Of a stretch of DNA of 64,000 nt, positions 1-64,000 are shown one piece after another. Positions within the stretch are counted from its first letter, which is position 1, and each line of letters opens with the position of its first letter. This DNA is from Clostridiales bacterium (GTDB lineage Bacteria; Bacillota; Clostridia; Christensenellales; UBA1242). The notes below the pieces were generated by a model. That model did not search any database. It had not been told where the DNA came from and worked only from the letters and a program-made list of their open reading frames with translations. The stretch spans positions 105,774 to 169,773 of the forward strand of contig SVHM01000001.1 in assembly GCA_015055815.1 (NCBI GenBank), in the 5' to 3' direction. The translations under genes and the position numbers were made by a program.

Positions 1-169
1 TATCAGTTAAGATTTTAATAAGTCCCAACTCTTTAATATCTCTACTAATAGTTGCTTGTGTAACATCAAAATTTGCATCTCTTAATGCTGATACTAGTTC
101 TTCTTGTGTTTCAATCTCTTGCAACGAAATAAGTTCTAATATCTTAGATTGCCTTGAATTACGAGCCAT
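1..169 (-). CDS. argR: Arginine repressor ArgR, N-terminal DNA-binding part (runs off the window edge)
   Basis: Reverse-strand reading [56 protein letters not shown] matches the ArgR winged-helix N-terminus. Confidence 0.88.
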
Positions 170-289
170 TATCCACCTCATAAACTGTAATTAATTTGTC
201 AGATAATTGCTCCACCAACAATTATCTGTTATCACTTTATATGTGATTGCAATAATTATACACCAAGTTTAATGAATATGCAAGGGGTT

Positions 290-307
290 TTTGAATATTT
301 ATTCATA
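290..307. promoter_or_regulatory. ARG box (ArgR operator) upstream of argR
   Basis: TTTGAATATTTATTCATA matches TNTGAATWWWWATTCANW at all 18 positions. Confidence 0.7.
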
Positions 308-614
308 TTTTTTTTCATAAAAATTCACAACAATGTATAAGCGTTGTTGGTAATGTATAATTATGCAAAATTATGTATAATGGCTATTTTTAGCCATTAT
401 TTATGTGTTTTTCGAACATAAATTAGCCACAAACCCAAATTTATGCATAATTTTTGCATATTTATTTTATATTTAAAAAAATTTTTATTTAGATAAAATT
501 AATTAAATTCAATTTAAAAATTAAATTAATGCAATATCAATCACCCAAACTTCACAACAAACAAAAAAGAAGCAAACAACAATGTTCACTTCTTAAAATG
601 ATTTTTATAATATA

Positions 615-2333
615 TTAATTGTTTATAAATTTATTAAACAAATTACTCTTAAGCATTTCTTCATAATTTGAAATAAATTCTTCAGCAGGAACTTCAATTT
701 TCTCTAAAGTTGACCTTTTAATAACTTCAACAATACCATCTTTAGCACCCCTACCCACTATAATTATATAAGGAATACCTACAAGTTCAGCGTCATTTAA
801 TTTAACACCAATTGTTTCACTTCTATCATCTAGCAACACACTATCATTAATATTCAACTCTGAATATATTTTATCAGCAAGATTTCTTTGTGTTTCATCT
901 TTCATATTAGCAACAACAATTTCAATCTTATATGGAGCTACAACTTCAGGCCAAACCATTCCCTTTTCATCACAGTTTTGTTCAACCAATGCACTAAGAG
1001 TTCTTGAAATACCAATACCATAGCAACCCATGATCATATATTGCTCTTTACCTTGTTCATCCAAGAACTTACATTCAAGTGCTTTTGTATATCTTGTACC
1101 CAATTTAAAGATATGCCCAACTTCAATACCCCTAACAGTTCTAACAATACCACCACATCTTGGACACTTATCACCAGCAATTGCCCTTTTAATATCAGCA
1201 AAATAAGTAATTTTTAAATCTTCAATATTAGCATTGATATAATGACAATCTTCTTTATTACCACCAATTACAAAATTAGTCATATTTTGAATATCATTAT
1301 CTGCAACAACTATTACATCTTTAAGTTGTTTTGTAGCACCAACAAAACCAGCAACTGAACCGATCTCGGCAATATCTTCTTGTGTAGCCATTTCAAGATT
1401 TAGTACACCAAGATTATTTTTTAACTTTACTTCTTCAACTTCTCTAAGTCCATTAACCAAAGCTATAGCCAAACCCTTTTCAGTCTTATAAACAACCGCT
1501 TTTACAAGCCTATCCATACCAACCTGTAAGAAGTTAGCAACATCTTCAATAGTTTTAACATTTGGTGTGTTTACAAGTTCAATAGCACCCTTTTCAACTA
1601 CAGAAGTATCCATTTGCATATGTAAGCATTCTGCTTTTTCTGTATTAGCACCATATCCACAATCACAAACAATTAGCTCATCTTCGCCAATATCCGCCTT
1701 AACCATGAATTCAATTGAGTCAGAACCACCCATAACACCATTATCTGCTTCAACAGGAACAAAATCAAGACCAAGTCTAGAAAAAATGTTCATATAAGCA
1801 TTTTTTACTTTGTCAAAAGATTTATCTAAACCTTCAGTAGTAGTATCAAAAGAATATGCATCTTTCATTATAAATTCTTTTGCTCTTTGTAGACCAAACC
1901 TTGCCCTAATCTCATCTCTATATTTATTTTGAATTTGATATAGAGTAAGTGGCAATTGCTTATAACTTTTAATACTTTCTTTTACTAAATATGTAAAAGG
2001 CTCTTCATGAGTTGGACCCAAACAATAATCTTTACCTGTACTATCATTTAATTTGTACATTGTGTTTCCAAATGTATTAAGCCTATTAGCATATATTTCT
2101 TGTGGAAGAAGTATAGGCATCTGAAGTTCAATAGCACCCGCATTATTCATTTCTTCTCTAATAATAGACTTTATATTTTCCAAAACTTTAAGACCCATTG
2201 GAAGATAAGTAAAAATACCATTACCCATTTGTTTTATAAAGCCAGCTTTTAATAGATACTTATGACTATTTATTTCTGCATTTGCTGGATCTTCCCTAAA
2301 AGTCTTAAAAAACGAATTTGTTAATCTCATCAT
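615..2333 (-). CDS. proS: Prolyl-tRNA synthetase (bacterial type with INS domain)
   Basis: Class II motifs and ProRS N-terminus (MRLTNSFFKTFREDPANAEINSHKYLLKAGFIKQMGNGIFTYLPMG). Confidence 0.96.
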   Translation of the reverse strand: MMRLTNSFFKTFREDPANAEINSHKYLLKAGFIKQMGNGIFTYLPMGLKVLENIKSIIREEMNNAGAIELQMPILLPQEIYANRLNTFGNTMYKLNDSTGKDYCLGPTHEEPFTYLVKESIKSYKQLPLTLYQIQNKYRDEIRARFGLQRAKEFIMKDAYSFDTTTEGLDKSFDKVKNAYMNIFSRLGLDFVPVEADNGVMGGSDSIEFMVKADIGEDELIVCDCGYGANTEKAECLHMQMDTSVVEKGAIELVNTPNVKTIEDVANFLQVGMDRLVKAVVYKTEKGLAIALVNGLREVEEVKLKNNLGVLNLEMATQEDIAEIGSVAGFVGATKQLKDVIVVADNDIQNMTNFVIGGNKEDCHYINANIEDLKITYFADIKRAIAGDKCPRCGGIVRTVRGIEVGHIFKLGTRYTKALECKFLDEQGKEQYMIMGCYGIGISRTLSALVEQNCDEKGMVWPEVVAPYKIEIVVANMKDETQRNLADKIYSELNINDSVLLDDRSETIGVKLNDAELVGIPYIIIVGRGAKDGIVEVIKRSTLEKIEVPAEEFISNYEEMLKSNLFNKFINN

Positions 2334-2339
2334 CTTCTC

Positions 2340-2546
2340 CTATTCAAAACTTTCTTCTCTAAAAGTTTCTAAATCTTGTTTTATTATATTTATTTTACCT
2401 TTTATATCATTTAATTGCTTATAGCATTCTTTAGCAAGAAGAACACCTTCTTCATACAGTTTTACACCATCACTCATACTAAGATTAGGGTCTTCTAACC
2501 TATCTGATATATCTTGTAATTTTTTAATTTTCTCTTCAAAATCCAT
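2340..2546 (-). CDS. xseB: Exodeoxyribonuclease VII small subunit
   Basis: MDFEEKIKKLQDISDRLEDPNLSMSDGVKLYEEGVLLAKEC; adjacent to xseA. Confidence 0.92.
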   Translation of the reverse strand: MDFEEKIKKLQDISDRLEDPNLSMSDGVKLYEEGVLLAKECYKQLNDIKGKINIIKQDLETFREESFE

Positions 2547-2548
2547 AA

Positions 2549-3718
2549 CTACTCCACTATACAATTAACATCACCATCAATCATTGATAATATCAATTTG
2601 TCATCTTTTTTAATCTTCTTAGATAAAGACACAACCTTGCTATTCTTAATAACTTTTGAATATCCCATGCTTGATAAATTTTTAGGATTTAATCCAGAAA
2701 TTTTTATCTCATTTTTTTCAATTGTATTCAAAGCATTGTCAATTTTCTTATCAAAATTAAAAATCTTTGAAATTTTACCATCAATACTACGATAACATTC
2801 ATGAAGTTTATTTACAGATAAATTATCTATCTTTTGATAACAAAAGTCAATATCTTTAATCAATAATTTTAGTTTATTAGATATAATTTTCTCAAAATTA
2901 TAAACATAACCATTAATTCTACCTATCTCAAGGCTTTTATCCCAAGCAACAATTTCAGCAGCAGCTGACGGTGTCGGAGCACGCATATCAGCCACAAAAT
3001 CTATAATGGTAAAATCGGTTTCATGTCCAACTGCCGAAACTAAAGGTTTCTTACAATCATATACAGCATTAGCAACTATTTCACTATTGAATGGTTCCAA
3101 GTCTTCCATACTTCCACCACCCCTAGCAACAATAATCACATCAATATCTTCATAATCTGAAAAAAATCTAATCCCAGAAGAAATTTCATGTTCAGCCCCT
3201 ATACCCTGAACTTTTACTGGATACAAAACAATATCAATTGTATCATTTCTTCTTGTAGTAACATCAATAATATCACGTATAACTGCACCAGTAGAACTAG
3301 TTACAACACCAATTCTTCTTACCCTTTCGGGAAGTTTCTTCTTCCTACTTTCAGCGAAATATCCACGACTTTCCAAATCTTCTTTTAATTTTAAAAACTT
3401 TTCGTATAATTGCCCCCTTCCATAAGGTTCAATAGATATCGCATTAAAAGAAAGCTTGCCACCTTTAACATAATAATTCATTCCACCCTTTACAAGAACT
3501 AAATCTCCAATATTGGGCTTTTGAAAATTATTTGCCCCAAACAAAACACACTGAAGCATACCATTTTCATCTTTTAAATTAAAGTAAGCAATTCCATTAG
3601 AAATATTATAACTAGATATCTCCCCAAACACACAAATATTCTGAAGCAAAACTTCAGAATTAAAAATATCTCTAATATAATTATTAAGTTGTGATACAGA
3701 AATATAACTATCCAGCAT
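2549..3718 (-). CDS. xseA: Exodeoxyribonuclease VII large subunit
   Basis: OB-fold N-terminus; GVVTSSTGAVIRDI, ARGGGSMEDLEPFNSE and SAVGHETDFT motifs. Confidence 0.96.
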   Translation of the reverse strand: MLDSYISVSQLNNYIRDIFNSEVLLQNICVFGEISSYNISNGIAYFNLKDENGMLQCVLFGANNFQKPNIGDLVLVKGGMNYYVKGGKLSFNAISIEPYGRGQLYEKFLKLKEDLESRGYFAESRKKKLPERVRRIGVVTSSTGAVIRDIIDVTTRRNDTIDIVLYPVKVQGIGAEHEISSGIRFFSDYEDIDVIIVARGGGSMEDLEPFNSEIVANAVYDCKKPLVSAVGHETDFTIIDFVADMRAPTPSAAAEIVAWDKSLEIGRINGYVYNFEKIISNKLKLLIKDIDFCYQKIDNLSVNKLHECYRSIDGKISKIFNFDKKIDNALNTIEKNEIKISGLNPKNLSSMGYSKVIKNSKVVSLSKKIKKDDKLILSMIDGDVNCIVE

Positions 3719-3719
3719 T

Positions 3720-4106
3720 TTACTTAATTACTTTAGCAAGTACCCCATTAACAAAACTATAACTTTTATCAGTTGAATATTTTTTTGCAATTTCTACCGC
3801 TTCATTAATAACAACATTTGTTGGCGTGTCACTAATAAATTTCAATTCACAGACAGCAAGTACTAAAATTGCTAAATCCACCTTATAAATTCTATCCAAC
3901 TCATAACCAACGGTGTTATCCTTAATAATTTGCATAATTTCATCATAGTTGGTATTAATAGTTCCAATCAAGTGATTAACAAATTCCTTATCGCCATCAT
4001 CAATTGTCAAATCATCAAAATTAAACATAAATTCATCATCAGGCTCATGAAAAAACTTTTCAAAAACTAATCTAAACGCATATTCTCTACTTTTAACTCT
4101 ACTCAT
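3720..4106 (-). CDS. nusB: Transcription antitermination factor NusB
   Basis: MSRVKSREYAFRLVFEKFF...VVINEAVEIAKKYSTDKSYSFVNGVLAKV. Confidence 0.93.
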   Translation of the reverse strand: MSRVKSREYAFRLVFEKFFHEPDDEFMFNFDDLTIDDGDKEFVNHLIGTINTNYDEIMQIIKDNTVGYELDRIYKVDLAILVLAVCELKFISDTPTNVVINEAVEIAKKYSTDKSYSFVNGVLAKVIK

Positions 4107-4156
4107 AATAACACTCCAAATAAAAGAAATAAACCCTTGTTATTCAAGGGCTATTT

Positions 4157-4534
4157 TTATATTAATTCATCTTTAGGAAACTCAACTCCAAGAACATGAA
4201 TATTAATTCTATTGATTTTAATGTCTATCATACCAGACAAACTATTTTTAATATTTTCTTGAACCCTAAAAGCAACTTCAGTAACATTATAACCAAAACA
4301 AACATTAATATATACATCAATATTCATAGCATTTTTGCTATACGTAATCTTAACGCCTTCGTAGTAGTTATTACTAAACCATCTTTTCAAAACAGAACCA
4401 AATTTTGTAACAATACTACTAACTCCAGCAATTTCTTTAGTTGCAAGATTGATTACAGAAAGAACGATATTGCTACCATATGTAACATTACCTTTTGCTT
4501 GTTTTTTAATATTACTTTTGTTATCGTACATCAT
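4157..4534 (-). CDS. Asp23/Gls24 family envelope stress protein
   Basis: Asp23-type domain, between nusB and the spoIIIA operon. Confidence 0.8.
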   Translation of the reverse strand: MMYDNKSNIKKQAKGNVTYGSNIVLSVINLATKEIAGVSSIVTKFGSVLKRWFSNNYYEGVKITYSKNAMNIDVYINVCFGYNVTEVAFRVQENIKNSLSGMIDIKINRINIHVLGVEFPKDELI

Positions 4535-4644
4535 AATTAAATCCCCGAATATGTTTAAAATAAACTTTTACACATTAATAATATACCACAACAAATGAAA
4601 TTATGCAATTAGAAAAAATACAATAATTTATATATTTTTTAATT

Positions 4645-5160
4645 TTATACTTCAATTATTTTAATGTTATCAATAGAATAATTTGAATTATTCTTTACAA
4701 CATCTACAATTTGAGCAACTTCATTATTTGTAAGACCTGCAGTTTCAACAATAACACTGATATTACCAGAACTAGTAGAAACAACTACATCATCAAAACC
4801 TTTTGCCTTTATTAGATTTTCAATTGTCATTACCATATCCATTGAAGTTACCAAATTAAGCCTTTCTGCTTCTGCATTAGCCTTTGCTTCTGCACTTGTA
4901 GCTTCACTAGCAATAATTGCATCTAAATACAAAATTTCTTGATTTCTTGTATCAGTTCTGTCGTCTCTATAGTTACTAAAAAAGTTTGCTGAAGTTTGAA
5001 TAGTTGCATTTGCTTCAGTAGAAGCAACATTATTAAGATAAATATTTACTCCACCAGTAATCAAAAGCAATGCACAAAATGTACTTAAAATCAATACTTT
5101 CTTTGCCTTACTAGACATCTTTTTTCTGATTTTAACTTTCTTTTCTTTTTTTTCTTTCAT
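4645..5160 (-). CDS. spoIIIAH: Stage III sporulation protein AH
   Basis: N-terminal TM plus C-terminal YscJ-like domain; last gene of the spoIIIA operon. Confidence 0.85.
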   Translation of the reverse strand: MKEKKEKKVKIRKKMSSKAKKVLILSTFCALLLITGGVNIYLNNVASTEANATIQTSANFFSNYRDDRTDTRNQEILYLDAIIASEATSAEAKANAEAERLNLVTSMDMVMTIENLIKAKGFDDVVVSTSSGNISVIVETAGLTNNEVAQIVDVVKNNSNYSIDNIKIIEV

Positions 5161-5173
5161 AATATACTCTCCT

Positions 5174-5752
5174 TTAAATTCCTTTTAAAACATTAATTTT
5201 ATCAACAGAAATATCTAAAAGCGTAGAAACAGCATTTAGTATATCTAGCTTAATCTGAATATTATCCGCACCGCTAGAAACAACAATCACCCCCTTTACT
5301 TTAGGTAAATTTTCTTTTAAAAGTATAGCTTCAGAATTACCCTTACCATTAACCACAATTATATTTGAAGAAGTCGTAGTCGTAGTTCCACTTGCAGTTG
5401 AACTTGTCTTACTATCGCTATCTGTCGCATAAACCATTTCAGGACTTCCATCTAGTGATACCATTACATCCACATCCCCAGCACCATCAATTTTTCCAAG
5501 TATATTCTCAAGTTTATTTTCAATTTCTTCAGAATACTTAAGTGTAGATATGTAAGTACTAGAAACTTCGTCACTCTGAATATTTTTCTCACTACTCAAA
5601 TTTAAATATAAGACAAATGAAATTATAACTACAATTATAAGAACAGCAATTTTTATGTATTTAGGAGATAGTTTTGAAAGCCAATCAAATTTTGCTTTAT
5701 TTCTAGAATTTTTAGAAATATTATTTTCAATAATTTTATCCATAAACAACAA
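5174..5752 (-). CDS. spoIIIAG: Stage III sporulation protein AG
   Basis: KGVIVVSSGADNIQIKLDILNAVSTLLDISVDKINVLKG and operon position. Confidence 0.88.
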   Translation of the reverse strand: MLFMDKIIENNISKNSRNKAKFDWLSKLSPKYIKIAVLIIVVIISFVLYLNLSSEKNIQSDEVSSTYISTLKYSEEIENKLENILGKIDGAGDVDVMVSLDGSPEMVYATDSDSKTSSTASGTTTTTSSNIIVVNGKGNSEAILLKENLPKVKGVIVVSSGADNIQIKLDILNAVSTLLDISVDKINVLKGI

Positions 5753-6194
5753 CTTTCTCCCTATCTATATTTGCAATTCTTATTACTTCTTCTACTATAA
5801 CTTCATATTTATTTATATTCGTTACATTTTCTAATAGAACTATATTTGAAATATCTATAGAAATATTTTCAATTTCATACCCATTAATACCATAATTACT
5901 CGATAATTCGACAAAAGCACCTTGAATACCAAGTCCCAAAATCGCACCTTCAATTTGCTTAATTAATAGATTATCCCTACTTTCTTTTATTTCTTCGTAA
6001 GTTCCAACATCAATTGAATTTTCATTAAAATTTAAATCAAAATCAAAATTCATAATTGGAGCAATAATAACACATAAAACTATTAGCCCAAATACACTTT
6101 TACATAATTTATTTGTCTTACCATTAGGATAAATTAAATCAAATAATATCCCTAAGAAGACAACACCAACTATACTTATAATCCATTTATTCAT
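5736..6194 (-). CDS. spoIIIAF: Stage III sporulation protein AF
   Basis: Two N-terminal TM segments and operon position. Confidence 0.85.
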   Translation of the reverse strand: MNKWIISIVGVVFLGILFDLIYPNGKTNKLCKSVFGLIVLCVIIAPIMNFDFDLNFNENSIDVGTYEEIKESRDNLLIKQIEGAILGLGIQGAFVELSSNYGINGYEIENISIDISNIVLLENVTNINKYEVIVEEVIRIANIDREKVVVYG

Positions 6195-6203
6195 ATAACA
6201 CCA

Positions 6204-7406
6204 CTATATAATATTAGCTGTACACATAATTAAACAAATAGTAATTACATACATCAACGCAACACCCAAAATTAAAACTATAGGAAGCAAAAGCAATTTA
6301 CTACAACTTGATATAAAACTAGACATTCTATTATTACCTGCAAGTTCAATTACCCCCGATGAAAGTTGTAAACCTAATTTAAAAATAACAATTGTTATTA
6401 TTGGCGAAATAATTGAAATAAATAAAACAAAAACACCAATAAGACCAATTGAATTTTTAACAAGTATTGACCCTAGAACTATAAAATCCATCCCATCAGA
6501 AATATACGACCCAATTATCGGAATATAACTTTTTACTGCAAACTTTGTAGCCTTAATGCTTACACTATCAAACTTACCAGCAGATATCCCCTGAATAGAT
6601 AAAAAACCAATAAATAATGTAAAAACAATTCCAATTACCCACTTAAAAGTAGATGTAAAAAAAGAAATAAACTTATCAAGTTTTATATTATCTGTTAAAG
6701 AATTTAAAATAGTAAATAGTAGTATCACGATAAACATTGGAAATAGAAGTTTAGAGAAAATCAAATTAACGCCATTTGTTAGAATAGCAACAAGCGGATT
6801 ATAAATTGAAATGGCAGACATTGAGCCAATTGACGCAAGTAACGTTATTAAAATTGGAAAAACAATCCCCATTTGTGTATGTATAGAATTTAAAATAGTG
6901 CTAGTAGTTTCCAGTATGCCCTTAAATGCAACAATAACAATGGTAACCAATAAAGAGAAACATATAAAATATACAATATCAGATTTTTGGTTATCAGTTT
7001 GAAAATTTAATACCATTGAAGTAAGCATAGAAATTCCAATTATAGCAAAAATAAGTGGCAATATGTTACGAATATTCTTAAATAATATAGATAGTATCAC
7101 AGAAATAACATTTGAGTAATCTAGCTCAAAATCACCGCTTAAAAGTTTTTCAATTTTTTCTCTCACAGATAAATTTTCAAAAAGTTCATAATTATCAATA
7201 TCAGCAACCACTTCATCAAGTTCACTAAAATCTATAATATCAACTACATCAATAGCACCAGAATACAATTCATGCGTAAAATCATTTTCATTTGCACTCA
7301 CATAGCCACAATCAAAAGAAAATACTAGCGCAAACAAAAACAAAATCAAAACAATAATCATTTTGTATGAAAATTTTCTATTCTTTATTAAAAACTTCTT
7401 TTTCAT
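6204..7406 (-). CDS. spoIIIAE: Stage III sporulation protein AE
   Basis: Multi-TM protein with SpoIIIAE-type sequence and operon position. Confidence 0.88.
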   Translation of the reverse strand: MKKKFLIKNRKFSYKMIIVLILFLFALVFSFDCGYVSANENDFTHELYSGAIDVVDIIDFSELDEVVADIDNYELFENLSVREKIEKLLSGDFELDYSNVISVILSILFKNIRNILPLIFAIIGISMLTSMVLNFQTDNQKSDIVYFICFSLLVTIVIVAFKGILETTSTILNSIHTQMGIVFPILITLLASIGSMSAISIYNPLVAILTNGVNLIFSKLLFPMFIVILLFTILNSLTDNIKLDKFISFFTSTFKWVIGIVFTLFIGFLSIQGISAGKFDSVSIKATKFAVKSYIPIIGSYISDGMDFIVLGSILVKNSIGLIGVFVLFISIISPIITIVIFKLGLQLSSGVIELAGNNRMSSFISSCSKLLLLPIVLILGVALMYVITICLIMCTANII

Positions 7407-7792
7407 AACAATTCCAAAATTATATTAAATAAATTTGCAACTATCGGCATACTTACAATAAAAATGAGAATTTTGCCAGCTAATGCGACTTTATCACCAA
7501 TTGACGAATGTCCACTATCATTACAAATACCCACCGAAAATTCAACTAAATATCCTATGCCTATAATTTTTAATAATATTTTAAAAAGATTTCCATCAAT
7601 TCCAGTTTTATTTACAACTTCAGAAAAAAAACTAAAAATATTAGTGAAACTATTAATTATATAAACAAGTATAATAATACCACCAATAATTATTGCAAAA
7701 AGCGAATATTCGGGTTTTATTTGCTTAAGGATTACCGATACAACACTTACAACTATTCCAATAAAAACAACCTTTATTAGCTCCATAAACAC
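7403..7792 (-). CDS. spoIIIAD: Stage III sporulation protein AD
   Basis: SpoIIIAC/AD family; operon position. Confidence 0.88.
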   Translation of the reverse strand: MFMELIKVVFIGIVVSVVSVILKQIKPEYSLFAIIIGGIIILVYIINSFTNIFSFFSEVVNKTGIDGNLFKILLKIIGIGYLVEFSVGICNDSGHSSIGDKVALAGKILIFIVSMPIVANLFNIILELL

Positions 7793-7795
7793 TCG

Positions 7796-7990
7796 CTATA
7801 ACGCAAATAAAGTTTTTACAGTTGTAAACAATTCGCTAATCATATTGACAATTGAAAATAACACAACAATTATTCCTGCAAGCGTTACAAAAGTAGCAAC
7901 TTCATCTTTGCCAGAAAGCTTTAATATTTGATTAATAACTGCAGTTAATATACCTATTGCAGCAATCTTGAAAATAATATCAATATCCAT
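7796..7990 (-). CDS. spoIIIAC: Stage III sporulation protein AC
   Basis: 64-aa SpoIIIAC family; operon position. Confidence 0.88.
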   Translation of the reverse strand: MDIDIIFKIAAIGILTAVINQILKLSGKDEVATFVTLAGIIVVLFSIVNMISELFTTVKTLFAL

Positions 7991-7998
7991 ATCACCCT

Positions 7999-8448
7999 TT
8001 AAATCAACAATATAAAAAATACTAAACCTAAAATTATAATTAACTTCATATAAAGTAAGCCTTTATTTTTTAAATCAAATAATGCTTGCTCTTTTAAATT
8101 TTCAAAGTTGTTTTCATGATAAGTGATGTTATTAATTTCATAGTCAACATTACCCTTACCAAGACTTGAAAAAAACTTATCTATAATTTCCCTATCATCA
8201 TTTTTTAGAAAAATATTAGAACTATCTAAACTATTTAATATTTTTCTTGTTGTAAATTTTAAATTTATAATGTTAGAATTTAATATCTCTTTTATATTGT
8301 CTTTACTAAAAGAAATATTATTTTTTAAACTTTTACAAATATAAACCATATCAGCATAAAGACTATGCCTAACACTATAAAATTTATAAACACAAACACC
8401 TATTAAAATAAAAAACACAAGCATCAGCAGTAGTAAAAAAAGTTTCAT
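7999..8448 (-). CDS. spoIIIAB: Stage III sporulation protein AB
   Basis: N- and C-terminal TM segments, operon position. Confidence 0.8.
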   Translation of the reverse strand: MKLFLLLLMLVFFILIGVCVYKFYSVRHSLYADMVYICKSLKNNISFSKDNIKEILNSNIINLKFTTRKILNSLDSSNIFLKNDDREIIDKFFSSLGKGNVDYEINNITYHENNFENLKEQALFDLKNKGLLYMKLIIILGLVFFILLI

Positions 8449-9359
8449 TAAACACCTATAAATTTTAGATTTTCATTATAAATTCCATCAACAGTACCAA
8501 CACCATCACTGTTTGACAACACAACAAACCTATCAAACATCTTACTTTCAAGCACTCGTCTAAATAATGGTTTGTTTTTTAAGTCGTATATATTACTTGC
8601 ATGAATAGTAGAAATTACTTTAACTCCACTAGATAGAGCATTTTCTATGTCTTCAATATCTTTTGATAAATTAATTTCATCAGTAAATATCACGTCCGGT
8701 TTCATACTTCTAATACCATTATTAAATGCAAATTTTTTTGTACAATTAGAGTACACGTCAACTTGCGAAAGTTTAATATAATCATGACCATTATAAATAG
8801 AACATATTTCATTACGTTCATCAATTACTAATATATTAAGCAAATTTTCCCTTACTGACATTTGATATATCAAATCTCTTAAATATGTAGTTTTACCCGC
8901 ACCTGGCGGAGATATAATAAGAGTGTTTTTTATAACTCCATTATTTACTATATAAGGATAAATTGAAAGACTACAATTTTTAACAAAATGCGGAAATCTA
9001 AAATTAAGTGAAGATATATTTTTAATTGTTTTTACTTCGCCATTTACTACAACAACATCGCCACAAACACCCACCCTGATGCCCCCATCTATCGTTGCAT
9101 ATCCTTCAATTAATTGGTCGTTGATAGTATAAAGCGAATTATTACTAATTCTAGATAAAATACCTTGAATTTCAGCACGAGAAATTTTTATATTATCAAT
9201 TTTATTTTTAGAAAAACTATTATTATTAAGGTAAAAATTCTCACCTTGAATATTAATAATTGTATCTTCATCAACCCTTAATCGTAGTTCACAAATAGAA
9301 TTATATGGTATGCCATTTATACAATCAGATATCCTTTGCGGAAGAATATTCTCTAACAT
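8448..9359 (-). CDS. spoIIIAA: Stage III sporulation protein AA (secretion-type ATPase)
   Basis: Walker A SPPGAGKTTYLRD; DERNEI motif. Confidence 0.93.
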   Translation of the reverse strand: MLENILPQRISDCINGIPYNSICELRLRVDEDTIINIQGENFYLNNNSFSKNKIDNIKISRAEIQGILSRISNNSLYTINDQLIEGYATIDGGIRVGVCGDVVVVNGEVKTIKNISSLNFRFPHFVKNCSLSIYPYIVNNGVIKNTLIISPPGAGKTTYLRDLIYQMSVRENLLNILVIDERNEICSIYNGHDYIKLSQVDVYSNCTKKFAFNNGIRSMKPDVIFTDEINLSKDIEDIENALSSGVKVISTIHASNIYDLKNKPLFRRVLESKMFDRFVVLSNSDGVGTVDGIYNENLKFIGV

Positions 9360-9415
9360 AATATCTCCTTTTTTTGTAATATATTTTTTACTTTTTATAA
9401 ATATTTAAAAAACAA

Positions 9416-9451
9416 AAAAGTATATAGACTTAATTATCTATATACTTTATA
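9416..9451. terminator. Hairpin terminator between nfo and spoIIIA
   Basis: AAAGTATATAGA...TCTATATACTTT inverted repeat. Confidence 0.6.
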
Positions 9452-9482
9452 AAATTACATTATTTAACAATTTACCTAGTTT

Positions 9483-10328
9483 TTAAACACCATTATAAAT
9501 ATTTTTAAGTATTTCAGCATCTCTTCCTTGATATTCTTTCGATTCACAAATAACAACATTATCCATATTATATTCTTTTAAAATCTCAGCAAGTGGCTCA
9601 AAATCAGGGCCATAGATATTATCTTCTAATGTTAAATGTTTAACTTCACCTTTTTGAGAATATTCAATCTTACTAAAATGAATATGAGCAATTTTAGTTC
9701 TATCAATACCTATTACTTCAATACTTCTATCAATTATTTTCTTATAATCATCTTTTGTCTTTAAAGAGCCTTGAGTTAAAGCATTTATATGACCAAAATC
9801 AAAAGTTGGAATAAATTTATCATAAATAGTACAAAAATCTAAAATTTCTTCATATGTACCAATTTGAGCAGACTTTCCCATAGTTTCAAGACAAATATAC
9901 ATATCATCATAACCATTCTCAATGATAAGGTCTTTTAATCTATGAAGTCTTTTCTTACAAAGTTCTAATGCTTCAGTTCTATCCATTTTACCTTGTGATG
10001 CTGGATGAACAACCAGTCTATTCCCACCAACAAGCCTTAACTTTCTCAAACTTTCCAAAACATAATTATAACTCTTTTCAGCCATTTCTTCAGTTGGAGT
10101 TGCAAAGTTTATATAATATGGTGCATGAATAGATATAGATATACCATATTTTTTCATTTCTTCACCAATAGCTACAGCAGTATTATCTGGCAAAGTAAAT
10201 CCTTTTCCAAAAGAATACTCATATGCAGTAAGCCCCTTTTCATATAACCACTTTGGTGCTTCAATTGTTCTTTTATAACCATCATCATAGAAAGTCTTAC
10301 AGTTTCCCGCAGGTCCAAATTTAATCAT
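9483..10328 (-). CDS. nfo: Endonuclease IV (AP endonuclease family 2)
   Basis: TIM-barrel AP endonuclease signatures (ISIHAPYYINFA, FDFGHINA, HIHFSKIEY). Confidence 0.88.
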   Translation of the reverse strand: MIKFGPAGNCKTFYDDGYKRTIEAPKWLYEKGLTAYEYSFGKGFTLPDNTAVAIGEEMKKYGISISIHAPYYINFATPTEEMAEKSYNYVLESLRKLRLVGGNRLVVHPASQGKMDRTEALELCKKRLHRLKDLIIENGYDDMYICLETMGKSAQIGTYEEILDFCTIYDKFIPTFDFGHINALTQGSLKTKDDYKKIIDRSIEVIGIDRTKIAHIHFSKIEYSQKGEVKHLTLEDNIYGPDFEPLAEILKEYNMDNVVICESKEYQGRDAEILKNIYNGV

Positions 10329-10329
10329 A

Positions 10330-11178
10330 TTAATCTCCCAAATAAGTATCTAACTTTAAAAAACTATTAGGTTTAACAACCCCTATAATCTTGTCACCAT
10401 TTACAACAAACGATGATTTTTCCACATTTTGATTTAGCTTCTTCCCATCAACTAAATTTTTAGTTTGAATATCGTTAATTTTGATTATATCAAAATTAGA
10501 AAAAACTTGTATAGGTGAAATTAAATAATCTTCTAAACTACTACCCAGTAATTTATCAAGAGCAACAGAATTTGAAAGTGTGAAATATCCATTTTCACTT
10601 CTTTCTAAACTTGTCATTGTACATAGTGAATTTAATTTCTCAGCCAAATCTCTACCAACACTTCTAATATAAGTTCCCGAACTACAAACAATAGTAAATT
10701 TAAATGAAGCGTCATTAATTTTCTCAAGTAACTTAAATTCAAATATTTCGATAGGCTTTGCTTTAAGTTCAAATTCAACACCACTTCGTGCCAAATCATA
10801 AGCCCTTTTCCCATCAACATGATTAGCCGAAAATTTAGGTGGAATTTGCATTGATTTACCAACAAACGATTTAATTGTATTTTCAATTTCTTCAATTGTT
10901 GGAATTTGCGAAGTTCTTTCAACTACTTGACCTTCACTATCGTTTGTATCAGTAAGATAACCAAACTCATATACAACATTATATCTCTTAACTTTATTTA
11001 GCGAGTAATCAAAAAGCCTAGTAGCCTTACCAATAGCAATAGGTAAAATACCACAAGCAAGTGGGTCAAGAGTTCCCATATGTCCAATTTTTTTTATATT
11101 AAATTGTTTTTTTATTTTAGATACCACCGCAGTACTCGTCATGCCAGATGGTTTATATATATTTAAAAATCCAATCAT
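10330..11178 (-). CDS. truB: tRNA pseudouridine(55) synthase
   Basis: GFLNIYKPSGMTSTAVVSKIKK...GHMGTLDPLACGILPIAIGKATRL. Confidence 0.96.
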   Translation of the reverse strand: MIGFLNIYKPSGMTSTAVVSKIKKQFNIKKIGHMGTLDPLACGILPIAIGKATRLFDYSLNKVKRYNVVYEFGYLTDTNDSEGQVVERTSQIPTIEEIENTIKSFVGKSMQIPPKFSANHVDGKRAYDLARSGVEFELKAKPIEIFEFKLLEKINDASFKFTIVCSSGTYIRSVGRDLAEKLNSLCTMTSLERSENGYFTLSNSVALDKLLGSSLEDYLISPIQVFSNFDIIKINDIQTKNLVDGKKLNQNVEKSSFVVNGDKIIGVVKPNSFLKLDTYLGD

Positions 11179-11249
11179 AATAAATTCCCATTAGTATATA
11201 AAAATACTAATTTAATTATAGCAAAAAAAATTATATTCTGCTAACAAAA

Positions 11250-11281
11250 AAAGATTGAATATGAATTTCATATTCAATCTT
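11250..11281. terminator. Hairpin after rbfA
   Basis: AAGATTGAATATGAAATTTCATATTCAATCTT near-perfect inverted repeat next to an A/T tract. Confidence 0.6.
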
Positions 11282-11284
11282 AAA

Positions 11285-11635
11285 TTAATTATTTCTATCT
11301 TCATTAATTTTATTTATAGCTTCATCAATTTTTTGACCATAAGCATAACTATCATCAAGATAGAAAGTAAGGAAAGGTACTTTTCTCAAGTCAACAGCAC
11401 GTGCAAGTTCACGTCTAATAAATCCAGCAGAATGCTTAATTTGATTAAATACTTCTTCTCTAGTTTCTTCTTCAAAAATTGATAAGTATACTTTACATTG
11501 GTCAAGGTCGTTAGTTGTACTAACTTTAGTTACCGTTATAAAGCCTTTTATAAGTGGATTTTTAATTTCATTAGCAATAATATGACTAATTGCTTTTTGA
11601 ATTTCGCTATTTATTCTAAGAATTCTTTCACTCAT
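11285..11635 (-). CDS. rbfA: 30S ribosome-binding factor A
   Basis: RbfA family sequence and infB-rbfA-truB synteny. Confidence 0.92.
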   Translation of the reverse strand: MSERILRINSEIQKAISHIIANEIKNPLIKGFITVTKVSTTNDLDQCKVYLSIFEEETREEVFNQIKHSAGFIRRELARAVDLRKVPFLTFYLDDSYAYGQKIDEAINKINEDRNN

Positions 11636-11645
11636 AATTTACTCC

Positions 11646-14024
11646 TTATTGAAATGTATAAGCTTCCAAAATGTCACCAATTTCAATATCATTAAAGCCT
11701 TTTAACTTAATACCGCATTCATATCCAAGTTTAACAGACTTAACTTGATCTTTCATGTGTTGTAATGTATCAATTGCAGTATCAACAATCAATTGACCAT
11801 TTCTCATAACTCTAATTTTGCTATCTCTATTGATAACACCATCTTGAACATAACTACCAGCAATATTACCAAGACTTGAAATTTTAAATATTTGTCTAAC
11901 TTCAGCGTGACCAGTAACAACTTCTTCATACTTAGGAGTAAGCATTCCATTTATAATATTAGTAATATCATCAACTGCATCATAAATAACTTTATATAGT
12001 TTAATGTCAATCTTATTCTTTTCTGCTAATTGTTTTGCTTTAGCTTCTGGCTTAACATCAAAACCAATAAGAATTGCCTTACTAGCATTAGCAAGAATTA
12101 CATCGCTTTCATTAATTCCACCAACTGCAGAATGAATAACTTGAACTTTAGCTTCTTCATTATGAATTTTTTCTAAAGTCATTCTCAAAGCTTCAGCAGA
12201 ACCCTTAACGTCAGCTTTTATAATTAATTTCAATACTTTCTGTTCACTGTCAGCAGATTGTTGCAAGAAATCTTCAAGAGTAATACCATTATTTTGCTCA
12301 ATTTTTTGCATTTGAAGTTTAGCAGTTCGTTCTTCAACTATATTTCTAGCCATTTTCTCATCAACTACATAAACCATATCACCAGCATCTGGAACTGCAT
12401 TAAATCCAAGAACTGATACAGGCATACTAGGCCCAGCTTCTTTAACCGCATTACCCTTGTAATCCATCATAGCTCTAATTCTACCAGAAGCTACACCACT
12501 TACAACAAAGTCACCAACTTTAAGTGTTCCATTCTTAATAAGAACAGTAGCAACAATACCCCTACCTTTATCAACCTTACTTTCAATTACAGTACCGCTA
12601 GCATCTTGTTTGCTATCGGCCTTTAATTCTTGCATTTCAGCAACAAGTAAAATTGACTCAAGAAGTTTATCAATATGAAGATTTTGTTTAGCTGAAATTG
12701 GAACGCAAATAGCATCTCCACCCCATTCTTCAGGAAGAACATCATATTCTGTTAATTGTTGCTTAATTCTCTCAATATTGGCTTCAGGCTTATCAATTTT
12801 ATTAATTGCTACAATCATAGGAACTTTTGCATCTTTTATATGATTAATAGCTTCAACTGTTTGTGGCATTACACCATCATCAGCAGCTACTACTAAAACT
12901 GCTACGTCAGTAAGTTTAGCACCCCTTGCTCTGATAGCGGTAAATGCAGCGTGTCCAGGAGTATCAATAAATGTAATTGAATTACCTTTACACTCAACAG
13001 TATAGGCACCAATATGTTGGGTAATACCACCCGCTTCTCCTTCAATAACATGGGTATTTCTAATAGCATCAAGAAGTGAAGTTTTACCATGGTCAACGTG
13101 ACCCATAACAGTTACAACTGGTGGTCTAACTTCAGTATTATTTGATTGATTTTCAAACATTTCTTGTAATTGTTCTTCAAAGTTTTTGCCAACTTTTTTC
13201 TCTAGTGTTACACCAAATTCTGTAGCAACAAGTTCAGCAGTAGCATAATCAATAACAGAATTTATATTAGGCATCATACCTAGCATCATAAATTTTTTAA
13301 TAATATCTACAGCAGGTTTACCAATTTTTTCTGAAAGAATTTTTACAGTTAGATTATCTGTATCAATTACAGCTCTATCAATTACAGTTTTTTCAACAAC
13401 TACTGCAGGTTTATTTGCTTTCTTTACTTTAGTTCTAACTCTGCCCATTCTTTCTTCATCAAGATAGTTGTCATCAACGTCAATATAACCCATTTTCATT
13501 TTGGTTTTCTTACTAAGTTCTTTCTTTTCAGTATCAAAAGTCTTAGTTTTGTTTTTATTTCCAAAATTTCTATCAGGCTTAGTTACAACATCAATAATTT
13601 CTGGTTTTGTAGGCTTAGGCTTGTATCCATTATTATCTCTAGGAACAAAAGGCTTCTTTTCAAAAGTTTTACCATCTTTATTTTGTTGTTGTGGTCTATC
13701 TTTTGAAAAAGCTTTACTATCCTTAGGCTTGTTATCCTTAGATACTTTATTGAATTGTACTTCTTTATTTGTAGTATTTGCAGTCTGAACATTCTCAACT
13801 GGCTTTGGTTTTACTTCAGCAACAACAGGTTTACTTTCTACCACTTTAGCAGTTTTCAACTTCTGTTCATATTCTTTCAATTTCTTGCAAAAAACATCAA
13901 GAGCATTTCTTGATTTTGCAATACCTTGAACAATAGCACTAAGTTCATTACCACTAAGTATAGCACCAACCATTCTTAAATTTTCAACTGAAACTGCATT
14001 CTTATTTTTTTCTTGATTTCCCAA
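11646..14024 (-). CDS. infB: Translation initiation factor IF-2
   Basis: [38 protein letters not shown]. Confidence 0.98.
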
Positions 14025-14053
14025 TACAACCTCTCAAATTTTCAAAAGTTTAT

Positions 14054-14347
14054 TTAATTACCACTTTTCAATTCATTCCTAATAGCCTTTGATAGATTTT
14101 CATCTATAATGCCAATAACTTTACAATTTTCTCTTTTTACCAAATCGGAAAGCAAAACATCTAATTTAACACATTCTATTTTATTACTCTCACAAAATTT
14201 CTGAACTTTAGACGACACCTTTTCATTTTGACTAGAACAAATCAAAACTATTTTAGGGAGTTTTTTACCTTCAAATAATTTATCCGAGCCAAATATAGCA
14301 GAACCCGATTTTATTGCAAATCCAATATAACTTTCAAGTTTAGTCAT
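14054..14347 (-). CDS. L7Ae-family ribosomal protein (YlxQ-like)
   Basis: L7Ae/L30e-type fold sequence; between infB and ylxR. Confidence 0.82.
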   Translation of the reverse strand: MTKLESYIGFAIKSGSAIFGSDKLFEGKKLPKIVLICSSQNEKVSSKVQKFCESNKIECVKLDVLLSDLVKRENCKVIGIIDENLSKAIRNELKSGN

Positions 14348-14600
14348 TTAAACTCTCCCTTAGTGCATCATATAGAGAATTATCTATATTTTGCTTAAAG
14401 GTTTTATGAAGTAATTTATTTTTTATTACCTTTTCAACACAAGCACTGTTTTTACAAACATAAGAACTTCTACCACAAACTTTGTTCGAGTTGTTTATAA
14501 CATACTCATCATTTACTTTAACAATTCGTAATAAATTATCTTTTGTTTTACTTTCTCTGCAAGCAATACACATCCTTAAGGGAACTTTTTTATCTGTCAT
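14340..14600 (-). CDS. rnpM: YlxR/RnpM family RNA-binding protein
   Basis: PLRMCIACRESKTKDNLLRIVK...GRSSYVCKNSACVEKV. Confidence 0.88.
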   Translation of the reverse strand: MTDKKVPLRMCIACRESKTKDNLLRIVKVNDEYVINNSNKVCGRSSYVCKNSACVEKVIKNKLLHKTFKQNIDNSLYDALRESLND

Positions 14601-14609
14601 AAAAACTCC

Positions 14610-15731
14610 TTAGTTTATATCTCCAAAAGCATCATCATCAAATAAAGAATCATAATTATTTGCTTCAGTGTTTTCTTCTAAGTTAAGAGATGGAACAGCA
14701 CTTTTTGCTTTAACATCAATTTTCCAACCAGTAAGTCTAGCTGCAAGTCTAACATTTTGACCTGACTTACCAATAGCCAAACTTAGTTTATCATCTGGAA
14801 CAACTGCAAGTGAAGTTTTATCTTCAACATTTGTATGAATGTATAATACAGTAGCTGGACTTAAAGCTGATACAATATACTCATCTGGAATTTCACTATA
14901 TGGAACAATATCAATCTTTTCGCCATTTAATTCATTAACTATTTCATTAACTCTCATTCCTTTGTTACCAACACACGCACCAATGCAATCAAGAGTTTTA
15001 TTACTACTATATACAGACATCTTTGTTCTATATCCAGCTTCTCTAACGATATTTTTAATTACAATTTCACCACTAGCAATTTCTGGAACTTCAAGTTCAA
15101 ATAATTTTCTTACAAAACTTGCACTACTTCTAGAAAGTTGTAGATATGTTGAAGAGAAACCTTCTTTAATTGTTTTTACAACAACTTTAATTCTGTCATT
15201 GATTTTATATTTCTCACCAGGAATTTGGTCTCTAGCAGAAAGCACTCCTTCAACTTGTGTCATACCTAAATCAACATAAACATTGTCACCTTCAATTCTT
15301 CTAACAATACCCGTAACAAGTTCATCTTGTTTTGTATTAACTTCGTCCATTACTTTGCTTCTTTCAGCTTCTCTAAGTCTTTGCATAACAACTTGCTTTG
15401 CTGTTTGAGCGGCTATTCTTCCAAAATTCTTTGGAGTTTCTTCTTGTTGAACTAAGTCACCAATTTTATAACTTTTCTTTATAAGTCTTGCTTCAACTAG
15501 ACTAATTTCCTTGTCGCTATCAAGAACTTCAGCAACAACAGTTTTATATGAATAAATTTTAATAGTATTCTTCTCCGGATTTAACTTAACAAAAGCACTT
15601 TTTGCTTCACCAAAATTTTTCTTATACGCACTAGTCAATGCAGACTCAAGAGCGTCGATAAAATATTGTTGGTCAATTCCCTTTTGTTCTTCTAAATCTT
15701 TTAATGCTTGAAAAAAATCTTTATTAATCAT
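14610..15731 (-). CDS. nusA: Transcription termination/antitermination protein NusA
   Basis: S1 and KH domains, CIGACVGNKGMRVNEIVNELNGEKIDIV. Confidence 0.97.
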   Translation of the reverse strand: MINKDFFQALKDLEEQKGIDQQYFIDALESALTSAYKKNFGEAKSAFVKLNPEKNTIKIYSYKTVVAEVLDSDKEISLVEARLIKKSYKIGDLVQQEETPKNFGRIAAQTAKQVVMQRLREAERSKVMDEVNTKQDELVTGIVRRIEGDNVYVDLGMTQVEGVLSARDQIPGEKYKINDRIKVVVKTIKEGFSSTYLQLSRSSASFVRKLFELEVPEIASGEIVIKNIVREAGYRTKMSVYSSNKTLDCIGACVGNKGMRVNEIVNELNGEKIDIVPYSEIPDEYIVSALSPATVLYIHTNVEDKTSLAVVPDDKLSLAIGKSGQNVRLAARLTGWKIDVKAKSAVPSLNLEENTEANNYDSLFDDDAFGDIN

Positions 15732-15742
15732 TTATATTCCTC

Positions 15743-16222
15743 CTAAAAAACAATGTTAGCACAAATACGTGCAATAATCTTTCTTTCAATATCAATATTT
15801 TCATTGTTGTATTCAACAATTATTTTTGAATTATCAAAGTCAATTAGTTTAGCAGTTAAGTTTTTCATACCTTTAAATGGAGCATAGAATTTAATATCTA
15901 CAAGTTTGTTTAAATGTTTATTAAAATCATAATCAGTTTTGAATTGTCTGTCTAAACCATACGATGAAACATTAAAATTATAAGGTTTACCATCAGTAAC
16001 ATCTAAATCATCAAGTGGCTCATCTAAAGCCCTAGAAACTCTCTCACAATCGTCTATATTAACACCTTGTTCTTTATCAATAGTAAGAGCAAGAACATAA
16101 CCAGACACATCTTTTTTATATTCCAAATCAACAAAGACATATCCCAACTCTTCGACAATTGGTTTAATTATCGGGGTTGCTCTATCAACAATCCTATCAG
16201 CCATTATTTTCTCCTTAACCAT
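15743..16222 (-). CDS. rimP: Ribosome maturation factor RimP
   Basis: RimP family sequence upstream of nusA. Confidence 0.92.
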   Translation of the reverse strand: MVKEKIMADRIVDRATPIIKPIVEELGYVFVDLEYKKDVSGYVLALTIDKEQGVNIDDCERVSRALDEPLDDLDVTDGKPYNFNVSSYGLDRQFKTDYDFNKHLNKLVDIKFYAPFKGMKNLTAKLIDFDNSKIIVEYNNENIDIERKIIARICANIVF

Positions 16223-16330
16223 CTACAAAATTTAAGAGTGAACTTTTTCAAGTCCACTCTATAATCTAGTATTAACTAATATTATATTATCATACAAAAC
16301 CACGAAAATCAAGACTTTTTTAAATATTTT

Positions 16331-17890
16331 TTACATTTTATCAAGATTTCGACCAAGTTTGATAACAACTTCTGCAGTAGCCATCGCATCATGTACTGCC
16401 CTATGTGCATTTTCAAGCGATACACCAAGTTTTTTACATACCGTCCCAAGTTTAAAATTTTTAAGTCCCGGTACAAATGCTCTAGCAAGATACAATACAT
16501 CAACTTGCTTCATATTAAACTCATACCCACACTTCTTACTATGCACTGAAATAAACTTATAATCAAAATCAATATTATATGCCATTATAACTGTCCCATA
16601 ACAGAATTTAAAAAAGTCAGGAATAACTTGTTTAAATGATGGTGAATTTACAACCATACTAGGAGTAATACCAGTCAAATCAATAATTTCATCAGGAATT
16701 TCGCCAACAGGTTTTATAAGTGTTTCAAACGTCTCAGTAATTTTACCCTTGTGAATTTTAACGGCACCAATTTCAATTATTTCACAACGTGTAGCTTCAA
16801 GACCTGTAGTTTCAATATCAAATACCACAACATCATTATTAAGCAAATATTCACTATCTTCTTGTTTAATATCAAACAAATTATCTTGAGAAATTTCAAC
16901 ATATTGCTCTGGTTTTACAAATACGTATTTTTCATTAGGCTCAGTAATTATATTGATATTTTCTTCTACTTGAACATCTTCTTCAATTTTACAAAAAGCA
17001 ACACCTTTAACTTTGAAGTTAATTCTTCCATTAAATTCTTCTATATCTCCATGCAAAAGCACATCAATATCATCTTTTAAGTTAAATGCTTTCACCATAT
17101 CAGCTTTAAGTGGGAATAACACACAATTCATCCTACCACTCTTACTTGCAAGAGTAAATGAAAAATAAATTCTTTCAATAGCATTACCGTCTTTGTCTTT
17201 TCGTTTGCTTTCAAAACTTCTTTGTTGAAAAAACTTAATAGTTCCGGCAATTTCAACATTTTGCATAGCAGTATCAAGTCCACTCATTTCAAGCGGACAA
17301 CCATTAACTTCTCCAATATACTTTTCAATGTTTGAAACTTTAGCATATTTATATTCTTTTCCATCATCTTGTGAATACAAATTTGATATCATCACTTCAT
17401 CAATTTCTTCAATTGAAACTTCACCATCAATTAGTGAAAAATCAATATAAAAATCTTCAAAAAAGAAATTACTAGCATAATCGCAAATTTCTTTTTTTAC
17501 ATTATCAGACGACAAATAATTATATTGGAATTTATTACAAGTAATAGTAGTATAAATTTCACCACTTTCAATTTTAGTAGACAAACACTCTTTTTTAAAA
17601 TCAGTAGTTACACTCGTATAATTTCTAAAGATAAAATTATATATAACATCGTTAACCAAATCTTCATCAAGATACGCCTTTTTGCATTTAATAATAATTT
17701 TTATATGCTCTTGATTTATATACTCAGACACTAAATCATGTAATTTATTTTTATCTTCATCTGTAATTTCATTCTTATACAAAAATTTAAAAACACATTC
17801 TAAATTTGTCTCATCAAAAATAACACTTACAAGTTTATAATCCTTGTAAGCATTATCAGTTTTATTGTTAATATATTCAAGTAATTTCAT
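16331..17890 (-). CDS. PolC-derived protein: PolC-like N-domain, OB fold and DEDD 3'-5' exonuclease; no PHP or polymerase domain
   Basis: OB-type segment (NVEIAGTIKFFQQRSF...) then VVVFDIETTGLEATRCEIIEIGAV...NIDFDYKFI...HRAVHDAMAT; lies between rimP and rseP where polC normally is. Confidence 0.8.
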   Translation of the reverse strand: MKLLEYINNKTDNAYKDYKLVSVIFDETNLECVFKFLYKNEITDEDKNKLHDLVSEYINQEHIKIIIKCKKAYLDEDLVNDVIYNFIFRNYTSVTTDFKKECLSTKIESGEIYTTITCNKFQYNYLSSDNVKKEICDYASNFFFEDFYIDFSLIDGEVSIEEIDEVMISNLYSQDDGKEYKYAKVSNIEKYIGEVNGCPLEMSGLDTAMQNVEIAGTIKFFQQRSFESKRKDKDGNAIERIYFSFTLASKSGRMNCVLFPLKADMVKAFNLKDDIDVLLHGDIEEFNGRINFKVKGVAFCKIEEDVQVEENINIITEPNEKYVFVKPEQYVEISQDNLFDIKQEDSEYLLNNDVVVFDIETTGLEATRCEIIEIGAVKIHKGKITETFETLIKPVGEIPDEIIDLTGITPSMVVNSPSFKQVIPDFFKFCYGTVIMAYNIDFDYKFISVHSKKCGYEFNMKQVDVLYLARAFVPGLKNFKLGTVCKKLGVSLENAHRAVHDAMATAEVVIKLGRNLDKM

Positions 17891-17901
17891 ACATTCCTTC
17901 T

Positions 17902-18954
17902 TTAGAATACAAATATTTGCAGTATATCAATAACCACAACTAGTGAAAATAATACCATCAGTCCTATATTATGAATTTGCGCTTCCAACTCTCTAGAAAC
18001 TGGCTTTTTCATTATCCACTCAATCGCAACAAATAGAACTCTTGCTCCATCAAGTGCTGGAATTGGCAATATATTAAATACAGCCAAATTTACTGCTATA
18101 AGCGGGAATAATAGTATTAAGCTTGACATATTTGCCTGTGCAGATACAGCAATTGTTTTAACAGTAGTTACTGGACCACCTAGGTTGTTAACACCAACTG
18201 TTCCCGTGAATAATCCGCCTAGTATTCTTAGACACTCCCAAGCAATCTTAAATGTATATGGAACTGCCTGAACTAGCGACTTTCCAAATGAACATGGAAC
18301 ATAAGCAGGATTAGTTATACCAATAAGTTCAGTATCAACCATTTCGCCTTTGTCATTTTCTACTTGAGTTTCATATTTTTGAACTACTACATCAAGAATT
18401 TCACCATTTCTATCAATTTTAAGAACAATATCTTCGCCAACTTCTCTACTTGCCAAAAGCCCATTAATACCACCATTTAAAAATGTTGGCTCCACTCCAT
18501 CTACTTCTATAATTATATCATTAACAGCCAATTTGTCCTTATTGATACAATCATCTCTAAAACCAGTAATTTTAACATTTCCAGTACCAAGAGTTAGAAG
18601 TAAAACAAAGGTAAAAATAAAACCTGAAAGTAAATTAAATAGCGCACCGCTAATAAGAACAATTATTCTTTTCCAACAAGCGAAGTTATTGAAACAATCG
18701 GGGTCAGGTTTTCCGTCTTCATCTTCATCTTCGTCTTCACCCTTAAACGCACAATATCCACCAAGCGGAATAAGTCTAATACTAAATACTTCACCACTTT
18801 TCATGGTTTTAGAAAAGAGAGCTTTACCAAAACCTATAGAAAATTCTTCAATTTTAAATTTAAGCAATTTACCAGCAAGATAATGACCAAATTCATGTAT
18901 CATTATCATAAACATAAGTATAAGTATTGCTAAAAACACATATAAAACTATCAT
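17902..18954 (-). CDS. rseP: RIP metalloprotease (site-2 protease, M50)
   Basis: MIHEFGHYLAGK (HExxH), PDZ region, NILPIPALDG. Confidence 0.94.
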   Translation of the reverse strand: MIVLYVFLAILILMFMIMIHEFGHYLAGKLLKFKIEEFSIGFGKALFSKTMKSGEVFSIRLIPLGGYCAFKGEDEDEDEDGKPDPDCFNNFACWKRIIVLISGALFNLLSGFIFTFVLLLTLGTGNVKITGFRDDCINKDKLAVNDIIIEVDGVEPTFLNGGINGLLASREVGEDIVLKIDRNGEILDVVVQKYETQVENDKGEMVDTELIGITNPAYVPCSFGKSLVQAVPYTFKIAWECLRILGGLFTGTVGVNNLGGPVTTVKTIAVSAQANMSSLILLFPLIAVNLAVFNILPIPALDGARVLFVAIEWIMKKPVSRELEAQIHNIGLMVLFSLVVVIDILQIFVF

Positions 18955-18964
18955 TATTTCTCCA

Positions 18965-19912
18965 TTACATTATAATAAACATACTTATTGCTACAACTAA
19001 ACTATTACAAACAAGTCCATCAACCCTATCCATAACACCGCCATGACCAGGGAAGATTGTTCCATAATCTTTCACTCTTGCACTTCTTTTTAAAGCACTA
19101 GCAATCAAATCGCCAACTTGACAAACAATTGCACAAATAAGCGATACGATTAAAATATTCCACCATTTAATTCCAAATAAAGAAATTCCTTCTTTAAATA
19201 CTTTATTAAATGAGAATAGGAAATATGTCAAAAGACCACCAAGTGTTCCAAATACAAACCCACCAACAGCACCGCTAATTGTTTTTTTGGGGCTAATTCT
19301 TGGACAAAGTTTAGGTCCCCCAATAAGCATTCCAAAAACAAGAGCAAATGTATCTGTAAAAATAGTTACAATAAATAACAAAACTAAGAAAAATACAACA
19401 ATTAAGTTGGTGTTTGCAAAATTCCAACTATTAACAAAATAGAACTCAAAGAAATGGCTAATTACAAACATACTAGCAAATAAGATTGCCGGATACACCA
19501 TAACAAAAGATGAATTCATTCCCCTTTGAAGCCCATATTTTGCATTTGACACCCTAACGCCGTATCTATCTCTTTCTCTTTCGGTAGGACCTTTAAAAAT
19601 AACGGCAATAAGAAAATTAATAACAAAAAGAGCAAGGATAGCGATTATAAAATATAGCAAATAAAAATGCCAATCTCTATCTTGTTTTATGCCAAGCAAC
19701 AACGCAACATAAATAACAGCCGTAAAACAACTAACAATAGGTATATTTACAAATAATCTTTTTCTCTCCATTACCCTACATACTTCTACACTACCTACTA
19801 TTGCAAGTAGTCCTACAAACATATCAAATGCATAAGCAGTATAAAGCCTAGAAAGAATGAATAATGCTTCAACAATTAGTATTAAACTTCCAGTAATAAT
19901 TCTTTTTTTCAT
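18965..19912 (-). CDS. cdsA: Phosphatidate cytidylyltransferase
   Basis: CDP-diglyceride synthase signature region (ISPKKTISGAVGG...GDLIASALKRSARVKDYGTIFPGHGGVMDRVD). Confidence 0.95.
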   Translation of the reverse strand: MKKRIITGSLILIVEALFILSRLYTAYAFDMFVGLLAIVGSVEVCRVMERKRLFVNIPIVSCFTAVIYVALLLGIKQDRDWHFYLLYFIIAILALFVINFLIAVIFKGPTERERDRYGVRVSNAKYGLQRGMNSSFVMVYPAILFASMFVISHFFEFYFVNSWNFANTNLIVVFFLVLLFIVTIFTDTFALVFGMLIGGPKLCPRISPKKTISGAVGGFVFGTLGGLLTYFLFSFNKVFKEGISLFGIKWWNILIVSLICAIVCQVGDLIASALKRSARVKDYGTIFPGHGGVMDRVDGLVCNSLVVAISMFIIM

Positions 19913-19963
19913 TGGTTACCCACTTTATCTAAATTAGTAATATTATAGTCATTTAAGTAAAAC

Positions 19964-20533
19964 TTAAACTTCCATGATTTCTTTTTCTTTATTTGATGAC
20001 ATTTTATCAATATCAGCAATCATGTCATCAAGAAGTTTTTGAACATCTTTTTCAAGTCTAGCCATATCATCTTCAGTAATAACACTATCTTTCTTCATTT
20101 TCTTAAATTCATCCAAAACATCACGTCTTGCATTTCTGCAAACAACTTTAGCATTCTCTGTATACTTGTTCATTTCTTTAACAAGTTCTTTTCTTCTTTC
20201 TTCAGTAAGTTGTGGGAAAATAAGTCTAATAACTCTTCCGTCATCACTAGGATTTAAACCTAAGTTTGCACTTTCAATTGCTTTAGAAACTGCTTTTAAC
20301 ATAGAAATATCCCATAAACTTACAAGTATCATTCTTGCTTCAGGAACAGAAATAGTAGCCATTTGACTAATTGGTGTCATTGTACCATAATAATCAACTG
20401 TAATTTTCTCAATAAGTTTAGGATTAGCTCTTCCCGCTCTAATTTGTAAAAGTTCATTTGAATAATGGTCTTTTGCTTTATTCAAACTATCTTTATATTC
20501 TTCTAAAAATAATTCTACCTCTTCAGTATACAT
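19964..20533 (-). CDS. frr: Ribosome recycling factor
   Basis: LLQIRAGRANPKLIEKITVDYYGTMTPISQMA. Confidence 0.97.
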   Translation of the reverse strand: MYTEEVELFLEEYKDSLNKAKDHYSNELLQIRAGRANPKLIEKITVDYYGTMTPISQMATISVPEARMILVSLWDISMLKAVSKAIESANLGLNPSDDGRVIRLIFPQLTEERRKELVKEMNKYTENAKVVCRNARRDVLDEFKKMKKDSVITEDDMARLEKDVQKLLDDMIADIDKMSSNKEKEIMEV

Positions 20534-20635
20534 ACTCTACCACCTTAATTTTAATCACAAATATTTTACTATAAAATGAAGCATCAAAGCAAATAAAAAA
20601 ACGTCTTTAATTAATATTTAATTATAAATATTAAA

Positions 20636-20664
20636 AAAAGTTCCTAATCACTTAGGAACTTTTA
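20636..20664. terminator. Rho-independent terminator after tsf
   Basis: AAAAGTTCCTAA..TTAGGAACTTTT hairpin. Confidence 0.7.
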
Positions 20665-20669
20665 ATTAA

Positions 20670-21314
20670 TTATTTCATTTGAGACATAACTTCATCAGCG
20701 AAATTATCTTTTCTCTTTTCTAGACCTTCACCCATTTCATAACGAGTAAATCTTCTAATAGAAATCTTTTCACCAATTGTAAGAATAGCTTCATTAACTA
20801 AATCGTTAATAGTTTTTGAAGGGTCTTTAACAAAAGGTTGATCAAGAAGGCAAACTTCTTCATAGAATTTCTTAACTCTTCCTTCAATCATTTTATCAAC
20901 GATTGCTTCAGGTTTTCCTTCATTTAATGCTTGACTTCTAAGAATTTCTTTTTCATGGTTTAGAACATCTGTAGGAACTTCATCTCTTGTTACATACAAT
21001 GGTTTAGCAGCAGCGATATGAAGAGCAATATCTTTACATAGTGCTACAAATCCTTCACTTCTAGCAACGAAGTCTGTTTCACAGTTGATTTCTTCTAAAA
21101 CACCAATCTTTCCACCCATATGGATATATGAATAAACAAGACCTTCAGCAGCAATTCTATCTGCTTTCTTAGCAGCTTTAGCAATACCTTTTTCTCTTAA
21201 CCATTCTGTAGCTTTATCTAGATCGCCATCAGTAGCTGTTAGAGCATTTTTACAGTCCATCATACCAGCATTGGTTCTTTTTCTTAGTTTTACAATATCT
21301 TCATTTGTAAACAT
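20670..21314 (-). CDS. tsf: Elongation factor Ts
   Basis: [36 protein letters not shown]. Confidence 0.97.
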
Positions 21315-21345
21315 AATTTTTCACTCCTTCATTTATACAATATTA

Positions 21346-22131
21346 TTATTCTTCAGTTTTAACTTCTTCAGTTACAACTTCTTCTTGAGTTTCAACAGCT
21401 GTTTCTGTGTTTTCTACTTCTTGTGTAGCTTCTTCAGTCGCAGGAGCAACACCTTCTTTAGCTTCAATAACAGCATTTGCCATAGCACCAGCAATAAGAG
21501 AAACTGCTCTAATAGCATCATCATTACCAGGAATTACATAATCAATTGGTTCTGGATCACAGTTTGTATCAAGCAAAGCTACAACTGGGATATTAAGAGT
21601 TTTTGCTTCTTTAACAGCGATATGCTCTTTCTTAGTATCAACTACAAATAGAACATCTGGAAGTTTAGTCATTTCCTTAATACCACCAAGGTTCTTTTCT
21701 AGTTTGTCTCTTTCAGCTTTTAATTTAATAACTTCTTTCTTAGGAAGAAGATTAAATTCACCAACTTTCTCCATGTTATTTAATTTGTTTAGTCTCTCAA
21801 TTCTACTTCTGATAGTTTTGAAGTTAGTAAGAGTACCACCTAGCCAACGAGAATTAATATAGTACATACCACATCTCTTAGCTTCGTCTTCGATAGCCTT
21901 TTGAGCTTGTTTTTTAGTTCCTACGAATAGGATTGTTTTACCTTGACTAGCCATTTCCTTAATGTAGTCATAAGCCTTGTCGATAAGAACGACAGTATCT
22001 TCTAGGTTGATAATATGAATATCATTCCTAGCATTAAAGATATATTTGCCCATTTTAGGGTTCCATTTTCTAGTTTGATGACCGAAATGAACACCTGCTT
22101 CAAGCAATTGTTTCATTGAAATTACTGACAT
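21346..22131 (-). CDS. rpsB: 30S ribosomal protein S2 (start moved to [19 protein letters not shown])
   Basis: S2 signatures; the longer listed ORF begins 18 codons upstream without support. Confidence 0.96.
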
Positions 22132-22427
22132 ATTTTCCTCCTTGTTTTTTCCTCCCAAGTATTTTAAAACTCCAATAACTAGCAATTAGCCAACAGTTAT
22201 CAAATCAGTAAATTTAAGGAAAATTTACCGTTTTATGCAATTTTAACCATTAAAATTTTTAGTATAAATCACATAAAATATACTCAGTGCGTAATTTTTC
22301 AACAAATAAATAATATCACAAGATAAAAAATAAATCAATAATTTTTTTAATATTTTTCCCTTAAAACAATAATTTTTTACAAAAAAACACCCAATTTCTA
22401 AGTAAATAGAAAAAAGGTGTTAATTTA

Positions 22428-22778
22428 TTATTCTTCAGTTGTTTCAGTAGTAGTTTCAACTGCGTCTACATCAATGCCTTCTTCTTTAAGCATTTTGTAG
22501 TAATCTTCAAATACTTTGTCAACAATCTCATCATCTTCAACAATAACCAAACATTCTTCGTCATCAATTTCTTCAATAACAAATACCAATGCTTCGTTGT
22601 CTCCGATACCTTCCATTTCATTAGCAGGTTTCAAGATTGCATAAGTCTTCTCATTAATAGGAACAAGTGCAATTTGTTCAAATTCAACTTCTTGATTATC
22701 TTCATTAAATAATTTGATATTATCAGTGTTGTTTTCATCTAATAACATATCAATTGGTGATAAAAATTCTTCTGCCAT
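22428..22778 (-). CDS. DUF1292 (YrzB-like) acidic protein
   Basis: Acidic DUF1292-type sequence; next to ruvX as in many Firmicutes. Confidence 0.75.
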   Translation of the reverse strand: MAEEFLSPIDMLLDENNTDNIKLFNEDNQEVEFEQIALVPINEKTYAILKPANEMEGIGDNEALVFVIEEIDDEECLVIVEDDEIVDKVFEDYYKMLKEEGIDVDAVETTTETTEE

Positions 22779-22800
22779 TTCATCTTCTCCTTAAAATACA

Positions 22801-23235
22801 TTAATTTTTCCTACTTAGAACATCTAGGTAATCTTGCAAAATGATAGTTGCTGACAATTTATCAAGAACTTCTTTTCGCTTTTTCCTAGAAACATCAGCC
22901 GAAATTAGGATTTTTTCAGCTGATACAGATGTTAGTCGTTCATCAAGGTAATCAATCTTTGCATCAGTAAATTTAGACAAATACTCTGCAAATTCATATG
23001 TTTTCGATGCCCGTTCACCTTTGGTACCATCCATATTAATAGGAAGCCCCAATACAATTACTTTAACATTGTTATCTCTAACAATTTGAGCAATATGTTC
23101 ACAATCTTTATCAAGAGAAATCCTTGTATAATTCTCATAGCCAGTCGCTAAAAATCTAGTAACATCACTAAGAGCTATACCAATTCTTACATCTCCATAA
23201 TCAAGAGCCATTATCCTATAATACGAATTTTCCAT
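22801..23235 (-). CDS. ruvX: Putative pre-16S rRNA nuclease / Holliday junction resolvase-like YqgF
   Basis: MALDYGDVRIGIALSD ... VLGLPINMDGTKG ... DYLDERLTS. Confidence 0.93.
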   Translation of the reverse strand: MENSYYRIMALDYGDVRIGIALSDVTRFLATGYENYTRISLDKDCEHIAQIVRDNNVKVIVLGLPINMDGTKGERASKTYEFAEYLSKFTDAKIDYLDERLTSVSAEKILISADVSRKKRKEVLDKLSATIILQDYLDVLSRKN

Positions 23236-23310
23236 ATTTAGATAATATCACATTAATTAGAAAAATCAAAATCAATTTAAATAATAAAATTCAAAATCGA
23301 CAAAATTATT

Positions 23311-23451
23311 TTATTCTGTTATTTTTTTTACTTGTTCTTTTACTGCTTTCTTTCCTTTTTCAACTATTTTCATAGCTTTTTCATTATTTGTAACAACAAT
23401 TGCTCCTACAATAAAACCAAGAGCCATTCCAATAAGTAAACAATCTTTCAT
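23311..23451 (-). CDS. Small membrane protein (YtxH-like), 46 aa
   Basis: MKDCLLIGMALGFIVGAIVVTNNEKAMKIVEKGKKAVKEQVKKITE; TM helix plus Lys-rich tail; not in the ORF track. Confidence 0.6.
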   Translation of the reverse strand: MKDCLLIGMALGFIVGAIVVTNNEKAMKIVEKGKKAVKEQVKKITE

Positions 23452-23542
23452 ATATTTCCCCCTTATATATTGTTTACTATATTTTGGCTTAAAATCTAAA
23501 ATTTATACAAAAAATGACAACAATATACTTGTTGTCACATGT

Positions 23543-24976
23543 TTATTTCTTTTTAAATAATCCAAAAAATGATTTTTTCTTTTTTTCTGGTTTTTCTTCC
23601 TTTTTTACGTCAACCTGCTTAGGAGTATTCACTTTATCTTCATTAATTTTTCTAAGACTTGAAAGATTTGCCATTACCGATTTCATATCACTACTTGATT
23701 GTTTTGGCTGACTTATAGTATTTGATACAGGAATAGTTCTAGTAGTAACAGTCTTTGTTGTAGTAGTTTTAATTGTTTTGGCTGGTTGACTTGTATGATT
23801 TGTATCAATTTTCTTAAGTAAGTTACTTAAATTAGTCGAATGAGTATTCTTTACTTCAATATGACTTTCTCTAGTTTTTACTAAGCTTTGTAAATTTGTT
23901 AAATGATTTGATTGTGAAGATAACGTTTTTGTGTTGTTAGTCTTATTTACCTTTTCAACAACTTTTTTTGTATTTGGAGCCGATTTCTTCTCAGGCTTAT
24001 CTTCTTTCTGTAATACTTTTTCAACCTTACTATTTATTTTCTTCTCTTCAGTATTTTTTGTTGTTTTTACTGCTTTTTTATTAGTCTTTTTATTATCAAC
24101 ATCTTTTATAGATAATTCTTCTACTTTAGGAACATCAACAGAAACAACTTTTTCTTTTGTTTTATCTTCCTTTTTACTCCCCTTAGAAATTGTTTTGTCT
24201 TCAACCCTTTTAGTTTTCAATTCAACCTTTTCTTCGGTTTTTACAATTTCAACATCTTTTTTTTCAGACTTAATCTTCTCTTCTTTTTTAGCAGATTTTT
24301 TCTCAAGCGATTTAATAAGTTTTAATGCCTTATCATTTTTTTCATTATCTTTGACTTCAATTTTTTCTTCATTAACTTTCTTTTCTTTTTTATTATCTTT
24401 CTTTAAAATTGGAGTAACTTCTTTTACTGTAATTTCTTTTCCCTTAGATGTATTTTCTGATTGTTTGGAAACTTTTTTAGAAGTCTTAGCAACTGGAATT
24501 TCTTCAGTAATTATATTTTTAGTTGTCTTTAAAACTTTTTCTTTCTTAGGCTTACTCATTTTTTTAACCTTAACAATTTCTTCAACTTCACAAGGAATAA
24601 TTGTTTTGTCTTCAACACCCTTTCTATACTTCTTAATAAGTAATGAGAATGTATTTAAAATTATATCTAAAACGTGTTCTTGACTATCATCAAGATTAAC
24701 AATTGTATTTAATTTATCTCTACCAACTTTCAAAGCACTAGCAACACTTTTCCCTTCAACCATTTCGCAAAAATATGAAACCATAGCAATAAAAGTTGAA
24801 CATCCAGTAGCTTTAAATGAAATTCTCTGAACAATATCTTCTTTATTTATTTGAGCGTAAAACTTAACAATATCACCAAATTCGTTATTTTTTGATATAA
24901 CAGAAATATTGTATTTTTTTAAACTGCCTTGGTATTTTAATTCTTTAAGTCTAGCAATAATACTTTCATTTATCAT
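23543..24976 (-). CDS. IscU/NifU-like scaffold domain with a long Lys/Glu/Ser/Thr-rich tail
   Basis: N-terminal ~120 aa NifU_N-like (ISFKATGCSTFIAMVSYFCEMVEGKSV), adjacent to a cysteine desulfurase; then ~350 aa low complexity ending KKKKSFFGLFKKK. Confidence 0.7.
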   Translation of the reverse strand: MINESIIARLKELKYQGSLKKYNISVISKNNEFGDIVKFYAQINKEDIVQRISFKATGCSTFIAMVSYFCEMVEGKSVASALKVGRDKLNTIVNLDDSQEHVLDIILNTFSLLIKKYRKGVEDKTIIPCEVEEIVKVKKMSKPKKEKVLKTTKNIITEEIPVAKTSKKVSKQSENTSKGKEITVKEVTPILKKDNKKEKKVNEEKIEVKDNEKNDKALKLIKSLEKKSAKKEEKIKSEKKDVEIVKTEEKVELKTKRVEDKTISKGSKKEDKTKEKVVSVDVPKVEELSIKDVDNKKTNKKAVKTTKNTEEKKINSKVEKVLQKEDKPEKKSAPNTKKVVEKVNKTNNTKTLSSQSNHLTNLQSLVKTRESHIEVKNTHSTNLSNLLKKIDTNHTSQPAKTIKTTTTKTVTTRTIPVSNTISQPKQSSSDMKSVMANLSSLRKINEDKVNTPKQVDVKKEEKPEKKKKSFFGLFKKK

Positions 24977-24977
24977 A

Positions 24978-26156
24978 TTAACTATCCTTCTTTTTATATT
25001 TTACTGGACTATCTTTTCTAAGTTTCTCAACTTCTTCACACAACGTTCTCACAACATAATCTACATCTTCTTTTGTAGTTGACACGTCGAATGAAAATCT
25101 AATAGTTCCCCTAACTTCTTGGTCAGTTCTACCCATAGCTTTAAGTACATGGCTTTTTTGGAATGAACCAGAAGCACAAGCAGAGCCAGTTGATACAGCA
25201 ATACCTTTCATATCAAGTAAGGTTACCAAATATTCACCTTCAATACCCAAGAATGTAACAGATACAATGTTATTAACTTTTTGATTTTGATTACCATTAA
25301 TAATTATATCAGGCACTTCATATTCAATCTTCTTTATAAAATATTGAGATATCTCGAAAAGTTTTTTATCTCTAAATGCCATATCTCTATTATTCAATTC
25401 ACAAGCTTTTCCAAAACCAACTACAGCTGGAACATTAACAGTTCCACCCCTTCTATTCATTTCTTGTTCACCACCAATCATGAATTTGTCGATTTTAACA
25501 CCCTTTCTTATGTACAAAGCCCCAGCACCTTTAGGTCCATGAATTTTATGAGCAGAAATACTAAGTAAATCAATTCCCAAATCATTTACATTAATAGGCA
25601 TAACACCTAACGCTTGAACACCATCAACATGAAAACAAGCACCATAGAATTTAACTATTTCACTAATTGCTTTAATATTTTGGATTGTTCCAACTTCGTT
25701 ATTAACAGCCATAATTGATACTATTGTAGTTTCAGGCTTTATTTCATGTAACAAATCACTAATAGACACAAGTCCAGAATTATCAACTGGCAAATATGTA
25801 ACTGTAAAACCTTCTTTCTCAAGTTGTTTACAAGTATCAAGAACACTATGATGTTCAATTGAACTAGTTATTATATGCTTACCTTTTGAGATGTTAGCAT
25901 AAGCAACACCCCTTAACGCCCAGTTATTTGCTTCTGTTCCACCACATGTAAAAAATACTTCATTAGAAGAAGCACCAATTGATTTTGCAATAATATCTCT
26001 TGCATTATCAACGCCATTTACAGCATCTCTACCAAAAGTATGTTGGCTATGACTATTACCATAAATAGATGTAAAATAAGGCATCATAGCTTGTAATACT
26101 TCACCATTTAAAACTGTAGTTGCGGCATTATCTAAATAAACTTTTCTCATATTCAC
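24978..26156 (-). CDS. Cysteine desulfurase (NifS/IscS family)
   Basis: YLDNAATTVLN, SAHKIHGPKGAGALYIRKG, STGSACASGSFQKSHVLKAMG. Confidence 0.94.
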   Translation of the reverse strand: MNMRKVYLDNAATTVLNGEVLQAMMPYFTSIYGNSHSQHTFGRDAVNGVDNARDIIAKSIGASSNEVFFTCGGTEANNWALRGVAYANISKGKHIITSSIEHHSVLDTCKQLEKEGFTVTYLPVDNSGLVSISDLLHEIKPETTIVSIMAVNNEVGTIQNIKAISEIVKFYGACFHVDGVQALGVMPINVNDLGIDLLSISAHKIHGPKGAGALYIRKGVKIDKFMIGGEQEMNRRGGTVNVPAVVGFGKACELNNRDMAFRDKKLFEISQYFIKKIEYEVPDIIINGNQNQKVNNIVSVTFLGIEGEYLVTLLDMKGIAVSTGSACASGSFQKSHVLKAMGRTDQEVRGTIRFSFDVSTTKEDVDYVVRTLCEEVEKLRKDSPVKYKKKDS

Positions 26157-26238
26157 ATTCCCATAATTTTATCAATATTTCTTATAATATAATAAAACAA
26201 AAAAGGCTCTATGTCAATAGTAGCCTTAAATTTTTTAA

Positions 26239-26541
26239 TTACTTTATTTTTTCAAGTATTGTATCTTCTGAAACTAAACCTACAATAGTATCAATTTCTT
26301 TACCGTCTTTGTAAATTTTAAGAGTTGGCACAGATACAATGTTAAACTTTCTGCACAAATCTTCATTTTCGTCTATATCTACTTTAGCAAGCTTAATATT
26401 TTTCTCATTTTCGATTTTTTCAAGTATCGGCATTAAAAACTTACAAGGCATGCACCAAGTACCATAAAAATCAACTATTACAACACCTTTACTATTTTCT
26501 ACCTCTGTAGAAAAATTTGCATTAGTTATGTTAACTATCAT
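26239..26541 (-). CDS. trxA: Thioredoxin
   Basis: VDFYGTWCMPCKFLMPILEKI (WCMPC active site). Confidence 0.88.
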   Translation of the reverse strand: MIVNITNANFSTEVENSKGVVIVDFYGTWCMPCKFLMPILEKIENEKNIKLAKVDIDENEDLCRKFNIVSVPTLKIYKDGKEIDTIVGLVSEDTILEKIK

Positions 26542-27212
26542 ACATTTTCTCCAATAATTTTATTTATAACATAGGCTGATAAAACACAACCACATACCGC
26601 TGGATAATAAGATATACTACCAATATGTTCGCCACAATTAATAGGCATACTATTTGAACAAACAACAGTATGATGTTCAATACCAATTTTTCTAAGCTCA
26701 TGCCTTAAAACCTTAGCCAGTTTATCATTTGAAGTTTGATATATATCTTTCACTTCAAAGTGTGGTATATCAAATCTATTACCAGCCCCCATTGCACTAA
26801 TAATTGGGATATTATTTTTATAAGCGAATTCAATAAGTGCAATTTTACTAGAAACCATATCTATAGCATCTACAATATAATCATACTCAGTTAAATTAAA
26901 TTTATGAATATTATCTCTAGATAATTTTTCGTTAATAGCAAGAATTTTACAATTTTCGTTAATATCTAAAAGTCTATCCTTTAACACATCAGTTTTAAAT
27001 TTACCTATAGTAGAATTAATGGCAATGATTTGTCTATTTTTATTTGTAATATCAACCTTATCAAAATCAACAATTGTTATATTTTCTATTCCACTTCTAA
27101 CAAGCATTTCAGCGACATATCCACCAACACCACCAAGCCCGAAAATAATTATTTTTGATTTTTTCAAATTGTCAATTTTGCTTCCAATAAGTAACTCTGT
27201 TCTACTTAACAT
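26538..27212 (-). CDS. tcdA: tRNA threonylcarbamoyladenosine dehydratase (ThiF/E1-like)
   Basis: FGLGGVGGYVAEMLVRSGI ... DYIVDAIDMVSSK. Confidence 0.85.
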   Translation of the reverse strand: MLSRTELLIGSKIDNLKKSKIIIFGLGGVGGYVAEMLVRSGIENITIVDFDKVDITNKNRQIIAINSTIGKFKTDVLKDRLLDINENCKILAINEKLSRDNIHKFNLTEYDYIVDAIDMVSSKIALIEFAYKNNIPIISAMGAGNRFDIPHFEVKDIYQTSNDKLAKVLRHELRKIGIEHHTVVCSNSMPINCGEHIGSISYYPAVCGCVLSAYVINKIIGENV

Positions 27213-28455
27213 ATTCCCTCAAATAATCATCAGCGTCATTTGACCAAACTTTAATCTGCTCTCCAGTTTCCATATTTTTAATTGAAACTTTGTTTTCATT
27301 AATTTCATCATCACCAATAGTGATAACAAATTTAGCGCCAATTTTATCTGCATACTTAAATTGAGACTTTAAACTTCTAGCCATCAAATCACTTTCAACT
27401 GCAAACCCCTTATCTCTTAGTGACTTAACAAATTTAATAACATAATTTTCGTCTTCGGTGTTACTAGCAACATAAACATCAAGTTTTCTTGGATTTTCAA
27501 TCTCAATACCCTTACTTTCAAGATATAAAAGTATTCTCTCAATACCAATACCAAAACCAACAACAGGTGTAGATTTGCCACCAAGTTCAGCAACTAAGTT
27601 ATCATATCTACCACCACCGCCAAGAGCGTTTTGACCAAGAGTTTTATCTTCATCAACAAATTCGAATGCAAGGTCAGTATAATAATCAAGTCCCCTAACA
27701 AGTTTTGGGTCTACCACATAATTAATACCAAAAGAATTAAGCATTTTCTTAAATTCATTAAACTTATCTTGACACTTAGGACAAAGATTATCTGTAATCT
27801 TTGGACTGCTAGTTAATATTTCCTTACAAACAGGACTTTTGCAATCTAAAATTCTAAGCGGATTTGTTTCATATCTCTTGTGACAATCTGGACACATATC
27901 GTCAAGTTTAGGAGAAACAAAATTTTTCAATGTATCTTTAAAATTAGATTTACACTCTGGACAGCCAAGGAAATTTACGTGAATTACAGGATTAATACCA
28001 AAAGCCTTATAAAAATCATATGCAATAAGTACCGCTTCAACATCACTAGCAAGTGAATTTGCACCAAAAATCTCACATCCAAATTGATGGTGTTCTCTAA
28101 GCCTTCCAGCTTGTGGTTTTTCATATCTATAACATGGAGAAATGTAAAAAAGTTTTGCAGGAAGAAGTTCACCAAGTCCGTTTTCAATAAAAGACCTAAC
28201 AACACCAGCAGTTCCTTCCGGCTTCAAAGTTAGACTTCTACCACCTTTATCATTAAAAGTGTACATTTCTTTATTAACAATATCACTACTCTCACCATCA
28301 CTTCTAACAAAAAGTTCAGTACTTTCAAATACAGGTGTTGAAATTTCATGTAGGTTATATTTCCTAGCAAGACTTTGTACAACTTCTCTTACTTTTTGCC
28401 ATTTATAACTATCGTTTGGTAGCATATCCTTAGTACCCTTAGGTATATTTATCAT
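27202..28455 (-). CDS. hisS: Histidyl-tRNA synthetase
   Basis: IPKGTKDMLPNDSYKWQKVRE ... VRGLDYYTDLAFEFV. Confidence 0.96.
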   Translation of the reverse strand: MINIPKGTKDMLPNDSYKWQKVREVVQSLARKYNLHEISTPVFESTELFVRSDGESSDIVNKEMYTFNDKGGRSLTLKPEGTAGVVRSFIENGLGELLPAKLFYISPCYRYEKPQAGRLREHHQFGCEIFGANSLASDVEAVLIAYDFYKAFGINPVIHVNFLGCPECKSNFKDTLKNFVSPKLDDMCPDCHKRYETNPLRILDCKSPVCKEILTSSPKITDNLCPKCQDKFNEFKKMLNSFGINYVVDPKLVRGLDYYTDLAFEFVDEDKTLGQNALGGGGRYDNLVAELGGKSTPVVGFGIGIERILLYLESKGIEIENPRKLDVYVASNTEDENYVIKFVKSLRDKGFAVESDLMARSLKSQFKYADKIGAKFVITIGDDEINENKVSIKNMETGEQIKVWSNDADDYLREYVK

Positions 28456-28465
28456 AATTATCTCC

Positions 28466-30490
28466 TTACTTTTTATTAATTAAAGTTAATTTATGCAAAG
28501 CTCTTGTACAAGCTATGTATAATAAATTTTTATCTATATCATTACTAGCATCAATATCATAAACAATTACACCATCAAATTCCAATCCTTTACTATTATA
28601 AGCTGTAATTACACAAAGTTCGTTATGATAAAGGTCAGTATTATCGTCTATCAATTCTAAATTATCTAATTTATTAGATATTTTGTCAAATAAATTTTTA
28701 GCATCCTTGCTTGTTTTAACAATGACAGCAATAGATTTATATCCCTTACTCTTAAATAATTCAATATTTTTAAGAAGTGTGGATATTGTATCGCTACAAT
28801 TTATAACATCCACCATTTCACCTTGTCTACTCACAATGTCAGTGTTTTTGCCAACGATTGAATTATAAAATTTAGTAATCTCTTCAGTTGACCTATATGA
28901 TTTATTTAAAGTTATAATTTCTTTATCCCCACTTAAAACACTAGTAAACTTATTTATTTCTTTTTGAATATCGTTAGTAAGTATTGTTTGGTTAAAATCT
29001 CCAAGGATAGTTTTTGGACAATCAAACAAATAATTAATTATATACATTTGAAGTGGTGTATAATCTTGCATTTCATCAATGACTAAGTGATTAATATTAT
29101 CAAACTTTTCAAGTCCAAATATAAACATTTTAAAAAATAAAATACCATAAACATCTTCGTTTTTGACTTTATTATCAACTAGTTCAAGCTTCAATTTTTT
29201 ACTTTTTAAAAATGACATATATGCCTTAACGGGATTTTTATTAGAAATAGAAGAATATAATTTCTTAAAAATAATTTCTTTTAGCCTTACTAGTTTATCG
29301 GGAGATTTTACTTTAAAGAAATATAAATCAACTACATTTTCAGTTATCCATCTAAGCCTTGTAAAAATATCTTTATCAGAATATTTGGTTGTAAACAATT
29401 CTTTAATTTTACTTCCCGAAATTTCAGCATTGCTGACAACGAAATCTTCAACATAAAAATTTTCAATATAGTTTTTATTAGCATATTCTAATAAATCATT
29501 TAAAAATTTAACACTAGATTTATAATTATACTCATCAAAATCACTTGATGAAATTAATCTTTCAATCTGTTCAAACTTTCTCTCAACTATGCAATTTTTA
29601 ATAAGCATTTTTCTTGCAAACAAATCAAGTTGAAGTTTATTTACATCTTCTTCAGCAAGGTCGGGAAGAACTGAAGATATATATGATGAAAATGCACTAT
29701 TAGGAGATATAAAAGTTATATTCTCCGATTTAATTTTGCCCTTTAGTTTATATAAAAGATAAGCAATTCTATGAAGAGCAATTGCAGTTTTACCAGAACC
29801 TGCCACACCTTGAACTATTAAAGTTTTACTTTCATTGCCCCTAATAACTTCATTTTGTTCCCTTTGAATAGTTTGAACAATAGACTTCATTTGATTTGTA
29901 GCATTACCAGCTAGAGCATTTTGAAGAATTTCATCTTCAATATTTATCGTTGTATCTATGTAATAATTAAACTCACCGTTTGTAATACCAAATTGACGTT
30001 TATTAAGAAGAGTACATTTTAATATTGATGAATTAGTTTTTATTTGACAATCGCCTTTTTCATAATCATAAAAAATACTTGCAATTGGCGAACGCCAGTC
30101 AATCACTTTATAATCATTTTCAGATTTTTCTAATGAGCCAATACCAATATAATATTTTTCTGGATTTTTAAATTCCTTATCTTTAATATCAATTCTAGCA
30201 AAATAAGGTTTTAATAGCATTTTATTGAAAGTCTTTTTATCTTTTTCTAATTGTTCACCAATTACTTGTATATTCTCAAGATCACTTTGAAGATTATAAA
30301 GTTCAACAGTGGTACTATCATTAAGCCTATTAGCATACTCTTTCAAAAATTCAAAATACTCATCATTTGACGTAGAAAAATTCTTATTCAAACGACTTTT
30401 TTGCATACAAATAAATGAAAGTTTTTCATTAAGTAAACTAATAGTATCAGATAAATACTTTTTTTCTTCTAAAATTATAGATTTTTCCAT
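28466..30490 (-). CDS. UvrD/HelD-like superfamily 1 helicase
   Basis: VQGVAGSGKTAIALHRIAYLLYK ... VIDEMQDYTPLQ ... NKSYRSTEEITKFYN. Confidence 0.87.
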   Translation of the reverse strand: MEKSIILEEKKYLSDTISLLNEKLSFICMQKSRLNKNFSTSNDEYFEFLKEYANRLNDSTTVELYNLQSDLENIQVIGEQLEKDKKTFNKMLLKPYFARIDIKDKEFKNPEKYYIGIGSLEKSENDYKVIDWRSPIASIFYDYEKGDCQIKTNSSILKCTLLNKRQFGITNGEFNYYIDTTINIEDEILQNALAGNATNQMKSIVQTIQREQNEVIRGNESKTLIVQGVAGSGKTAIALHRIAYLLYKLKGKIKSENITFISPNSAFSSYISSVLPDLAEEDVNKLQLDLFARKMLIKNCIVERKFEQIERLISSSDFDEYNYKSSVKFLNDLLEYANKNYIENFYVEDFVVSNAEISGSKIKELFTTKYSDKDIFTRLRWITENVVDLYFFKVKSPDKLVRLKEIIFKKLYSSISNKNPVKAYMSFLKSKKLKLELVDNKVKNEDVYGILFFKMFIFGLEKFDNINHLVIDEMQDYTPLQMYIINYLFDCPKTILGDFNQTILTNDIQKEINKFTSVLSGDKEIITLNKSYRSTEEITKFYNSIVGKNTDIVSRQGEMVDVINCSDTISTLLKNIELFKSKGYKSIAVIVKTSKDAKNLFDKISNKLDNLELIDDNTDLYHNELCVITAYNSKGLEFDGVIVYDIDASNDIDKNLLYIACTRALHKLTLINKK

Positions 30491-30617
30491 AAAATACTCT
30501 CCAAATATATTTTAACATAAAACACCCTGTTTTTCAACTAAAAAATAAAAAATATACTCCACATTAATACAATTACTTACGAATTAATAAGTAAAAGATA
30601 ATGTAAAGTATATTTTT

Positions 30618-32348
30618 TTAATAGTTATAAAAATCACGGTTAATTTCAAGTCCATTAAACAACTTGGAAACATCATTTTCTTCTAAAAAGCGTTTAATGG
30701 TATTATAATCACTAAAAATTACATCAGGATGATATTTAATAATATTTACTATATCACTAGGCATATAATATTGCTTCAATAATTTAATATTCTGACCAAA
30801 GTTAAACCACATAATATCACTATCATCTTTTCTCATATTTATTACTGCTTTGTTGTTACATAAATAAGGTATATTATCAAGTGTTATTAATGTTTTTACA
30901 TCAATTCCAAGAATATTATTTAACATATCGATTTTTTCATTAGTATAATAAATATCTCCGTCATCTAAATCAAATGCATCAAATAAACAATCAATTATTT
31001 TATTTAATTGCATTTGAATAACAGAACATCTAACATTATTTAAAGCAATAGGATCTTCTCTAATTAATTTATTCAAACCTTCTGGTGTAATATTCTGAAT
31101 AGATACGTCACCAAATAGTTCTTTCATTTCTAAGATTTTTAAATAATATCTATATTCATATTCACTTAATGGGTCTTTGTCTTCCCCATAAGCTTCGTTT
31201 AAAGTTTTGCCTAACAATAATTTAGTGTGTTCACCAACTGAATCAACATGAGAATGTATCATCATTGAATTATGAGCAGTTAGCAATTTTTTAATAGAAA
31301 CTTTTTCGCTAGCATCAATATTAGCATAATCAATTAATTCTTTAACAATACTATATTTTTCTTTCATTGCTTCAATATTTGTATCAACACCCAATACACT
31401 TCTAACATTTCCTAAAAGAAACTCTTTTAATTCTTCTTCTGTAAACCTTTCTTCTTCACTTAAATTTTCACTTTTTAAGAATTTTAAAAGTTCAGCAAAA
31501 TTATATACCATTTTTTTATTAAATAATGCTCTTGGATGTTGAGCATACACTTCGGCAACTTCAGATATAAAAGTATCTGCAAATCTTTCTTCACCTTCAT
31601 CCAAAACATCTTTTTCGGAAATATTTTGAATTAATTTTTCATAAATATATGCCATTGAATACAATGCATCCATAGTTGTGATGTTTATAGATTTTACAGG
31701 GTCATTTTCATCTAGATTTTCAAAATGCAATTTCTGATGTTGTTTTACACCTTTGAAACAATTAAAAATAGTTTTTACAATATCTTTCTGATTATTAGGA
31801 TACTTTTCAATTAATAAATATCTAAAAGTATCTTGAATAAGGTCAAAATGATTTGCATTAGATATCAAAACTTTAGCATCCTTATCATTAGTTACACCAT
31901 TTAAAATTTTATTTATTGTTTTTGCATCATACACAAGTCTTTTACTGTCATGATAGCAATACATGTATAAATATTTCAAACCAAAAATTAATTGCTTAGC
32001 ATCAAATTTTCCGTATAAATTATTATCTTTACAAAATTCAAATAGCTTATAATAAATATAATCGTGACTATCTTTAACAATATACATTTTTCTTGTATTT
32101 TGATATATGTTTTCTAATAATTTTATATTTTTAGGACTCAAATCATCTTCTTGAAAATAATTTATTACAATTTGAGCAATTTGATAATACAAATTTCTAC
32201 CAATATTTTTGGAATAATTATATATGAATTCAGCAACATTAATTTTATTATACGGTACATTAATCCCATCAAAATAATTTAAAATTTCATTACGTTTATC
32301 TTCTTCAGACAAAGCACTTAAATCTTTAAATTTATAATCTCTTTCCAT
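30618..32348 (-). CDS. Uncharacterised ~576-aa helical protein (start set at MERDYKFKDLSALSEEDK)
   Basis: Long ORF; GGGGG-type RBS directly upstream of the Met at 32348; no family recognised. Confidence 0.75.
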   Translation of the reverse strand: MERDYKFKDLSALSEEDKRNEILNYFDGINVPYNKINVAEFIYNYSKNIGRNLYYQIAQIVINYFQEDDLSPKNIKLLENIYQNTRKMYIVKDSHDYIYYKLFEFCKDNNLYGKFDAKQLIFGLKYLYMYCYHDSKRLVYDAKTINKILNGVTNDKDAKVLISNANHFDLIQDTFRYLLIEKYPNNQKDIVKTIFNCFKGVKQHQKLHFENLDENDPVKSINITTMDALYSMAYIYEKLIQNISEKDVLDEGEERFADTFISEVAEVYAQHPRALFNKKMVYNFAELLKFLKSENLSEEERFTEEELKEFLLGNVRSVLGVDTNIEAMKEKYSIVKELIDYANIDASEKVSIKKLLTAHNSMMIHSHVDSVGEHTKLLLGKTLNEAYGEDKDPLSEYEYRYYLKILEMKELFGDVSIQNITPEGLNKLIREDPIALNNVRCSVIQMQLNKIIDCLFDAFDLDDGDIYYTNEKIDMLNNILGIDVKTLITLDNIPYLCNNKAVINMRKDDSDIMWFNFGQNIKLLKQYYMPSDIVNIIKYHPDVIFSDYNTIKRFLEENDVSKLFNGLEINRDFYNY

Positions 32349-32454
32349 AATATCCCCCACACTTTTTATATTATAACATAAATCATATGAAGTTTCAAGA
32401 CCTAATATTGTCACGGCATATTCTCATTGTAAATAAATCAACTCAGTCATAAAT

Positions 32455-32496
32455 AAAAGATACAGGATAACAATAATTGTCTTCCTGTATCTTTTT
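32455..32496. terminator. Hairpin terminator after hslU
   Basis: AAGATACAGGA...TCCTGTATCTTTTTT. Confidence 0.65.
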
Positions 32497-32532
32497 TAAT
32501 TGCTTTAAAAGTTTATATTTCTTATTATTAAA

Positions 32533-33846
32533 TTAAATAATATATTTTTTCAAATCAAATTTCTTAGTTGTATCAGCAAATGTTTTATCTACATATGCTT
32601 TGTCAATATTAATATCAATCATTTGATGTTCGCCATTAGCATTAAAGGAAATATCTTCAACTAGTTTTTCCATAAGGTTATGAAGTCTTCTAGCACCCAA
32701 ATTTTCGCTTCCTTCATTTTCTCTTTCAGCAAGATAAGCAATTTGTTTTAGAGCATCTTCTGTAAAGTTAAGATTAATATTATCTACTCTTAGCATTTCA
32801 GTATATTGAATAGTTAACGCATTTTTGGGTTGAGTTAAAATATTGAAGAAATCTTCAGCATTTAGATTGTTAAGTTCAACTCTGATTGGAAATCTACCTT
32901 GAAATTCTGGAATTAAATCTTCAATTCTGCTTATATGGAAAGCACCTGCTGCGATAAATAAAATATAATCTGTTTTAATAGTTCCATACTTAGTAGTAAT
33001 TGTAGAGCCTTCAACAAGTGGAAGAATGTCTCTTTGAACACCTTCTCTACTAACATCAGGTCCCCTATTTGATGAGCCTTTACCTGCAATTTTATCTATT
33101 TCATCAATAAATATAATTCCTTCTTGTTCTGCTCTTCTTATAGCTTCAGAATTAACTGTTTCATTATCTATAAGTTTGTCGCCTTCTTCACTAAGCATAA
33201 GTTCGTATGCCTTAGCAACAGTTAATTTTTTCTTTTTTCTTTGTGGTGGAAATATTGAGCCTAGAACATTGCCAATATCCATATCAGGCCCCATACCTGG
33301 CATAATTCCAACCGCCTTAGGTGCTTCACTTACAACTATCTCAATAATATCATTATCAAGTTTTCCTTCTTGCAAATCATTAAGAATTTCTTTTTTGATT
33401 TGGTCAGTTTCCATATCTTTATAGTTATCTTTTTTCATTGGGAACAAAACTTCAAGAAGTCTATTTTCAACAATATTTTTTGCCTTTGATTTAACTTCTT
33501 CCATTTTTTCTTCTTTAACAAGCCTTACAGAACATTCAACTAAGTCTCGTATCATGCTTTCGCAATCTCTACCAACATAACCAACTTCGGTAAATTTAGT
33601 CGCTTCAACTTTTATAAATGGAGCTTTTACAAGTTTAGCAAGACGTCTGGCAATTTCTGTCTTACCAACACCAGTAGGTCCTTGCATTATAATATTTTTA
33701 GGAGTAATTTCGTCTCTCATTTCTTTTGAAAGTTTACTTCTTCTATATCTATTTCTAAGGGCAATTGCGACTGCTTTTTTCGCTTCCGATTGTCCTATAA
33801 TATATTTATCTAATTCAATTACTATTTCTTTTGGTGATAAATTCAT
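32533..33846 (-). CDS. hslU: ATP-dependent protease ATPase subunit HslU
   Basis: IVIELDKYIIGQSEAKKAVAIALRNRYRR ... GPTGVGKTEIARRLAKL. Confidence 0.97.
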   Translation of the reverse strand: MNLSPKEIVIELDKYIIGQSEAKKAVAIALRNRYRRSKLSKEMRDEITPKNIIMQGPTGVGKTEIARRLAKLVKAPFIKVEATKFTEVGYVGRDCESMIRDLVECSVRLVKEEKMEEVKSKAKNIVENRLLEVLFPMKKDNYKDMETDQIKKEILNDLQEGKLDNDIIEIVVSEAPKAVGIMPGMGPDMDIGNVLGSIFPPQRKKKKLTVAKAYELMLSEEGDKLIDNETVNSEAIRRAEQEGIIFIDEIDKIAGKGSSNRGPDVSREGVQRDILPLVEGSTITTKYGTIKTDYILFIAAGAFHISRIEDLIPEFQGRFPIRVELNNLNAEDFFNILTQPKNALTIQYTEMLRVDNINLNFTEDALKQIAYLAERENEGSENLGARRLHNLMEKLVEDISFNANGEHQMIDINIDKAYVDKTFADTTKKFDLKKYII

Positions 33847-33848
33847 GA

Positions 33849-34382
33849 TTAAACCTCCTCAATTGTAAGATTATGATTTGTGTAAACACACATATCTCCA
33901 GCAATCTTCATGCTCTTTTCAGCAATTTCTCTAGCATCAAGTTCGGTATTTTCCATAAGTGCTCTAGCACTAGCCATAGCATAAAGGCTACCACTTCCAA
34001 TAGAGCAAACATTACCGTCTGGCTCAATTACTTCACCACCGCCAGATATTACAAGCATCATGTTTTTATCAGCTACAATCATTTGAGCATCAAGTTTTCT
34101 AGGATACTTGTCATCTCTAAAACCAAGTGCCACTTCAACAGCACTTCTTAGAAGATTACCACTAAACTTCTGAAGTAGTTCTTCAAACCTAGCTTCAAGT
34201 GCAAATGCATCAGCTACTGACCCAGCAAATCCGATAACAACTTTGTCATTATAAATTCTTCTTACTTTCTTTGAATTACTCTTCATAATAACATGTTCAC
34301 CAAGAGTTGCTTGTCCATCTCCAGCTATTATCGTTTTACCATCTTTCTTAACACCAATAATTGTCGTTCCTCTTAATTCCAT
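33849..34382 (-). CDS. hslV: ATP-dependent protease subunit HslV
   Basis: GTTIIGVKKDGKTIIAGDGQATLGEHVIMK. Confidence 0.97.
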   Translation of the reverse strand: MELRGTTIIGVKKDGKTIIAGDGQATLGEHVIMKSNSKKVRRIYNDKVVIGFAGSVADAFALEARFEELLQKFSGNLLRSAVEVALGFRDDKYPRKLDAQMIVADKNMMLVISGGGEVIEPDGNVCSIGSGSLYAMASARALMENTELDAREIAEKSMKIAGDMCVYTNHNLTIEEV

Positions 34383-35686
34383 ATATATTTCTCCTTATCT
34401 TTCAATAATTCTATCAGATTTAATGACCTATTTGCAAGATATAAATTCTTTTCTTTTTTATCTTTCATGCGAATTTCATCATAATTTATAAGTCCCATAT
34501 TTGCGCTCATTGGTTGAAATTCACCAGTTTTATATGCAATATACTTACATAGCGCTCCAATGATTGTTTGTTTATCAAATGTAATTTCATCTAGATTATT
34601 TAAATAAGCAAACATATTAATTCCAGCAACTAGTCCACTTGCAATACTTTCAACATACCCTTCAACACCAGAAATCTGTCCCGCAAAGAAAATATTACTA
34701 TAATTAATCATTTGAAAAGTTTCTTTTAAAACTCCTGGTGAATTAATGTAAGTATTTTTATGCATAGTGCCAAGCCTTAAAAACTCTGCATTTTCAAGAC
34801 CTGGTATTAACCTAAATATCCTTTTTTGCTCAGGATAAGTAAGATTTGTTTGAAAACCAACCATATTGTAATAGTCATTTATAAAACTTTCTTTTCTAAG
34901 TTGCACTACTGCATAAGGTGTTTTATCAGTCCTTGGGTCTTTAAGTCCAACAGGTTTAAGGGGACCAAATCTTATAGCATCTTCTCCCCTTTTAGCAAGA
35001 ACTTCTATAGGCATACAACCTTCATAAACTTTTGAATTTTCAAAATCTTTAAGTTTAACAATTTCACCATTTATAAGTTCATTGTAAAAATTTAAATATT
35101 CTTCTTTATTAAATGGTAAATTTATATAATCACCATCACCCTTGTCATATCTGTCTTTTATATAAGCGATATCAAAATTAATACTATCATATGCCACAAT
35201 TGGTGCTATAGCATCAAAAAAGTATAACCCATCAGTTCCTAATAATTTAGCAATACTTTTTGACATTTCATCACTTGTAAGTGGTCCTGTTGCTATAATT
35301 GTTGGAAAATTAATATCAATATTAGTAATTTCTTTACGAATAATACTAACATTATCCATATTTTCAAGAAAACATGTAATTCTCTCTGCAAATAAATTTC
35401 TATCTACAGACAAGCTATTCCCAGCAGGAACTCTAGTTTCATCGGCAATTTTTATGAGCAAACTGTCTAGTTTTCTAAGTTCCTCTTTTAAAAGTCCGCC
35501 CGCAGTCGTTATGTCATTACTTTTAAGCGAATTTGAACAAACAAGTTCGCCAAGATTTTCATTTTTATGTGCAGGAGTAAACTTTGGTTTCATATCATAA
35601 AGATTAACTTTAATTCCACGTTTAGCAAGTTGATATGCACTCTCACAACCAGCAAGTCCGCCACCTATAATATTTACTTCTTTCAT
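34373..35686 (-). CDS. trmFO: Methylenetetrahydrofolate-tRNA-(uracil-5-)-methyltransferase TrmFO
   Basis: NIIGGGLAGCESAYQLAKRGIKVNLYDMKP ... LVCSNSLKS. Confidence 0.95.
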   Translation of the reverse strand: MKEVNIIGGGLAGCESAYQLAKRGIKVNLYDMKPKFTPAHKNENLGELVCSNSLKSNDITTAGGLLKEELRKLDSLLIKIADETRVPAGNSLSVDRNLFAERITCFLENMDNVSIIRKEITNIDINFPTIIATGPLTSDEMSKSIAKLLGTDGLYFFDAIAPIVAYDSINFDIAYIKDRYDKGDGDYINLPFNKEEYLNFYNELINGEIVKLKDFENSKVYEGCMPIEVLAKRGEDAIRFGPLKPVGLKDPRTDKTPYAVVQLRKESFINDYYNMVGFQTNLTYPEQKRIFRLIPGLENAEFLRLGTMHKNTYINSPGVLKETFQMINYSNIFFAGQISGVEGYVESIASGLVAGINMFAYLNNLDEITFDKQTIIGALCKYIAYKTGEFQPMSANMGLINYDEIRMKDKKEKNLYLANRSLNLIELLKDKEKYIWN

Positions 35687-37779
35687 TTGCTTTCTTCTTT
35701 ACTCTTCTCCATTGTTACTACATAATCGCATTTTTCATTACTACATTTTTTTCTTAGCTTCTTATAAACTTCTTTTTGAGTTAAGTACTCTCCACATTTT
35801 GGACACTTCTCTTCCAAAGGTATTTCCCAAGATATAAAGTCGCAAGTAGGATAGTTTTTACAACCAAAGAAAATAACATTAGGATTTTTCTTTGACTTTC
35901 TTTCTATTACATCTCCACCACACTTTGGACACTTAGCAACAACTTTTGGCTCATTATTTTGGTTTTGGCTAATAATATTTTTACACTTTGGATAATTACT
36001 ACAAGCTAGGAATTCTCCATATCTACTAACTCTTTTTACCATCTCATGACCGCATTTTTCGCACATAATTCCAGTATGCTCTGGCTCAATTGTTTGACCA
36101 ACAAGTTTTTCAAGATAGTCATTAAACTTCTTCATTACAGCAAGATAATCATAACCTTCATTTGCTATTAAGTCAAGTTTCTCTTCCATGTCTGCTGTAA
36201 AGTTTACATTAAATAGTCCTTCATAGCCTTTCATAAGAAATTCAATTAACTTTTCACCAAGTTCAGATGGGAATAAGTATTTACCATCTTTATCTACATA
36301 CTTTCTACTTGTTAGAAGTGTAAGCGTTGGGGTGTAAGTAGCTGGTCTACCAATTCCCTTCTCTTCCATTTCTTTAACAAGTGAAGCTTCTGTATATCTA
36401 GGAGATGGTTTAGTAAATTTCTGAGTAGTAACCATTTCTTTAAAGTTAAGGATATCGCCTTCATTCATTTCTGGAAGTTTATTATTCTCACCATCTTCTT
36501 CATCTTCTTGTTTATTATCTTTTTTAGAATTTAGTTTCATAAACCCATCAAAGACAGGAGTTTTACCACTACATTTAAACCCATAGTTGTTATTCTCAAT
36601 TTCAACAACAACCGAATCAAACAATGCTTCAGTCATTTGACTTGCTAAGAATTTATTATAAATAAGTTTATATAATTTATAATTATCTGGGCTTAAATAC
36701 TGCTTAACCATTTCAGGTGTTCTATCAAGTGAAATTGGTCTAATTGCTTCATGGGCATCTTGAGCAGAATTTTTAACTTTGAATACATTTGGAGTTTTTG
36801 GTAAGTATTTCTCACCAAAATTAGTACGAATATAATCTTGAGCCATTTTTTGTGCTTCTGGAGCTACTCTTACACTATCCGTTCTTATATATGTGATAAG
36901 AGCAACTTTTCCTTCACTACCAATGATAACACCTTCATACAATTCTTGTGCAGCTTTTGAAACTTTCTTTGAAGATAGTCCTAGTTTATTAAGTGCATCT
37001 TGTTGCATTGTACTTGTTGTAAAAGGTGGAGCCGGTTTTACTTTTGATACAGACTTCTTAATATTTTTAACAACATAATTTCCATCTTTTAAATCTTCTA
37101 GTATTTTATCTACTTCTTCCTTATTAGATGGCACTAATTTTTTATTGTTGTGTTTAGCAAGGCTTGCTTTGAATATTTCGCTACCATCCTTATTAAGATT
37201 AGCAACCATTGTCCAATATTCTTGTGGTACAAAGTTTCTAATTTCATTTTCTCTATCTACAATAAGTCTAAGCGCAACACTTTGAACTCTTCCCGCACTA
37301 ACGTTTGGTTGAATAGCCTTACAACATTTAGGTGATACCCTATAACCCACTAGTCTATCAATAACTCTTCTTGTTTGTTGAGCATTAACAAGATTTAAAT
37401 CAATTGCTCTTGGATTTTCAAGACCTTTATGAATAGCAGTCTTAGTAATTTCATTAAACTGTATTCTAACAGGTGAATTAGGGTCAAGACCCAAAATATT
37501 ACATAAATGCCAGCTAATTGCTTCTCCTTCTCTATCAGGGTCGGTTGCAAGATAAATTTTATCTGCTTTGCTACTCTTTTCTTTAAGCATCTTAACAACC
37601 GATTGTTTATCGGGCATTATAATATAATTCATTTCAAAATTGTTTTTAACATTTACGCCTATAGTTTTTTCAGGCAAATCTCTAACATGACCTTTTGTAG
37701 CAACTACTTCGTAATCACTTCCTAAGTATTTCTTTATAGTATCTTGTTTTCCGACACCTTCTATTATAACTAATTTCAT
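35683..37779 (-). CDS. topA: DNA topoisomerase I
   Basis: TOPRIM, active-site region TYIRTDS, C-terminal Zn fingers. Confidence 0.97.
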   Translation of the reverse strand: MKLVIIEGVGKQDTIKKYLGSDYEVVATKGHVRDLPEKTIGVNVKNNFEMNYIIMPDKQSVVKMLKEKSSKADKIYLATDPDREGEAISWHLCNILGLDPNSPVRIQFNEITKTAIHKGLENPRAIDLNLVNAQQTRRVIDRLVGYRVSPKCCKAIQPNVSAGRVQSVALRLIVDRENEIRNFVPQEYWTMVANLNKDGSEIFKASLAKHNNKKLVPSNKEEVDKILEDLKDGNYVVKNIKKSVSKVKPAPPFTTSTMQQDALNKLGLSSKKVSKAAQELYEGVIIGSEGKVALITYIRTDSVRVAPEAQKMAQDYIRTNFGEKYLPKTPNVFKVKNSAQDAHEAIRPISLDRTPEMVKQYLSPDNYKLYKLIYNKFLASQMTEALFDSVVVEIENNNYGFKCSGKTPVFDGFMKLNSKKDNKQEDEEDGENNKLPEMNEGDILNFKEMVTTQKFTKPSPRYTEASLVKEMEEKGIGRPATYTPTLTLLTSRKYVDKDGKYLFPSELGEKLIEFLMKGYEGLFNVNFTADMEEKLDLIANEGYDYLAVMKKFNDYLEKLVGQTIEPEHTGIMCEKCGHEMVKRVSRYGEFLACSNYPKCKNIISQNQNNEPKVVAKCPKCGGDVIERKSKKNPNVIFFGCKNYPTCDFISWEIPLEEKCPKCGEYLTQKEVYKKLRKKCSNEKCDYVVTMEKSKEESK

Positions 37780-37787
37780 AAATCTCC

Positions 37788-38882
37788 TTAATCTATAAGT
37801 TTATAGTAATTATTAGGTAATTTTTTAATTATTCCTTTAAGTTCAAGTCTCATAAGCATAGTAGATAAATTTTTCACTTCAAAACCAGTATGAGCAATCA
37901 ACTCATCAAAATGACACTCATGCCCGATAAGTTTATCATAGATAATTTGTTCTTCGCAAGTCAATTGAATTACATTCTTTTTATTAACACTATTTAATTG
38001 TTTGTCAAAAAACTCTAAAATATCCTTTGATGTCAAAACCATCTTGGCTTGTCCATTTTGAATTATTTTGTTACAACCAACACTATAAATATCTCCCACT
38101 CTAGATGGCAATGCAAATACTTCTCTGTTATATTCTAAAGCAAAGTTCTTGGTATGCATACTGCCACTTTTCTCAGTTGCTTCGACAATAAACGTTCCTT
38201 TACTCAAACCTGCTATAATTCTATTCCTAATTGGAAAATGATAAGTCAAGGCTTGCTCATTTGGTTTATATTCTGTAATAATAAGTCCACCATTTTCAAT
38301 TATCTTATCAGCCAAACCAATATTACTAGACGGATAAATATTAAGCAATCCACCCGCTAGAACGGCAATTGTCTTTCCTTTCACATCAAGACAACTCTTA
38401 TGTGCAACAGTATCAATACCATCAGCAAGACCACTCACAATTGTTACGTCTTCACTTGCTATATCTTTTATAAATTTCTCACAGTAATCTTTACCATACT
38501 TTGTTGCTCTTCTAGTTCCAACCACCGCTAAACATTCACTATTTAATAATTTTACGTCACCTTTACAGTAAAGAAGTATTGGCGGGCTATCTATTTCAAG
38601 TAAAAGTTTCGAATATTCTTCACTTTTAATAGTTACAACTTTTATACCTAGTTTTTCATATTCAGTTGTTAGCCTATCTACTTGATTTAAATTACTTGAT
38701 GAAGTCATTTCGTTTATTTCATCTAAAGAAAATACAGTCGATAGGTGCATTTTATAATTTTTTACATTATCTATAAAATCATCAAGAAATGGAACAGTAT
38801 CTACAATATATTTTGCTTTCTTATATGACATAAATTCAAATGTCGTTAGCCATATTATTACTTTTTCTTCAACACTATACAT
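37788..38882 (-). CDS. dprA: DNA-processing protein DprA
   Basis: VGTRRATKYGKDYCEKFIKDIA ... VSGLADGIDTVAHKSCL. Confidence 0.94.
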   Translation of the reverse strand: MYSVEEKVIIWLTTFEFMSYKKAKYIVDTVPFLDDFIDNVKNYKMHLSTVFSLDEINEMTSSSNLNQVDRLTTEYEKLGIKVVTIKSEEYSKLLLEIDSPPILLYCKGDVKLLNSECLAVVGTRRATKYGKDYCEKFIKDIASEDVTIVSGLADGIDTVAHKSCLDVKGKTIAVLAGGLLNIYPSSNIGLADKIIENGGLIITEYKPNEQALTYHFPIRNRIIAGLSKGTFIVEATEKSGSMHTKNFALEYNREVFALPSRVGDIYSVGCNKIIQNGQAKMVLTSKDILEFFDKQLNSVNKKNVIQLTCEEQIIYDKLIGHECHFDELIAHTGFEVKNLSTMLMRLELKGIIKKLPNNYYKLID

Positions 38883-38886
38883 ACAA

Positions 38887-40428
38887 CTAACTCCAATATT
38901 TATTATCTAGCGACCTATAAGATATCGCTTCCATAATATGATCATCTGTAATATCTTCTACACCATCTAAGTCGGCAATTGTTCTAGCTACTCTTAAAAT
39001 TCTCGTATATCCCCTAGCACTTAGATTTAATTTTTCAAAAGCATATCTAAGCATTTTGTCACTTTCATGAGAAATTTTACAATATTTCTTTATATCTTGA
39101 TCATTCATCTTTGCATTTGAAAAAATTCCATTATCTTTATACCTATCAAGTTGAATTTGTCTAGCCTTATCTACACGCAATTTAATATCAGCACTTGCTT
39201 CACTCGTCTCATCACTTCTAAGTTCATCATATGTCACACTATCAACTTCAATATGCATATCAATTCTATCCATTAGTGGTCCAGACAATCTATTTAAATA
39301 TTTATGAATGGCCTGTGGAGTACATTTACATTCCTTATCAAAAGAACCATAATGTCCACATGGACAAGGGTTCATACTAGCAATAAGAGTAAAGTTTGCA
39401 GGATATTCAATAGTATTTTCTACTCTTGAAATAGTAATAACACCATCTTCAAGTGGTTGTCTTAAAGTTTCTAATGTATTTCTACTATATTCAGGCATTT
39501 CATCTAAGAATAGAACTCCAGTATGTGCAAGACTAATTTCTCCCGGTGACGCATTTCTACCACCGCCAGTTAAAGCTAGTAATGTTGCAGTATGATGTGG
39601 CGACCTAATTGGTCTTGATGATACTATACCTTCTTTACTATCAAGAACGCCTGCTATACTATGAATTTTGGTAACTTCCAAAGCTTCTTCAAATGTAAGT
39701 TCTGGAAGAATACTTGGAAAACATTTAGCAAGCATTGTTTTACCACTTCCCGGTGGTCCAATCATAAGAACATTATGTCCACCAGCAGCGGCAATTTCCA
39801 AAGCCCTTCTTGCTTGAGATTGTCCACGCACATATTTAAAGTCCATTGTCTTTTTCTTTTTTCTACTAATATCAGCATAATTTGAATGGTCAACAGGCTT
39901 AATTTCTTCTTCATTATTTAAAAATTTAACGGCTTGATTAAGACTTTCAACACCATATATTTCCATTCCTTCAATGAAACTTGCTTCATTACAATTTTCT
40001 TTAGGAATTATTACTTTTTTATACCCATCAAGTCTAGCAGATATTAAAATTGGTAGTACCCCGTTAATTTTTCTTACTCCGCCATCTAACCCCAACTCTC
40101 CAAAAATAATATATTCTTTAAGATTGTTTAAATTTACTTGTTCAGTAGCCCCCAAAATGCCAAGTGCTATTGGCAAATCATACACTGGTCCTTCTTTTTT
40201 TGTATCAGCTGGGGCTAAATTAATTGTTACTTTAACAATAGGATATTTCAGAGCACTATTTTTTATAGCAGAACGCACTCTTTCTTTACTTTCTTTTATG
40301 GCGGTGCCAACAAGACCGACAATGTCATAACCAGGAAGACCTTGATTAATATCTATTTCACACTTAACAAGATACCCATCAATGCCAGTTAAACCATAAC
40401 TTTTTACAGTAGATAACATATACACCAC
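38887..40428 (-). CDS. comM: YifB/ComM Mg-chelatase-like ATPase
   Basis: GGHNVLMIGPPGSGKTMLAKCFPSILP; ComM N-domain. Confidence 0.94.
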   Translation of the reverse strand: MVYMLSTVKSYGLTGIDGYLVKCEIDINQGLPGYDIVGLVGTAIKESKERVRSAIKNSALKYPIVKVTINLAPADTKKEGPVYDLPIALGILGATEQVNLNNLKEYIIFGELGLDGGVRKINGVLPILISARLDGYKKVIIPKENCNEASFIEGMEIYGVESLNQAVKFLNNEEEIKPVDHSNYADISRKKKKTMDFKYVRGQSQARRALEIAAAGGHNVLMIGPPGSGKTMLAKCFPSILPELTFEEALEVTKIHSIAGVLDSKEGIVSSRPIRSPHHTATLLALTGGGRNASPGEISLAHTGVLFLDEMPEYSRNTLETLRQPLEDGVITISRVENTIEYPANFTLIASMNPCPCGHYGSFDKECKCTPQAIHKYLNRLSGPLMDRIDMHIEVDSVTYDELRSDETSEASADIKLRVDKARQIQLDRYKDNGIFSNAKMNDQDIKKYCKISHESDKMLRYAFEKLNLSARGYTRILRVARTIADLDGVEDITDDHIMEAISYRSLDNKYWS

Positions 40429-40580
40429 CTAAATTCACTATGTCAATTATACTAACAAATAATTTTTTTCACAACTAATTTATTTTAACTTTTGAAAATT
40501 TGCAAAAAAATTTTACATTATAATAATATATAATATAATTAATTATATTAATAAAAAAGGAACTTAATTTAAGTCCCTTA

Positions 40581-41531
40581 TTAGTCTAATATATTAGAAG
40601 AGAAATGTCTCATCCTATCTTTATACATAGCTACTAAATCATACCCGCTTGTTGAATCGGGAAATCTTTCAGCTACTTCATCCATAATTTTATTAAGATT
40701 AGTCATACCAATCATATAATTTCTTGAAGCATCACATTGATTAGATTTAGAATTAAAATCATAACCAAAATTTTCAGAAAATTGAAATATCCTCTTCATT
40801 TTAGTTTCTGTGACATTCGGAATAACTTCTACCATGTAGTCACAAAGTTTACTAATTCTTGACGAAGACAATACTATTGAACTATCACTTCTCATGTCAT
40901 CAGGTGAAGCATATGTAATCATACCCATATATGGAAATAAAGTTCCAAAAATCAAAGGTTCTTTGCGATACTTATCAGGTTTTGGATTATAACTTATTCT
41001 AACTGCACCTTTAAGATCAATAGAATTTGCAATAAGATATGGAATAATATCTTCATGTTCGGTAACAGCAAGATAAATTGTACCATCTCTTGTCATCAAG
41101 GCATCATAATTTGTACTAGTATTTGTCAAATTCTTTAAAGTTTTATGAACACTTCCCAACTCGGTAGACATCTCCCTAAAACCAATACCATCATCACCAA
41201 AATGAAAATAATTACCACTAGCAAAACTAGTTAAATATCTACCAAGTTTATTTGCATGATTGTTTATAAATTTTATATTATTAAAAACTGTAGCTATACT
41301 TCTATTTAGTTCTCTGTTTAACAAATTTTCATTGTTATCATTAAGTTCGAGAAACTTTTTCTTCTCATATTCAATAACAGCACCATCAAAAAGTTTAGAC
41401 AATAATTCGTCTAATATTTGTTTATTGTTTTCATTAGCAACTTCAAAAATTCTAACATATCCCCTTGCTACATTGCCATTAAAAAACAAACATTTTAAAT
41501 TCTCTTCTATCACATCTTTATTAAGTAACAT
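40581..41531 (-). CDS. Uncharacterised protein, paralogue of the neighbouring ORF
   Basis: DGTIYLAVTEHEDIIPYLIANSIDLKGAVRISYN aligns with DGDFYLALYEHDYMVNYLLAMGVDLSGALRVFNS in the next gene. Confidence 0.75.
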   Translation of the reverse strand: MLLNKDVIEENLKCLFFNGNVARGYVRIFEVANENNKQILDELLSKLFDGAVIEYEKKKFLELNDNNENLLNRELNRSIATVFNNIKFINNHANKLGRYLTSFASGNYFHFGDDGIGFREMSTELGSVHKTLKNLTNTSTNYDALMTRDGTIYLAVTEHEDIIPYLIANSIDLKGAVRISYNPKPDKYRKEPLIFGTLFPYMGMITYASPDDMRSDSSIVLSSSRISKLCDYMVEVIPNVTETKMKRIFQFSENFGYDFNSKSNQCDASRNYMIGMTNLNKIMDEVAERFPDSTSGYDLVAMYKDRMRHFSSNILD

Positions 41532-41558
41532 AAATCCACCAATTACCTTAAATACATA

Positions 41559-42464
41559 TCAATCTTCTATTGTAAATGCCTTTAAAAAAACCATTCTATC
41601 ATGAAAATTCTTTTTAAAACTTTCGAAGTCAACATCATCAAAAATCGATTCAAATATTTCTAGATTTTGTTTAGCAACATCATAATTAGCTTCATTCTTT
41701 GCATGAGTAAAACTATTATGTATGAAATTAAATCCTAAATTGTCTGAATTGTAAAAAACATTCACAATATCTTGCATATGTCCATTAAAAATACTATAAA
41801 TATCTCTAAATGTCAATACCTGTTTTCTACTAAGTGGCAAAAATTTATCATTTTCAAAGACTTTAAATTTATCACTAAATCTTTTATAAATATGAAATGA
41901 ACTTAGCGCAAAGTCTTTTTTATTGTAATGAGAATTAAATACTCTTAGGGCACCAGACAAATCTACTCCCATTGCAAGTAGATAATTAACCATATAATCA
42001 TGTTCATATAATGCTAGATAAAAATCGCCATTTTTATCAATTAAACCATCAGCTCCTTTTATCTTACATTTTGATACACGAGTTATAAATTCTGTCTTTG
42101 CACTTGTATCTTGCTTTAAATCTTGTGTAACAATAACACCATCTTTGACATCTAGATACCCACTATCATGAAAATTAATCATTTTACAAAGTGTATCATG
42201 AATTTGAAATCTGACATCATCATCTAACTTTCTTACTACTTCACTGTCTGAATCTAATTCAAATATATTCCACAAAGAACATAGATTTTTATACAAATCT
42301 TTTTCAGTTGACTGTTCATTTAATGTGCTATTTAAAATATCTAGAAGTTCTTGAAATATAGACGAGTTATTCTCGCCTATATCATAAAAAATATCATTAA
42401 GTTTTTGACCTTTTTTATTAAGTTTTTTTGTTAATTTAATTAACTTTAATGTTGTTAAATACAC
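41559..42464 (-). CDS. Uncharacterised protein, paralogue of the neighbouring ORF
   Basis: See the adjacent paralogue; stop codon abuts thrS end. Confidence 0.75.
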   Translation of the reverse strand: MYLTTLKLIKLTKKLNKKGQKLNDIFYDIGENNSSIFQELLDILNSTLNEQSTEKDLYKNLCSLWNIFELDSDSEVVRKLDDDVRFQIHDTLCKMINFHDSGYLDVKDGVIVTQDLKQDTSAKTEFITRVSKCKIKGADGLIDKNGDFYLALYEHDYMVNYLLAMGVDLSGALRVFNSHYNKKDFALSSFHIYKRFSDKFKVFENDKFLPLSRKQVLTFRDIYSIFNGHMQDIVNVFYNSDNLGFNFIHNSFTHAKNEANYDVAKQNLEIFESIFDDVDFESFKKNFHDRMVFLKAFTIED

Positions 42465-44233
42465 TATCCAATTCTCTTTTCGTTAATTTCTACTAAAATA
42501 TCTTTTATAAATTCATCAACTGGTTTTACACCAATATCCCCAACACTTCTCTTTCTTACAGAAACAGAATTACTTGACATTTCGTTATCTCCAATAATTA
42601 ATGAATAAGGAATTTTATCAAGTTGAGCATCTCTAATTTTCTTACCAATTTTTTCATTCCTATCATCAAGTTCAACTCTAATACCCATTTGACATAGTTT
42701 ATCCTTGACTTCTCTAGCATAGTCAAGATGAACATCTGCAATATTAAGAATTTTAACTTGAGTAGGAGAAAGCCATGTTGGGAATGCACCAGCATATTTT
42801 TCAATTAAGTATGCAAGAGTTCTCTCATAACAGCCAATACTTGTTCTATGGATAATATATGGATTTTTCTTTTGACCATCTTTATCAACATATTCCATAC
42901 CAAATTTTTCAGCAAGTAATTGGTCAATTTGTATAGTAATAAGAGTATCTTCTTTTCCCCAAACATTTTTAATTTGAATATCTAGTTTGGGTCCATAGAA
43001 TGCAGCTTCGCCAATTCCGATTTCATAAGGAATTTCAAGATTATCTAAAATCTTACCCATAATGCTTTGAGCTTCAGCCCATTGTTCATCAGTACCAATA
43101 TATTTTTCTCTATTATTTGGATCCCATTGAGAAAATCTATATGAAGCATCTTCATATAAACCTAATGTTTTAAGCATATAAATAGCAAGCTCCAAACAAC
43201 TTTTAAATTCATCTTCAAGTTGTTCTGGAGTGCACATTAAGTGTCCTTCAGAAATTGTGAATTGTCTAACTCTTATAAGTCCATGCATTTCACCACTTGC
43301 TTCATTTCTAAATAATGTTGATGTCTCATTATATCTAAGTGGCAAGTCTTTATAAGATCTACCTTCATTTAAATATGCTTGATATTGGAATGGACAAGTC
43401 ATAGGACGAAGTGCAAATACTTCTTTGTCTTTCTCTTCATCACCAAGAACAAACATACCATCTTTATAATGGTCCCAGTGTCCAGATATTTTATAAAGGT
43501 CAGACTTTGCCATAAATGGAGTTTTTGTAAGCAACCAACCCCTTTTTTCTTCTTCATCTTCTACAAATCTTTGAAGAAGTTGAACAATTCTAGCGCCCTT
43601 TGGAAGAAGAATTGGAAGTCCTTGACCAATATAGTCAACAGTTGTAAAAATACCTAATTCTCTACCTAATTTATTGTGATCTCTCTTAATTGCTTCTTCA
43701 ATCATGTTTACATAGTCTTTAAGTTGCTTTTTATCAAGGAACCCATAGAAATATACTCTTTGAAGCATTTTATTTTTCTCTGAGCCTTTCCAATAAGCAC
43801 CACTTACTCTATTAATTTTATAAGCAAAGCCCCTTAAAAATTTAGTATTTTCAACGTGTGGTCCCCTACATAAATCAACAAAGTCATCACCTAAATAATA
43901 TACAGAAATAGTCTCATTCTCTGGAAGTTCATTTATAAGTTCGCATTTATAAGGCTCACTTGCAAACATTTTCAATGCTTGTTCTTTTGAAACTTCTTCT
44001 CTTTTGAAATCTTCATTTCTTTCAATAATTTCTTTCATTTTGCTTTCAATATTTGCAAAGTCATCATTAGATATAGACTTATTGATATCAAAATCATAAT
44101 AAAAACCATTGTCAATTGCTGGTCCAATTGCAAGTTTTACATTGTCACTACCAAATAGTTCTTTAATTGCCTTTGCTAGAACATGGCTCATACTGTGACG
44201 ATACATCATTTCTTTTTCATTAATTTCACTCAT
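42464..44233 (-). CDS. thrS: Threonyl-tRNA synthetase
   Basis: MYRHSMSHVLAKAIKELFG ... RPMTCPFQYQAY ... FTISEGHLMCTPEQ. Confidence 0.97.
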   Translation of the reverse strand: MSEINEKEMMYRHSMSHVLAKAIKELFGSDNVKLAIGPAIDNGFYYDFDINKSISNDDFANIESKMKEIIERNEDFKREEVSKEQALKMFASEPYKCELINELPENETISVYYLGDDFVDLCRGPHVENTKFLRGFAYKINRVSGAYWKGSEKNKMLQRVYFYGFLDKKQLKDYVNMIEEAIKRDHNKLGRELGIFTTVDYIGQGLPILLPKGARIVQLLQRFVEDEEEKRGWLLTKTPFMAKSDLYKISGHWDHYKDGMFVLGDEEKDKEVFALRPMTCPFQYQAYLNEGRSYKDLPLRYNETSTLFRNEASGEMHGLIRVRQFTISEGHLMCTPEQLEDEFKSCLELAIYMLKTLGLYEDASYRFSQWDPNNREKYIGTDEQWAEAQSIMGKILDNLEIPYEIGIGEAAFYGPKLDIQIKNVWGKEDTLITIQIDQLLAEKFGMEYVDKDGQKKNPYIIHRTSIGCYERTLAYLIEKYAGAFPTWLSPTQVKILNIADVHLDYAREVKDKLCQMGIRVELDDRNEKIGKKIRDAQLDKIPYSLIIGDNEMSSNSVSVRKRSVGDIGVKPVDEFIKDILVEINEKRIG

Positions 44234-44249
44234 ACTTATCTCCTTTTAA

Positions 44250-44465
44250 AAACAAAAAAATCCTTATGATAACATAAGGACGAGATTAACCCGCGGTTCC
44301 ACCTTATTTGGTTTTTATAAAAAAACCCACTTTAAATTATCTATTACGCATAGATAAAGCGATACTCCAAAAGTGGTTTCAATAAATATTATAATGCAAG
44401 GCTCTCAGCCACCCCCGCTCTCTGTAAAAATTGAATATTTATCTACTTGTCTTTTATCTTCGTAT
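44250..44465 (-). promoter_or_regulatory. T-box leader of thrS (Thr, ACC specifier)
   Basis: Minus strand contains AGAGAGCGGGGGTGGCTGAGAGCC (stem I), TGAAACCACTTTTGGAGTATCGC, canonical AAGGTGGAACCGCG, then terminator TCCTTATGTTATCATAAGGATTTTTTT. Confidence 0.92.
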
Positions 44466-44511
44466 TACATAATTAATTTACTATATTTATAACCATTTGT
44501 CAAGTGGTATA

Positions 44512-45234
44512 TTACAAAATAGTAGAGACTTTTTCATTAAATATATATGTAATTAAATTTGTAACTTTATCGCTAAATGAATTCATGCAATTAATTATAA
44601 GTTTTTGTGGTGAATACATAATAAGGGAAGCGATTATTCCTATTTCATCTTTCTTTCCAATAGTTTTTATTTTATTCCTATCTTTGTCTAATATAACCAC
44701 ATTTTCTCTATCTTCTTCTAGATAAACAATATCAAAAAAAGAACTGGCATTATCAACAATAAATTTTAAAAGATGCAAATACAATTCATCTTCTAAACAA
44801 CAATAATATTTGAAATTCAAATAATCCGCAACTTTTTTCCAGTTACTAATAATCCCACCAAGTTTAAAGTGCATAAAAGAATTTATATTAATAATTTTAC
44901 CAAGTTTAGTTGTTTTTTTAGCAAACTCCAACTCCCCAGCCAAATCAATTGAAATTATACTAGAAACTATAAACATTTTAAGTTCATCTGAATTTATATT
45001 TGTTAATGCAGTTGAAAAAAAATCTTTCTTAGATATTTTAATTATAAGTTCATAAACAACATCTTGTAAAAATTTAATAATTTCATCTCTATTTGTTGCA
45101 ATACTACAAATTACATTATCACCATAACAAATAGCAGTAATTATATCTTTATCAAATATATCATTTAAAATTGATAAAAAATCGTTTATTTCAACATAAT
45201 TTTCTTTATTTCCAATTAAAGTAATCTCCCACAT
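44512..45234 (-). CDS. YtxC-like putative sporulation protein
   Basis: FMHFKLGGIISNWKKVADYLNFKYY and IIASLIMYSPQKLIIN resemble YtxC; adjacent to thrS as in Bacillus. Confidence 0.6.
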   Translation of the reverse strand: MWEITLIGNKENYVEINDFLSILNDIFDKDIITAICYGDNVICSIATNRDEIIKFLQDVVYELIIKISKKDFFSTALTNINSDELKMFIVSSIISIDLAGELEFAKKTTKLGKIININSFMHFKLGGIISNWKKVADYLNFKYYCCLEDELYLHLLKFIVDNASSFFDIVYLEEDRENVVILDKDRNKIKTIGKKDEIGIIASLIMYSPQKLIINCMNSFSDKVTNLITYIFNEKVSTIL

Positions 45235-45317
45235 ATTAGCCCCTTTAGAAATATTATATGTCAAATTTTTAAATATATTTTACTAAGTAAAAAAATGCTT
45301 AAATAACTTTAAGCACT

Positions 45318-45644
45318 TTATTTACAAATATCCCCAGTAACAATTATGTCTACATTAAGACCTAAACAATTTTTTATAACAACGTCTCCAATTTTCGTAC
45401 TTTTTACATACAGTTTATTTATTTCATTTACCACATCAGTAATTTTTCCTTTAGGAATTTCACCGTTTGTCTTGACTGGAACAACACCTTTTTCTGTTTT
45501 AAGAAGAGCAGTCACAATTCTTTTAGGAGTTGTTAATTCTTCTTTTGCATAATCAATTCCCCTAAGGCATTGATTACCAGTAATTTTGTCACCATCAATA
45601 TTTAATTCACATCCCCTTGGACATTTAATACAAACTAATTTCAT
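45318..45644 (-). CDS. DUF1667 protein of the glycerol dehydrogenase locus
   Basis: MKLVCIKCPRGCELNID...NQCLRGIDYAKEEL Cys motifs; next to FAD oxidoreductases. Confidence 0.82.
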   Translation of the reverse strand: MKLVCIKCPRGCELNIDGDKITGNQCLRGIDYAKEELTTPKRIVTALLKTEKGVVPVKTNGEIPKGKITDVVNEINKLYVKSTKIGDVVIKNCLGLNVDIIVTGDICK

Positions 45645-45647
45645 AAC

Positions 45648-46865
45648 CTACTCCTTAATTAATATTTCTATATCACCATCAATTTTACTTTTGTCAATAG
45701 AAATTGTTACCATCTCAGAAGGATTAACTGCAAGTTCAAATTTCTTAAATACTTCTACGCCATTACATGTAACTACAATATTCGCATTAACAAATTTTTT
45801 CGTTACTCTAAAATAAATATCAAGTTTTTCTCCACCTAGATAAAAAGTTGTAGGAACGGTGTATCTTATACCATTACCAATTTTAACGTTATATTCTTTA
45901 CCTTTAGTTAACTTACCCAACGCATATAGTCCAGCATTTTTTCCCGCCATCATACTTTCAACTGTTACATTATCAACAAGGTCATGAACATGTAGAATAT
46001 TACCACACGCAAAAACACCGTCACTACATTCTCTATATTCATTAACTACAAAACCATTAGTTACATTACTTATATTCGCATTAGATATAATATCATTTTC
46101 TGGAATTAAACCAACAGATAATACTAGTAAATCACAGTCAATATATTTTTCAGTTCCATCTATAACATTAAATTTATCGTCAATTTGAGCATACTTTATG
46201 CCAGTAATTCTATCTTTTCCAATAACTTCTGTTACATTAGTTCTATAATAAATAGGTATATTAAAGTCTTCTAAGCATTGACGTATATTTCTTGGAAGTC
46301 CACTAGACGAAGGCATTACTTCAAGTACCATCTCAACTTTTGCTCCTTGCATAGTAAGTCTCCTTGCCATAATAAGACCTATATCACCACTACCAAGAAT
46401 AACAACTTTCTTTCCTGGTAATTTTCCGTAAAAGTTTACAAGTTTTTGTACTTGCCCAGCTGTCATTACCCCCGCTGGTCTAGTACCCGCAAGTTTAATA
46501 TTACCAGCAGTTCTTTCTCTACATCCCATAGCAAGAACAACTGCCTTTGGCTCAATAACTTCACAAGTTTTATCATTGACAATTTTTATTTTTCTACCAT
46601 CAACTTTTGTAGCAAATGTATTAAGCATAATATCAATGTTATGTTCTTTTACTAATTGCTCAAACCTATATGCATATTCAGGTCCTGTCAATTCTTCTTT
46701 AAAATAATGAAGACCAAAACCATTATGAATACACTGATTTAAAATACCACCTAGTCTATTATCTCTTTCAATTAGAAGTGTACTTGCTCCCGTTTTACTA
46801 CATTCAATTGCAGCACCCATTCCAGCGGGACCACCACCAATTACTACTACATCATAATCTTTCAT
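45648..46865 (-). CDS. NAD(P)/FAD-dependent oxidoreductase associated with glycerol-3-phosphate dehydrogenase
   Basis: DVVVIGGGPAGMGAAIECSKTGAS; second dinucleotide fold VVILGSGDIGLIMARRL. Confidence 0.87.
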   Translation of the reverse strand: MKDYDVVVIGGGPAGMGAAIECSKTGASTLLIERDNRLGGILNQCIHNGFGLHYFKEELTGPEYAYRFEQLVKEHNIDIMLNTFATKVDGRKIKIVNDKTCEVIEPKAVVLAMGCRERTAGNIKLAGTRPAGVMTAGQVQKLVNFYGKLPGKKVVILGSGDIGLIMARRLTMQGAKVEMVLEVMPSSSGLPRNIRQCLEDFNIPIYYRTNVTEVIGKDRITGIKYAQIDDKFNVIDGTEKYIDCDLLVLSVGLIPENDIISNANISNVTNGFVVNEYRECSDGVFACGNILHVHDLVDNVTVESMMAGKNAGLYALGKLTKGKEYNVKIGNGIRYTVPTTFYLGGEKLDIYFRVTKKFVNANIVVTCNGVEVFKKFELAVNPSEMVTISIDKSKIDGDIEILIKE

Positions 46866-48268
46866 TAGTCGATATCCCCCACAATTATTCTACTGCCTTC
46901 ATTTTCTTTGTTAATTTCGTCAATGCTCATATTTTTCTCTCTAGCGATTATCTCCATCACCTTAAGCATACAGAAACCACCTTGACATCTTCCCATTCCA
47001 GCTCTTGTTCTTCTCTTAATTGCATCAATTGAAATAGGTTTTAAAGGAGAATTAATTGCATCAATTATCTCCCCTTCGCTTACATTTTCACATCGACAAA
47101 CAATCTTACCATATCTTCCGTCTTTCTTTATAAGTTCATTAAGAGCTTGAGTAGATAAATAATTAGTTTTTATATATTTCTCTCTTTTCTTTAGTTCAAT
47201 TTCTTTATCTTCAAAGTCAAGTAATTTTAATACTTCAACTGCTATTGCAGGCCCAGCAGTTAGTCCAGGTGAACAAATACCTGTAACATTAATAATATCT
47301 TCATTCGTTGTATCTTTTTCGATAACAAAGTCATCACCAACCAATGTTCTAACACCAGAAAATACTCGTATGTTTTTCTTTAAGTTAACATCATTAATCA
47401 TAAGTCCGCTTTTTTCTGCAATATCATCAAGACCCATTTTTGTTGTAACCGTTTTATTATCATCAGATAAAATTGAAGTAGGTCCCACAATAATATTACC
47501 GCTAGTCGTTGGGGATATAAGTACGCCTTTACTATCTTTTGATGGAAGCGGAAATATTGTATAACCACCAATATCCATCGCTCCTTTATCTAGTAAATAA
47601 TATTCCCCTCTTCGATATTTAATATCATACTTACTGCTACCTAAAATTTCAGCAACTTCATTATGCTCACCACCAGCACAAACAATAATTTTCTTCGCCC
47701 AGAAATCTTTTTTTCCGTCAGACAAAAGATAACCATTATCTTGCTTTTCAAATTTCTTTAAATGATAATTAAAAACAATTTCACCGCCATTAATCACACT
47801 TTCTTCGGCAAGTGCAATAGCAAATTCATAAGGAGATACTATTGAAGATGTTTTAGCAAAAAGTCCACATGTAATATTATCTGAAATATTCGGAAGTATT
47901 TTAAGCAGTGCTTGTCTGTCTAAAATTTCAAGCCCACCAACACCATTTACCTTTCCCCTTTCAAATAATTCATTTACAACTGAAATATCATTACCAATAA
48001 CCAAAGCCCCATTATTGATAAGCGGTACAGAAAGCCTAGCACAAATACTAGGGTAAAGCTTAGCACCAAGTACATTAAGCTTAGCTTTAAGCGTACCAGG
48101 TTTTGCGTCAAATCCAGCATGAACTATACCACTATTTGCTTTAGTAGTAACAGTTGCAACATCATTATTTTTTTCTATTAAAACAGCTTTTTTACCAATT
48201 GCAGTTAGTTTATTGAAAACCGAACAACCAATAACACCACCACCAATTATAGCCACATCAAATACCAT
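46865..48268 (-). CDS. FAD-dependent glycerol-3-phosphate dehydrogenase (GlpA-like) with BFD-type [2Fe-2S] domain
   Basis: DVAIIGGGVIGCSVFNKL; C-terminal VCRCENVSEGEI...GRCQGGFC. Confidence 0.87.
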   Translation of the reverse strand: MVFDVAIIGGGVIGCSVFNKLTAIGKKAVLIEKNNDVATVTTKANSGIVHAGFDAKPGTLKAKLNVLGAKLYPSICARLSVPLINNGALVIGNDISVVNELFERGKVNGVGGLEILDRQALLKILPNISDNITCGLFAKTSSIVSPYEFAIALAEESVINGGEIVFNYHLKKFEKQDNGYLLSDGKKDFWAKKIIVCAGGEHNEVAEILGSSKYDIKYRRGEYYLLDKGAMDIGGYTIFPLPSKDSKGVLISPTTSGNIIVGPTSILSDDNKTVTTKMGLDDIAEKSGLMINDVNLKKNIRVFSGVRTLVGDDFVIEKDTTNEDIINVTGICSPGLTAGPAIAVEVLKLLDFEDKEIELKKREKYIKTNYLSTQALNELIKKDGRYGKIVCRCENVSEGEIIDAINSPLKPISIDAIKRRTRAGMGRCQGGFCMLKVMEIIAREKNMSIDEINKENEGSRIIVGDID

Positions 48269-48392
48269 TACATACTCCTTTATCTATTTTAATTTAATTT
48301 ACAAAATATAATTAATTATGTCAAATGTAATTGAATAAATTGCCTAAAGTAATTTTAATTGATAAAATAATTAAAAAATATATGGAGTAGAT

Positions 48393-49871
48393 ATGAAAAG
48401 ATATATAATTGGTTTAGACGAAGGAACAACTTCAGCAAGAACACTAATTTATGATGCAATAGATAATAAAATTGTAAATATAGTTAATGAAAAATTTAAA
48501 CAATACTTCCCAAAACCAGGCTGGGTAGAACATGACGCCAACGAAATTTGGCAGGTAGTAGAAAAAACACTTTTGAATAATATAAAAACATGCAAAATTA
48601 AATGTGATGAAATAATTGGTCTAGGTATTACTAACCAAAGAGAAAGTATTGTAGCATGGGATAAAAGTACTGGCGAAGCTGTATATCCTTCAATTGTTTG
48701 GCAATGTAGACGAACAAGCGATTATTGTAAAAGCCTATCTTCTAGTATAAAAAAATATATTAAAAAAACAACTGGACTTATTATCGACCCATATTTTTCT
48801 GCAACAAAAATCAAATGGTTACTTGAAAATAACACAAAAGTCAAAAAACTTCTTGAACAAGAAAAATTACACATTGGAACAATTGATAGTTTTATTACTT
48901 TTAAACTTACAAATGGCGAAAAATTTATTACAGATACAAGTAATGCAAGTAGGACAATGCTTTTTGATATTAATAAACTTTGTTGGGATAAAAAATTACT
49001 AAATAAATTCGGCATACCAGAAAATATACTTCCAACTGTTGTATCTAATGGTGATGAATTAGGAATAGCACATACAAAATTTGGAGACATTAAAATTGGC
49101 GCAATACTTGGCGACCAACAAGCATCACTTTTTGGACAAGGATGTTTTGAAAAAGGTCAAGCAAAAGCAACTTACGGAACGGGATGTTTTATACTAAGTA
49201 ATACAGGTAATACCCCTATTCACAACAAAAAAATACTATCAACTATTGCATGGACTATAAACAATGAAACAACATATGCACTAGAAGGAAGCATTTTTAA
49301 TGCTGGCACTGTTGTGAATTTTATGATAGATAATTTAAATTTAATGGAAAGCAACAAACAATCAAGTGAAATTGCCGAAAAAGCAAAAACAACAAACGGA
49401 CTATATTTTGTCCCAGCATTTACTGGAATGGGCGCTCCTTATTGGAGTTCAACATCAAAAGGAAGTATAGTTGGAATAACAAGGGGCACACAAAAAGAAC
49501 ACATAATAAGAGCCGGACTTGAAAGTATGGCATATAATACACTCGATATTGTTAATTGTATGGAAAAGAAAAACAAAATCAAAGTTCAAGAACTACGAGT
49601 AGATGGCGGAGTATCTAGGAATGAATTTTTAATGCAATTTCAAGCAGATATGTTAAATAGAAAAGTATTAAAGGCTAGCTCTTCAGAAAGTACAGTTCTT
49701 GGAGTAATATACCTAACAGGTCTAGCATTGAAACATTTTAAATCAATTAAGGACTTGAAAAAAATTATTAAACCTAGTACAATATATACTAGTAAAATGA
49801 CAGCTGATACAAGAAAATTATTACATAGTGGTTGGCTTTCAGCTGTTCATAAAACTATTGGAGATAACTAA
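48393..49871 (+). CDS. glpK: Glycerol kinase
   Basis: YIIGLDEGTTSARTLIYD ... GLGITNQRESIVAWDK; FGGY family. Confidence 0.95.
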   Translation: MKRYIIGLDEGTTSARTLIYDAIDNKIVNIVNEKFKQYFPKPGWVEHDANEIWQVVEKTLLNNIKTCKIKCDEIIGLGITNQRESIVAWDKSTGEAVYPSIVWQCRRTSDYCKSLSSSIKKYIKKTTGLIIDPYFSATKIKWLLENNTKVKKLLEQEKLHIGTIDSFITFKLTNGEKFITDTSNASRTMLFDINKLCWDKKLLNKFGIPENILPTVVSNGDELGIAHTKFGDIKIGAILGDQQASLFGQGCFEKGQAKATYGTGCFILSNTGNTPIHNKKILSTIAWTINNETTYALEGSIFNAGTVVNFMIDNLNLMESNKQSSEIAEKAKTTNGLYFVPAFTGMGAPYWSSTSKGSIVGITRGTQKEHIIRAGLESMAYNTLDIVNCMEKKNKIKVQELRVDGGVSRNEFLMQFQADMLNRKVLKASSSESTVLGVIYLTGLALKHFKSIKDLKKIIKPSTIYTSKMTADTRKLLHSGWLSAVHKTIGDN

Positions 49872-50791
49872 TGAAAGTAATAAAATTAAAAGGCTATAAC
49901 AATTTTGAACTAGTTGGTTATATTTGGGACAAAGTAGAAAACCCTACCGGTGTTGTTCAAATAATTCACGGAATGCAAGAACATGCCAAAAGATATACCA
50001 ACTTTGCAAAATACCTAAATTCGCAAGGTTTAATTGTTTTTGCTAGCGACCTAAGGGGACATGGACAAACAGCAATTAATAATAATCTACCATTTGGATA
50101 CTCTGACGGAGATATCTTTATGGAAATCGTTCATGACCAAATTATTATTACAGATTATTTACTTGAAAAGTATAAACTACCCGTTAGCATCTTCGGACAT
50201 TCATTTGGCTCATTTATAGCTCAAAGATATATGGTTGAAAATGGATTTAAGATAAAAAACATTATTCTTTGTGGCTCAACTTATACCAATTCTCTTATAT
50301 ATAAATTAGGTTTTCAAGTTGCAAGATTATGCAAAATCTTCAAAGGTAAAAAAGCCCCTGCTAGACTGATTGAAAAAATGAGTATCAAAGGCTATGGCAA
50401 AAACTACGAGCATGGAAACTGGCTATCACGTGACAACAAAGTTTGGGAAAGTTATTTCCATGATGACCTTTGTGGAAAAGAATTTCCAGTAAACTTCTAC
50501 TATTCATTTTTTAAAAATGCTAGAAAAAATTATAAAAACTTAAAAAACATACCATATTTCCTACCTATATTAATTATTAGCGGTACTGATGACCAAGTAG
50601 CTGGAAAACGTGGAATTGTTGACTTGTTTTTTACATATGGAAAAGCAAAAAAGAAAGTGTTTTTTAAAAGTTATCTAGATGATAGACATGAACTTCTTAA
50701 CGAACTTGATAAAGACATAGTCTATAATGACGTCAAAGAATTTATTATCAATAATCAAATTAACCACGTACTTATAAGAACTGCATTATAA
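49871..50791 (+). CDS. Alpha/beta hydrolase (lysophospholipase / monoacylglycerol lipase-like)
   Basis: QIIHGMQEHAKRYTNFAKYLN ... DLRGHG ... FGHSFGSFIAQRY. Confidence 0.9.
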   Translation: MKVIKLKGYNNFELVGYIWDKVENPTGVVQIIHGMQEHAKRYTNFAKYLNSQGLIVFASDLRGHGQTAINNNLPFGYSDGDIFMEIVHDQIIITDYLLEKYKLPVSIFGHSFGSFIAQRYMVENGFKIKNIILCGSTYTNSLIYKLGFQVARLCKIFKGKKAPARLIEKMSIKGYGKNYEHGNWLSRDNKVWESYFHDDLCGKEFPVNFYYSFFKNARKNYKNLKNIPYFLPILIISGTDDQVAGKRGIVDLFFTYGKAKKKVFFKSYLDDRHELLNELDKDIVYNDVKEFIINNQINHVLIRTAL

Positions 50792-50851
50792 ATCGTTAAT
50801 ACGTATATTTATGCATTAAAAATTAATTCATCAATATAATATCTAAACACA

Positions 50852-50882
50852 AAAATAAGAGCAAAAATTTTGCTCTTATTTT
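50852..50882. terminator. Bidirectional terminator
   Basis: AAAAATAAGAGCAAAAATTTTGCTCTTATTTTT between convergent genes. Confidence 0.8.
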
Positions 50883-50907
50883 TATAATTATTTGAATATT
50901 AAATATT

Positions 50908-51102
50908 TCAAAAAAATGCAACACCAATTGCACCAGGTCCAATATGAGTTCCAATAGTACATCCTATCATATAACTAGCCACATCACTATTAAATACTTC
51001 ATCCTTAAATCTAACTTCAATTGGCATAACTGCCAAGCCTAACTTTTCTGCTTCAATTTGATTAATATCTGATGCAGAATCTACTAAAACCTTAATTTTC
51101 AT
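50908..51102 (-). pseudogene. Internally deleted DegV/FakB-like remnant
   Basis: DegV N-terminus (IKVLVDSASDINQIEAEKLGLAVMPIEVRFKDEVF) fused in frame to the DegV C-terminus (GCTIGTHIGPGAIGVAFF); middle ~200 aa missing. Confidence 0.8.
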
Positions 51103-51565
51103 CTTCTTCTCCATATTTATTGCATATTATTTCTAAATTATCTGCTATAAGCTTTAAACTCTTATAAAAACTCAACCTACTATCTTCAGATAGCCCATTA
51201 CTTGCGCTATCTAAAATCTTATCAATTTTTAGTACTACCTTTTGAGCAATACTCTTACCCTTCTCAGTTAGTTCCAAAGGACTTTTGTATCTCTTTTCAG
51301 TCTTTAAATGACAAGTTAAAAAATCATTCTTTTCTAAATACTCAATTGAACGAGATATTGATGCTTTATCTTCATCACAAATATCACAAAGTTCTTTTGC
51401 AGTAAGACTACCACCATGTTTATATAAATAATATAAACAAGAAACATGTGGGCTTTTTAAATTAAACTCTTTCATCTCTTCACTTTTAATTTTATGAATA
51501 AACCTTGACAATTTAGAAATAGTTATAGTAAAAGTTTCAAACCTTTCTTCCATAATTTCCCCCAA
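51092..51565 (-). CDS. MarR family transcriptional regulator
   Basis: Winged helix typical of MarR (LTAKELCDICDEDKASISRSIEYLEKNDFL). Confidence 0.88.
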   Translation of the reverse strand: MGEIMEERFETFTITISKLSRFIHKIKSEEMKEFNLKSPHVSCLYYLYKHGGSLTAKELCDICDEDKASISRSIEYLEKNDFLTCHLKTEKRYKSPLELTEKGKSIAQKVVLKIDKILDSASNGLSEDSRLSFYKSLKLIADNLEIICNKYGEEDEN

Positions 51566-51662
51566 ATTTCGTACAATTAATTGAAAAAATAAACTTGTTG
51601 ATTTGTCAACAAGTTTTTAACAAATAAAAAAATCAGCAAAGTTTATTTTGCTGATGTATAAT

Positions 51663-52160
51663 TTAAACATTTAAAGATAGTGAAATTTCAGTATTATTAT
51701 TTGGTTTAAATTGAGTATATTTAACCCCACACTCATTAAATAACTGTTTTGAAGCGATATTACTTTCAGTGCCGTTGTATTTATCTGACATATAAATCAC
51801 TTCTTTAATACCTGCCTGAATTATTGCTTTAGCACACTCATTACATGGAAATAAGTCAACATAAATCTTAGCACCTTCAAATTCCTTTCTAGAGCCCCTA
51901 TAATTTAAAATTGCATTAAGTTCTGCATGGCAAACATACATATATTTTGTGTTTAATGGGTTGCCTTCTCTTTTCCATGGAAATTTATCATCAGCAAAAC
52001 CATTTGGTGCACCATTATATCCACAAGCCAATATTCTATTATCACTAGAAACAATACATGCCCCTACTTGAGTACTTGGGTCTTTACTTCTCATTGCAGT
52101 AAGTTTTGCAATTGACATAAAATATTCATCCCAAGTTAAATAATCTTTTCTTTCATCCAT
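51663..52160 (-). CDS. dCMP deaminase / ComEB-like cytidine deaminase
   Basis: [10 protein letters not shown] ... [16 protein letters not shown]. Confidence 0.9.
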
Positions 52161-52260
52161 AAATTAACTCCAATTTTTTTATAGTATATCACATAAAAAA
52201 ATATTTGTAACTAAATTCAAAATAATATTTAGCAAATATTACACTAAAATACACATTAAA

Positions 52261-52319
52261 GTTCACTTCAAGTCTGGTATAAGCAAAACAAAAAGACCCT
52301 TGCGGGTCTTATTTGGTGC
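52261..52319. repeat. Direct repeat copy 1: module tail, tRNA-Leu terminator and the last nucleotides of the tRNA-Leu 3' end
   Basis: GTTCACTTCAAGTCTGGTATAAGCAAAACAAAAAGACCCTTGCGGGTCTTATTTGGTGC; repeated at 53283-53342 with one indel. Confidence 0.95.
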
Positions 52320-52387
52320 AACGATTGATAACGAATACGAACCATAAAGTCTTTATCGGATATGGTTATTTTGTTGTTAGAGTGAAA

Positions 52388-52978
52388 TTATAGTTGTCTT
52401 TCTGGTTTATTAATTTTTCTAACAATTTCGTTTAATATAATTTCTGACCAAGACTCGAAATTTGTAATATTGTTCAAACTATCAATATCAACAAATTTAC
52501 ATTTACCGTCTGTGAAAGTAGTATCAAATGATTTTTCAATAAATATTGGAAATATAACTCCTAAATGTTTTGCCGACTTTTCCGAAATCGGAGTGTATGT
52601 TAATATTGGGTTGTTTGTCTCAACATCTTTAACTTCTAATCCTAATTCTTCTAATATTTCTCTTTTCATTCCATTTGTAAAAGTTTGAATGTTAGAATTG
52701 GACATGTCAAAAATATCTAAATGACCACCAACATATAACAAAGTTTTATTTTTCTCGGGAGATGTTTTGCTTGTAGATTTTGAGTTCTTGTTTATTATCA
52801 AAATTTGGTTGCCTTTTGTAATAATTACACCTGCACAAATTGGTTGAACGACATCTATTCTGTCTTCAACAATATCTCTATACCCATATTGAATTTCTAT
52901 ATCTTTTAATCTATCTATTGAATTTAATCCACTTGTAAGATTTAAATTGCCTTTATTAATATAACCAATTTTTTCCAT
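52388..52978 (-). CDS. NUDIX hydrolase-like protein
   Basis: GGHLDIFDMSNSNIQTFTNGMKREILEELGLEV (Nudix box with an insertion). Confidence 0.8.
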   Translation of the reverse strand: MEKIGYINKGNLNLTSGLNSIDRLKDIEIQYGYRDIVEDRIDVVQPICAGVIITKGNQILIINKNSKSTSKTSPEKNKTLLYVGGHLDIFDMSNSNIQTFTNGMKREILEELGLEVKDVETNNPILTYTPISEKSAKHLGVIFPIFIEKSFDTTFTDGKCKFVDIDSLNNITNFESWSEIILNEIVRKINKPERQL

Positions 52979-53163
52979 ACCACAAGTATAACACACTATT
53001 ATTAAAAGTGGTATAGTTTTAACAAAAAAAAGAGAAAATTTTAGATTTCTTCTCTCTTGTGTTTAGTTGTTGCTTGTGTCTTTGTTTTTAGTGTTTAGTA
53101 AAGCGTCAACACTTTTGGCTAATAAAAAACAACCCAAACACTCTGGTTTGGAATAGTTTTCTA

Positions 53164-53336
53164 TGGTGCTGGTGCCCAGACGTGGTGCAGACAATGTAAT
53201 TGTCAAATTAGCGAAGAGCATAGCTCGAGCGTCACAGGTACGATAAGTACCAGTTGATGTATGAAATACATCGTGAACGATAGTTCACTTCAAGTCTGGT
53301 ATTAAGCAAAACAAAAAGACCCTTGCGGGTCTTATT
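53164..53336. repeat. tRNA-Leu-associated hairpin module L1 (173 bp)
   Basis: Starts with a tRNA-Leu 3'-end copy TGGTGCTGGTG; core GGTGCAG-hp-CAAATTAGCGA-hp-GAGCGTCAC; ends just before the genuine tRNA-Leu 3' end at 53337. Confidence 0.88.
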
Positions 53337-53342
53337 TGGTGC
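53283..53342. repeat. Direct repeat copy 2 (partner of 52261-52319)
   Basis: GTTCACTTCAAGTCTGGTATTAAGCAAAACAAAAAGACCCTTGCGGGTCTTATTTGGTGC. Confidence 0.95.
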
Positions 53343-53423
53343 TGGTGACCAGACTTGAACTGGTACGGTTGTTACACCGCAGGATTTTAAGTCCTGTGCG
53401 TCTGCCGATTCCGCCACACCAGC
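53337..53423 (-). tRNA. tRNA-Leu (UAA)
   Basis: GCTGGTGTGGCGGAATCGGCAGACGCACAGGACTTAAAATCCTGCGGTGTAACAACCGTACCAGTTCAAGTCTGGTCACCAGCACCA; encoded CCA, long variable arm. Confidence 0.97.
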
Positions 53424-53426
53424 AAA

Positions 53427-53501
53427 TGGAGGCACCTCTCAGATTCGAACTGAGGCATGAGGGTTTTGCAGACCCGGGCCTTACCACTTGGCTAAGGTGC
53501 C
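53427..53501 (-). tRNA. tRNA-Cys (GCA)
   Basis: GGCACCTTAGCCAAGTGGTAAGGCCCGGGTCTGCAAAACCCTCATGCCTCAGTTCGAATCTGAGAGGTGCCTCCA. Confidence 0.97.
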
Positions 53502-53627
53502 ATGATTTGAACAAAGTAATTATAACACATTAAATTTCTTATGTAAAGTATTTAAATTAAAATTTATCAATATTTTATTTATAATATGAAATAATAAAAA
53601 CAAAGGTTACAAATAAAAATGTTAAAA

Positions 53628-53681
53628 AAATCTAAATCACGTCAATAAGCGAAAAAAAGAAACCCATTAGGTTTCTATTTA
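53628..53681. repeat. Truncated tRNA-Gly module remnant (tail plus terminator)
   Basis: TCACGTCAATAAGCGAAAAAAAGAAACCCATTAGGTTTCTATTTA matches the module tail (..TCTCGTCAATAAGCGAAAAAAAGAAACCCGTTAGGTTTCTATTTA). Confidence 0.8.
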
Positions 53682-53862
53682 TGGAGCGGAAGATCGAGTT
53701 CGGTGCAGTCACGCTAGTGACAAATTAGCGATAGACTAAAGTCTGAGCGTCACTAAGCGACATTCGGAGCGAGTTCCTTTGCGTGTAAGCAAAGCATGTT
53801 CGCTAGAACATGTGAATCTCGTCTATAAGCGAAAAAAAAGAAACCCGTTAGGTTTCTATTTA
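53682..53862. repeat. tRNA-Gly-associated hairpin module G1 (181 bp)
   Basis: Starts TGGAGCGGAAG (tRNA-Gly 3' end copy); core at 53702-53753; T-arm halves GCGAGTTC and GAATCTCGTC separated by hairpins. Confidence 0.92.
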
Positions 53863-54044
53863 TGGAGCGGAAGATCGAGTTCGGTGCAGTCACGTTAGTG
53901 ACAAATTAGCGATAGACTATATAGTCTGAGCGTCACTAAGCGACATTCGGAGCGAGTTCCTTTGCGTGTAAGCAAAGCATGTTCGCTAGAACATGTGAAT
54001 CTCGTCAATAAGCGAAAAAAAGAAACCCGTTAGGTTTCTATTTA
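53863..54044. repeat. tRNA-Gly-associated hairpin module G2 (182 bp), tandem copy of G1
   Basis: Near-identical to G1; hairpin 2 is AGACTATATAGTCT instead of AGACTAAAGTCT. Confidence 0.93.
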
Positions 54045-54119
54045 TGGAGCGGAAGACGAGATTCGAACTCGCGACATTCGCCTTGGCAAGGCGACGCTCT
54101 ACCACTGAGCCACTCCCGC
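54045..54119 (-). tRNA. tRNA-Gly (GCC)
   Basis: GCGGGAGTGGCTCAGTGGTAGAGCGTCGCCTTGCCAAGGCGAATGTCGCGAGTTCGAATCTCGTCTTCCGCTCCA. Confidence 0.97.
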
Positions 54120-54120
54120 A

Positions 54121-54252
54121 TATTTAATTATTTGCGTTCGCCTTGGCAAGTCTCGCTCAACCACGCTTACTGCCGCCACTCCCGCATATTTAATTATTTG
54201 CGTTCGCCTTGGCAAGTCTCGCTCAACCACGCTTACTGCCGCCACTCCCGCA
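54121..54252 (-). repeat. Two 66-bp tandem degenerate copies of the tRNA-Gly 5' half
   Basis: Minus strand unit GGGAGTGGCGGCAGTAAGCGTGGTTGAGCGAGACTTGCCAAGGCGAACGCAAATAATTAAATATGC; CCCGCA starts at 54115, 54181 and 54247 (period 66). Confidence 0.9.
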
Positions 54253-54328
54253 AGTTTATTATATGTGTCAATGATACATTCAATAACAAATTAATATTAC
54301 CATCACCACTAATACTAAATTAATAAAA

Positions 54329-54404
54329 TGGTGGGAGTTATAGGGCTCGAACCTATGACCTCCTGCTTGTAAGGCAGATGCTCTCCCAGCTGAGCTAAAC
54401 TCCC
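54329..54404 (-). tRNA. tRNA-Val (UAC)
   Basis: GGGAGTTTAGCTCAGCTGGGAGAGCATCTGCCTTACAAGCAGGAGGTCATAGGTTCGAGCCCTATAACTCCCACCA. Confidence 0.97.
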
Positions 54405-54620
54405 ACATTTCAGTACTTCTCATTTAGTACTTTATTAATATACCAAATATTTTAAAAAATTGCAACACTTTTTAATAAGTTTTTTAATTTTTTTTTAAAA
54501 AAGAAAAATACTTTATTATATATCCAAATACAACACCCTATTCGTTTTTATAATTTAAACTATAAACAAACCAATTTAGAAATATAATAAAGTATTATGT
54601 TTTGTGAAACTTAGGCTATA

Positions 54621-54770
54621 TTAGTTGCAGTTTCTAACTCTAGAAGTCTTTTTAGCTGTTGTTTTTCTAGAAGTTTTTGCATTATCTGTACTTGCTTCAG
54701 CTTTACTAGTAGTTCTATTTGAAGTTCTAGTATTACTTCTTTTTGTAGTACAATCACATTTTCTTGCCAT
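54621..54770 (-). CDS. Small basic Ser/Thr/Lys/Arg-rich protein, 49 aa
   Basis: MARKCDCTTKRSNTRTSNRTTSKAEASTDNAKTSRKTTAKKTSRVRNCN with AGGAGGTG RBS; not in the ORF track. Confidence 0.65.
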   Translation of the reverse strand: MARKCDCTTKRSNTRTSNRTTSKAEASTDNAKTSRKTTAKKTSRVRNCN

Positions 54771-54871
54771 ATTTTCACCTCCTATATTCACAAAGTAAGA
54801 TATACTTTGTACTTATATTTTGGCAAGAACACGACAAAATATTACATTTTTCAACATCCAAATATTGTAAA

Positions 54872-54900
54872 AAAGGCTAACTAAAACAGTTAGCCTTATC
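54872..54900. terminator. Terminator after fakA/yloV
   Basis: AAGGCTAACT..AGTTAGCCTTATCTTT hairpin. Confidence 0.75.
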
Positions 54901-54901
54901 T

Positions 54902-56548
54902 TTATTCAATTGAAATAATATAATAATATACTGGTTGTTCACCACTAATCATATTAATATCACAATCTGGATATCTTTGTTCTAGTTCTTCAGCAAGAGC
55001 ATTAGCATCTTCTTCAGCAACATCTTTACCATAGAATAGTGTCATATTAACGCTATCAGATGTAATTAACTTATCTATAAGTTGAATAGTTGTATCTTTA
55101 ACAAGGTTGCCTTTTGCAATTATACCTTTTTCATCAAGGCCTATAATATCGCCTGTTTCAAGGTCAAAACCATTAACATGAGTAGTTCTAACGGCATATG
55201 TAACAGAGCCACTTCTTACAGATTCTTTAGCATTGTTCATAGCTTCCAAATTTTCTTCAACTGTACTATCTGGATTAAATGCAAGTACTGAAGCAACACC
55301 TTCAGGAATAGATTTAGTAGGAATTACATGTAAAATCTTCTTTGTTAGTGTTTTAGCTTGGTCTGCTGCAAGAATAATATTTTTATTATTAGGAAGTACA
55401 AAAACATTTTTTGCTGGTATTCTATCAACTGCTTTAGCAATATCTTCTGCAGATGGGTTCATAGTTTGTCCACCTTCAATCATATCATCTACAAGCAAAT
55501 CACTAAATACATTTGCAATACCTTGTCCAGGTGCAACTGCAACAATACCAATTTCTTTTAGATTTTGTTGACGTTGTGTTTGAGCACGTTTAAGTTCTCT
55601 ATTTTGCTCAACCATATTTTCAATCTTAATATTAATTATTTCACCAAGTTCCAAAGCACTACCAAGTGCTAGGTTAGGTTGATTTGTATGAACATGGACT
55701 TTAACAAGTTCAAGATCGCCGAAACATACTACACTATCACCAATATTAGAAAGATTTTCTCTAAATTTCTCAATATCACTTTCAGTAGTTTTCTTCTTCA
55801 TATGAGTTATCATAAACTCTGTACAATAAGCAAATTCAATATCAGCAAGGTTATCAAGATTAACATAGAAATCATTATTATTCATTGCTTGAGTATTAAT
55901 AAGTTGTTCGATGTTAATATCAAAGTCTTCTTCACCAAGAATAACTTTTTCCATTCCCTTAAGAATAATAATAAGTCCTCTACCACCAGCATCTACAACA
56001 CCAGCTTTTTTAAGAACAGGCAACATTTCAGGTGTTTGTTGTAAGATTGCTTCACCATCATTTAGAATTGCTTCAAAGAATGGTTCAAAGTTATTATGTT
56101 TCTTACAATTTCTTTGAGCACTTTCAGCTATAACTCTAATAACAGTAAGTATAGTTCCTTCCTTTGGAGAAGCAACTGCCTTATAAGCAATAGTTGAGCC
56201 TTCAGTAAGAGCTTTTGCAAACATTTTTGTTGTTAATTCTTTTTCACAAGTACCAACGACATTACAAATACCTTTTAAGATTTGTGAAAGAATAACACCA
56301 GAGTTACCCCTTGCACCCCTTAAAGCACCAGTAACAACAGCTCTAGTAATACTAGCAAAATCATTCTCAAGACAATTGTTTAATTCTTTTACAACATTAT
56401 TATAAGTCAAACTCATATTTGTACCAGTATCACCATCAGGAACTGGGAATACATTAAGTGAGTCAACAAAATTCTTATTATCATCTAAAATCTTAGCACT
56501 AGCGATAATCATCTTTCTGAAAATCGTGCTATTAATCGTTTTTTGCAT
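54902..56548 (-). CDS. DAK phosphatase-domain / fatty acid kinase FakA-like (YloV)
   Basis: VDSLNVFPVPDGDTGTNMSLT ... GARGNSGVILSQIL. Confidence 0.93.
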   Translation of the reverse strand: MQKTINSTIFRKMIIASAKILDDNKNFVDSLNVFPVPDGDTGTNMSLTYNNVVKELNNCLENDFASITRAVVTGALRGARGNSGVILSQILKGICNVVGTCEKELTTKMFAKALTEGSTIAYKAVASPKEGTILTVIRVIAESAQRNCKKHNNFEPFFEAILNDGEAILQQTPEMLPVLKKAGVVDAGGRGLIIILKGMEKVILGEEDFDINIEQLINTQAMNNNDFYVNLDNLADIEFAYCTEFMITHMKKKTTESDIEKFRENLSNIGDSVVCFGDLELVKVHVHTNQPNLALGSALELGEIINIKIENMVEQNRELKRAQTQRQQNLKEIGIVAVAPGQGIANVFSDLLVDDMIEGGQTMNPSAEDIAKAVDRIPAKNVFVLPNNKNIILAADQAKTLTKKILHVIPTKSIPEGVASVLAFNPDSTVEENLEAMNNAKESVRSGSVTYAVRTTHVNGFDLETGDIIGLDEKGIIAKGNLVKDTTIQLIDKLITSDSVNMTLFYGKDVAEEDANALAEELEQRYPDCDINMISGEQPVYYYIISIE

Positions 56549-56569
56549 ATCTATATCCTTTAAAAAGAG

Positions 56570-56908
56570 CTATACTCTAACTCCTACAACATTTATATTA
56601 ACACTATCAACAATCATTCCGGTAAACTGTTCAACACCATATTTAACGGCACTTTTTAAATTATCTGTAACCGTTCCAATTGAAACACCGTATTTCAAGA
56701 TTGCATACAAGTCAATATAAATTCTATTGCCGACTGTAATAATCTTAATTCCCCTAGTTAATATGTTTTTTGACTTGACAGAGCCTTGACCGACCAAGTC
56801 AACAACACCATAACATTCCCTAGCAATGTGACCAGTGGCACATGCTATCGCTTCATCATTTATTGTAATTGTACCATAAGCATTGCTAGTATTTACAGCC
56901 ATGAGCAT
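56570..56908 (-). CDS. Asp23/Gls24 family protein (YloU-like)
   Basis: GTITINDEAIACATGHIARECYGVVDLV; yloU-yloV-rpmB synteny. Confidence 0.85.
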   Translation of the reverse strand: MLMAVNTSNAYGTITINDEAIACATGHIARECYGVVDLVGQGSVKSKNILTRGIKIITVGNRIYIDLYAILKYGVSIGTVTDNLKSAVKYGVEQFTGMIVDSVNINVVGVRV

Positions 56909-57241
56909 ATCTCCTTGAATTTATTATTTTATATTAGGACACCAAATGCCCCACGTACGATTATATCAAAGTTATATATAAATTGCAAGATTTTAAATAC
57001 AATTTATATATATATTATTAATATACTCCTACATATAAATGTTACAATAAAATTAAATATTTGGCAAGGAATTTTTAAAAAATAATTAATATTACTTTAT
57101 AAAAGTTTAAAAAAAGTCTTGCCAACAACAAATTAATTTGATATACTCTATGTGTTTAAAAATAATCGATATAAAGAATTATTGATAAATACTATAGTAT
57201 ATTACAATTTTAAATGAAAAAACCTTGGGGGTGAATTTACA

Positions 57242-57430
57242 ATGGCAAAAGAATGTTTTATATGTAGTAAGAAAAAAGTGGCTGGAAACCAAGTAAGTCA
57301 CTCTCACATCGCTACAAGAAGAACTTGGGGTGCTAATCTTCAAAAGAAATCTATTGAAGTTGATGGCAAAATTCAAAATGAATACATCTGCACTAAATGT
57401 TTAAAAACTCTTAAAAATAGCGAAAAATAA
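57242..57430 (+). CDS. rpmB: 50S ribosomal protein L28
   Basis: GNQVSHSHIATRRTWGANLQKKSIEVDG. Confidence 0.94.
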   Translation: MAKECFICSKKKVAGNQVSHSHIATRRTWGANLQKKSIEVDGKIQNEYICTKCLKTLKNSEK

Positions 57431-57445
57431 TTTGAGTACATAAAA

Positions 57446-57485
57446 AAGATATCTAACTATATTAGTTAGATATCTTTTTTTATTA
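57446..57485. terminator. Terminator after rpmB
   Basis: AAAAGATATCTAACTATATTAGTTAGATATCTTTTTTT. Confidence 0.85.
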
Positions 57486-57554
57486 GATTGACATAATTCA
57501 ATATAGAAATAATTAAACAAAAAAAATCTTAAAAAGGCTTACTTTCTAAGATTT

Positions 57555-59885
57555 TTAAAATACACTCGTTTCACATTGTAAATAATGTGCGTACGATGAG
57601 TTATATACCATTGTAGCATCACTAGTTATATTTGAATACCAATTAGTAAGTTTATCTGAAGCATTAGTATAAATTTTAAGGTCGGCATGACAAGATGAAA
57701 AACAAGAAGCACCTATGATAGTTGTGGTATTGTATAAGTAAACTGACGTTAAATTTGGACAACTACTAAAAGCCGATGTCCCTATCTCAGTTATATTACT
57801 TGGAATATGCATAGTTATTATAGTGTTCAATTCTATAAATGCAGAAGTACCAATTTTTGTAACAATAGCACTATCAGTAGGAATAATACTTGCCCTACAT
57901 CCCGAAATAACAGATTTGTCACTTATTTTGATGATACATTCTCCCATCGACATATAAACAGTGTTGCCAGTTTCTACTGTCATCTTGGACAAAGACCGAT
58001 TAGACTTAAATGCCATATCCCCAATAGATGTTACCGATTTTGAAATTTCTACAGATAATAAATTATCGCACATGGCAACAGCCATACGTCCAATTGTCTT
58101 AGTTCCATCAGGGAAATATATGTTTCTCAAACTATCGCAATTCCAAAAAGCATTTTCGCCAATCGTTTCTATATTACTAGGTATAATAATATCTTGCAAT
58201 GTTGTAAAATCATAGAAAGCATTATTTGAAATAGATTTTACAGTTGATGTTGGAATAGTTGGAACAATACTTCCAGTTACAACTTCAGTACCTTTTAAAA
58301 TACAATTACCTACAGTGGTATAAGTAGTACAACCTTCTCTAATATTTACTCCATACAAAACATCACAATTACCAAAAATTGTTGAGCCAATAGAAGTTAA
58401 TGTTTTTGGAAGTAATATACTTGGCATAGAAGAACATCCATTAAATGAACTATCAGAAATTGTAGTTAAATTACTATCACCAGTAAATAAAAACATATTT
58501 ATTTGAGAACAATTTTTAAATCCATTTGCACCAATCGTTGTTATACTAGACGGAATATACACCTTTTGAATATTACTAAGAGTAGCAAAACCATTAGAAG
58601 CTATTGAAGTTGCAGACTTTGGTATAACTACTTTTCCCGATGCTCCCGACTTACCCGAAGCTGAATTAGAACTAACCGCCACATTAGATGTAGCCAAATG
58701 AGTATATAGTGTCATACCCTTTCTAACAATTGTATTATTTGGAACAAAATTATTCAAATGACTATCTGAATACCACCCCATTGAGTTACTATCTGAAATA
58801 ACGGCATTTGAAGTAGAATAAATTGAGCATTGTGAAAAGTTTGCCCCCTTTTTTGTACTCAAATCACTCCAAATTTGGTCTTTCAAGGTAGTTAACACTT
58901 GTGTAATTGTTCGTTCAGGTTGTCCATGACTAAAGTCAACAAAGTAACTATATTTTTCATTATCTATAACCAAATTGAAATTGGTATTATCAAGTGCGCC
59001 TATTTCTTCTTCATCATCAAAAATATATTTAGAAAACTCAATTGTGTTGTTTATTTCTGAGCCATCAATAAAATATTCTTCACCAGTAGCCTTGTCCGGA
59101 ACGAAGTTTTGTATAGCTTCAAAGGTTATTTCAAATGAAATTCTATGACCTGAATATTGGCTAGTTACAAAAGATGGGAATACAAGCCCTTCTCTTAAAA
59201 ATTCAATTACAACATAATCTTTAGCAGAAAATTTAGCGTCATCAAACTGTATTTCATAAAGTTGAGTTTGTTTAGGGTCAGTAGCTATAGCATTGGTATA
59301 TTTGTAATAATAGTATCCATCAGTAAACAAATACCAATGGTCACCACCTTCACTACTTTCATGAATAATCGAGTTAAATTGGTCATTGAAAAAATTAACT
59401 AAATTAAAAATGTCATCTTCTGGCAAAACATCAATATATTCATATTCACCAGTTCCAATCCCATTATTTAATATCTCAACTTTTTTAGAAAGTTTTAAAT
59501 TAAACTTGGCTCTAAGAAGTGGGTTTGTTGTAGATTTTTTTACTTTACAATTTGCAATAATATCAAGTGGCATATTAGGTATTATTCTATCACCTAAAGT
59601 AATTGAAGTAATTAGATTTTGATTATGTCCAGTCACATTACCATCACCATCGTATGTATATGTATCTTCTATAGACACTTCACCCAAATCATCTCCAACT
59701 GCTTCTATTTCAACCACACCACTCATTTGTTGGTATTTTGACGCATATTCACTATCTGAAAAAAATGCAATAGTCACTCCAACAGTTAAAACAGATAGAA
59801 GAAACAAAAGAACAAGCCCAAACATACTACGTTGTGCTGAGTTCGAAAATATTTTCTTTTTCACATTATTTCTTCTCATATACAT
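57555..59885 (-). CDS. BspA-type leucine-rich-repeat surface protein with SipW-type signal region
   Basis: Repeated LRR_5 motifs (TSIGDMAFKSNRSLSKMTV, TEIGTSAFSSCPNLTSVYL); N-terminus FGLVLLFLLSVLTVGVTIAFFSDSEYASK. Confidence 0.82.
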   Translation of the reverse strand: MYMRRNNVKKKIFSNSAQRSMFGLVLLFLLSVLTVGVTIAFFSDSEYASKYQQMSGVVEIEAVGDDLGEVSIEDTYTYDGDGNVTGHNQNLITSITLGDRIIPNMPLDIIANCKVKKSTTNPLLRAKFNLKLSKKVEILNNGIGTGEYEYIDVLPEDDIFNLVNFFNDQFNSIIHESSEGGDHWYLFTDGYYYYKYTNAIATDPKQTQLYEIQFDDAKFSAKDYVVIEFLREGLVFPSFVTSQYSGHRISFEITFEAIQNFVPDKATGEEYFIDGSEINNTIEFSKYIFDDEEEIGALDNTNFNLVIDNEKYSYFVDFSHGQPERTITQVLTTLKDQIWSDLSTKKGANFSQCSIYSTSNAVISDSNSMGWYSDSHLNNFVPNNTIVRKGMTLYTHLATSNVAVSSNSASGKSGASGKVVIPKSATSIASNGFATLSNIQKVYIPSSITTIGANGFKNCSQINMFLFTGDSNLTTISDSSFNGCSSMPSILLPKTLTSIGSTIFGNCDVLYGVNIREGCTTYTTVGNCILKGTEVVTGSIVPTIPTSTVKSISNNAFYDFTTLQDIIIPSNIETIGENAFWNCDSLRNIYFPDGTKTIGRMAVAMCDNLLSVEISKSVTSIGDMAFKSNRSLSKMTVETGNTVYMSMGECIIKISDKSVISGCRASIIPTDSAIVTKIGTSAFIELNTIITMHIPSNITEIGTSAFSSCPNLTSVYLYNTTTIIGASCFSSCHADLKIYTNASDKLTNWYSNITSDATMVYNSSYAHYLQCETSVF

Positions 59886-59964
59886 TCTACTTAGACTTAT
59901 TTTAAGTATTTTATCATTAGTTTATAAATAATTCCAAATAAAATTGGGGTGATTTAATATATAT

Positions 59965-60210
59965 TTATACAAGTATAATATTATTAGTTTCTAGAAATTC
60001 AGAAAACTTTAGATTAACCATTTCAACATTTTCAGGTCTATCATTAGAATATCCCCAAAGTAAAATATCATAATAATCTTTTGCTGAATTTAACTGAACA
60101 TCATTTGTTACAAGCAAAACATTATGCCCCTTTTCAATAAGTAAATTGGCATAACTAAAATCTTTATTAAACTCTTTATTTGAATAATTTACATAAATTA
60201 AAATTTTCAC
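59965..60210 (-). pseudogene. N-terminal fragment of a glycosyltransferase / surface carbohydrate biosynthesis-like protein
   Basis: MKILIYVNYSNKEFNKDFSYANLLIEKGHNVLLVTNDVQL: Rossmann-like first strand/helix, only 81 aa. Confidence 0.4.
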
Positions 60211-60335
60211 TTTAACAAATCTTTTTTCTAAATAATATTTTTAATAACGGTCTTAATATTCTTGGCGACTTAAAACAATAAATTTTCATAATAACCCCGC
60301 AAAATTTCATTAAGGTATTATATGATTAAATAGTC

Positions 60336-61004
60336 TTATTTTGTGCCATATCTTTTATCGCAAGAAGTTAAGAAATCTCGTCTATTTTTAGCATTGAAAA
60401 TTGCACTACCAACAACTGCAAAGTTGACACCTAGTTTCTTTAGTTTTTCAATATTATCTAAATTAACCCCGCCATCTACTTCAATAATAATATCTCTGTC
60501 TTTTGTGAGAGTTTTGACTTTCTCTATCTTTTCATAAGTACTTTCAATAAACGTTTGTCCGCTTTTACCCGGTTCAACTGACATGATAAGAATTAAATCT
60601 ATATAATCAATAAATCGTTTTAAAACTTCTACATCTGTACCAGGTTTAATTGATACACCGATTAGAATATCTTTACTTTTTAGATAATTAATTATTTTTT
60701 TAAATTCTCTATCATTACATGCTTCAAAATGAATTGTTATAATTGATGGTTTTAGTTTTGCAAATTCTTTTACTCTTTTAAGCGGTTTTTCAACCATTAA
60801 ATGAACATCAAGCAAAATATTTACATTATTTCTTACTTCTTTTACTCTGTCAGCACTTAAACACGTACTCTTTACAAACTTTCCATCCATAACATCACAG
60901 TGAAGATATTCAACACCCAAATTTGACAATTCTCTAGCATAATCTACTAGTTTATCTTCATCACAAGGATTGGTACTAGGTAATATTTTAATCATATTTT
61001 TCAT
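60336..61004 (-). CDS. rpe: Ribulose-phosphate 3-epimerase
   Basis: YLHCDVMDGKFV ... LDVHLMVEKP ... MSVEPGKSGQTFIE ... EVDGGVN. Confidence 0.95.
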   Translation of the reverse strand: MKNMIKILPSTNPCDEDKLVDYARELSNLGVEYLHCDVMDGKFVKSTCLSADRVKEVRNNVNILLDVHLMVEKPLKRVKEFAKLKPSIITIHFEACNDREFKKIINYLKSKDILIGVSIKPGTDVEVLKRFIDYIDLILIMSVEPGKSGQTFIESTYEKIEKVKTLTKDRDIIIEVDGGVNLDNIEKLKKLGVNFAVVGSAIFNAKNRRDFLTSCDKRYGTK

Positions 61005-61851
61005 CCCATTTTTTCTTTAATTTTTCATACAAATCTACATATCTAATATATCTATCTTTTGAAATTTTACCGCTATCTACTGCTTTTACAATTTCACAAT
61101 CATTTCCTTCTTTAACATGAGCACAATCTAAATATTTACATTCCCCGATAAAATCTGCAAATTCGGGATAAAACCCCGCTAGTTCTTCATGCGAAATATT
61201 AAGTTCAAGTGAACTAAACCCCGGAGTATCAGTTATCGTTATATTTCCGTTTATATATATTTCATTTGCCCTTGTGGTGTGTTTACCCCTATCAATTTTA
61301 GCACTAAGTCCTTGCGTCTGTAAATCAACATTTGGAATAATACTATTAATAATAGAACTTTTACCAACAGCCGACTGTCCGCATAATGCACAAAATGAAT
61401 TTTCTAAATATTTAGTTAGTTTAGATATATTTATTTTGTCTTTAGCACTTACAACAAATGTTTGTAAAAAATAATAATCTTTGACAATATTACTTGTAAT
61501 ATTCTCGTAATCTATATCACATTTATTAATTACTAAAACAGGCTCAATTTTATTTAGCATACAATAAATTATAAGTTTATCTACAAGCAACAAATCGGGT
61601 TTTGGTAAAGGTGCAATAACTATGATTAATTTATCAATATTTGCAATATATGGTCTAGGTATTACATTCTTTCTAGGAAGAAGTTTGGTGATAATAAGTT
61701 TACCCTTTTCATACTCATTTTCTTCCACTTCCACCTTGTCACCAACAACAATTCTATCTTTTTTAACCGTCTTTCTTATAGTACCTTCATATATAGCACC
61801 ATCTTTTAATATGGTATAAATCCCACCTAAAATTTTAACTATAGTTCCTAT
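60988..61851 (-). CDS. rsgA: Ribosome small subunit-dependent GTPase A; proposed extended start (ATA) restores the OB fold
   Basis: ALCGQSAVGKSSIINSI, LSAKIDRGKHTTR, TDTPGFSSLEL, Zn-binding region; upstream in-frame sequence IGTIVKILGGIYTILKDGAIYEGTIRKTVKKDRIVVGDK aligns with the RsgA OB fold. Confidence 0.88.
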   Translation of the reverse strand: MGTIVKILGGIYTILKDGAIYEGTIRKTVKKDRIVVGDKVEVEENEYEKGKLIITKLLPRKNVIPRPYIANIDKLIIVIAPLPKPDLLLVDKLIIYCMLNKIEPVLVINKCDIDYENITSNIVKDYYFLQTFVVSAKDKINISKLTKYLENSFCALCGQSAVGKSSIINSIIPNVDLQTQGLSAKIDRGKHTTRANEIYINGNITITDTPGFSSLELNISHEELAGFYPEFADFIGECKYLDCAHVKEGNDCEIVKAVDSGKISKDRYIRYVDLYEKLKKKWDEKYD

Positions 61852-61865
61852 ATCACACCACCAAA

Positions 61866-63038
61866 TTAATTTTTCTTAGATTTTTTATTGCTTTTATCTT
61901 TTAGTAATTTTAATGGGTCTTTTACTTTTTTACTTGTATTCTTATTTGGTAATGGTCTGTTTTGTGGTATTTCTCTTTTTTTCTCAACTACTTCACCATT
62001 CTTGATTTCTTTATTTCTAAGCATTCCACAAGCACCTTCAACATCATCACCTAAAGTTCTTCGCATTGTAGCACTTACACCAAATCTATTTAAGTTATCC
62101 AAAAATTTCTTACAACTCTCAATAGTTGGTGCTTTTAAATCTCTACCTTCAACTTCGTTAAGTTTAATAAGGTTAACATGACATGGAAGATTTTTAAGAA
62201 CTTCAGACAACTCTTTAGCACAAGACATTGTGTTATTAACACCATCAATTAAAGTATATTCAATAATAATTCTTCTATTTGTCATTGTGTGATAATATTT
62301 AAGACTATCAATAATTTCAGAAATACTATATCTTTTAGCAATTGGCATTATTTCACGTCTAATCTTATCATTAGGAGCATGTAAAGATATACAAATTGTA
62401 ACACTCAAACCCAAATCAGCCAGTTCTTCAATCTTTGATGGAATACCGCAAGTAGAAAGTGATATATTCCTAACACTCATATCAAAGCAATCATTACTAG
62501 TTAGTATCTGTAAAAATTTCTTTACATTATCATAATTATCAAGTGGCTCACCACTACCCATAAGAACTATATTGGTAATTTTTCTATCTTTTAGTGTTCC
62601 ACCTAAATATTTATTAACTGTAACAATTTGACCTAAAATTTCACCAACTGACAAATTCCTTACAAATCCATTAAGCCCGCTAGCACAAAATTTACAATTC
62701 ATTTTACAACCAACTTGAGTACTAACACAAAGAGTATTACCAAAGGCATATGACATTAGTACTCCTTCAATTATGTTGCCATCAGGCAAATCGTAAAGAA
62801 ATTTAATGGTTTTATCTTTACCTTTAGAAGTAACCACTTTTCTAATTTTTATCGGTTGCAAAATATATCCAAGTTCTTGTATTTTGTTCAAAAAATCTTT
62901 AGGTAAGTTAATATTATCTTCAAAATCTTTGCCATTATACATAGCAGTTACCAATTGGTCTACTCTAAATTTCTGAATATTAAAACCTTCAAAATTCTTG
63001 TATAATTCATTTTTTTCATAATCTAAAAGAATTGTCAT
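61866..63038 (-). CDS. rlmN: Dual-specificity 23S rRNA/tRNA m2A methyltransferase
   Basis: CVSTQVGCKMNCKFCASG ... MGSGEPLDNYDNV. Confidence 0.96.
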   Translation of the reverse strand: MTILLDYEKNELYKNFEGFNIQKFRVDQLVTAMYNGKDFEDNINLPKDFLNKIQELGYILQPIKIRKVVTSKGKDKTIKFLYDLPDGNIIEGVLMSYAFGNTLCVSTQVGCKMNCKFCASGLNGFVRNLSVGEILGQIVTVNKYLGGTLKDRKITNIVLMGSGEPLDNYDNVKKFLQILTSNDCFDMSVRNISLSTCGIPSKIEELADLGLSVTICISLHAPNDKIRREIMPIAKRYSISEIIDSLKYYHTMTNRRIIIEYTLIDGVNNTMSCAKELSEVLKNLPCHVNLIKLNEVEGRDLKAPTIESCKKFLDNLNRFGVSATMRRTLGDDVEGACGMLRNKEIKNGEVVEKKREIPQNRPLPNKNTSKKVKDPLKLLKDKSNKKSKKN

Positions 63039-64000
63039 AATCTTTTTAGTCTCCCTATAAAAAATCCTTCTGTATTAGTTAAATTGGGATAGAATGTATA
63101 CATATTATTATCATTTGTAATATCAATTCCATCAACCTTTATTTCAGTTAGTTCAAAATCTTTATGCTTTTTTAAAAATTTATTAATAACATCTTTATTT
63201 TCTTTGTCAATTATTGTACAAGTGGAGTATTGAAGTATTCCGCCCCTTTTAACATAATTTGCTGAGTTTTCTAAAATTTGAAGTTGAAGCCCTGCAATTG
63301 TATCAATATCACTTTCTTTCCTATTTAAAAAGACATCTGGCTTTTTCCTAGTAACACCCAAGTTACTACAAGGCACATCACATAAAACATAATCAAATTT
63401 CTCTATCCACGCATCATTAAGTTTTGTAGCATCTTGAACAAAAGTTTTCAGTTTTACCCCACAACTTTCAGCGTATTTCTTTATAAGCCCAACTCTATGA
63501 CTATGTATGTCACATGAATATACATCATGTCCCATACTAGCCAGATATACACTTTTCCCACCCGGAGCAGAACAAACATCAAGTATTTTACCCTTTTTAT
63601 CGGCTAGTACATTAGCAGTTATTATGCTAGGCAATCCTTGTACAACTATATTTTTCATAAGTTCAGTTTTAAGAAGTTTATGATAATCAACATAATATGT
63701 AAAGTCATATAAACTTTTCTCAAAATGAATATTCATATTTTTCAATTTCTCTTCAAACTCACTTGATGTGATTTCACCACTAAGTCTAATATGAGTAAGA
63801 GTTGAAAGTTCTTTGCTTATTAAATCGGTTACAAAAGCTAAATTGTGACTTTTTAGTAGTTCTTTTATTACCCATTCCGGAAAGTTATATTTAACGCTTA
63901 AATATTTAATTTCATTCTTTTTACTTGGTAGTACTATATCATTAGCAATTAATTTCTTACTAACTGCATTTACAAAACCCGCTTGATTTTTATCTACTGA
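63035..64000 (-). CDS. rsmB: 16S rRNA (cytosine967-C5)-methyltransferase, partial (runs off the right edge)
   Basis: KGKILDVCSAPGGKSVYLA ... CDVPCSNLGVTRKKPD ... YSTCTI; frame stays open from 63745 to 64000. Confidence 0.88.
   Translation of the reverse strand, partial: SVDKNQAGFVNAVSKKLIANDIVLPSKKNEIKYLSVKYNFPEWVIKELLKSHNLAFVTDLISKELSTLTHIRLSGEITSSEFEEKLKNMNIHFEKSLYDFTYYVDYHKLLKTELMKNIVVQGLPSIITANVLADKKGKILDVCSAPGGKSVYLASMGHDVYSCDIHSHRVGLIKKYAESCGVKLKTFVQDATKLNDAWIEKFDYVLCDVPCSNLGVTRKKPDVFLNRKESDIDTIAGLQLQILENSANYVKRGGILQYSTCTIIDKENKDVINKFLKKHKDFELTEIKVDGIDITNDNNMYTFYPNLTNTEGFFIGRLKRL

Follow-up and report, generated by a model that had tools for sequence, protein, structure and literature searches.

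The stretch of DNA analysed, referred to here as the window, comprises 64,000 nucleotides and corresponds to positions 105774-169773 of contig C8 of the source genome, designated G000. The locus of interest is read on the minus strand and begins with an intact tRNA-Leu(UAA) gene (anticodon taa) at 53337-53423, identified using ARAGORN, whose 3' GCACCA is the type of target used by the cassette family described below. Following the tRNA in the same direction are its native terminator (53308-53333, exact match), a 173-bp module of class A (53175-53301), a displaced tRNA-Leu 3' end (53164-53174), a segment carrying a NUDIX-like gene (52320-53163), a further GCACCA, the terminator again and a truncated second module. 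The displaced end, CACCAGCACCA, is the third copy of the tRNA 3' end (TGGTGCTGGTG), and its GCACCA (53164-53169) forms the left border of the NUDIX segment. The second GCACCA (52314-52319) forms the right border and is followed by native sequence (52261-52313), consisting of terminator copy 2 (52285-52310) and the truncated module, which extends to 52261. The spacing from CCA to CCA is 850 bp. A direct repeat of 59/60 bp with one indel (52261-52319 and 53283-53342) includes the AGACCC..GGGTCT terminator and TGGTGC. In these respects the original prediction, made from the letters of the window, was accurate, since the coordinates of the repeat, of the third tRNA-end copy and of the NUDIX reading frame all hold; it overlooked the two conserved ends of the cassette and the spread of the module across the genome.

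Between its two GCACCA copies the cassette contains, in order, a left end with a terminator-like hairpin (53124-53163), which resembles the left ends of sister elements and is a putative attP half-site, the remnant of a recurrent 86-aa ORF (53063-53116, ending ..AKSVDALLNTKNKDTSNN*), a cargo gene encoding a divergent NUDIX-like protein of 196 amino acids (52388-52978) and a right end in the form of a conserved imperfect palindrome (52320-52381), the second putative attP half-site. The NUDIX-like protein scored 16.5 bits against PF00293 (E 0.0085), below the cut-off of 21.1, and matched PDB entry 3e57 (TM1382) with an E value of 5e-6; a box reading GGHLD..REILEELGLE was spotted by eye. AlphaFold prediction from the single sequence yielded a pLDDT of 29.5, too low for the fold to be of use. 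Comparison of the gene with its homologue in genome G053 gave a dN/dS of 0.23, which indicates that it is under purifying selection. An inverted repeat, ATACCAC..GTGGTAT, surrounds the likely NUDIX promoter at 52976-53015 and is a possible operator.

The same locus in a sister species (G014) is without the NUDIX gene, and consists of tRNA-Leu, module, displaced tRNA end, terminator, truncated second module and a dCMP deaminase-like gene. When the flanks from G000 were joined without the 850 bp, they aligned in register with G014 through the displaced tRNA end. The 850 bp are a real and discrete insertion at a copy of the tRNA 3' end, and the proposal that the NUDIX gene is cargo inserted at a tRNA 3' end, with the tRNA end repeated at its borders, is borne out by this empty site. 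The presence or absence of the segment in relatives had been suggested as a check; the gene was found in only 3 of 149 genomes of the family. The copy in G096 is 99.3% identical to that of G000 at the nucleotide level and lies behind tRNA-Arg(acg), while that of G053 (92% nucleotide identity) is in the second of two tandem cassettes behind tRNA-Leu(tag). The lexA and xer genes of these three genomes are just 73-79% identical. Judged from these comparisons, the NUDIX cassette has moved between species and between tRNAs by horizontal transfer.

The right end of the cassette, 62 bp together with GCACCA, was recovered at 20 sites in 16 genomes representing 8 genera, with 88-96% identity, and an alignment of 17 sequences had a mean column identity of 92% including GCACCA. 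Of 19 right-end loci, 15 have a tRNA-Leu gene (five isoacceptors) or, once, tRNA-Arg(acg) upstream in the same orientation, and the remaining four are cut by contig ends. The genes that precede the right end differ, and encode NUDIX, GNAT, RlmN/Cfr-like radical SAM, SDR and Ham1-like proteins as well as several of no recognised type; other genes bounded by tRNA 3' ends, which the original prediction proposed should be sought, therefore exist as different single genes placed before the same right end. In cassettes lying directly behind a tRNA, a terminator-like left end, recognisably common to most elements, comes after the CCA of the tRNA. On the other side, 3' of GCACCA, each host's own sequence resumes, mostly with a terminator. 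Elements of this kind lacking a recombinase range from sub-kilobase to about 1.2 kb, contain one or two genes and recur in several genera with different cargo. A further cassette of G000, sharing this right end, occupies the tRNA's own end at tRNA-Leu(tag) and is followed by a module. The cassette at locus L356 (genome G161) carries the gene for an RlmN/Cfr-like radical SAM methyltransferase, which scored 174 bits against RlmN and 116 bits against CfrAB, both below cut-off. Two scans of viral contigs for the right end, the first with too strict a pattern, yielded no match.

The cargo genes are often accompanied by the 86-aa ORF, which is full length in G096, G185 and G252 and fused in G137. 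It was observed both in elements that bear a recombinase and in elements that do not (loci L348, L352, L357 and L360, and the remnant at 53063-53116), and it had no match in Pfam or NCBIfam. Its product is a candidate directionality factor.

No tyrosine or large serine recombinase is encoded in the window, as had been predicted: the PF00589 matches of G000 are at C8:62976 and C9:3197, and those to PF07508 are on C13 (two), C15 and at C8:224-547. The NUDIX element contains just the NUDIX ORF and the ORF remnant. The search for a recombinase that the original prediction recommended succeeded in sister elements, in G185 and G252, where a large serine recombinase frame of 520-560 codons lies between the GCACCA of tRNA-Leu and the same right end. 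These elements additionally hold a cargo gene and the 86-aa ORF, and the recombinase gene is oriented tail-to-tail with the tRNA. Resolvase (PF00239), Recombinase (PF07508) and zinc-ribbon (PF13408) domains were all detected above cut-off in the recombinase. Both ends of the NUDIX cassette are common to these recombinase-encoding elements, and the target, the 3' GCACCA of tRNA-Leu, is identical in elements with and without the recombinase. The housekeeping Xer encoded beside lexA had been considered as the mover of the cassettes; discovery of the serine recombinase between the same ends led to this idea being abandoned.

When the whole family was searched at E <= 1e-100, homologues of the recombinase turned up in 110 genomes out of 311. 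The 30 best placed loci include 11 recombinases with at least 66% identity and available flanking sequence, of which 10 abut tRNA-Leu and the other has no adjacent tRNA; of 17 with 51-61% identity, 14 abut tRNA-Ser. G000 itself has no proven member of the tRNA-Leu clade; the recombinase that comes nearest is fragmentary, lies at the edge of contig C3 and shows 67% identity across 138 aa, and next comes one on C15 (43%). At C1:88700-90482 of G000 (L186) a tRNA-Ser(tga) array contains two genes, one for a zinc-ribbon protein and the other for a GNAT-like protein. Both end in TTCGTTTTACGTTACAC and ACTCTCCNCCA, to which there is an inverted match where the cassette starts; this array is probably composed of cassettes of the tRNA-Ser recombinase clade. 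Contig C9 (L232), which has a tRNA-Ser 3' fragment near one end and a gene for a 293-aa tyrosine integrase at 3.2 kb, carries a separate integrative element.

The attP site of a serine integrase is expected to be an imperfect inverted repeat of approximately 50 bp around the crossover. When the two ends were joined for ten elements, an imperfect inverted repeat was obtained with its best centre at the G of GCACCA or half a base away. For the NUDIX element 17 of 25 positions matched (p 0.0005); one of the ten elements was not significant (p 0.14), and the ten tests are not independent because the right ends are homologous.

Since it shares its ends with recombinase-encoding elements and its joined ends form an attP-like inverted repeat, the NUDIX segment is best read as a recombinase-less, cargo-swapped derivative of such elements, a reading that is well supported by the sequence comparisons. 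We put the probability that it is a non-autonomous integrative element of a large-serine-recombinase family targeting tRNA-Leu 3' ends at roughly 85%. The NUDIX element lacks the recombinase gene and most of the 86-aa ORF, and retains both end half-sites and a cargo gene. Under the proposed mechanism, a recombinase supplied in trans would join the two cassette ends into a circle with the predicted junction ATCAATCGTT-GCACCA-TAGAAAACTATTCC, and the resulting attP of about 49 bp, centred on GCACCA, would recombine with the GCACCA at a tRNA 3' end. The tRNA would remain whole because the crossover would fall within its last six bases, and the element would supply its own terminator. We infer movement in trans, the exact crossover dinucleotide and present-day mobility. 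At the locus under study the cassette used as its target a displaced tRNA end that an earlier 173-bp module, not related to the cassette, had left behind.

Among the alternatives, an integron-type cassette, in which one ORF and an attC-like folded site would be moved by an IntI-type tyrosine recombinase using tRNA ends for attI, shares with the observed elements a single ORF joined to a conserved imperfect palindrome, swappable genes, the tandem of two in G053 and some right-end sites that fold better than shuffled sequences. For the NUDIX site of G000, however, shuffled sequences fold at least as well; the elements are also related at their 5' ends, and it is a serine recombinase that lies between the same ends. 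In addition, GTTGCAC departs from the R' box GTTRRRY and the border lies to the right of GTT rather than at the G|TT crossover, while the two tyrosine recombinases of G000 scored 62 and 65 bits against an integron-integrase cut-off of 265. An integron origin is accordingly improbable. A tyrosine-integrase island at tRNA-Leu that has lost its integrase would fit the fact that tRNA 3' ends are classical targets of such enzymes (PMC4383910), but it is slightly less probable still: the tRNA repeat is just 6 bp and not a long displaced fragment, complete related elements encode a serine recombinase, and nothing resembling the two tyrosine integrases of G000 was found within 8-18 kb around the sites.

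The original prediction regarded the locus as a single array growing at a tRNA end. The insertion of a cassette stands, whereas the 173-bp module is separate, an independent element family and not part of the cassette, so that two systems are superposed. In the copy next to tRNA-Leu (53175-53301) an inverted copy of the T-arm (53289-53300 and 53247-53255) is interrupted by two hairpins (53273-53288 and 53256-53272) and followed by a core (53184-53235), all on the minus strand. Modules of 173-181 bp were observed at 53652-54027 and 53175-53301 in the window and also on contigs C1, C7 and C8 of G000. Their cores fall into at least three classes. The class A core has four copies in G000 (at Leu, twice at Gly and at Ser) and three in G014, and is absent from all others of the 13 genomes of the genus; other core classes occur at other tRNAs, and in total modules are present at over a dozen tRNA genes and at the tmRNA gene. 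A covariance model of class B matched in five other members of the genus and singly in three other genera. Nearly all class B loci sampled are beside tRNA or tmRNA genes, and the displaced fragment mostly begins at U55|C56 in the T-loop. The module core pattern gave scattered chance matches only in the viral_contigs and genome_contigs collections, and the modules had no match in Rfam.

The structure of class B covaries strongly, with a score of 0.42 against 0.13 for shuffled and 0.03-0.06 for slid alignments and double changes in 15 of 18 pairs, figures that are favoured by the alignment having been fitted to the structure. Modules at Leu, Gly, Trp, Met and Ile contain the arm of their own tRNA as an inverted copy, which two hairpins interrupt at the point of insertion. 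Among 34 loci, the antisense segments of 18 match their own tRNA more closely than they match 95% or more of the others, and those of the remainder do not. Counts of G:U wobbles, used as a test of which module strand folds, were 22 against 13, which clearly favours neither strand. A related module sits in the D-loop of tRNA-Lys and tRNA-His, on the 5' side and in the opposite orientation, which argues for a process at the DNA level; the reading of the module as a self-splicing intron was dropped because of this relative. Pairing of the two arm halves with their copies could, together with the two hairpins, create a four-way junction that spans the insertion site, with the conserved folded core coming next. 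Mobility of the module is suggested solely by cores shared at different tRNAs. Tentatively, and at somewhat less than even odds, the modules may represent a new class of small mobile element that would insert precisely in tRNA loops (D, anticodon and, most often, U55|C56 of the T-loop), to either side of the gene, self-programmed and guided by structure through the inverted copy of the target arm, its displaced tRNA ends serving as extra landing sites for serine-recombinase cassettes. As the cassette in the window entered a displaced tRNA end made by a module and not the tRNA proper, arrays of modules may provide additional targets for cassettes. Two repeats of 66 bp, located upstream of tRNA-Gly (54109-54240), mimic the 5' half and anticodon region of that tRNA. 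Module arrays with genes between displaced tRNA copies were observed in relatives at Ser(gga) (L277, a 252-aa protein) and Arg(tcg) (L258, GNAT-like and GrpB-like proteins).

Capture and movement of the NUDIX gene by the 173-bp module itself would account for genes lying between the displaced tRNA copies of module arrays in relatives. It is about as improbable as the tyrosine-integrase island, since many tRNA-Leu loci bear the NUDIX end sequences in genera without matches to the module model, and at tRNA-Leu(tag) in G000 the cassette inserted into the end of the tRNA itself. Local tandem duplication or an assembly artefact around a resident NUDIX gene, with which direct repeats alone are compatible, has a negligible probability given the near-identical gene at other tRNAs in other species, the empty site and the ends in 8 genera; the recent assembly duplication that had been named as a possible refutation is excluded, because the 59/60-bp repeat is beyond chance and the cassette end is present in 15 other genomes.

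A search of the literature on tRNA-targeted cassettes and tRNA-loop elements found nothing relevant. The module is potentially of a new kind; should it prove to be mobile and to have a guide role, it would represent a novel mode of insertion. One-gene cassettes without a recombinase, having moved between species on the same ends, amount to a minimal natural cargo system, and the cassette family is a source of new pairs of recombinase and attachment site. Targeting of tRNA ends is usually credited to tyrosine integrases; here, clades of serine recombinase are split between tRNA-Leu and tRNA-Ser.

Recombinase-less elements with retained att sites are already known, among them CIMEs and pseudo-SCC elements. 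Pseudo-SCC elements of staphylococci have rlmH as their target and are far larger, whereas the target of the NUDIX cassette is a tRNA end. According to PMC6450365, they are cassettes without the ccr serine recombinases, and in this respect resemble the NUDIX cassette as serine-recombinase cassettes that lack the recombinase and lie at the 3' end of a conserved gene. CIMEs are cis-mobilizable elements that have retained their att sites and lost their integration genes (PMC5704250). Like the NUDIX cassette they are without a recombinase, retain both att ends, share a target and are sometimes in tandem; CIMEs, however, derive from conjugative or mobilizable elements, whereas elements of the NUDIX type range from sub-kilobase to about 1.2 kb with one or two genes. 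Integron cassettes likewise combine one gene with a conserved palindromic site, interchangeable cargo and occasional tandem arrangement, and differ from the NUDIX cassette, which has no IntI, another site consensus and border, a conserved left end and a tRNA target. Serine recombinases at tRNA genes were described as not known (PMC4383910), and serine-recombinase elements at such genes, such as mycobacterial AICEs in tRNA-Leu and phage phiRSM1 in tRNA-Ser, were called rare (PMC3218068). The family described here resembles the latter in a serine recombinase choosing tRNA-Leu or tRNA-Ser, and differs from them in comprising two clades, one for each tRNA, in a low-GC family, with a population of recombinase-less derivatives.

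Follow-up and report, generated by a model that had tools for sequence, protein, structure and literature searches.

Modules next to two tRNA genes in the window

Are the short hairpin-rich modules beside tRNA genes of this bacterium structured RNAs, or are they pieces of DNA that have entered the chromosome at those genes? The window, i.e., the whole 64,000-nucleotide stretch of DNA that we analyzed, belongs to the genome of a Clostridiales bacterium (G000; 1.31 Mb, 15 contigs). An earlier note on it had described three modules, L1, G1, and G2, with shared linkers and differing hairpins. The spaced motif GGTGCAG-N-CAAATTAGCGA-N-GAGCGTCAC matched the window only at the three cores given in Table 1 and had no match over 100 dinucleotide shuffles, the hairpins that the note had listed were present where it placed them, and ARAGORN, which reported tRNA-Leu(TAA), -Cys, -Gly(GCC), and -Val on the minus strand, agreed with it on the neighboring tRNA-Leu and tRNA-Gly genes. 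Compared with shuffled sequences, the + strand folded with z values of -6.1 for L1 and -3.1 for G2. An apparent + strand preference by folding energy vanished with dinucleotide-shuffled controls, and thus folding energy gave no strand preference.

The defining feature of the modules, which was absent from the earlier note, is that both their ends and their arms are specific for the adjacent tRNA. The 3' end of the tRNA gene, from the T-loop to the CCA, opens each unit as its reverse complement (TGGTGCTGGTG-CCCAGAC for Leu and TGGAGCGGAAGA-TCGAGTTC for Gly). In the right part of the Leu and Gly modules, the T-arm of their own tRNA is copied in opposite orientation, and its T-loop takes up the last two hairpins. 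An A-rich stretch follows, and then the intrinsic-terminator-like hairpin used by the tRNA; the one carried by L1 has an identical copy at 52280-52319. Taken together, the tRNA-end copy, the inverted T-arm copy, and the hairpins indicate that each unit is a folded-back tRNA 3' end whose tip bears a structured core.

No Rfam family matched the modules at either gathering or relaxed thresholds, in line with the earlier statement that group I and group II introns and the hammerhead are not involved. A group I intron reading of an S-like sequence (AGACTATATAGTC) was ruled out, as this sequence is hairpin 2. Elsewhere in the window, the minus strand carries a T-box leader at 44273-44469 (RF00230, 102 bits).

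Table 1. Positions of module features in the window and of 5'-end modules at locus L054 (hp, hairpin)
Feature	Position	Strand	Remarks
Truncated distal L1-type unit	52250-52319	+	hp4 arm, T-arm 3' half, terminator
Putative gene cassette	52311-53163	-	from L1 to the truncated unit
Weakly Nudix-like ORF of the window cassette	52388-52996	-	202 aa; PF00293, E = 0.009, below cut-off
Unit L1 (F3 core) at tRNA-Leu(TAA)	53164-53336	+	core strand antisense to tRNA
Near-exact reverse-complement copy of tRNA-Leu 3' end	53164-53181	+	TGGTGCTGGTGCCCAGAC
L1 core	53184-53235	+	GGTGCA-hp1 (53190-53204)-AAATTAGCGA-hp2 (53216-53226)-GAGCGTCAC
L1 hairpin, then T-arm mimic	53236-53300	+	GGTAC-GATAA-GTACC, then GTACCAGTT / TTCAAGTCTGGT
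hp3 and hp4, interrupting the L1 T-arm mimic	53256-53272, 53273-53288	+	
Intrinsic-terminator-like hairpin	53313-53333	-	tRNA-Leu/L1 boundary; carried by the unit
tRNA-Leu(TAA)	53337-53423	-	host gene of L1; ARAGORN
Truncated distal Gly-type unit	53634-53681	+	A-rich stretch and terminator
Unit G1 (F3 core) at tRNA-Gly(GCC)	53682-53862	+	in tandem with G2
Gly 3'-end copies opening G1 and G2	53682-53701, 53863-53882		
G1 core	53702-53753	+	hp1 53708-53721, hp2 53733-53744
G1 T-arm mimic	53754-53823	+	GAGCGAGTTC / GAATCTCGTC; hp3 (53777-53794) and hp4 (53795-53812) inserted
Unit G2	53863-54044	+	adjoins tRNA-Gly
G2 core	53883-53936	+	
tRNA-Gly(GCC)	54045-54119	-	host gene of G1 and G2; ARAGORN
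F4 5'-end modules at tRNA-Lys(TTT) (tandem) and tRNA-His	L054 2318-2387, 2485-2554, 2851-2920	sense	

Shared cores and target-specific arms

The core type of the window, F3, occurred in only 2 of the 13 genomes of the genus. A fourth copy in G000 lies at tRNA-Ser(TGA), and the congener G011 carries two tandem copies at tRNA-Gln and one, more diverged, at the orthologous tRNA-Leu locus. Across these copies the linkers were constant and the stems varied, with GACAAT/ATTGTC, GTCAC/GTGAC, GTAGCC/GGCTAC, or GAAAGTGT/ACACTTTC in hp1 and GAGC/GCTC, AGACT/AGTCT, GAGTGC/GCACTC, GTGAAC/GTTCAC, or GATAG/CTATC in hp2. A GTDB-wide scan with the F3 pattern matched only one congener contig (CALWJZ010000018) and one Actinomycetota MAG; the latter match (L021; 19.9 bits) was within a coding region and was rejected as chance.

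In all, four core types recurred at different tRNAs: F3, F1 (TCTATA-stem-TATAT-CTCG-stem-CGAG-TAC), F2 (GCCGAG-hairpin-GCGAACGCC-CTCG..CGAGTAC), and F4 (AAGAAAAGTTGCCGGTGGCAAGTTTTTAGC..GCCGGGAGC). An alignment of 17 F1 sequences from different tRNAs had 85% paired cells and changes on both sides in 12 of its 14 pairs. Its covariation score of 0.504, compared with 0.149 for shuffled alignments (0/500 as high), collapsed when the columns were slid by one. Thus, the earlier note was right in proposing a structured family in which the core is conserved and stem changes compensate each other. Neither outcome that would have refuted it was obtained, since no Rfam, phage, or plasmid sequence matched and more covarying copies were found in related genomes. 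In stem A of F1, one G.U pair is conserved and a G.A/A.G step is present; G.T pairs were few, save for one conserved position in F1. Loops of the GNA/GNNA type were found 40 times on the core strand versus 14 times on its complement, and all scored cores at 3' ends were antisense to the tRNA.

The arms behaved differently from the cores. For the arm preceding the terminator, its own tRNA 3' end was a better pairing partner than the 3' ends of other tRNAs (38 units; median rank, 0.04; Wilcoxon P = 8e-8). This duplex test was used in place of ungapped own-versus-other matching of the T-arm mimic, which was weak and relied on a tRNA-Met/Ile(CAT) assignment that is ambiguous. The mimic arm itself is imperfect and in some units undetectable. 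Since cores are common to several tRNAs while arms fit each tRNA, the arms follow the target.

These data bear on whether the units could be passive fold-back (template-switch) copies, made at tRNA palindromes during replication and then duplicated in tandem with no dedicated machinery. The units are inverted-repeat-like copies of tRNA ends, and tandem copies with truncated distal units are common, as that process would produce. However, conservation and covariation of the cores extend over a dozen different tRNAs, and one core can be found at tRNAs that are unrelated in sequence as well as at tmRNA and 5' ends. A shared core is not what copying errors would leave behind, and we regard this origin as hardly probable.

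Distribution over tRNA and tmRNA genes

The earlier note had attached the modules to two tRNA genes, which is true of the window but too narrow, since many operon-terminal tRNA genes and the tmRNA gene host them. Copy detection, model matches, and inspection combined place 3' modules at about 17 tRNA/tmRNA loci of G000, with F1, F3, F4, and unassigned cores, at least three of which are conserved and unrelated to one another. The modules are arranged in tandem, 110 to 260 bp each, just beyond the gene end. A copy of the gene's own 3' end was found within 600 nt downstream at 46 of 126 operon-terminal tRNA genes, a few of which reflect similar neighboring tRNAs rather than modules, compared with 0 in the upstream control and 6 in the antisense control. 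With a 20-nt probe, own 3'-end copies were found at 44 of 124 genes versus 4.5 expected from the ends of other tRNAs. Apart from the model searches, this census covers the tRNA neighborhoods fetched, not complete genomes, and the genomes are draft assemblies in which tandem arrays have assembly gaps (Ns in L056 and L168). Positive genomes include those of four other genera of the family, whose members are Clostridia with small genomes (G013, G023, G033, and G047).

An F1 model run over 247 genomes of the class, with strict filters that may lose weak matches, gave 15 matches, all in G000. Fourteen of them lay 3' of a tRNA or tmRNA gene, in antisense orientation to it, and one was an orphan 12 kb from the next tRNA. 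No F1 was found outside the genus, and F4 occurred in several genera. The tmRNA gene of G000 is among the F1 hosts: at L163 1401-1620, the gene (tag ADNRSELALAA) is accompanied by an F1 module and a degenerate copy of its own 3' end.

Occupancy varied between close relatives. The tRNA-Leu(TAA) locus was empty in the congeners G002, G007, and G012 and was filled by unrelated cores in G000/G011, G005, G003, and G009; G005 and G003 showed the same layout, with unrelated cores in two tandem copies each. Further modules at this locus were found in G009, G001, and G004. This pattern suggests mobility, which the earlier note had raised as a possibility. Between tRNA-Val and the tRNA-Leu module of G009, a gene matching PF08010 (phage GP30.3 family, E = 4e-31) is located at L035 17121-17747.

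Direct repeats of tRNA and tmRNA 3' ends, as found here, are the classic signature of tyrosine-integrase islands, and the modules might accordingly be remnants of attachment sites left by ordinary tRNA-integrating phages or islands that lost their interior. We consider this improbable: the units are short (110 to 260 bp) and have a conserved multi-hairpin core, no island with these modules as borders was seen, and the core was absent from the sequences searched, as neither a scan of viral contigs for three cores nor blastn against phages and plasmids gave a match.

Modules at the 5' ends of tRNA genes

The F4 model, although built from 3' modules only, also matched tRNA-sense sequences in G000 with E values of about 5e-10, two in tandem upstream of tRNA-Lys(TTT) and another upstream of tRNA-His (Table 1). 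In these 5'-end modules the copied part is the tRNA 5' end, from nt 1 to 19, up to the D-loop. The rule common to 3'- and 5'-end modules is partial gene end, core, arm, intact gene. The evidence for 5'-end modules consists of individually inspected cases and the F4 matches; a general count of upstream tRNA 5'-end copies was not above background because neighboring tRNAs resemble each other.

Several individual loci had related arrangements. Upstream of tRNA-Ser(GGA) or tRNA-Ser(TGA) at L049, L001, and L086, another core (GGAGGTAATG..CATTAGCCAATG..TGACGGACTATGGAC) sits between a tRNA-Ser 5'-end copy and the gene. At L125 of G013, the F4 core flanks tRNA-Thr(CGT) on both sides (49-117 and 310-378), and the downstream core is followed by a tRNA copy from about nt 20 to the CCA, as if the core sat within the D-loop of a split tRNA copy. 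In tRNA-Ile 5'-side units at L120 and L146, the copied part reaches the anticodon arm and is followed by an F2-type core, which suggests a third break point. In the window, two tandem 66-bp copies of tRNA-Gly 5'-side fragments (GCGGGAGTGGC... plus a piece of the anticodon arm) lie just upstream of tRNA-Gly at 54109-54252, and G009 has a single similar copy; the window repeats are probably degenerate 5'-end modules.

The main rival to a DNA-level explanation is that the modules are structured RNAs like the RtT RNA of Escherichia coli, produced by read-through of the tRNA operon or from the other strand, with a role in tRNA 3' processing or regulation and with the tRNA copies as processing signals. 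In E. coli, both the annotation and the Rfam model (RF00391) treat units with this layout as RtT RNA on the tRNA-sense strand, and this RNA status of the relative counts against a DNA reading. So do the conserved G.U pair and the G.A/A.G step in the covarying F1 core, which would also suit an RNA; the step resembles the tandem GA motif reported for RtT (PMC7657543), a likeness that is suggestive only. However, a terminator stands between the tRNA and the module, occurrence is patchy with unrelated cores at one locus among congeners, and RF00391 matched no module tested. The core is also antisense to the tRNA in 3'-end modules and sense in 5'-end modules. This makes a single RNA function harder to defend than a DNA function, and the occurrence of one core, F4, in both orientations points to DNA and not to a transcript. 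We therefore judge an RtT-like role unlikely, if less so than the two origins considered above. The loop bias, the scarcity of G.T pairs, and the terminator between tRNA and module weakly favor a folded DNA strand, and overall the modules resemble DNA insertion sites tailored to their genes more than they do ordinary RNAs.

Gene cassettes within the arrays

Some arrays contain genes. The window cassette (Table 1) shares its end near 52313-52370 with a cassette at tRNA-Leu(TAG), the two having a common end of about 60 bp (ACCATATCCGATAAA..CTTTATGGTTCG.ATTCGTTATCAATCGTTGCACCA), and a fragment of a homologue of its Nudix-like protein is present in the tRNA-Leu(TAG) array (62% over 81 aa). Other array genes encode a 111-aa protein (ORF111) at tRNA-Leu(TAG), a GNAT protein at tRNA-Asn, and a GNAT protein and a zinc ribbon protein at tRNA-Ser(TGA). 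The cassette ends form inverted repeats around the tRNA-end repeat and differ from the modules. Judged from these ends, the gene cassettes may be moved by a recombination system other than that of the hairpin units, which would count against the model proposed below.

A proposed recombination model

We favor the explanation, with a probability of roughly 0.45, that the modules are short nonautonomous integrative DNA cassettes dedicated to the ends of tRNA and tmRNA genes, which would recombine via a folded strand. We infer from the features described above that the active form is a folded single strand, that the units spread by recombination, and that a recombinase is the agent. One of the strands (at 3' ends, the one antisense to the tRNA) would fold so that the copied tRNA end and the mimic arm form an outer stem, rebuilding a double-stranded T-arm/acceptor end with bulges and leaving the core hairpins at the tip. 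Once recognized by a site-specific recombinase, the folded strand would undergo recombination with the genuine gene end, for which the integron integrase acting on attC x attI, or XerCD acting on the single-stranded DNA of CTXphi, would be the precedent. Every insertion would bring a fresh gene end and terminator, such that the tRNA stays intact and units stack, sometimes with a gene.

No dedicated recombinase was found among the tyrosine recombinases (PF00589). The units are noncoding and encode no integrase, and at the loci fetched both PF00589 genes of G000 are located away from modules. The sole tyrosine recombinase in nearly all congeners is XerS-like and encoded next to lexA, and it may simply resolve chromosome dimers. 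At L007 1051-2800, its gene is directly followed by lexA in the same orientation and is thus possibly SOS controlled.

Comparison with known systems

The closest known relatives are the E. coli tyrT/tyrV repeats, i.e., RtT RNA (RF00391, rttR). These tandem 178-bp units lie right after the tRNA gene, start with the tRNA-Tyr 3' end (19 bp), and continue with hairpins and an arm complementary to this end; the tyrT-tyrV spacer is itself one such unit, and the repeats occur in 4,726 of 5,426 E. coli genomes at 1 to 9 places each. The clostridial modules likewise form tandem units of about 170 to 180 bp opening with the adjacent tRNA 3' end. However, RtT repeats involve one tRNA species and a different core sequence, and their RNA is described from the tRNA-sense strand; to our knowledge, they have no gene cassettes, tmRNA hosts, or 5'-end modules. 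The RF00391 model, which scored E. coli units at 133 to 138 bits, matched neither the window nor eight module loci, and by this model the tested clostridial units are not members of the RtT family, although the layout is still common to both. A literature search, thin on older work, found no description of such modules. The term "undescribed" in the earlier note therefore applies to the clostridial family as far as our searches reach, but not to the layout.

Integron attC sites resemble the modules in having variable hairpin arms with conserved short linkers, tandem arrays running from anchor to cargo, and a fold-back stem that mimics the target. The modules differ in that they are anchored on a tRNA gene end and most units carry no gene. 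Additionally, both PF00589 proteins of G000 scored 62 to 65 bits with the integron integrase model (TIGR02249), compared with a cut-off of 265, and no attC R''/L''-L'/R' boxes (GTTRRRY) were seen by eye in the module sequences. Elements that target tRNA and tmRNA genes, such as those with tyrosine integrases and tycheposons, likewise use and restore the 3' end as an attachment site, and the direct repeat of the tRNA 3' end on both sides of the insert is found in the modules as well; those elements are kilobases long and have an integrase, whereas the modules are noncoding, about 260 bp at most, and have tRNA-specific fold-back arms. REP/BIME and other bacterial palindromic repeats are also short nonautonomous hairpin elements, but REPs are scattered in intergenic DNA, whereas the modules are confined to tRNA-like gene ends and have target-specific arms.

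A broader proposal, which we put forward only tentatively and consider doubtful in its full extent, is a hitherto unrecognized, tRNA-anchored counterpart of the integron, in which many tRNA-like gene ends of one bacterial family would be anchors for dedicated cassettes, the folded single-strand sites would custom-copy those ends, a few cores would be interchangeable at 3' and 5' ends, and E. coli tyrT/RtT would be a distant member. If the recombination reading is true, bacteria would have another way of stacking small cassettes at fixed anchors, and here the anchor would be an essential gene that the cassette repairs on entry. The E. coli tyrT repeats have stood for decades as an unexplained curiosity of one locus; with about 17 loci in one genome, five genera, and target-specific arms, this curiosity becomes a class with testable rules.

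Follow-up and report, generated by a model that had tools for sequence, protein, structure and literature searches.

Mobile DNA of bacteria docks mainly at tRNA genes. Islands and prophages that a tyrosine integrase places at T-loop or T/acceptor-junction subsites of tRNA or tmRNA genes leave an intact tRNA at one end and a displaced 3' fragment in the same orientation at the other; the element restores the 3' part of the tDNA, the original flank is displaced, and tandem arrays occur. The T-loop is one of three known crossover subsites of tRNA-integrating islands (PMC4383910). Island searches discard small or integrase-less elements, so a family of very small units could be overlooked; Islander rejects candidates under 2 kb or without an integrase (PMC4383910), and units of the kind described here would therefore be missed. 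Integron cassettes form arrays at one fixed junction, and in their attC sites the stem sequence varies while the fold and the junction bases persist. MITEs and other non-autonomous repeats are short, gene-free, and bear inverted repeats at their ends. Filamentous phages integrate via a folded single-stranded attP with the help of host Xer recombinases.

The units presented in this study are gene-free DNA segments of about 110-190 bp that follow the tmRNA gene and many of the tRNA genes in a poorly known group of Clostridia, and they form a real family of folded mini-insertions. The family is apparently undescribed, as literature searches outside the subscription journals found no published description of such units. 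With tRNA and tmRNA islands and prophages they share the intact tRNA at one end, the displaced fragment at the other, the tandem arrays, and the use of tmRNA. On the other hand, they are shorter than 200 bp, have no integrase and in most cases no ORF, whereas an island has an integrase and at least about 2 kb; they also have a conserved multi-hairpin fold, contain an antisense T-arm, and show one fold at more than 20 tRNA kinds. Arrays at a fixed junction, variable stems with persistent fold and junction bases, and a folded strand that could rebuild the recombination site are reminiscent of integron cassettes and attC, but the units are without attI and mostly without an ORF, no integrase at the level of IntI was found, and their junction is T55|C56 of the tRNA instead of G|TT of the attC R box. 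Like MITEs they are short and gene-free, have an inverted repeat (the helix P1) at the ends, and are probably moved in trans, although they appear to lack a short target duplication, are site-specific, and have ends that take the sequence of the target tRNA; no parent transposon was found, and the duplication is the 21-nt tRNA end, with the terminator at some loci. The single-stranded folded site and tyrosine recombinase of filamentous phages would fit the anatomy of the units, but these have no phage genes, and the sole inovirus-like prophage that we saw is a separate insertion. The signature of integration into tRNA genes is present, but the units fall outside the tested definitions of islands, integron cassettes, and Rfam families.

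The window, i.e., the whole stretch of 64,000 nucleotides that was analyzed, belongs to the genome G000. The original prediction described three hairpin modules in it, L1 (53164-53336) at tRNA-Leu and G1 (53682-53862) and G2 (53863-54044) at tRNA-Gly, and all three were recovered at these positions with every hairpin quoted for them. To that description we add that the modules immediately follow the tRNAs on their downstream side and are oriented in tRNA sense (the minus strand of the window; unit orientation is given on the tRNA-sense strand throughout), that the non-core hairpins are embedded in an antisense copy of the T-arm of the same tRNA, and that each module ends with a sense copy of the 3' end of its tRNA plus CCA. 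The main clue, which is absent from the original prediction, is that a unit is partly spelled in the sequence of its own tRNA and is joined to it exactly at T55|C56. The order of a unit is a terminator, A1 (antisense of the 3' side of the T-arm), hairpins a and b, A2 (antisense of the 5' side of the T-arm), the core (P2, linker, P3, linker), the sense copy from T-loop to CCA, and the next terminator. The tRNA 3'-end copy from C56 to A76 (21 nt) is designated T3.

The host gene of L1, tRNA-Leu(UAA), occupies 53337-53423 on the minus strand, which also carries tRNA-Gly and all the unit parts given below, and its own C56-A76 (T3) lies at 53337-53357. The unit starts directly after the gene with a terminator-like hairpin and T-run (53312-53333). 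A1 of L1, ACCAGACTTGAA (53289-53300), is the exact antisense of the T-loop and the 3' side of the T-stem of tRNA-Leu, and A2, AACTGGTAC (53247-53255), is that of the 5' side of the T-stem; the antisense T-arm is interrupted by hairpins a (53273-53288) and b (53256-53272), which together span 53256-53288, and the end of A2 forms the hairpin Pc (53237-53251). The core, GTGACGCTC-H2-TCGCTAATTTG-H1-CTGCACC (53184-53235), is followed by the displaced sense copy of the tRNA-Leu 3' end with CCA (53164-53183) and then by a different terminator (53124-53151). The Gly array is hosted by tRNA-Gly(GCC) at 54045-54119. Unit G2 consists of a terminator (54015-54040), A1 (GACGAGATTC, 53997-54006; the exact antisense of the 3' side of the tRNA-Gly T-arm), hairpins a (53978-53995) and b (53960-53977), spanning 53960-53995, A2 (GAACTCGC, 53952-53959; antisense of the 5' side), and the core (53883-53936). 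A sense copy of the tRNA-Gly 3' end with CCA (53863-53882) stands between G2 and G1. The latter has its terminator at 53833-53858, A1 (53814-53823), hairpins a and b (53777-53812), and A2 (53769-53776) within 53769-53823, its core at 53702-53753, and another sense copy with CCA at 53682-53701; the terminator and the start of A1 of a third, truncated unit are located at 53634-53677. Upstream of tRNA-Gly, at 54109-54250, there is a 66-bp tandem repeat (two copies and one partial) of degenerate tRNA-Gly 5' halves, a mirror image of the 3'-end copies downstream.

A shared core with differing hairpins had been proposed for the three modules, and the pattern GGTGCAG-N-CAAATTAGCGA-N-GAGCGTCAC occurs three times in the window and in none of 100 dinucleotide shuffles. 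For covariation, seven core copies were aligned: the three of the window, one elsewhere in G000 (C1:89.5k) that adjoins a tRNA-Ser 3'-end remnant, and three in a second species, G009 (MAG BRZ_AM__bin13, an uncultured Clostridia bacterium), which has copies behind tRNA-Leu(UAA) and tRNA-Gln(CUG). The compensatory changes described earlier are borne out; in both core stems 100% of the cells are paired, eight of nine pairs vary on both sides, and the covariation score is reached by 0 of 500 shuffles. In a second core lineage, 10 of 13 pairs vary on both sides (12 sequences), with 0/500 shuffles reaching the score. Covariation is strong in these two independent core lineages. Rfam gave no family at or near the gathering threshold over the modules, while tRNA and tmRNA reach the threshold at the host genes. 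This null, the covariation in both lineages, and the further copies uphold the earlier view of a structured family, possibly mobile, of no known class. Around the fourth copy (G000:C1, about 84-92 kb; L222, L001), a long partial copy of tRNA-Ser comes after tRNA-Ser(UGA), and the module, with no more than a 3' remnant of tRNA-Ser, lies about 0.9 kb further along.

By minimum-energy folding, a unit takes the shape of a five-hairpin star, in which A1 pairs with the displaced T-stem to form P1, which closes hairpins a, b, Pc, P2, and P3. Both P1 and Pc are spelled by the T-arm of the tRNA, and modules of different tRNAs consequently have a common core and different arms. The evidence on which strand folds is mixed. 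Raw folding energy makes the antisense strand the more stable one in 31 of 37 units, a preference that z-scores against shuffles do not bear out, and folding energy was therefore abandoned as a means of choosing the strand. The counts of G-U versus A-C pairs (5 versus 10) are not decisive. GNA/GNNA loops are in excess on the antisense strand (GNA in 18/54 triloops versus 20/193), which is only suggestive, and a conserved A-C pair that is G-U on the other strand is a weak or confounded indication for antisense.

The main rival to an insertion cassette is a structured noncoding RNA, in either sense relative to the tRNA, that would pair with the cognate T-arm or 3' end and control the processing, level, or quality of the tRNA. 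The strong covariation, the antisense T-arm that exactly matches the unit's own tRNA, and the terminators that flank the unit are all consistent with an RNA of this kind. The complementarity between A1 and T3, however, follows anyway from helix P1, and no promoter was seen by eye between terminator and unit.

A search for further copies near tRNA genes had also been proposed, and units were found at more than 20 tRNA kinds and at tmRNA. The same anatomy with different cores occurs downstream of tRNA-Leu or tRNA-Gly in many of the 13 genomes of the genus. A split antisense T-arm or a 3'-end copy was present in 37 of 192 tRNA contexts of the genus; as controls for the antisense match, tails swapped between tRNAs gave 0.8% and upstream regions 0/192. 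By our reading, where tRNA genes form a group, the units come after its last member. Units also occur in other genera of the family (G015, G056, G047, G032, and G013) and in at least one other family of the order, where there is one at Thr of G144 and probably one at Ala of G130. The covariance model of the second core lineage gave 76 matches, which are spread over 19 of the 249 genomes of the family; G000 accounts for 11 of these matches. Most of the matches that were fetched lie on the same strand behind a tRNA, or in three genomes behind tmRNA, and most of the remainder are at contig ends or retain a tRNA 3' end. Core-model matches were found behind Ser, Leu, Arg, Glu, Asn, Ile, Gln, and Met tRNAs and tmRNA. 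A scan for the exact core across 85,488 species returned one MAG, that of the G009 organism. The presence of units is patchy at orthologous tRNAs, which is not what a resident RNA that controls its tRNA would lead one to expect; on the other hand, the Lys and Ile units persist across species and are old and vertically inherited, which would suit a resident functional RNA.

The junction of the units is fixed. Among units found via the tRNA, exact 3'-end copies of 21 nt, starting from C56, were observed in 15 units behind many tRNA kinds. In the core-model matches, the 21 nt from C56 are 89% identical to the upstream tRNA or tmRNA (21/21 in 22 of 38), a figure of which the remaining 14 nt form the independent part, since the last 7 columns of the model overlap T3. 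The 10 nt before C56 have 21% identity, i.e., chance. The change at T55|C56 is sharp across many tRNA kinds; the junction retains C56 onward and not T54-T55. T-stem changes occur in many T3 copies and count against a cassette. Read on the opposite strand, a unit starts with TGG followed by as many as 18 nt that could pair with the tRNA 3' end, an arrangement that resembles the primer-binding site of a tRNA-primed retroelement. No RVT_1 reverse transcriptase was present in five unit-bearing genomes (G004, G005, G007, G009, and G012; G007 is only 80% complete), and with most carriers devoid of the enzyme this reading is largely refuted and, in our judgment, extremely improbable.

Comparison of orthologous loci reveals both empty and occupied sites. 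In G012, tRNA-Glu is directly followed by (A)TTTTAATCTCTATC..., which represents the empty site. In G007 and G004, the G012-type flank appears after the distal T3, while tRNA-Glu itself is followed by a different terminator and a unit, and in G004 also by a prophage; this displacement indicates that both the terminator and the 3' end now present in the tRNA came with the unit. As in islands, the 3' part of the tDNA is restored and the original flank displaced. At the Ile loci of G005 and G004, similar terminators stand on either side of the unit and agree with the empty locus of G006, which is what a closely related donor would be expected to leave. The Gly-Cys-Leu cluster, which is contiguous in relatives, is split by the Gly array in G000. 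Arrays are found at many tRNAs: besides the two Gly units of the window, the initiator tRNA-Met of G000 has an array of at least four near-identical modules (L377 1828-2700), and an A-B-A' array stands behind tRNA-Thr in G007. One cassette occurs in two tRNA kinds, i.e., Thr-GGU of G000 and Thr-CGU of G012 (87% over 122 nt). In the latter, T3 is a hybrid of donor-type CAAGTCCC and the acceptor end of the local tRNA, the footprint that would be expected of strand exchange within the T-arm. The arrays, the A-B-A' array, and the hybrid 3' end point to repeated site-specific insertion. Insertion with replacement of the tRNA 3' end is thus shown, as is one transfer between tRNA kinds.

These observations bear on two alternatives. 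A noncoding RNA tied to its tRNA would account poorly for arrays with truncated or mixed units, for a fixed T55|C56 junction with the original flank displaced, and for one cassette in a second tRNA kind, and we consider it unlikely. The other alternative is replication slippage that locally folds back and tandemly duplicates tRNA ends, with products that are retained or drift and no machinery devoted to them. Such an origin would be in line with the partial tRNA duplications that are common, including the 5' halves upstream of tRNA-Gly, and with the core-less repeats at Thr of G012. It is very unlikely in our estimation, as it leaves unexplained the common two-hairpin core at different tRNAs and its covariation, together with the constant T55|C56 junction and the A-B-A' array.

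The units look like very small insertion cassettes from which the tRNA receives a new 3' end. We give a probability of roughly 0.58 to the reading that they are mini-cassettes, non-autonomous and inserted site-specifically, for which the T-loop of tRNA and tmRNA genes serves as the attachment site. A unit composed of terminator, A1-a-b-A2, two-hairpin core, and one C56-A76 copy would join its target between T55 and C56; the incoming copy, with its new terminator, would take over as the functional end of the tRNA and push the original 3' end and its flank downstream, and repeated events would build arrays. One strand of the unit would fold into the star closed by P1. Because crossover in the T-loop by tyrosine recombinases is established (PMC4383910), we infer that exchange is carried out in trans by an enzyme of that family, either a XerS-like protein of the host or that of a T-loop phage. 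The star may, speculatively, be the single-stranded form that the recombinase recognizes, by analogy with integron integrase and folded attC. Besides one other integrase, the recombinases of G000 comprise a XerS-like protein that is located at G000:C8:62.5k and has LexA as its neighbor; only two PF00589 proteins were found in that genome, both far below the integrase_gron cut-off for an integron integrase. The XerS-like protein is also present in relatives with few units, which counts against the cassette reading. No integrase lies inside the units, and no R1 or R2 core adjoins the integrase genes examined.

It is also conceivable, but doubtful, that the units represent a categorically new recombination system specified by base pairing, in which a folded single strand with an antisense T-arm would rebuild a double-stranded T-loop site, so that the arms would address the core machinery to any tRNA or tmRNA gene and could be re-addressed by arm exchange. 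If insertion as mini-cassettes is correct, few site-specific insertion cassettes described so far would be as small as these units, practically all tRNAs and tmRNA would be targets, and the 3' end and terminator of essential genes would be altered; they would also permit a direct test of whether recombination guided by structure exists beyond integrons and filamentous phages. Annotation should make room for the units, which can be mistaken for tRNA pseudogenes and repeats.

An origin from ordinary phages or islands that integrate at tRNAs, of which the units would be attachment-site scars or shrunken remnants, would agree with the intact tRNA and displaced 3' fragment, with the T-loop as a known crossover subsite (PMC4383910), and with the inovirus-like prophage, equipped with a tyrosine integrase, at the T-loop of tRNA-Glu in G004. 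This prophage of about 6.3 kb (L415, G004:C3, about 2120-8460) was located via a core match without a nearby tRNA. It encodes an HUH Rep-like protein (weak Pfam match PF23343), an HTH regulator, the tyrosine integrase, and, by inspection, Zot-like and coat-like proteins. The module had at first the appearance of an inovirus end, but the sequence is that of an independent phage insertion upstream of a complete module. Because the prophage sits between tRNA-Glu and an older, complete module with its own T3, which it displaced, it is a neighbor and not a parent. Scars would also hardly display one fold at more than 20 tRNA kinds. When viral contigs were scanned for the exact core, no convincing match emerged, and among the matches listed for phage and plasmid records nothing extended beyond the tRNA itself, the best ones falling on the tRNA gene part of the query. 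We regard scars or remnants as quite unlikely.

A few neighboring features were observed. At L388 1900-3380 and L385 1960-3240, ORFs that by inspection encode GNAT-like acetyltransferases lie between two module copies and recall gene cassettes; at L388 the tRNA-Arg beside the modules differs from their 3'-end copies. At L181 (G010), a relative without modules behind its tRNA-Gly, an IS200-like transposase gene follows shortly after the tRNA-Gly terminator. Elsewhere in the window, a T-box leader (44273-44469, minus strand) precedes the threonyl-tRNA synthetase gene (42464-44233).

Follow-up and report, generated by a model that had tools for sequence, protein, structure and literature searches.

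To our knowledge, the only described case similar to the one reported here is that of the rtT repeats of E. coli, which have been known for decades and are still unexplained. These 178-bp repeats of tyrT/tyrV, the source of the rtT RNA (Rfam RF00391), are tandem units downstream of a tRNA. Each unit consists of an inverted copy of the tRNA's own 3′ end (GGGGAAGGAT), a direct piece of the T-arm (AAGGTTCGA), hairpins and a direct copy of the 3′ end (AATCCTTCCCCCACCACCA), and the Rfam consensus pairs the inverted with the direct 3′-end copy. The rtT core was detected in 4722 of 5426 E. coli genomes, at 1–10 places each (median three), and among the matches listed 15 of 15 coincided with annotated RtT. 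In three enterobacterial records of a plasmid collection rtT adjoins purU, as it does at tyrT. No report of rtT-like units at other tRNAs was found in the literature searched, the coverage of which was incomplete.

Here we describe short modules that adjoin tRNA genes in a 64,000-nt stretch of DNA (the window; contig SVHM01000001.1 of assembly GCA_015055815.1, positions 105,774–169,773) from a Clostridiales bacterium whose genome (G000) comprises 1.31 Mb in 15 contigs. Tandem units that follow a tRNA and carry inverted and direct copies of its own 3′ end characterize both these modules and rtT. In contrast to the modules, rtT was seen only at tRNA-Tyr, with neither upstream mirror modules nor exchange of cores between tRNAs seen.

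Structure of the modules in the window

ARAGORN places tRNA-Val, tRNA-Gly, tRNA-Cys and tRNA-Leu on the minus strand of the window. One module (L1) was found at tRNA-Leu and two (G2 and G1) at tRNA-Gly, all of them past the tRNA terminator (Table 1). Read on the tRNA strand, a module starts with the reverse complement of the 3′ side of the host's own T-arm, followed by two hairpins and then the T-arm 5′ side, likewise reverse-complemented. A short stretch from just 5′ of the T-loop, copied directly, leads into the core; past the core, the 3′ end of the tRNA with its CCA is present as a direct copy, and a terminator closes the series, so that each module has terminators both before and after it. 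The initial annotation had recognized in L1, G1 and G2 the inverted T-arm of the adjacent tRNA, opened in its loop by two hairpins, and the letters and positions it gave were right; the additional copy of anticodon-side/variable tRNA-Gly sequence that it reported in G1 and G2 was confirmed as well. The direct 3′-end copies had escaped its notice. Predicted folds of the three modules gave z-scores from −2.7 to −4.3.

Table 1. Features of the tRNA-Leu and tRNA-Gly regions. Positions refer to the window; rc, reverse complement.
Feature	Position	Strand	Details
tRNA-Leu(TAA), host of L1	53337-53423	-	ARAGORN; Rfam RF00005, 58 bits
tRNA-Leu terminator, before L1	53316-53333	-	
L1 inverted T-arm	53247-53300	-	T-arm 3′ side rc 53289-53300 (+ strand TTCAAGTCTGGT); hairpins 1 and 2, 33 nt, 53256-53288; T-stem 5′ side rc 53247-53255 (+ strand GTACCAGTT); tRNA-Leu counterpart GTACCAGTTCAAGTCTGGT
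L1 direct copy of T-stem 5′ side (CGTACC)	53237-53242	-	pairs with 53247-53255; sequence, fold
L1 core, A-type	53184-53235	-	GTGACGCTC-hairpin-TCGCTAATTTG-hairpin-CTGCACC
L1 direct copy of tRNA-Leu 3′ end	53164-53183	-	GTCTGGGCACCAGCACCA; includes CCA; read 53183 to 53164
Terminator after L1	53133-53152	-	
tRNA-Gly(GCC), host of G2 and G1	54045-54119	-	ARAGORN; Rfam RF00005, 70.8 bits
tRNA-Gly terminator, before G2	54021-54039	-	
G2 inverted T-arm	53952-54006	-	GACGAGATTC 53997-54006; two hairpins 53960-53996; GAACTCGC 53952-53959; + strand letters as in G1
G2 direct copy of tRNA-Gly anticodon 3′ side/variable loop	53940-53949	-	CGAATGTCGC; GCGACATTCG present here
G2 core, A-type	53883-53936	-	
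G2 direct copy of tRNA-Gly 3′ end	53863-53882	-	GAACTCGATCTTCCGCTCCA; includes CCA; read 53882 to 53863
G2/G1 intervening terminator	53839-53857	-	
G1 inverted T-arm with two hairpins	53769-53823	-	+ strand GCGAGTTC 53769-53776, 37 nt between, GAATCTCGTC 53814-53823
G1 copy of anticodon-side/variable tRNA-Gly sequence	53757-53766		GCGACATTCG present here
G1 core, A-type	53702-53753	-	
G1 direct copy of tRNA-Gly 3′ end	53682-53701	-	includes CCA; read 53701 to 53682
Terminator after G1	53658-53676	-	
Two tandem 66-bp degenerate tRNA-Gly 5′ halves, directly upstream of the intact gene	54120-54251 (about 54109-54260)	-	

The 66-bp repeats in front of tRNA-Gly copy positions 1–11 (acceptor strand) and the anticodon arm of the gene and are, as judged from their sequence, the upstream counterpart of the modules. 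Further upstream, ahead of tRNA-Val, the window encodes a tiny basic Ser/Thr/Arg-rich protein (MARKCDCTTKRSNTRTSNRTTSKAEASTDNAKTSRKTTAKKTSRVRNCN; 54621–54791, minus strand). A similar protein precedes the same tRNA-Val/tRNA-Gly pair in species G002 (L013, about 964–1120), and the E. coli rtT repeats likewise contain a small protamine-like ORF (tpr).

Copies of the host tRNA across species

We analysed the neighbourhoods of 175 tRNAs from six species of the genus, scoring matches of 11 nt to the cognate tRNA in the 450 nt downstream, with 200 re-pairings with non-cognate tRNAs as the control. Direct copies were present downstream of 29 of the 175 tRNAs (control mean 2.12, maximum 6) and inverted copies downstream of 15 (mean 1.36, maximum 4), while 10 tRNAs had direct copies upstream (mean 1.3, maximum 5). 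As the matches lie well above those of the re-paired controls, the modules are not a product of chance. In other genera of the family the respective values were 6/60, 3/60 and 7/60, with control means of 0.6, 0.4 and 0.9. The order's other families showed an excess that was small in number; the full anatomy was found there at a tRNA-Gly of G052 (L182), and tandem units with an inverted arm at L191 of G059. Within the genus the distribution is patchy, with downstream modules at 10/31, 8/28, 5/26, 1/28, 3/38 and 9/23 of the tRNAs of the six species.

The core of L1, G1 and G2 recurs in the same genome in a module (S1) located 800 nt downstream of tRNA-Ser, and two further modules with this core adjoin tRNA-Gln in species G009. 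Between tRNA-Ser and S1 (L004, minus strand, about 2150–1690) a small ORF encodes a membrane protein whose end resembles a zinc ribbon; this ORF is flanked by copies of the tRNA-Ser 3′ end and is possibly cargo. Truncated modules downstream of tRNA-Trp (L112 and L067) retain the inverted arm and both hairpins, end at the start of the core and have no 3′-end copy. Upstream of a tRNA-Gly of G052 (L187, positions 167–241), a tRNA-Gly copy is complete to about position 56, carries a 32-nt core directly in the T-loop and then continues with the 3′ end without CCA.

A shared core with host-matched arms

A 71-nt core, deprived of its arms, was used as the query against 120 genomes of the family. It was found in 42 of them, belonging to 21 of 42 genera, in at most eight copies per genome and in both orientations. 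Thirty core loci were fetched, 28 of which contained a tRNA, and all cores examined border tRNA sequence. The hosts are diverse: Ile, Lys, Leu(taa), Leu(caa), Asn, Thr(cgt), Thr(ggt), Ser(gga), Ser(gct) and Met. Over at least 11 nt, the end copy past the core matched the nearest tRNA in 21 of 28 cases (non-cognate 1.2%), and the inverted arm did so in 17 of 28 (non-cognate 3.2%). At tRNA 3′-end sites that vary between species, the module copy agreed with its own tRNA at 97 and with that of the other species at 4; inverted arms fitted their own tRNA better in 20 comparisons, worse in 3 and equally well in 15, the comparisons of both kinds sharing sequences and so not being independent.

The proposal of the initial annotation that the arms are customised and the core constant thus holds far outside the window, and at most of the other tRNAs examined the arms of homologous modules fit the adjacent gene. 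A single duplication of a tRNA array, which had been named as a circumstance that would speak against this reading, does not explain modules at many tRNAs in 21 genera.

The orientation of the core depends on its position. Seventeen of the 28 cores lie downstream on the same strand as the tRNA and seven upstream on the opposite strand, so that 24 obey the rule 'downstream = same strand, upstream = opposite' and four break it. The core of upstream D-loop modules and the downstream C-type core are homologous once one of them is reverse-complemented (scores of 50–72 for the best pairs, shuffle maxima about 30). In the A-type core, hairpin B covaries: 35 of 35 cells are paired (100%), four of five pairs have changed on both sides, and slid controls reach at most 54%.

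Break points and insertion at tRNA loops

From the neighbourhoods we extracted 39 module units of 98–228 bp; most units measure 100–230 bp and are non-coding, and no integrase gene was found within the modules. Two kinds of tRNA sequence make up their outer parts: a direct copy of one tRNA end, truncated at a loop, and the reverse complement of the arm in which that break lies. Fourteen of 37 direct 3′-end copies begin exactly at C56 of the T-loop, the main break, and the others in or near the anticodon loop or inside the T-stem; of 13 upstream 5′-end copies, five stop at position 18–19, the break in the D-loop being located past G19. As read from the sequence, and supported by the folds of the three window modules, the inverted pieces can pair with the direct ones as two helices, which would together restore the T-arm duplex and bring the inserts face to face where it is broken. 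A composite module at tRNA-Ile has breaks in both the anticodon loop and the T-loop. It is present in four species and, with a different T-loop core, in another genus, a persistence which suggests a kept function.

At tRNA-His of G000, an insert of about 163 bp separates G19 from U20 of the D-loop. It ends with a copy of tRNA positions 1–19, so that the tRNA stays whole. In G002, G005, G006 and G012 the site is empty and the sequence runs on uninterrupted (...GTGGATATAGTTCAGTTGGTAGAGC). Empty and filled sites together show insertion and restoration of the tRNA at this gene, and the pair is the strongest evidence for insertion. Two tandem 167-bp inserts occupy the same D-loop point of tRNA-Lys in G000. 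A 75-nt core is identical in the His insert and the nearer Lys insert, with different arms and leader; this identity could have arisen by gene conversion between existing modules instead of transposition. Precise loop insertion with the tRNA restored by a carried copy, as expected of a tRNA-targeting integrative element, was thus observed at tRNA-His and tRNA-Lys of G000, and among the interpretations first offered for the window the 'att-like' one best fits these data.

Folding and loop types of the two strands

Both strands of the modules were folded, as the initial annotation had proposed. With dinucleotide shuffles as the reference the mean z-scores were −2.32 and −2.38, and each strand was the better one in 14 of 28 cases; an apparent advantage of the antisense strand in raw energies vanished under these shuffles. 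Loop types differed between the strands. Opposite the tRNA strand, the module loops comprised 16 GNA triloops and 12 GNNA tetraloops, vs. 3 and 0 on the tRNA strand, counts that come in part from homologous hairpins. GNYA, with 7 of the 12 GNNA loops, was no rarer than GNRA, whereas on the transcribed strand the terminators of these loci had 8 GNRA and 4 UNCG loops. Module stems also contain few G.U wobbles (2 GT vs. 7 GT in terminators). The loops cGNAg and cGNNAg are unusually stable in DNA. The loop signature opposite the tRNA supports a role as DNA and is no proof of it, as part of it would also be expected of an antisense RNA and the closing pair is T-A instead of C-G in about half of the GNA loops. 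In rtT of E. coli, by contrast, the GNA loops are on the tRNA strand.

The orientation rule, which 24 of 28 cores obey, and the reversed core of upstream modules argue against a product of the tRNA transcript. Three results favour DNA: the reversed upstream core, the lack of a strand preference in folding and the GNA/GNNA loops opposite the tRNA. The earlier suggestion of a 'tRNA mimic' acting as RNA is accordingly weak, since the core flips between upstream and downstream sites, no strand folds better and the loops are unlike those of RNA terminators of the same loci. A tRNA-like cloverleaf of a module RNA was considered and dropped, upstream modules being mostly reversed. In the B/E-type cores (e.g. 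L050, L059, L084 and L099), hairpin 5 has a recurrent A.C mismatch at its base on the tRNA strand, which corresponds to G.T or G.U on the opposite strand.

Membership of the modules in a known RNA family is not supported. A permissive Rfam search of the whole window returned only tRNAs and left the modules without a family, no covariance match to RtT (RF00391) was obtained in the window at E ≤ 10, and at the gathering score the modules of 14 loci gave no family and no RtT.

Search for recombinases and carriers

No recombinase linked to the cassettes was found in the genomes searched. The IS110 transposase (PF01548) is absent from G000, G002, G006, G009 and G012; Y1 transposase (PF01797) occurs in three of ten genomes, G000 not being among them, and reverse transcriptase (RVT_1) in three of five. 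All three were ruled out as drivers by their distribution, which does not fit a RAYT/REP or IS200/IS605 derivative, nor a retron or another RT-made element. The reverse transcriptase of G000 (L123, G000:C8, about 303.8 kb) is DGR-like, lies beside a lectin-fold-like variable protein and probably belongs to a prophage. A generic Phage_integrase search detected a tyrosine recombinase in all five genomes searched; it looks like a housekeeping enzyme and in G000 stands beside lexA and miaA.

A large serine recombinase that seemed to recur at Asn modules turned out to be spurious: what matched in the ORFs was translated core, and a true gene was present only in L198 (G009:C10, about 15–1450). There the gene ends at a vestigial tRNA-Asn 3′ end, with a terminator and an Asn module beyond it, which places an integrative element between tRNA and module. 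No cores were found in the phage and viral collections searched. Other pattern matches in genome contigs look like chance, the G009 record excepted.

Discussion

We consider it about evenly balanced whether the modules are short, non-coding, non-autonomous cassettes of DNA whose folded strand is the active form in recombination at tRNA loops. Such a cassette would enter a tRNA loop by recombination, like a tiny integrative element that brings along the replaced end of its target. Its folded single strand, made up of the inverted arm, hairpins, core and direct arm, would rebuild the two half-sites of the target and would itself be what the recombination machinery sees, as with attC in integrons. 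Tandem duplication would supply later copies, and the arms may be kept equal to the tRNA by gene conversion or selection. The core in 42 of 120 genomes, the cognate arms, the empty and filled tRNA-His sites, the patchy presence and the breaks in loops support this reading, and so do the core orientation, the loop types and scarce wobbles, and the covarying hairpin B. Against it stand the absence of a linked recombinase and the inverted arm with its two hairpins, which ordinary target duplication leaves unexplained, and further the persistence of the tRNA-Ile module, the homologous hairpins behind the loop counts, the loops of rtT and the four cores that break the orientation rule. Overall, the initial interpretation is partly supported, as regards customised arms, a constant core and an att-like nature, and weakly as regards a tRNA mimic made of RNA.

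The anatomy shared with E. coli rtT, an annotated sRNA, would also suit a structured RNA that is produced by terminator read-through, ends in CCA, carries an antisense T-arm and acts either by binding the tRNA or as its mimic towards a tRNA enzyme. The strong predicted folds (z to −4.3), the covarying hairpin, the flanking terminators and the conservation of the tRNA-Ile module across genera agree with this. Nevertheless, we regard an RNA of this kind as unlikely, given the reversed core of upstream modules, the equal folding of the two strands (z −2.32 vs. −2.38, 14 of 28 each way), loops and mismatches that differ from those of RNA terminators of the same loci, and the absence of a match to any Rfam family. 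Decidedly less probable are scars of template switching, in which replication would stall at a tRNA and nascent strands switch at the arm hairpins, with gene conversion maintaining the match and no dedicated element involved. Breaks in hairpin loops, inverted next to direct copies, tandem arrays and copies that track the tRNA of their species (97 vs. 4 sites) are what this process would leave; it accounts neither for the homology of the 71-nt core across 21 genera and ten isoacceptors nor for the clean insert of about 163 bp and its new leader.

Could the split arm itself select the site? As a bipartite guide of RNA or single-stranded DNA it would pair with the tRNA loop in the manner of IS110 bridge RNA, and indeed the insertion junction finds its complement in the inverted arm, whose split coincides with the junction or adjoins it in several modules; the arms are target-specific and the cores constant. 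Yet the IS110 transposase is absent from five genomes, the direct arm results automatically from insertion and need not guide, and no donor loop was identified, which makes programmable targeting of this type very improbable. Beyond the cassette reading favoured above, a broader and rather doubtful extension is that of tRNA-targeted cassettes throughout the family, whose arms would be a re-programmable address, either copied on arrival or directing it, via a folded single-stranded DNA or RNA and an enzyme, with rtT as a fixed relic.

If the cassette reading is true, the tRNA genes of a large bacterial family of small-genome Clostridia would host an undescribed class of element with locally matched flanks, which raises the question of how one element gains or keeps an address that differs from site to site. 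The E. coli rtT repeats would then have a wide context for the first time, and partial false tRNA copies would have to be considered in annotation and in studies of tRNA fragments.

Comparison with known systems

With the bridge RNA of IS110/IS1111 the modules share a bipartite sequence that matches the target junction. They differ in the absence of the transposase from five genomes and in that no second loop was identified, and identity with IS110 bridge RNA is not supported. MITEs and RAYT/REP elements are likewise short, non-autonomous, hairpin-rich and multicopy, whereas the cores examined here all border a tRNA and Y1 transposase occurs in only three of ten genomes. Closer to the modules in their mode of integration are tRNA-targeting islands and IMEs, which also break the T-loop or anticodon loop, restore the tRNA end by a carried copy and generate direct repeats of about 21 nt; the modules differ from them by their size of 100–230 bp, the lack of an integrase gene, the inverted arm with hairpins and the use of the same core at several tRNAs. 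Compared with integron attC cassettes, the modules carry no cargo and have arms made of tRNA sequence, and as to a preferred strand, their loop signature lies on one strand and their folding z-scores are equal on both. In the reading favoured here, modules and integron cassettes would use one strand in preference to the other, fold it so that its inverted arms restore a recombination site, and form arrays.
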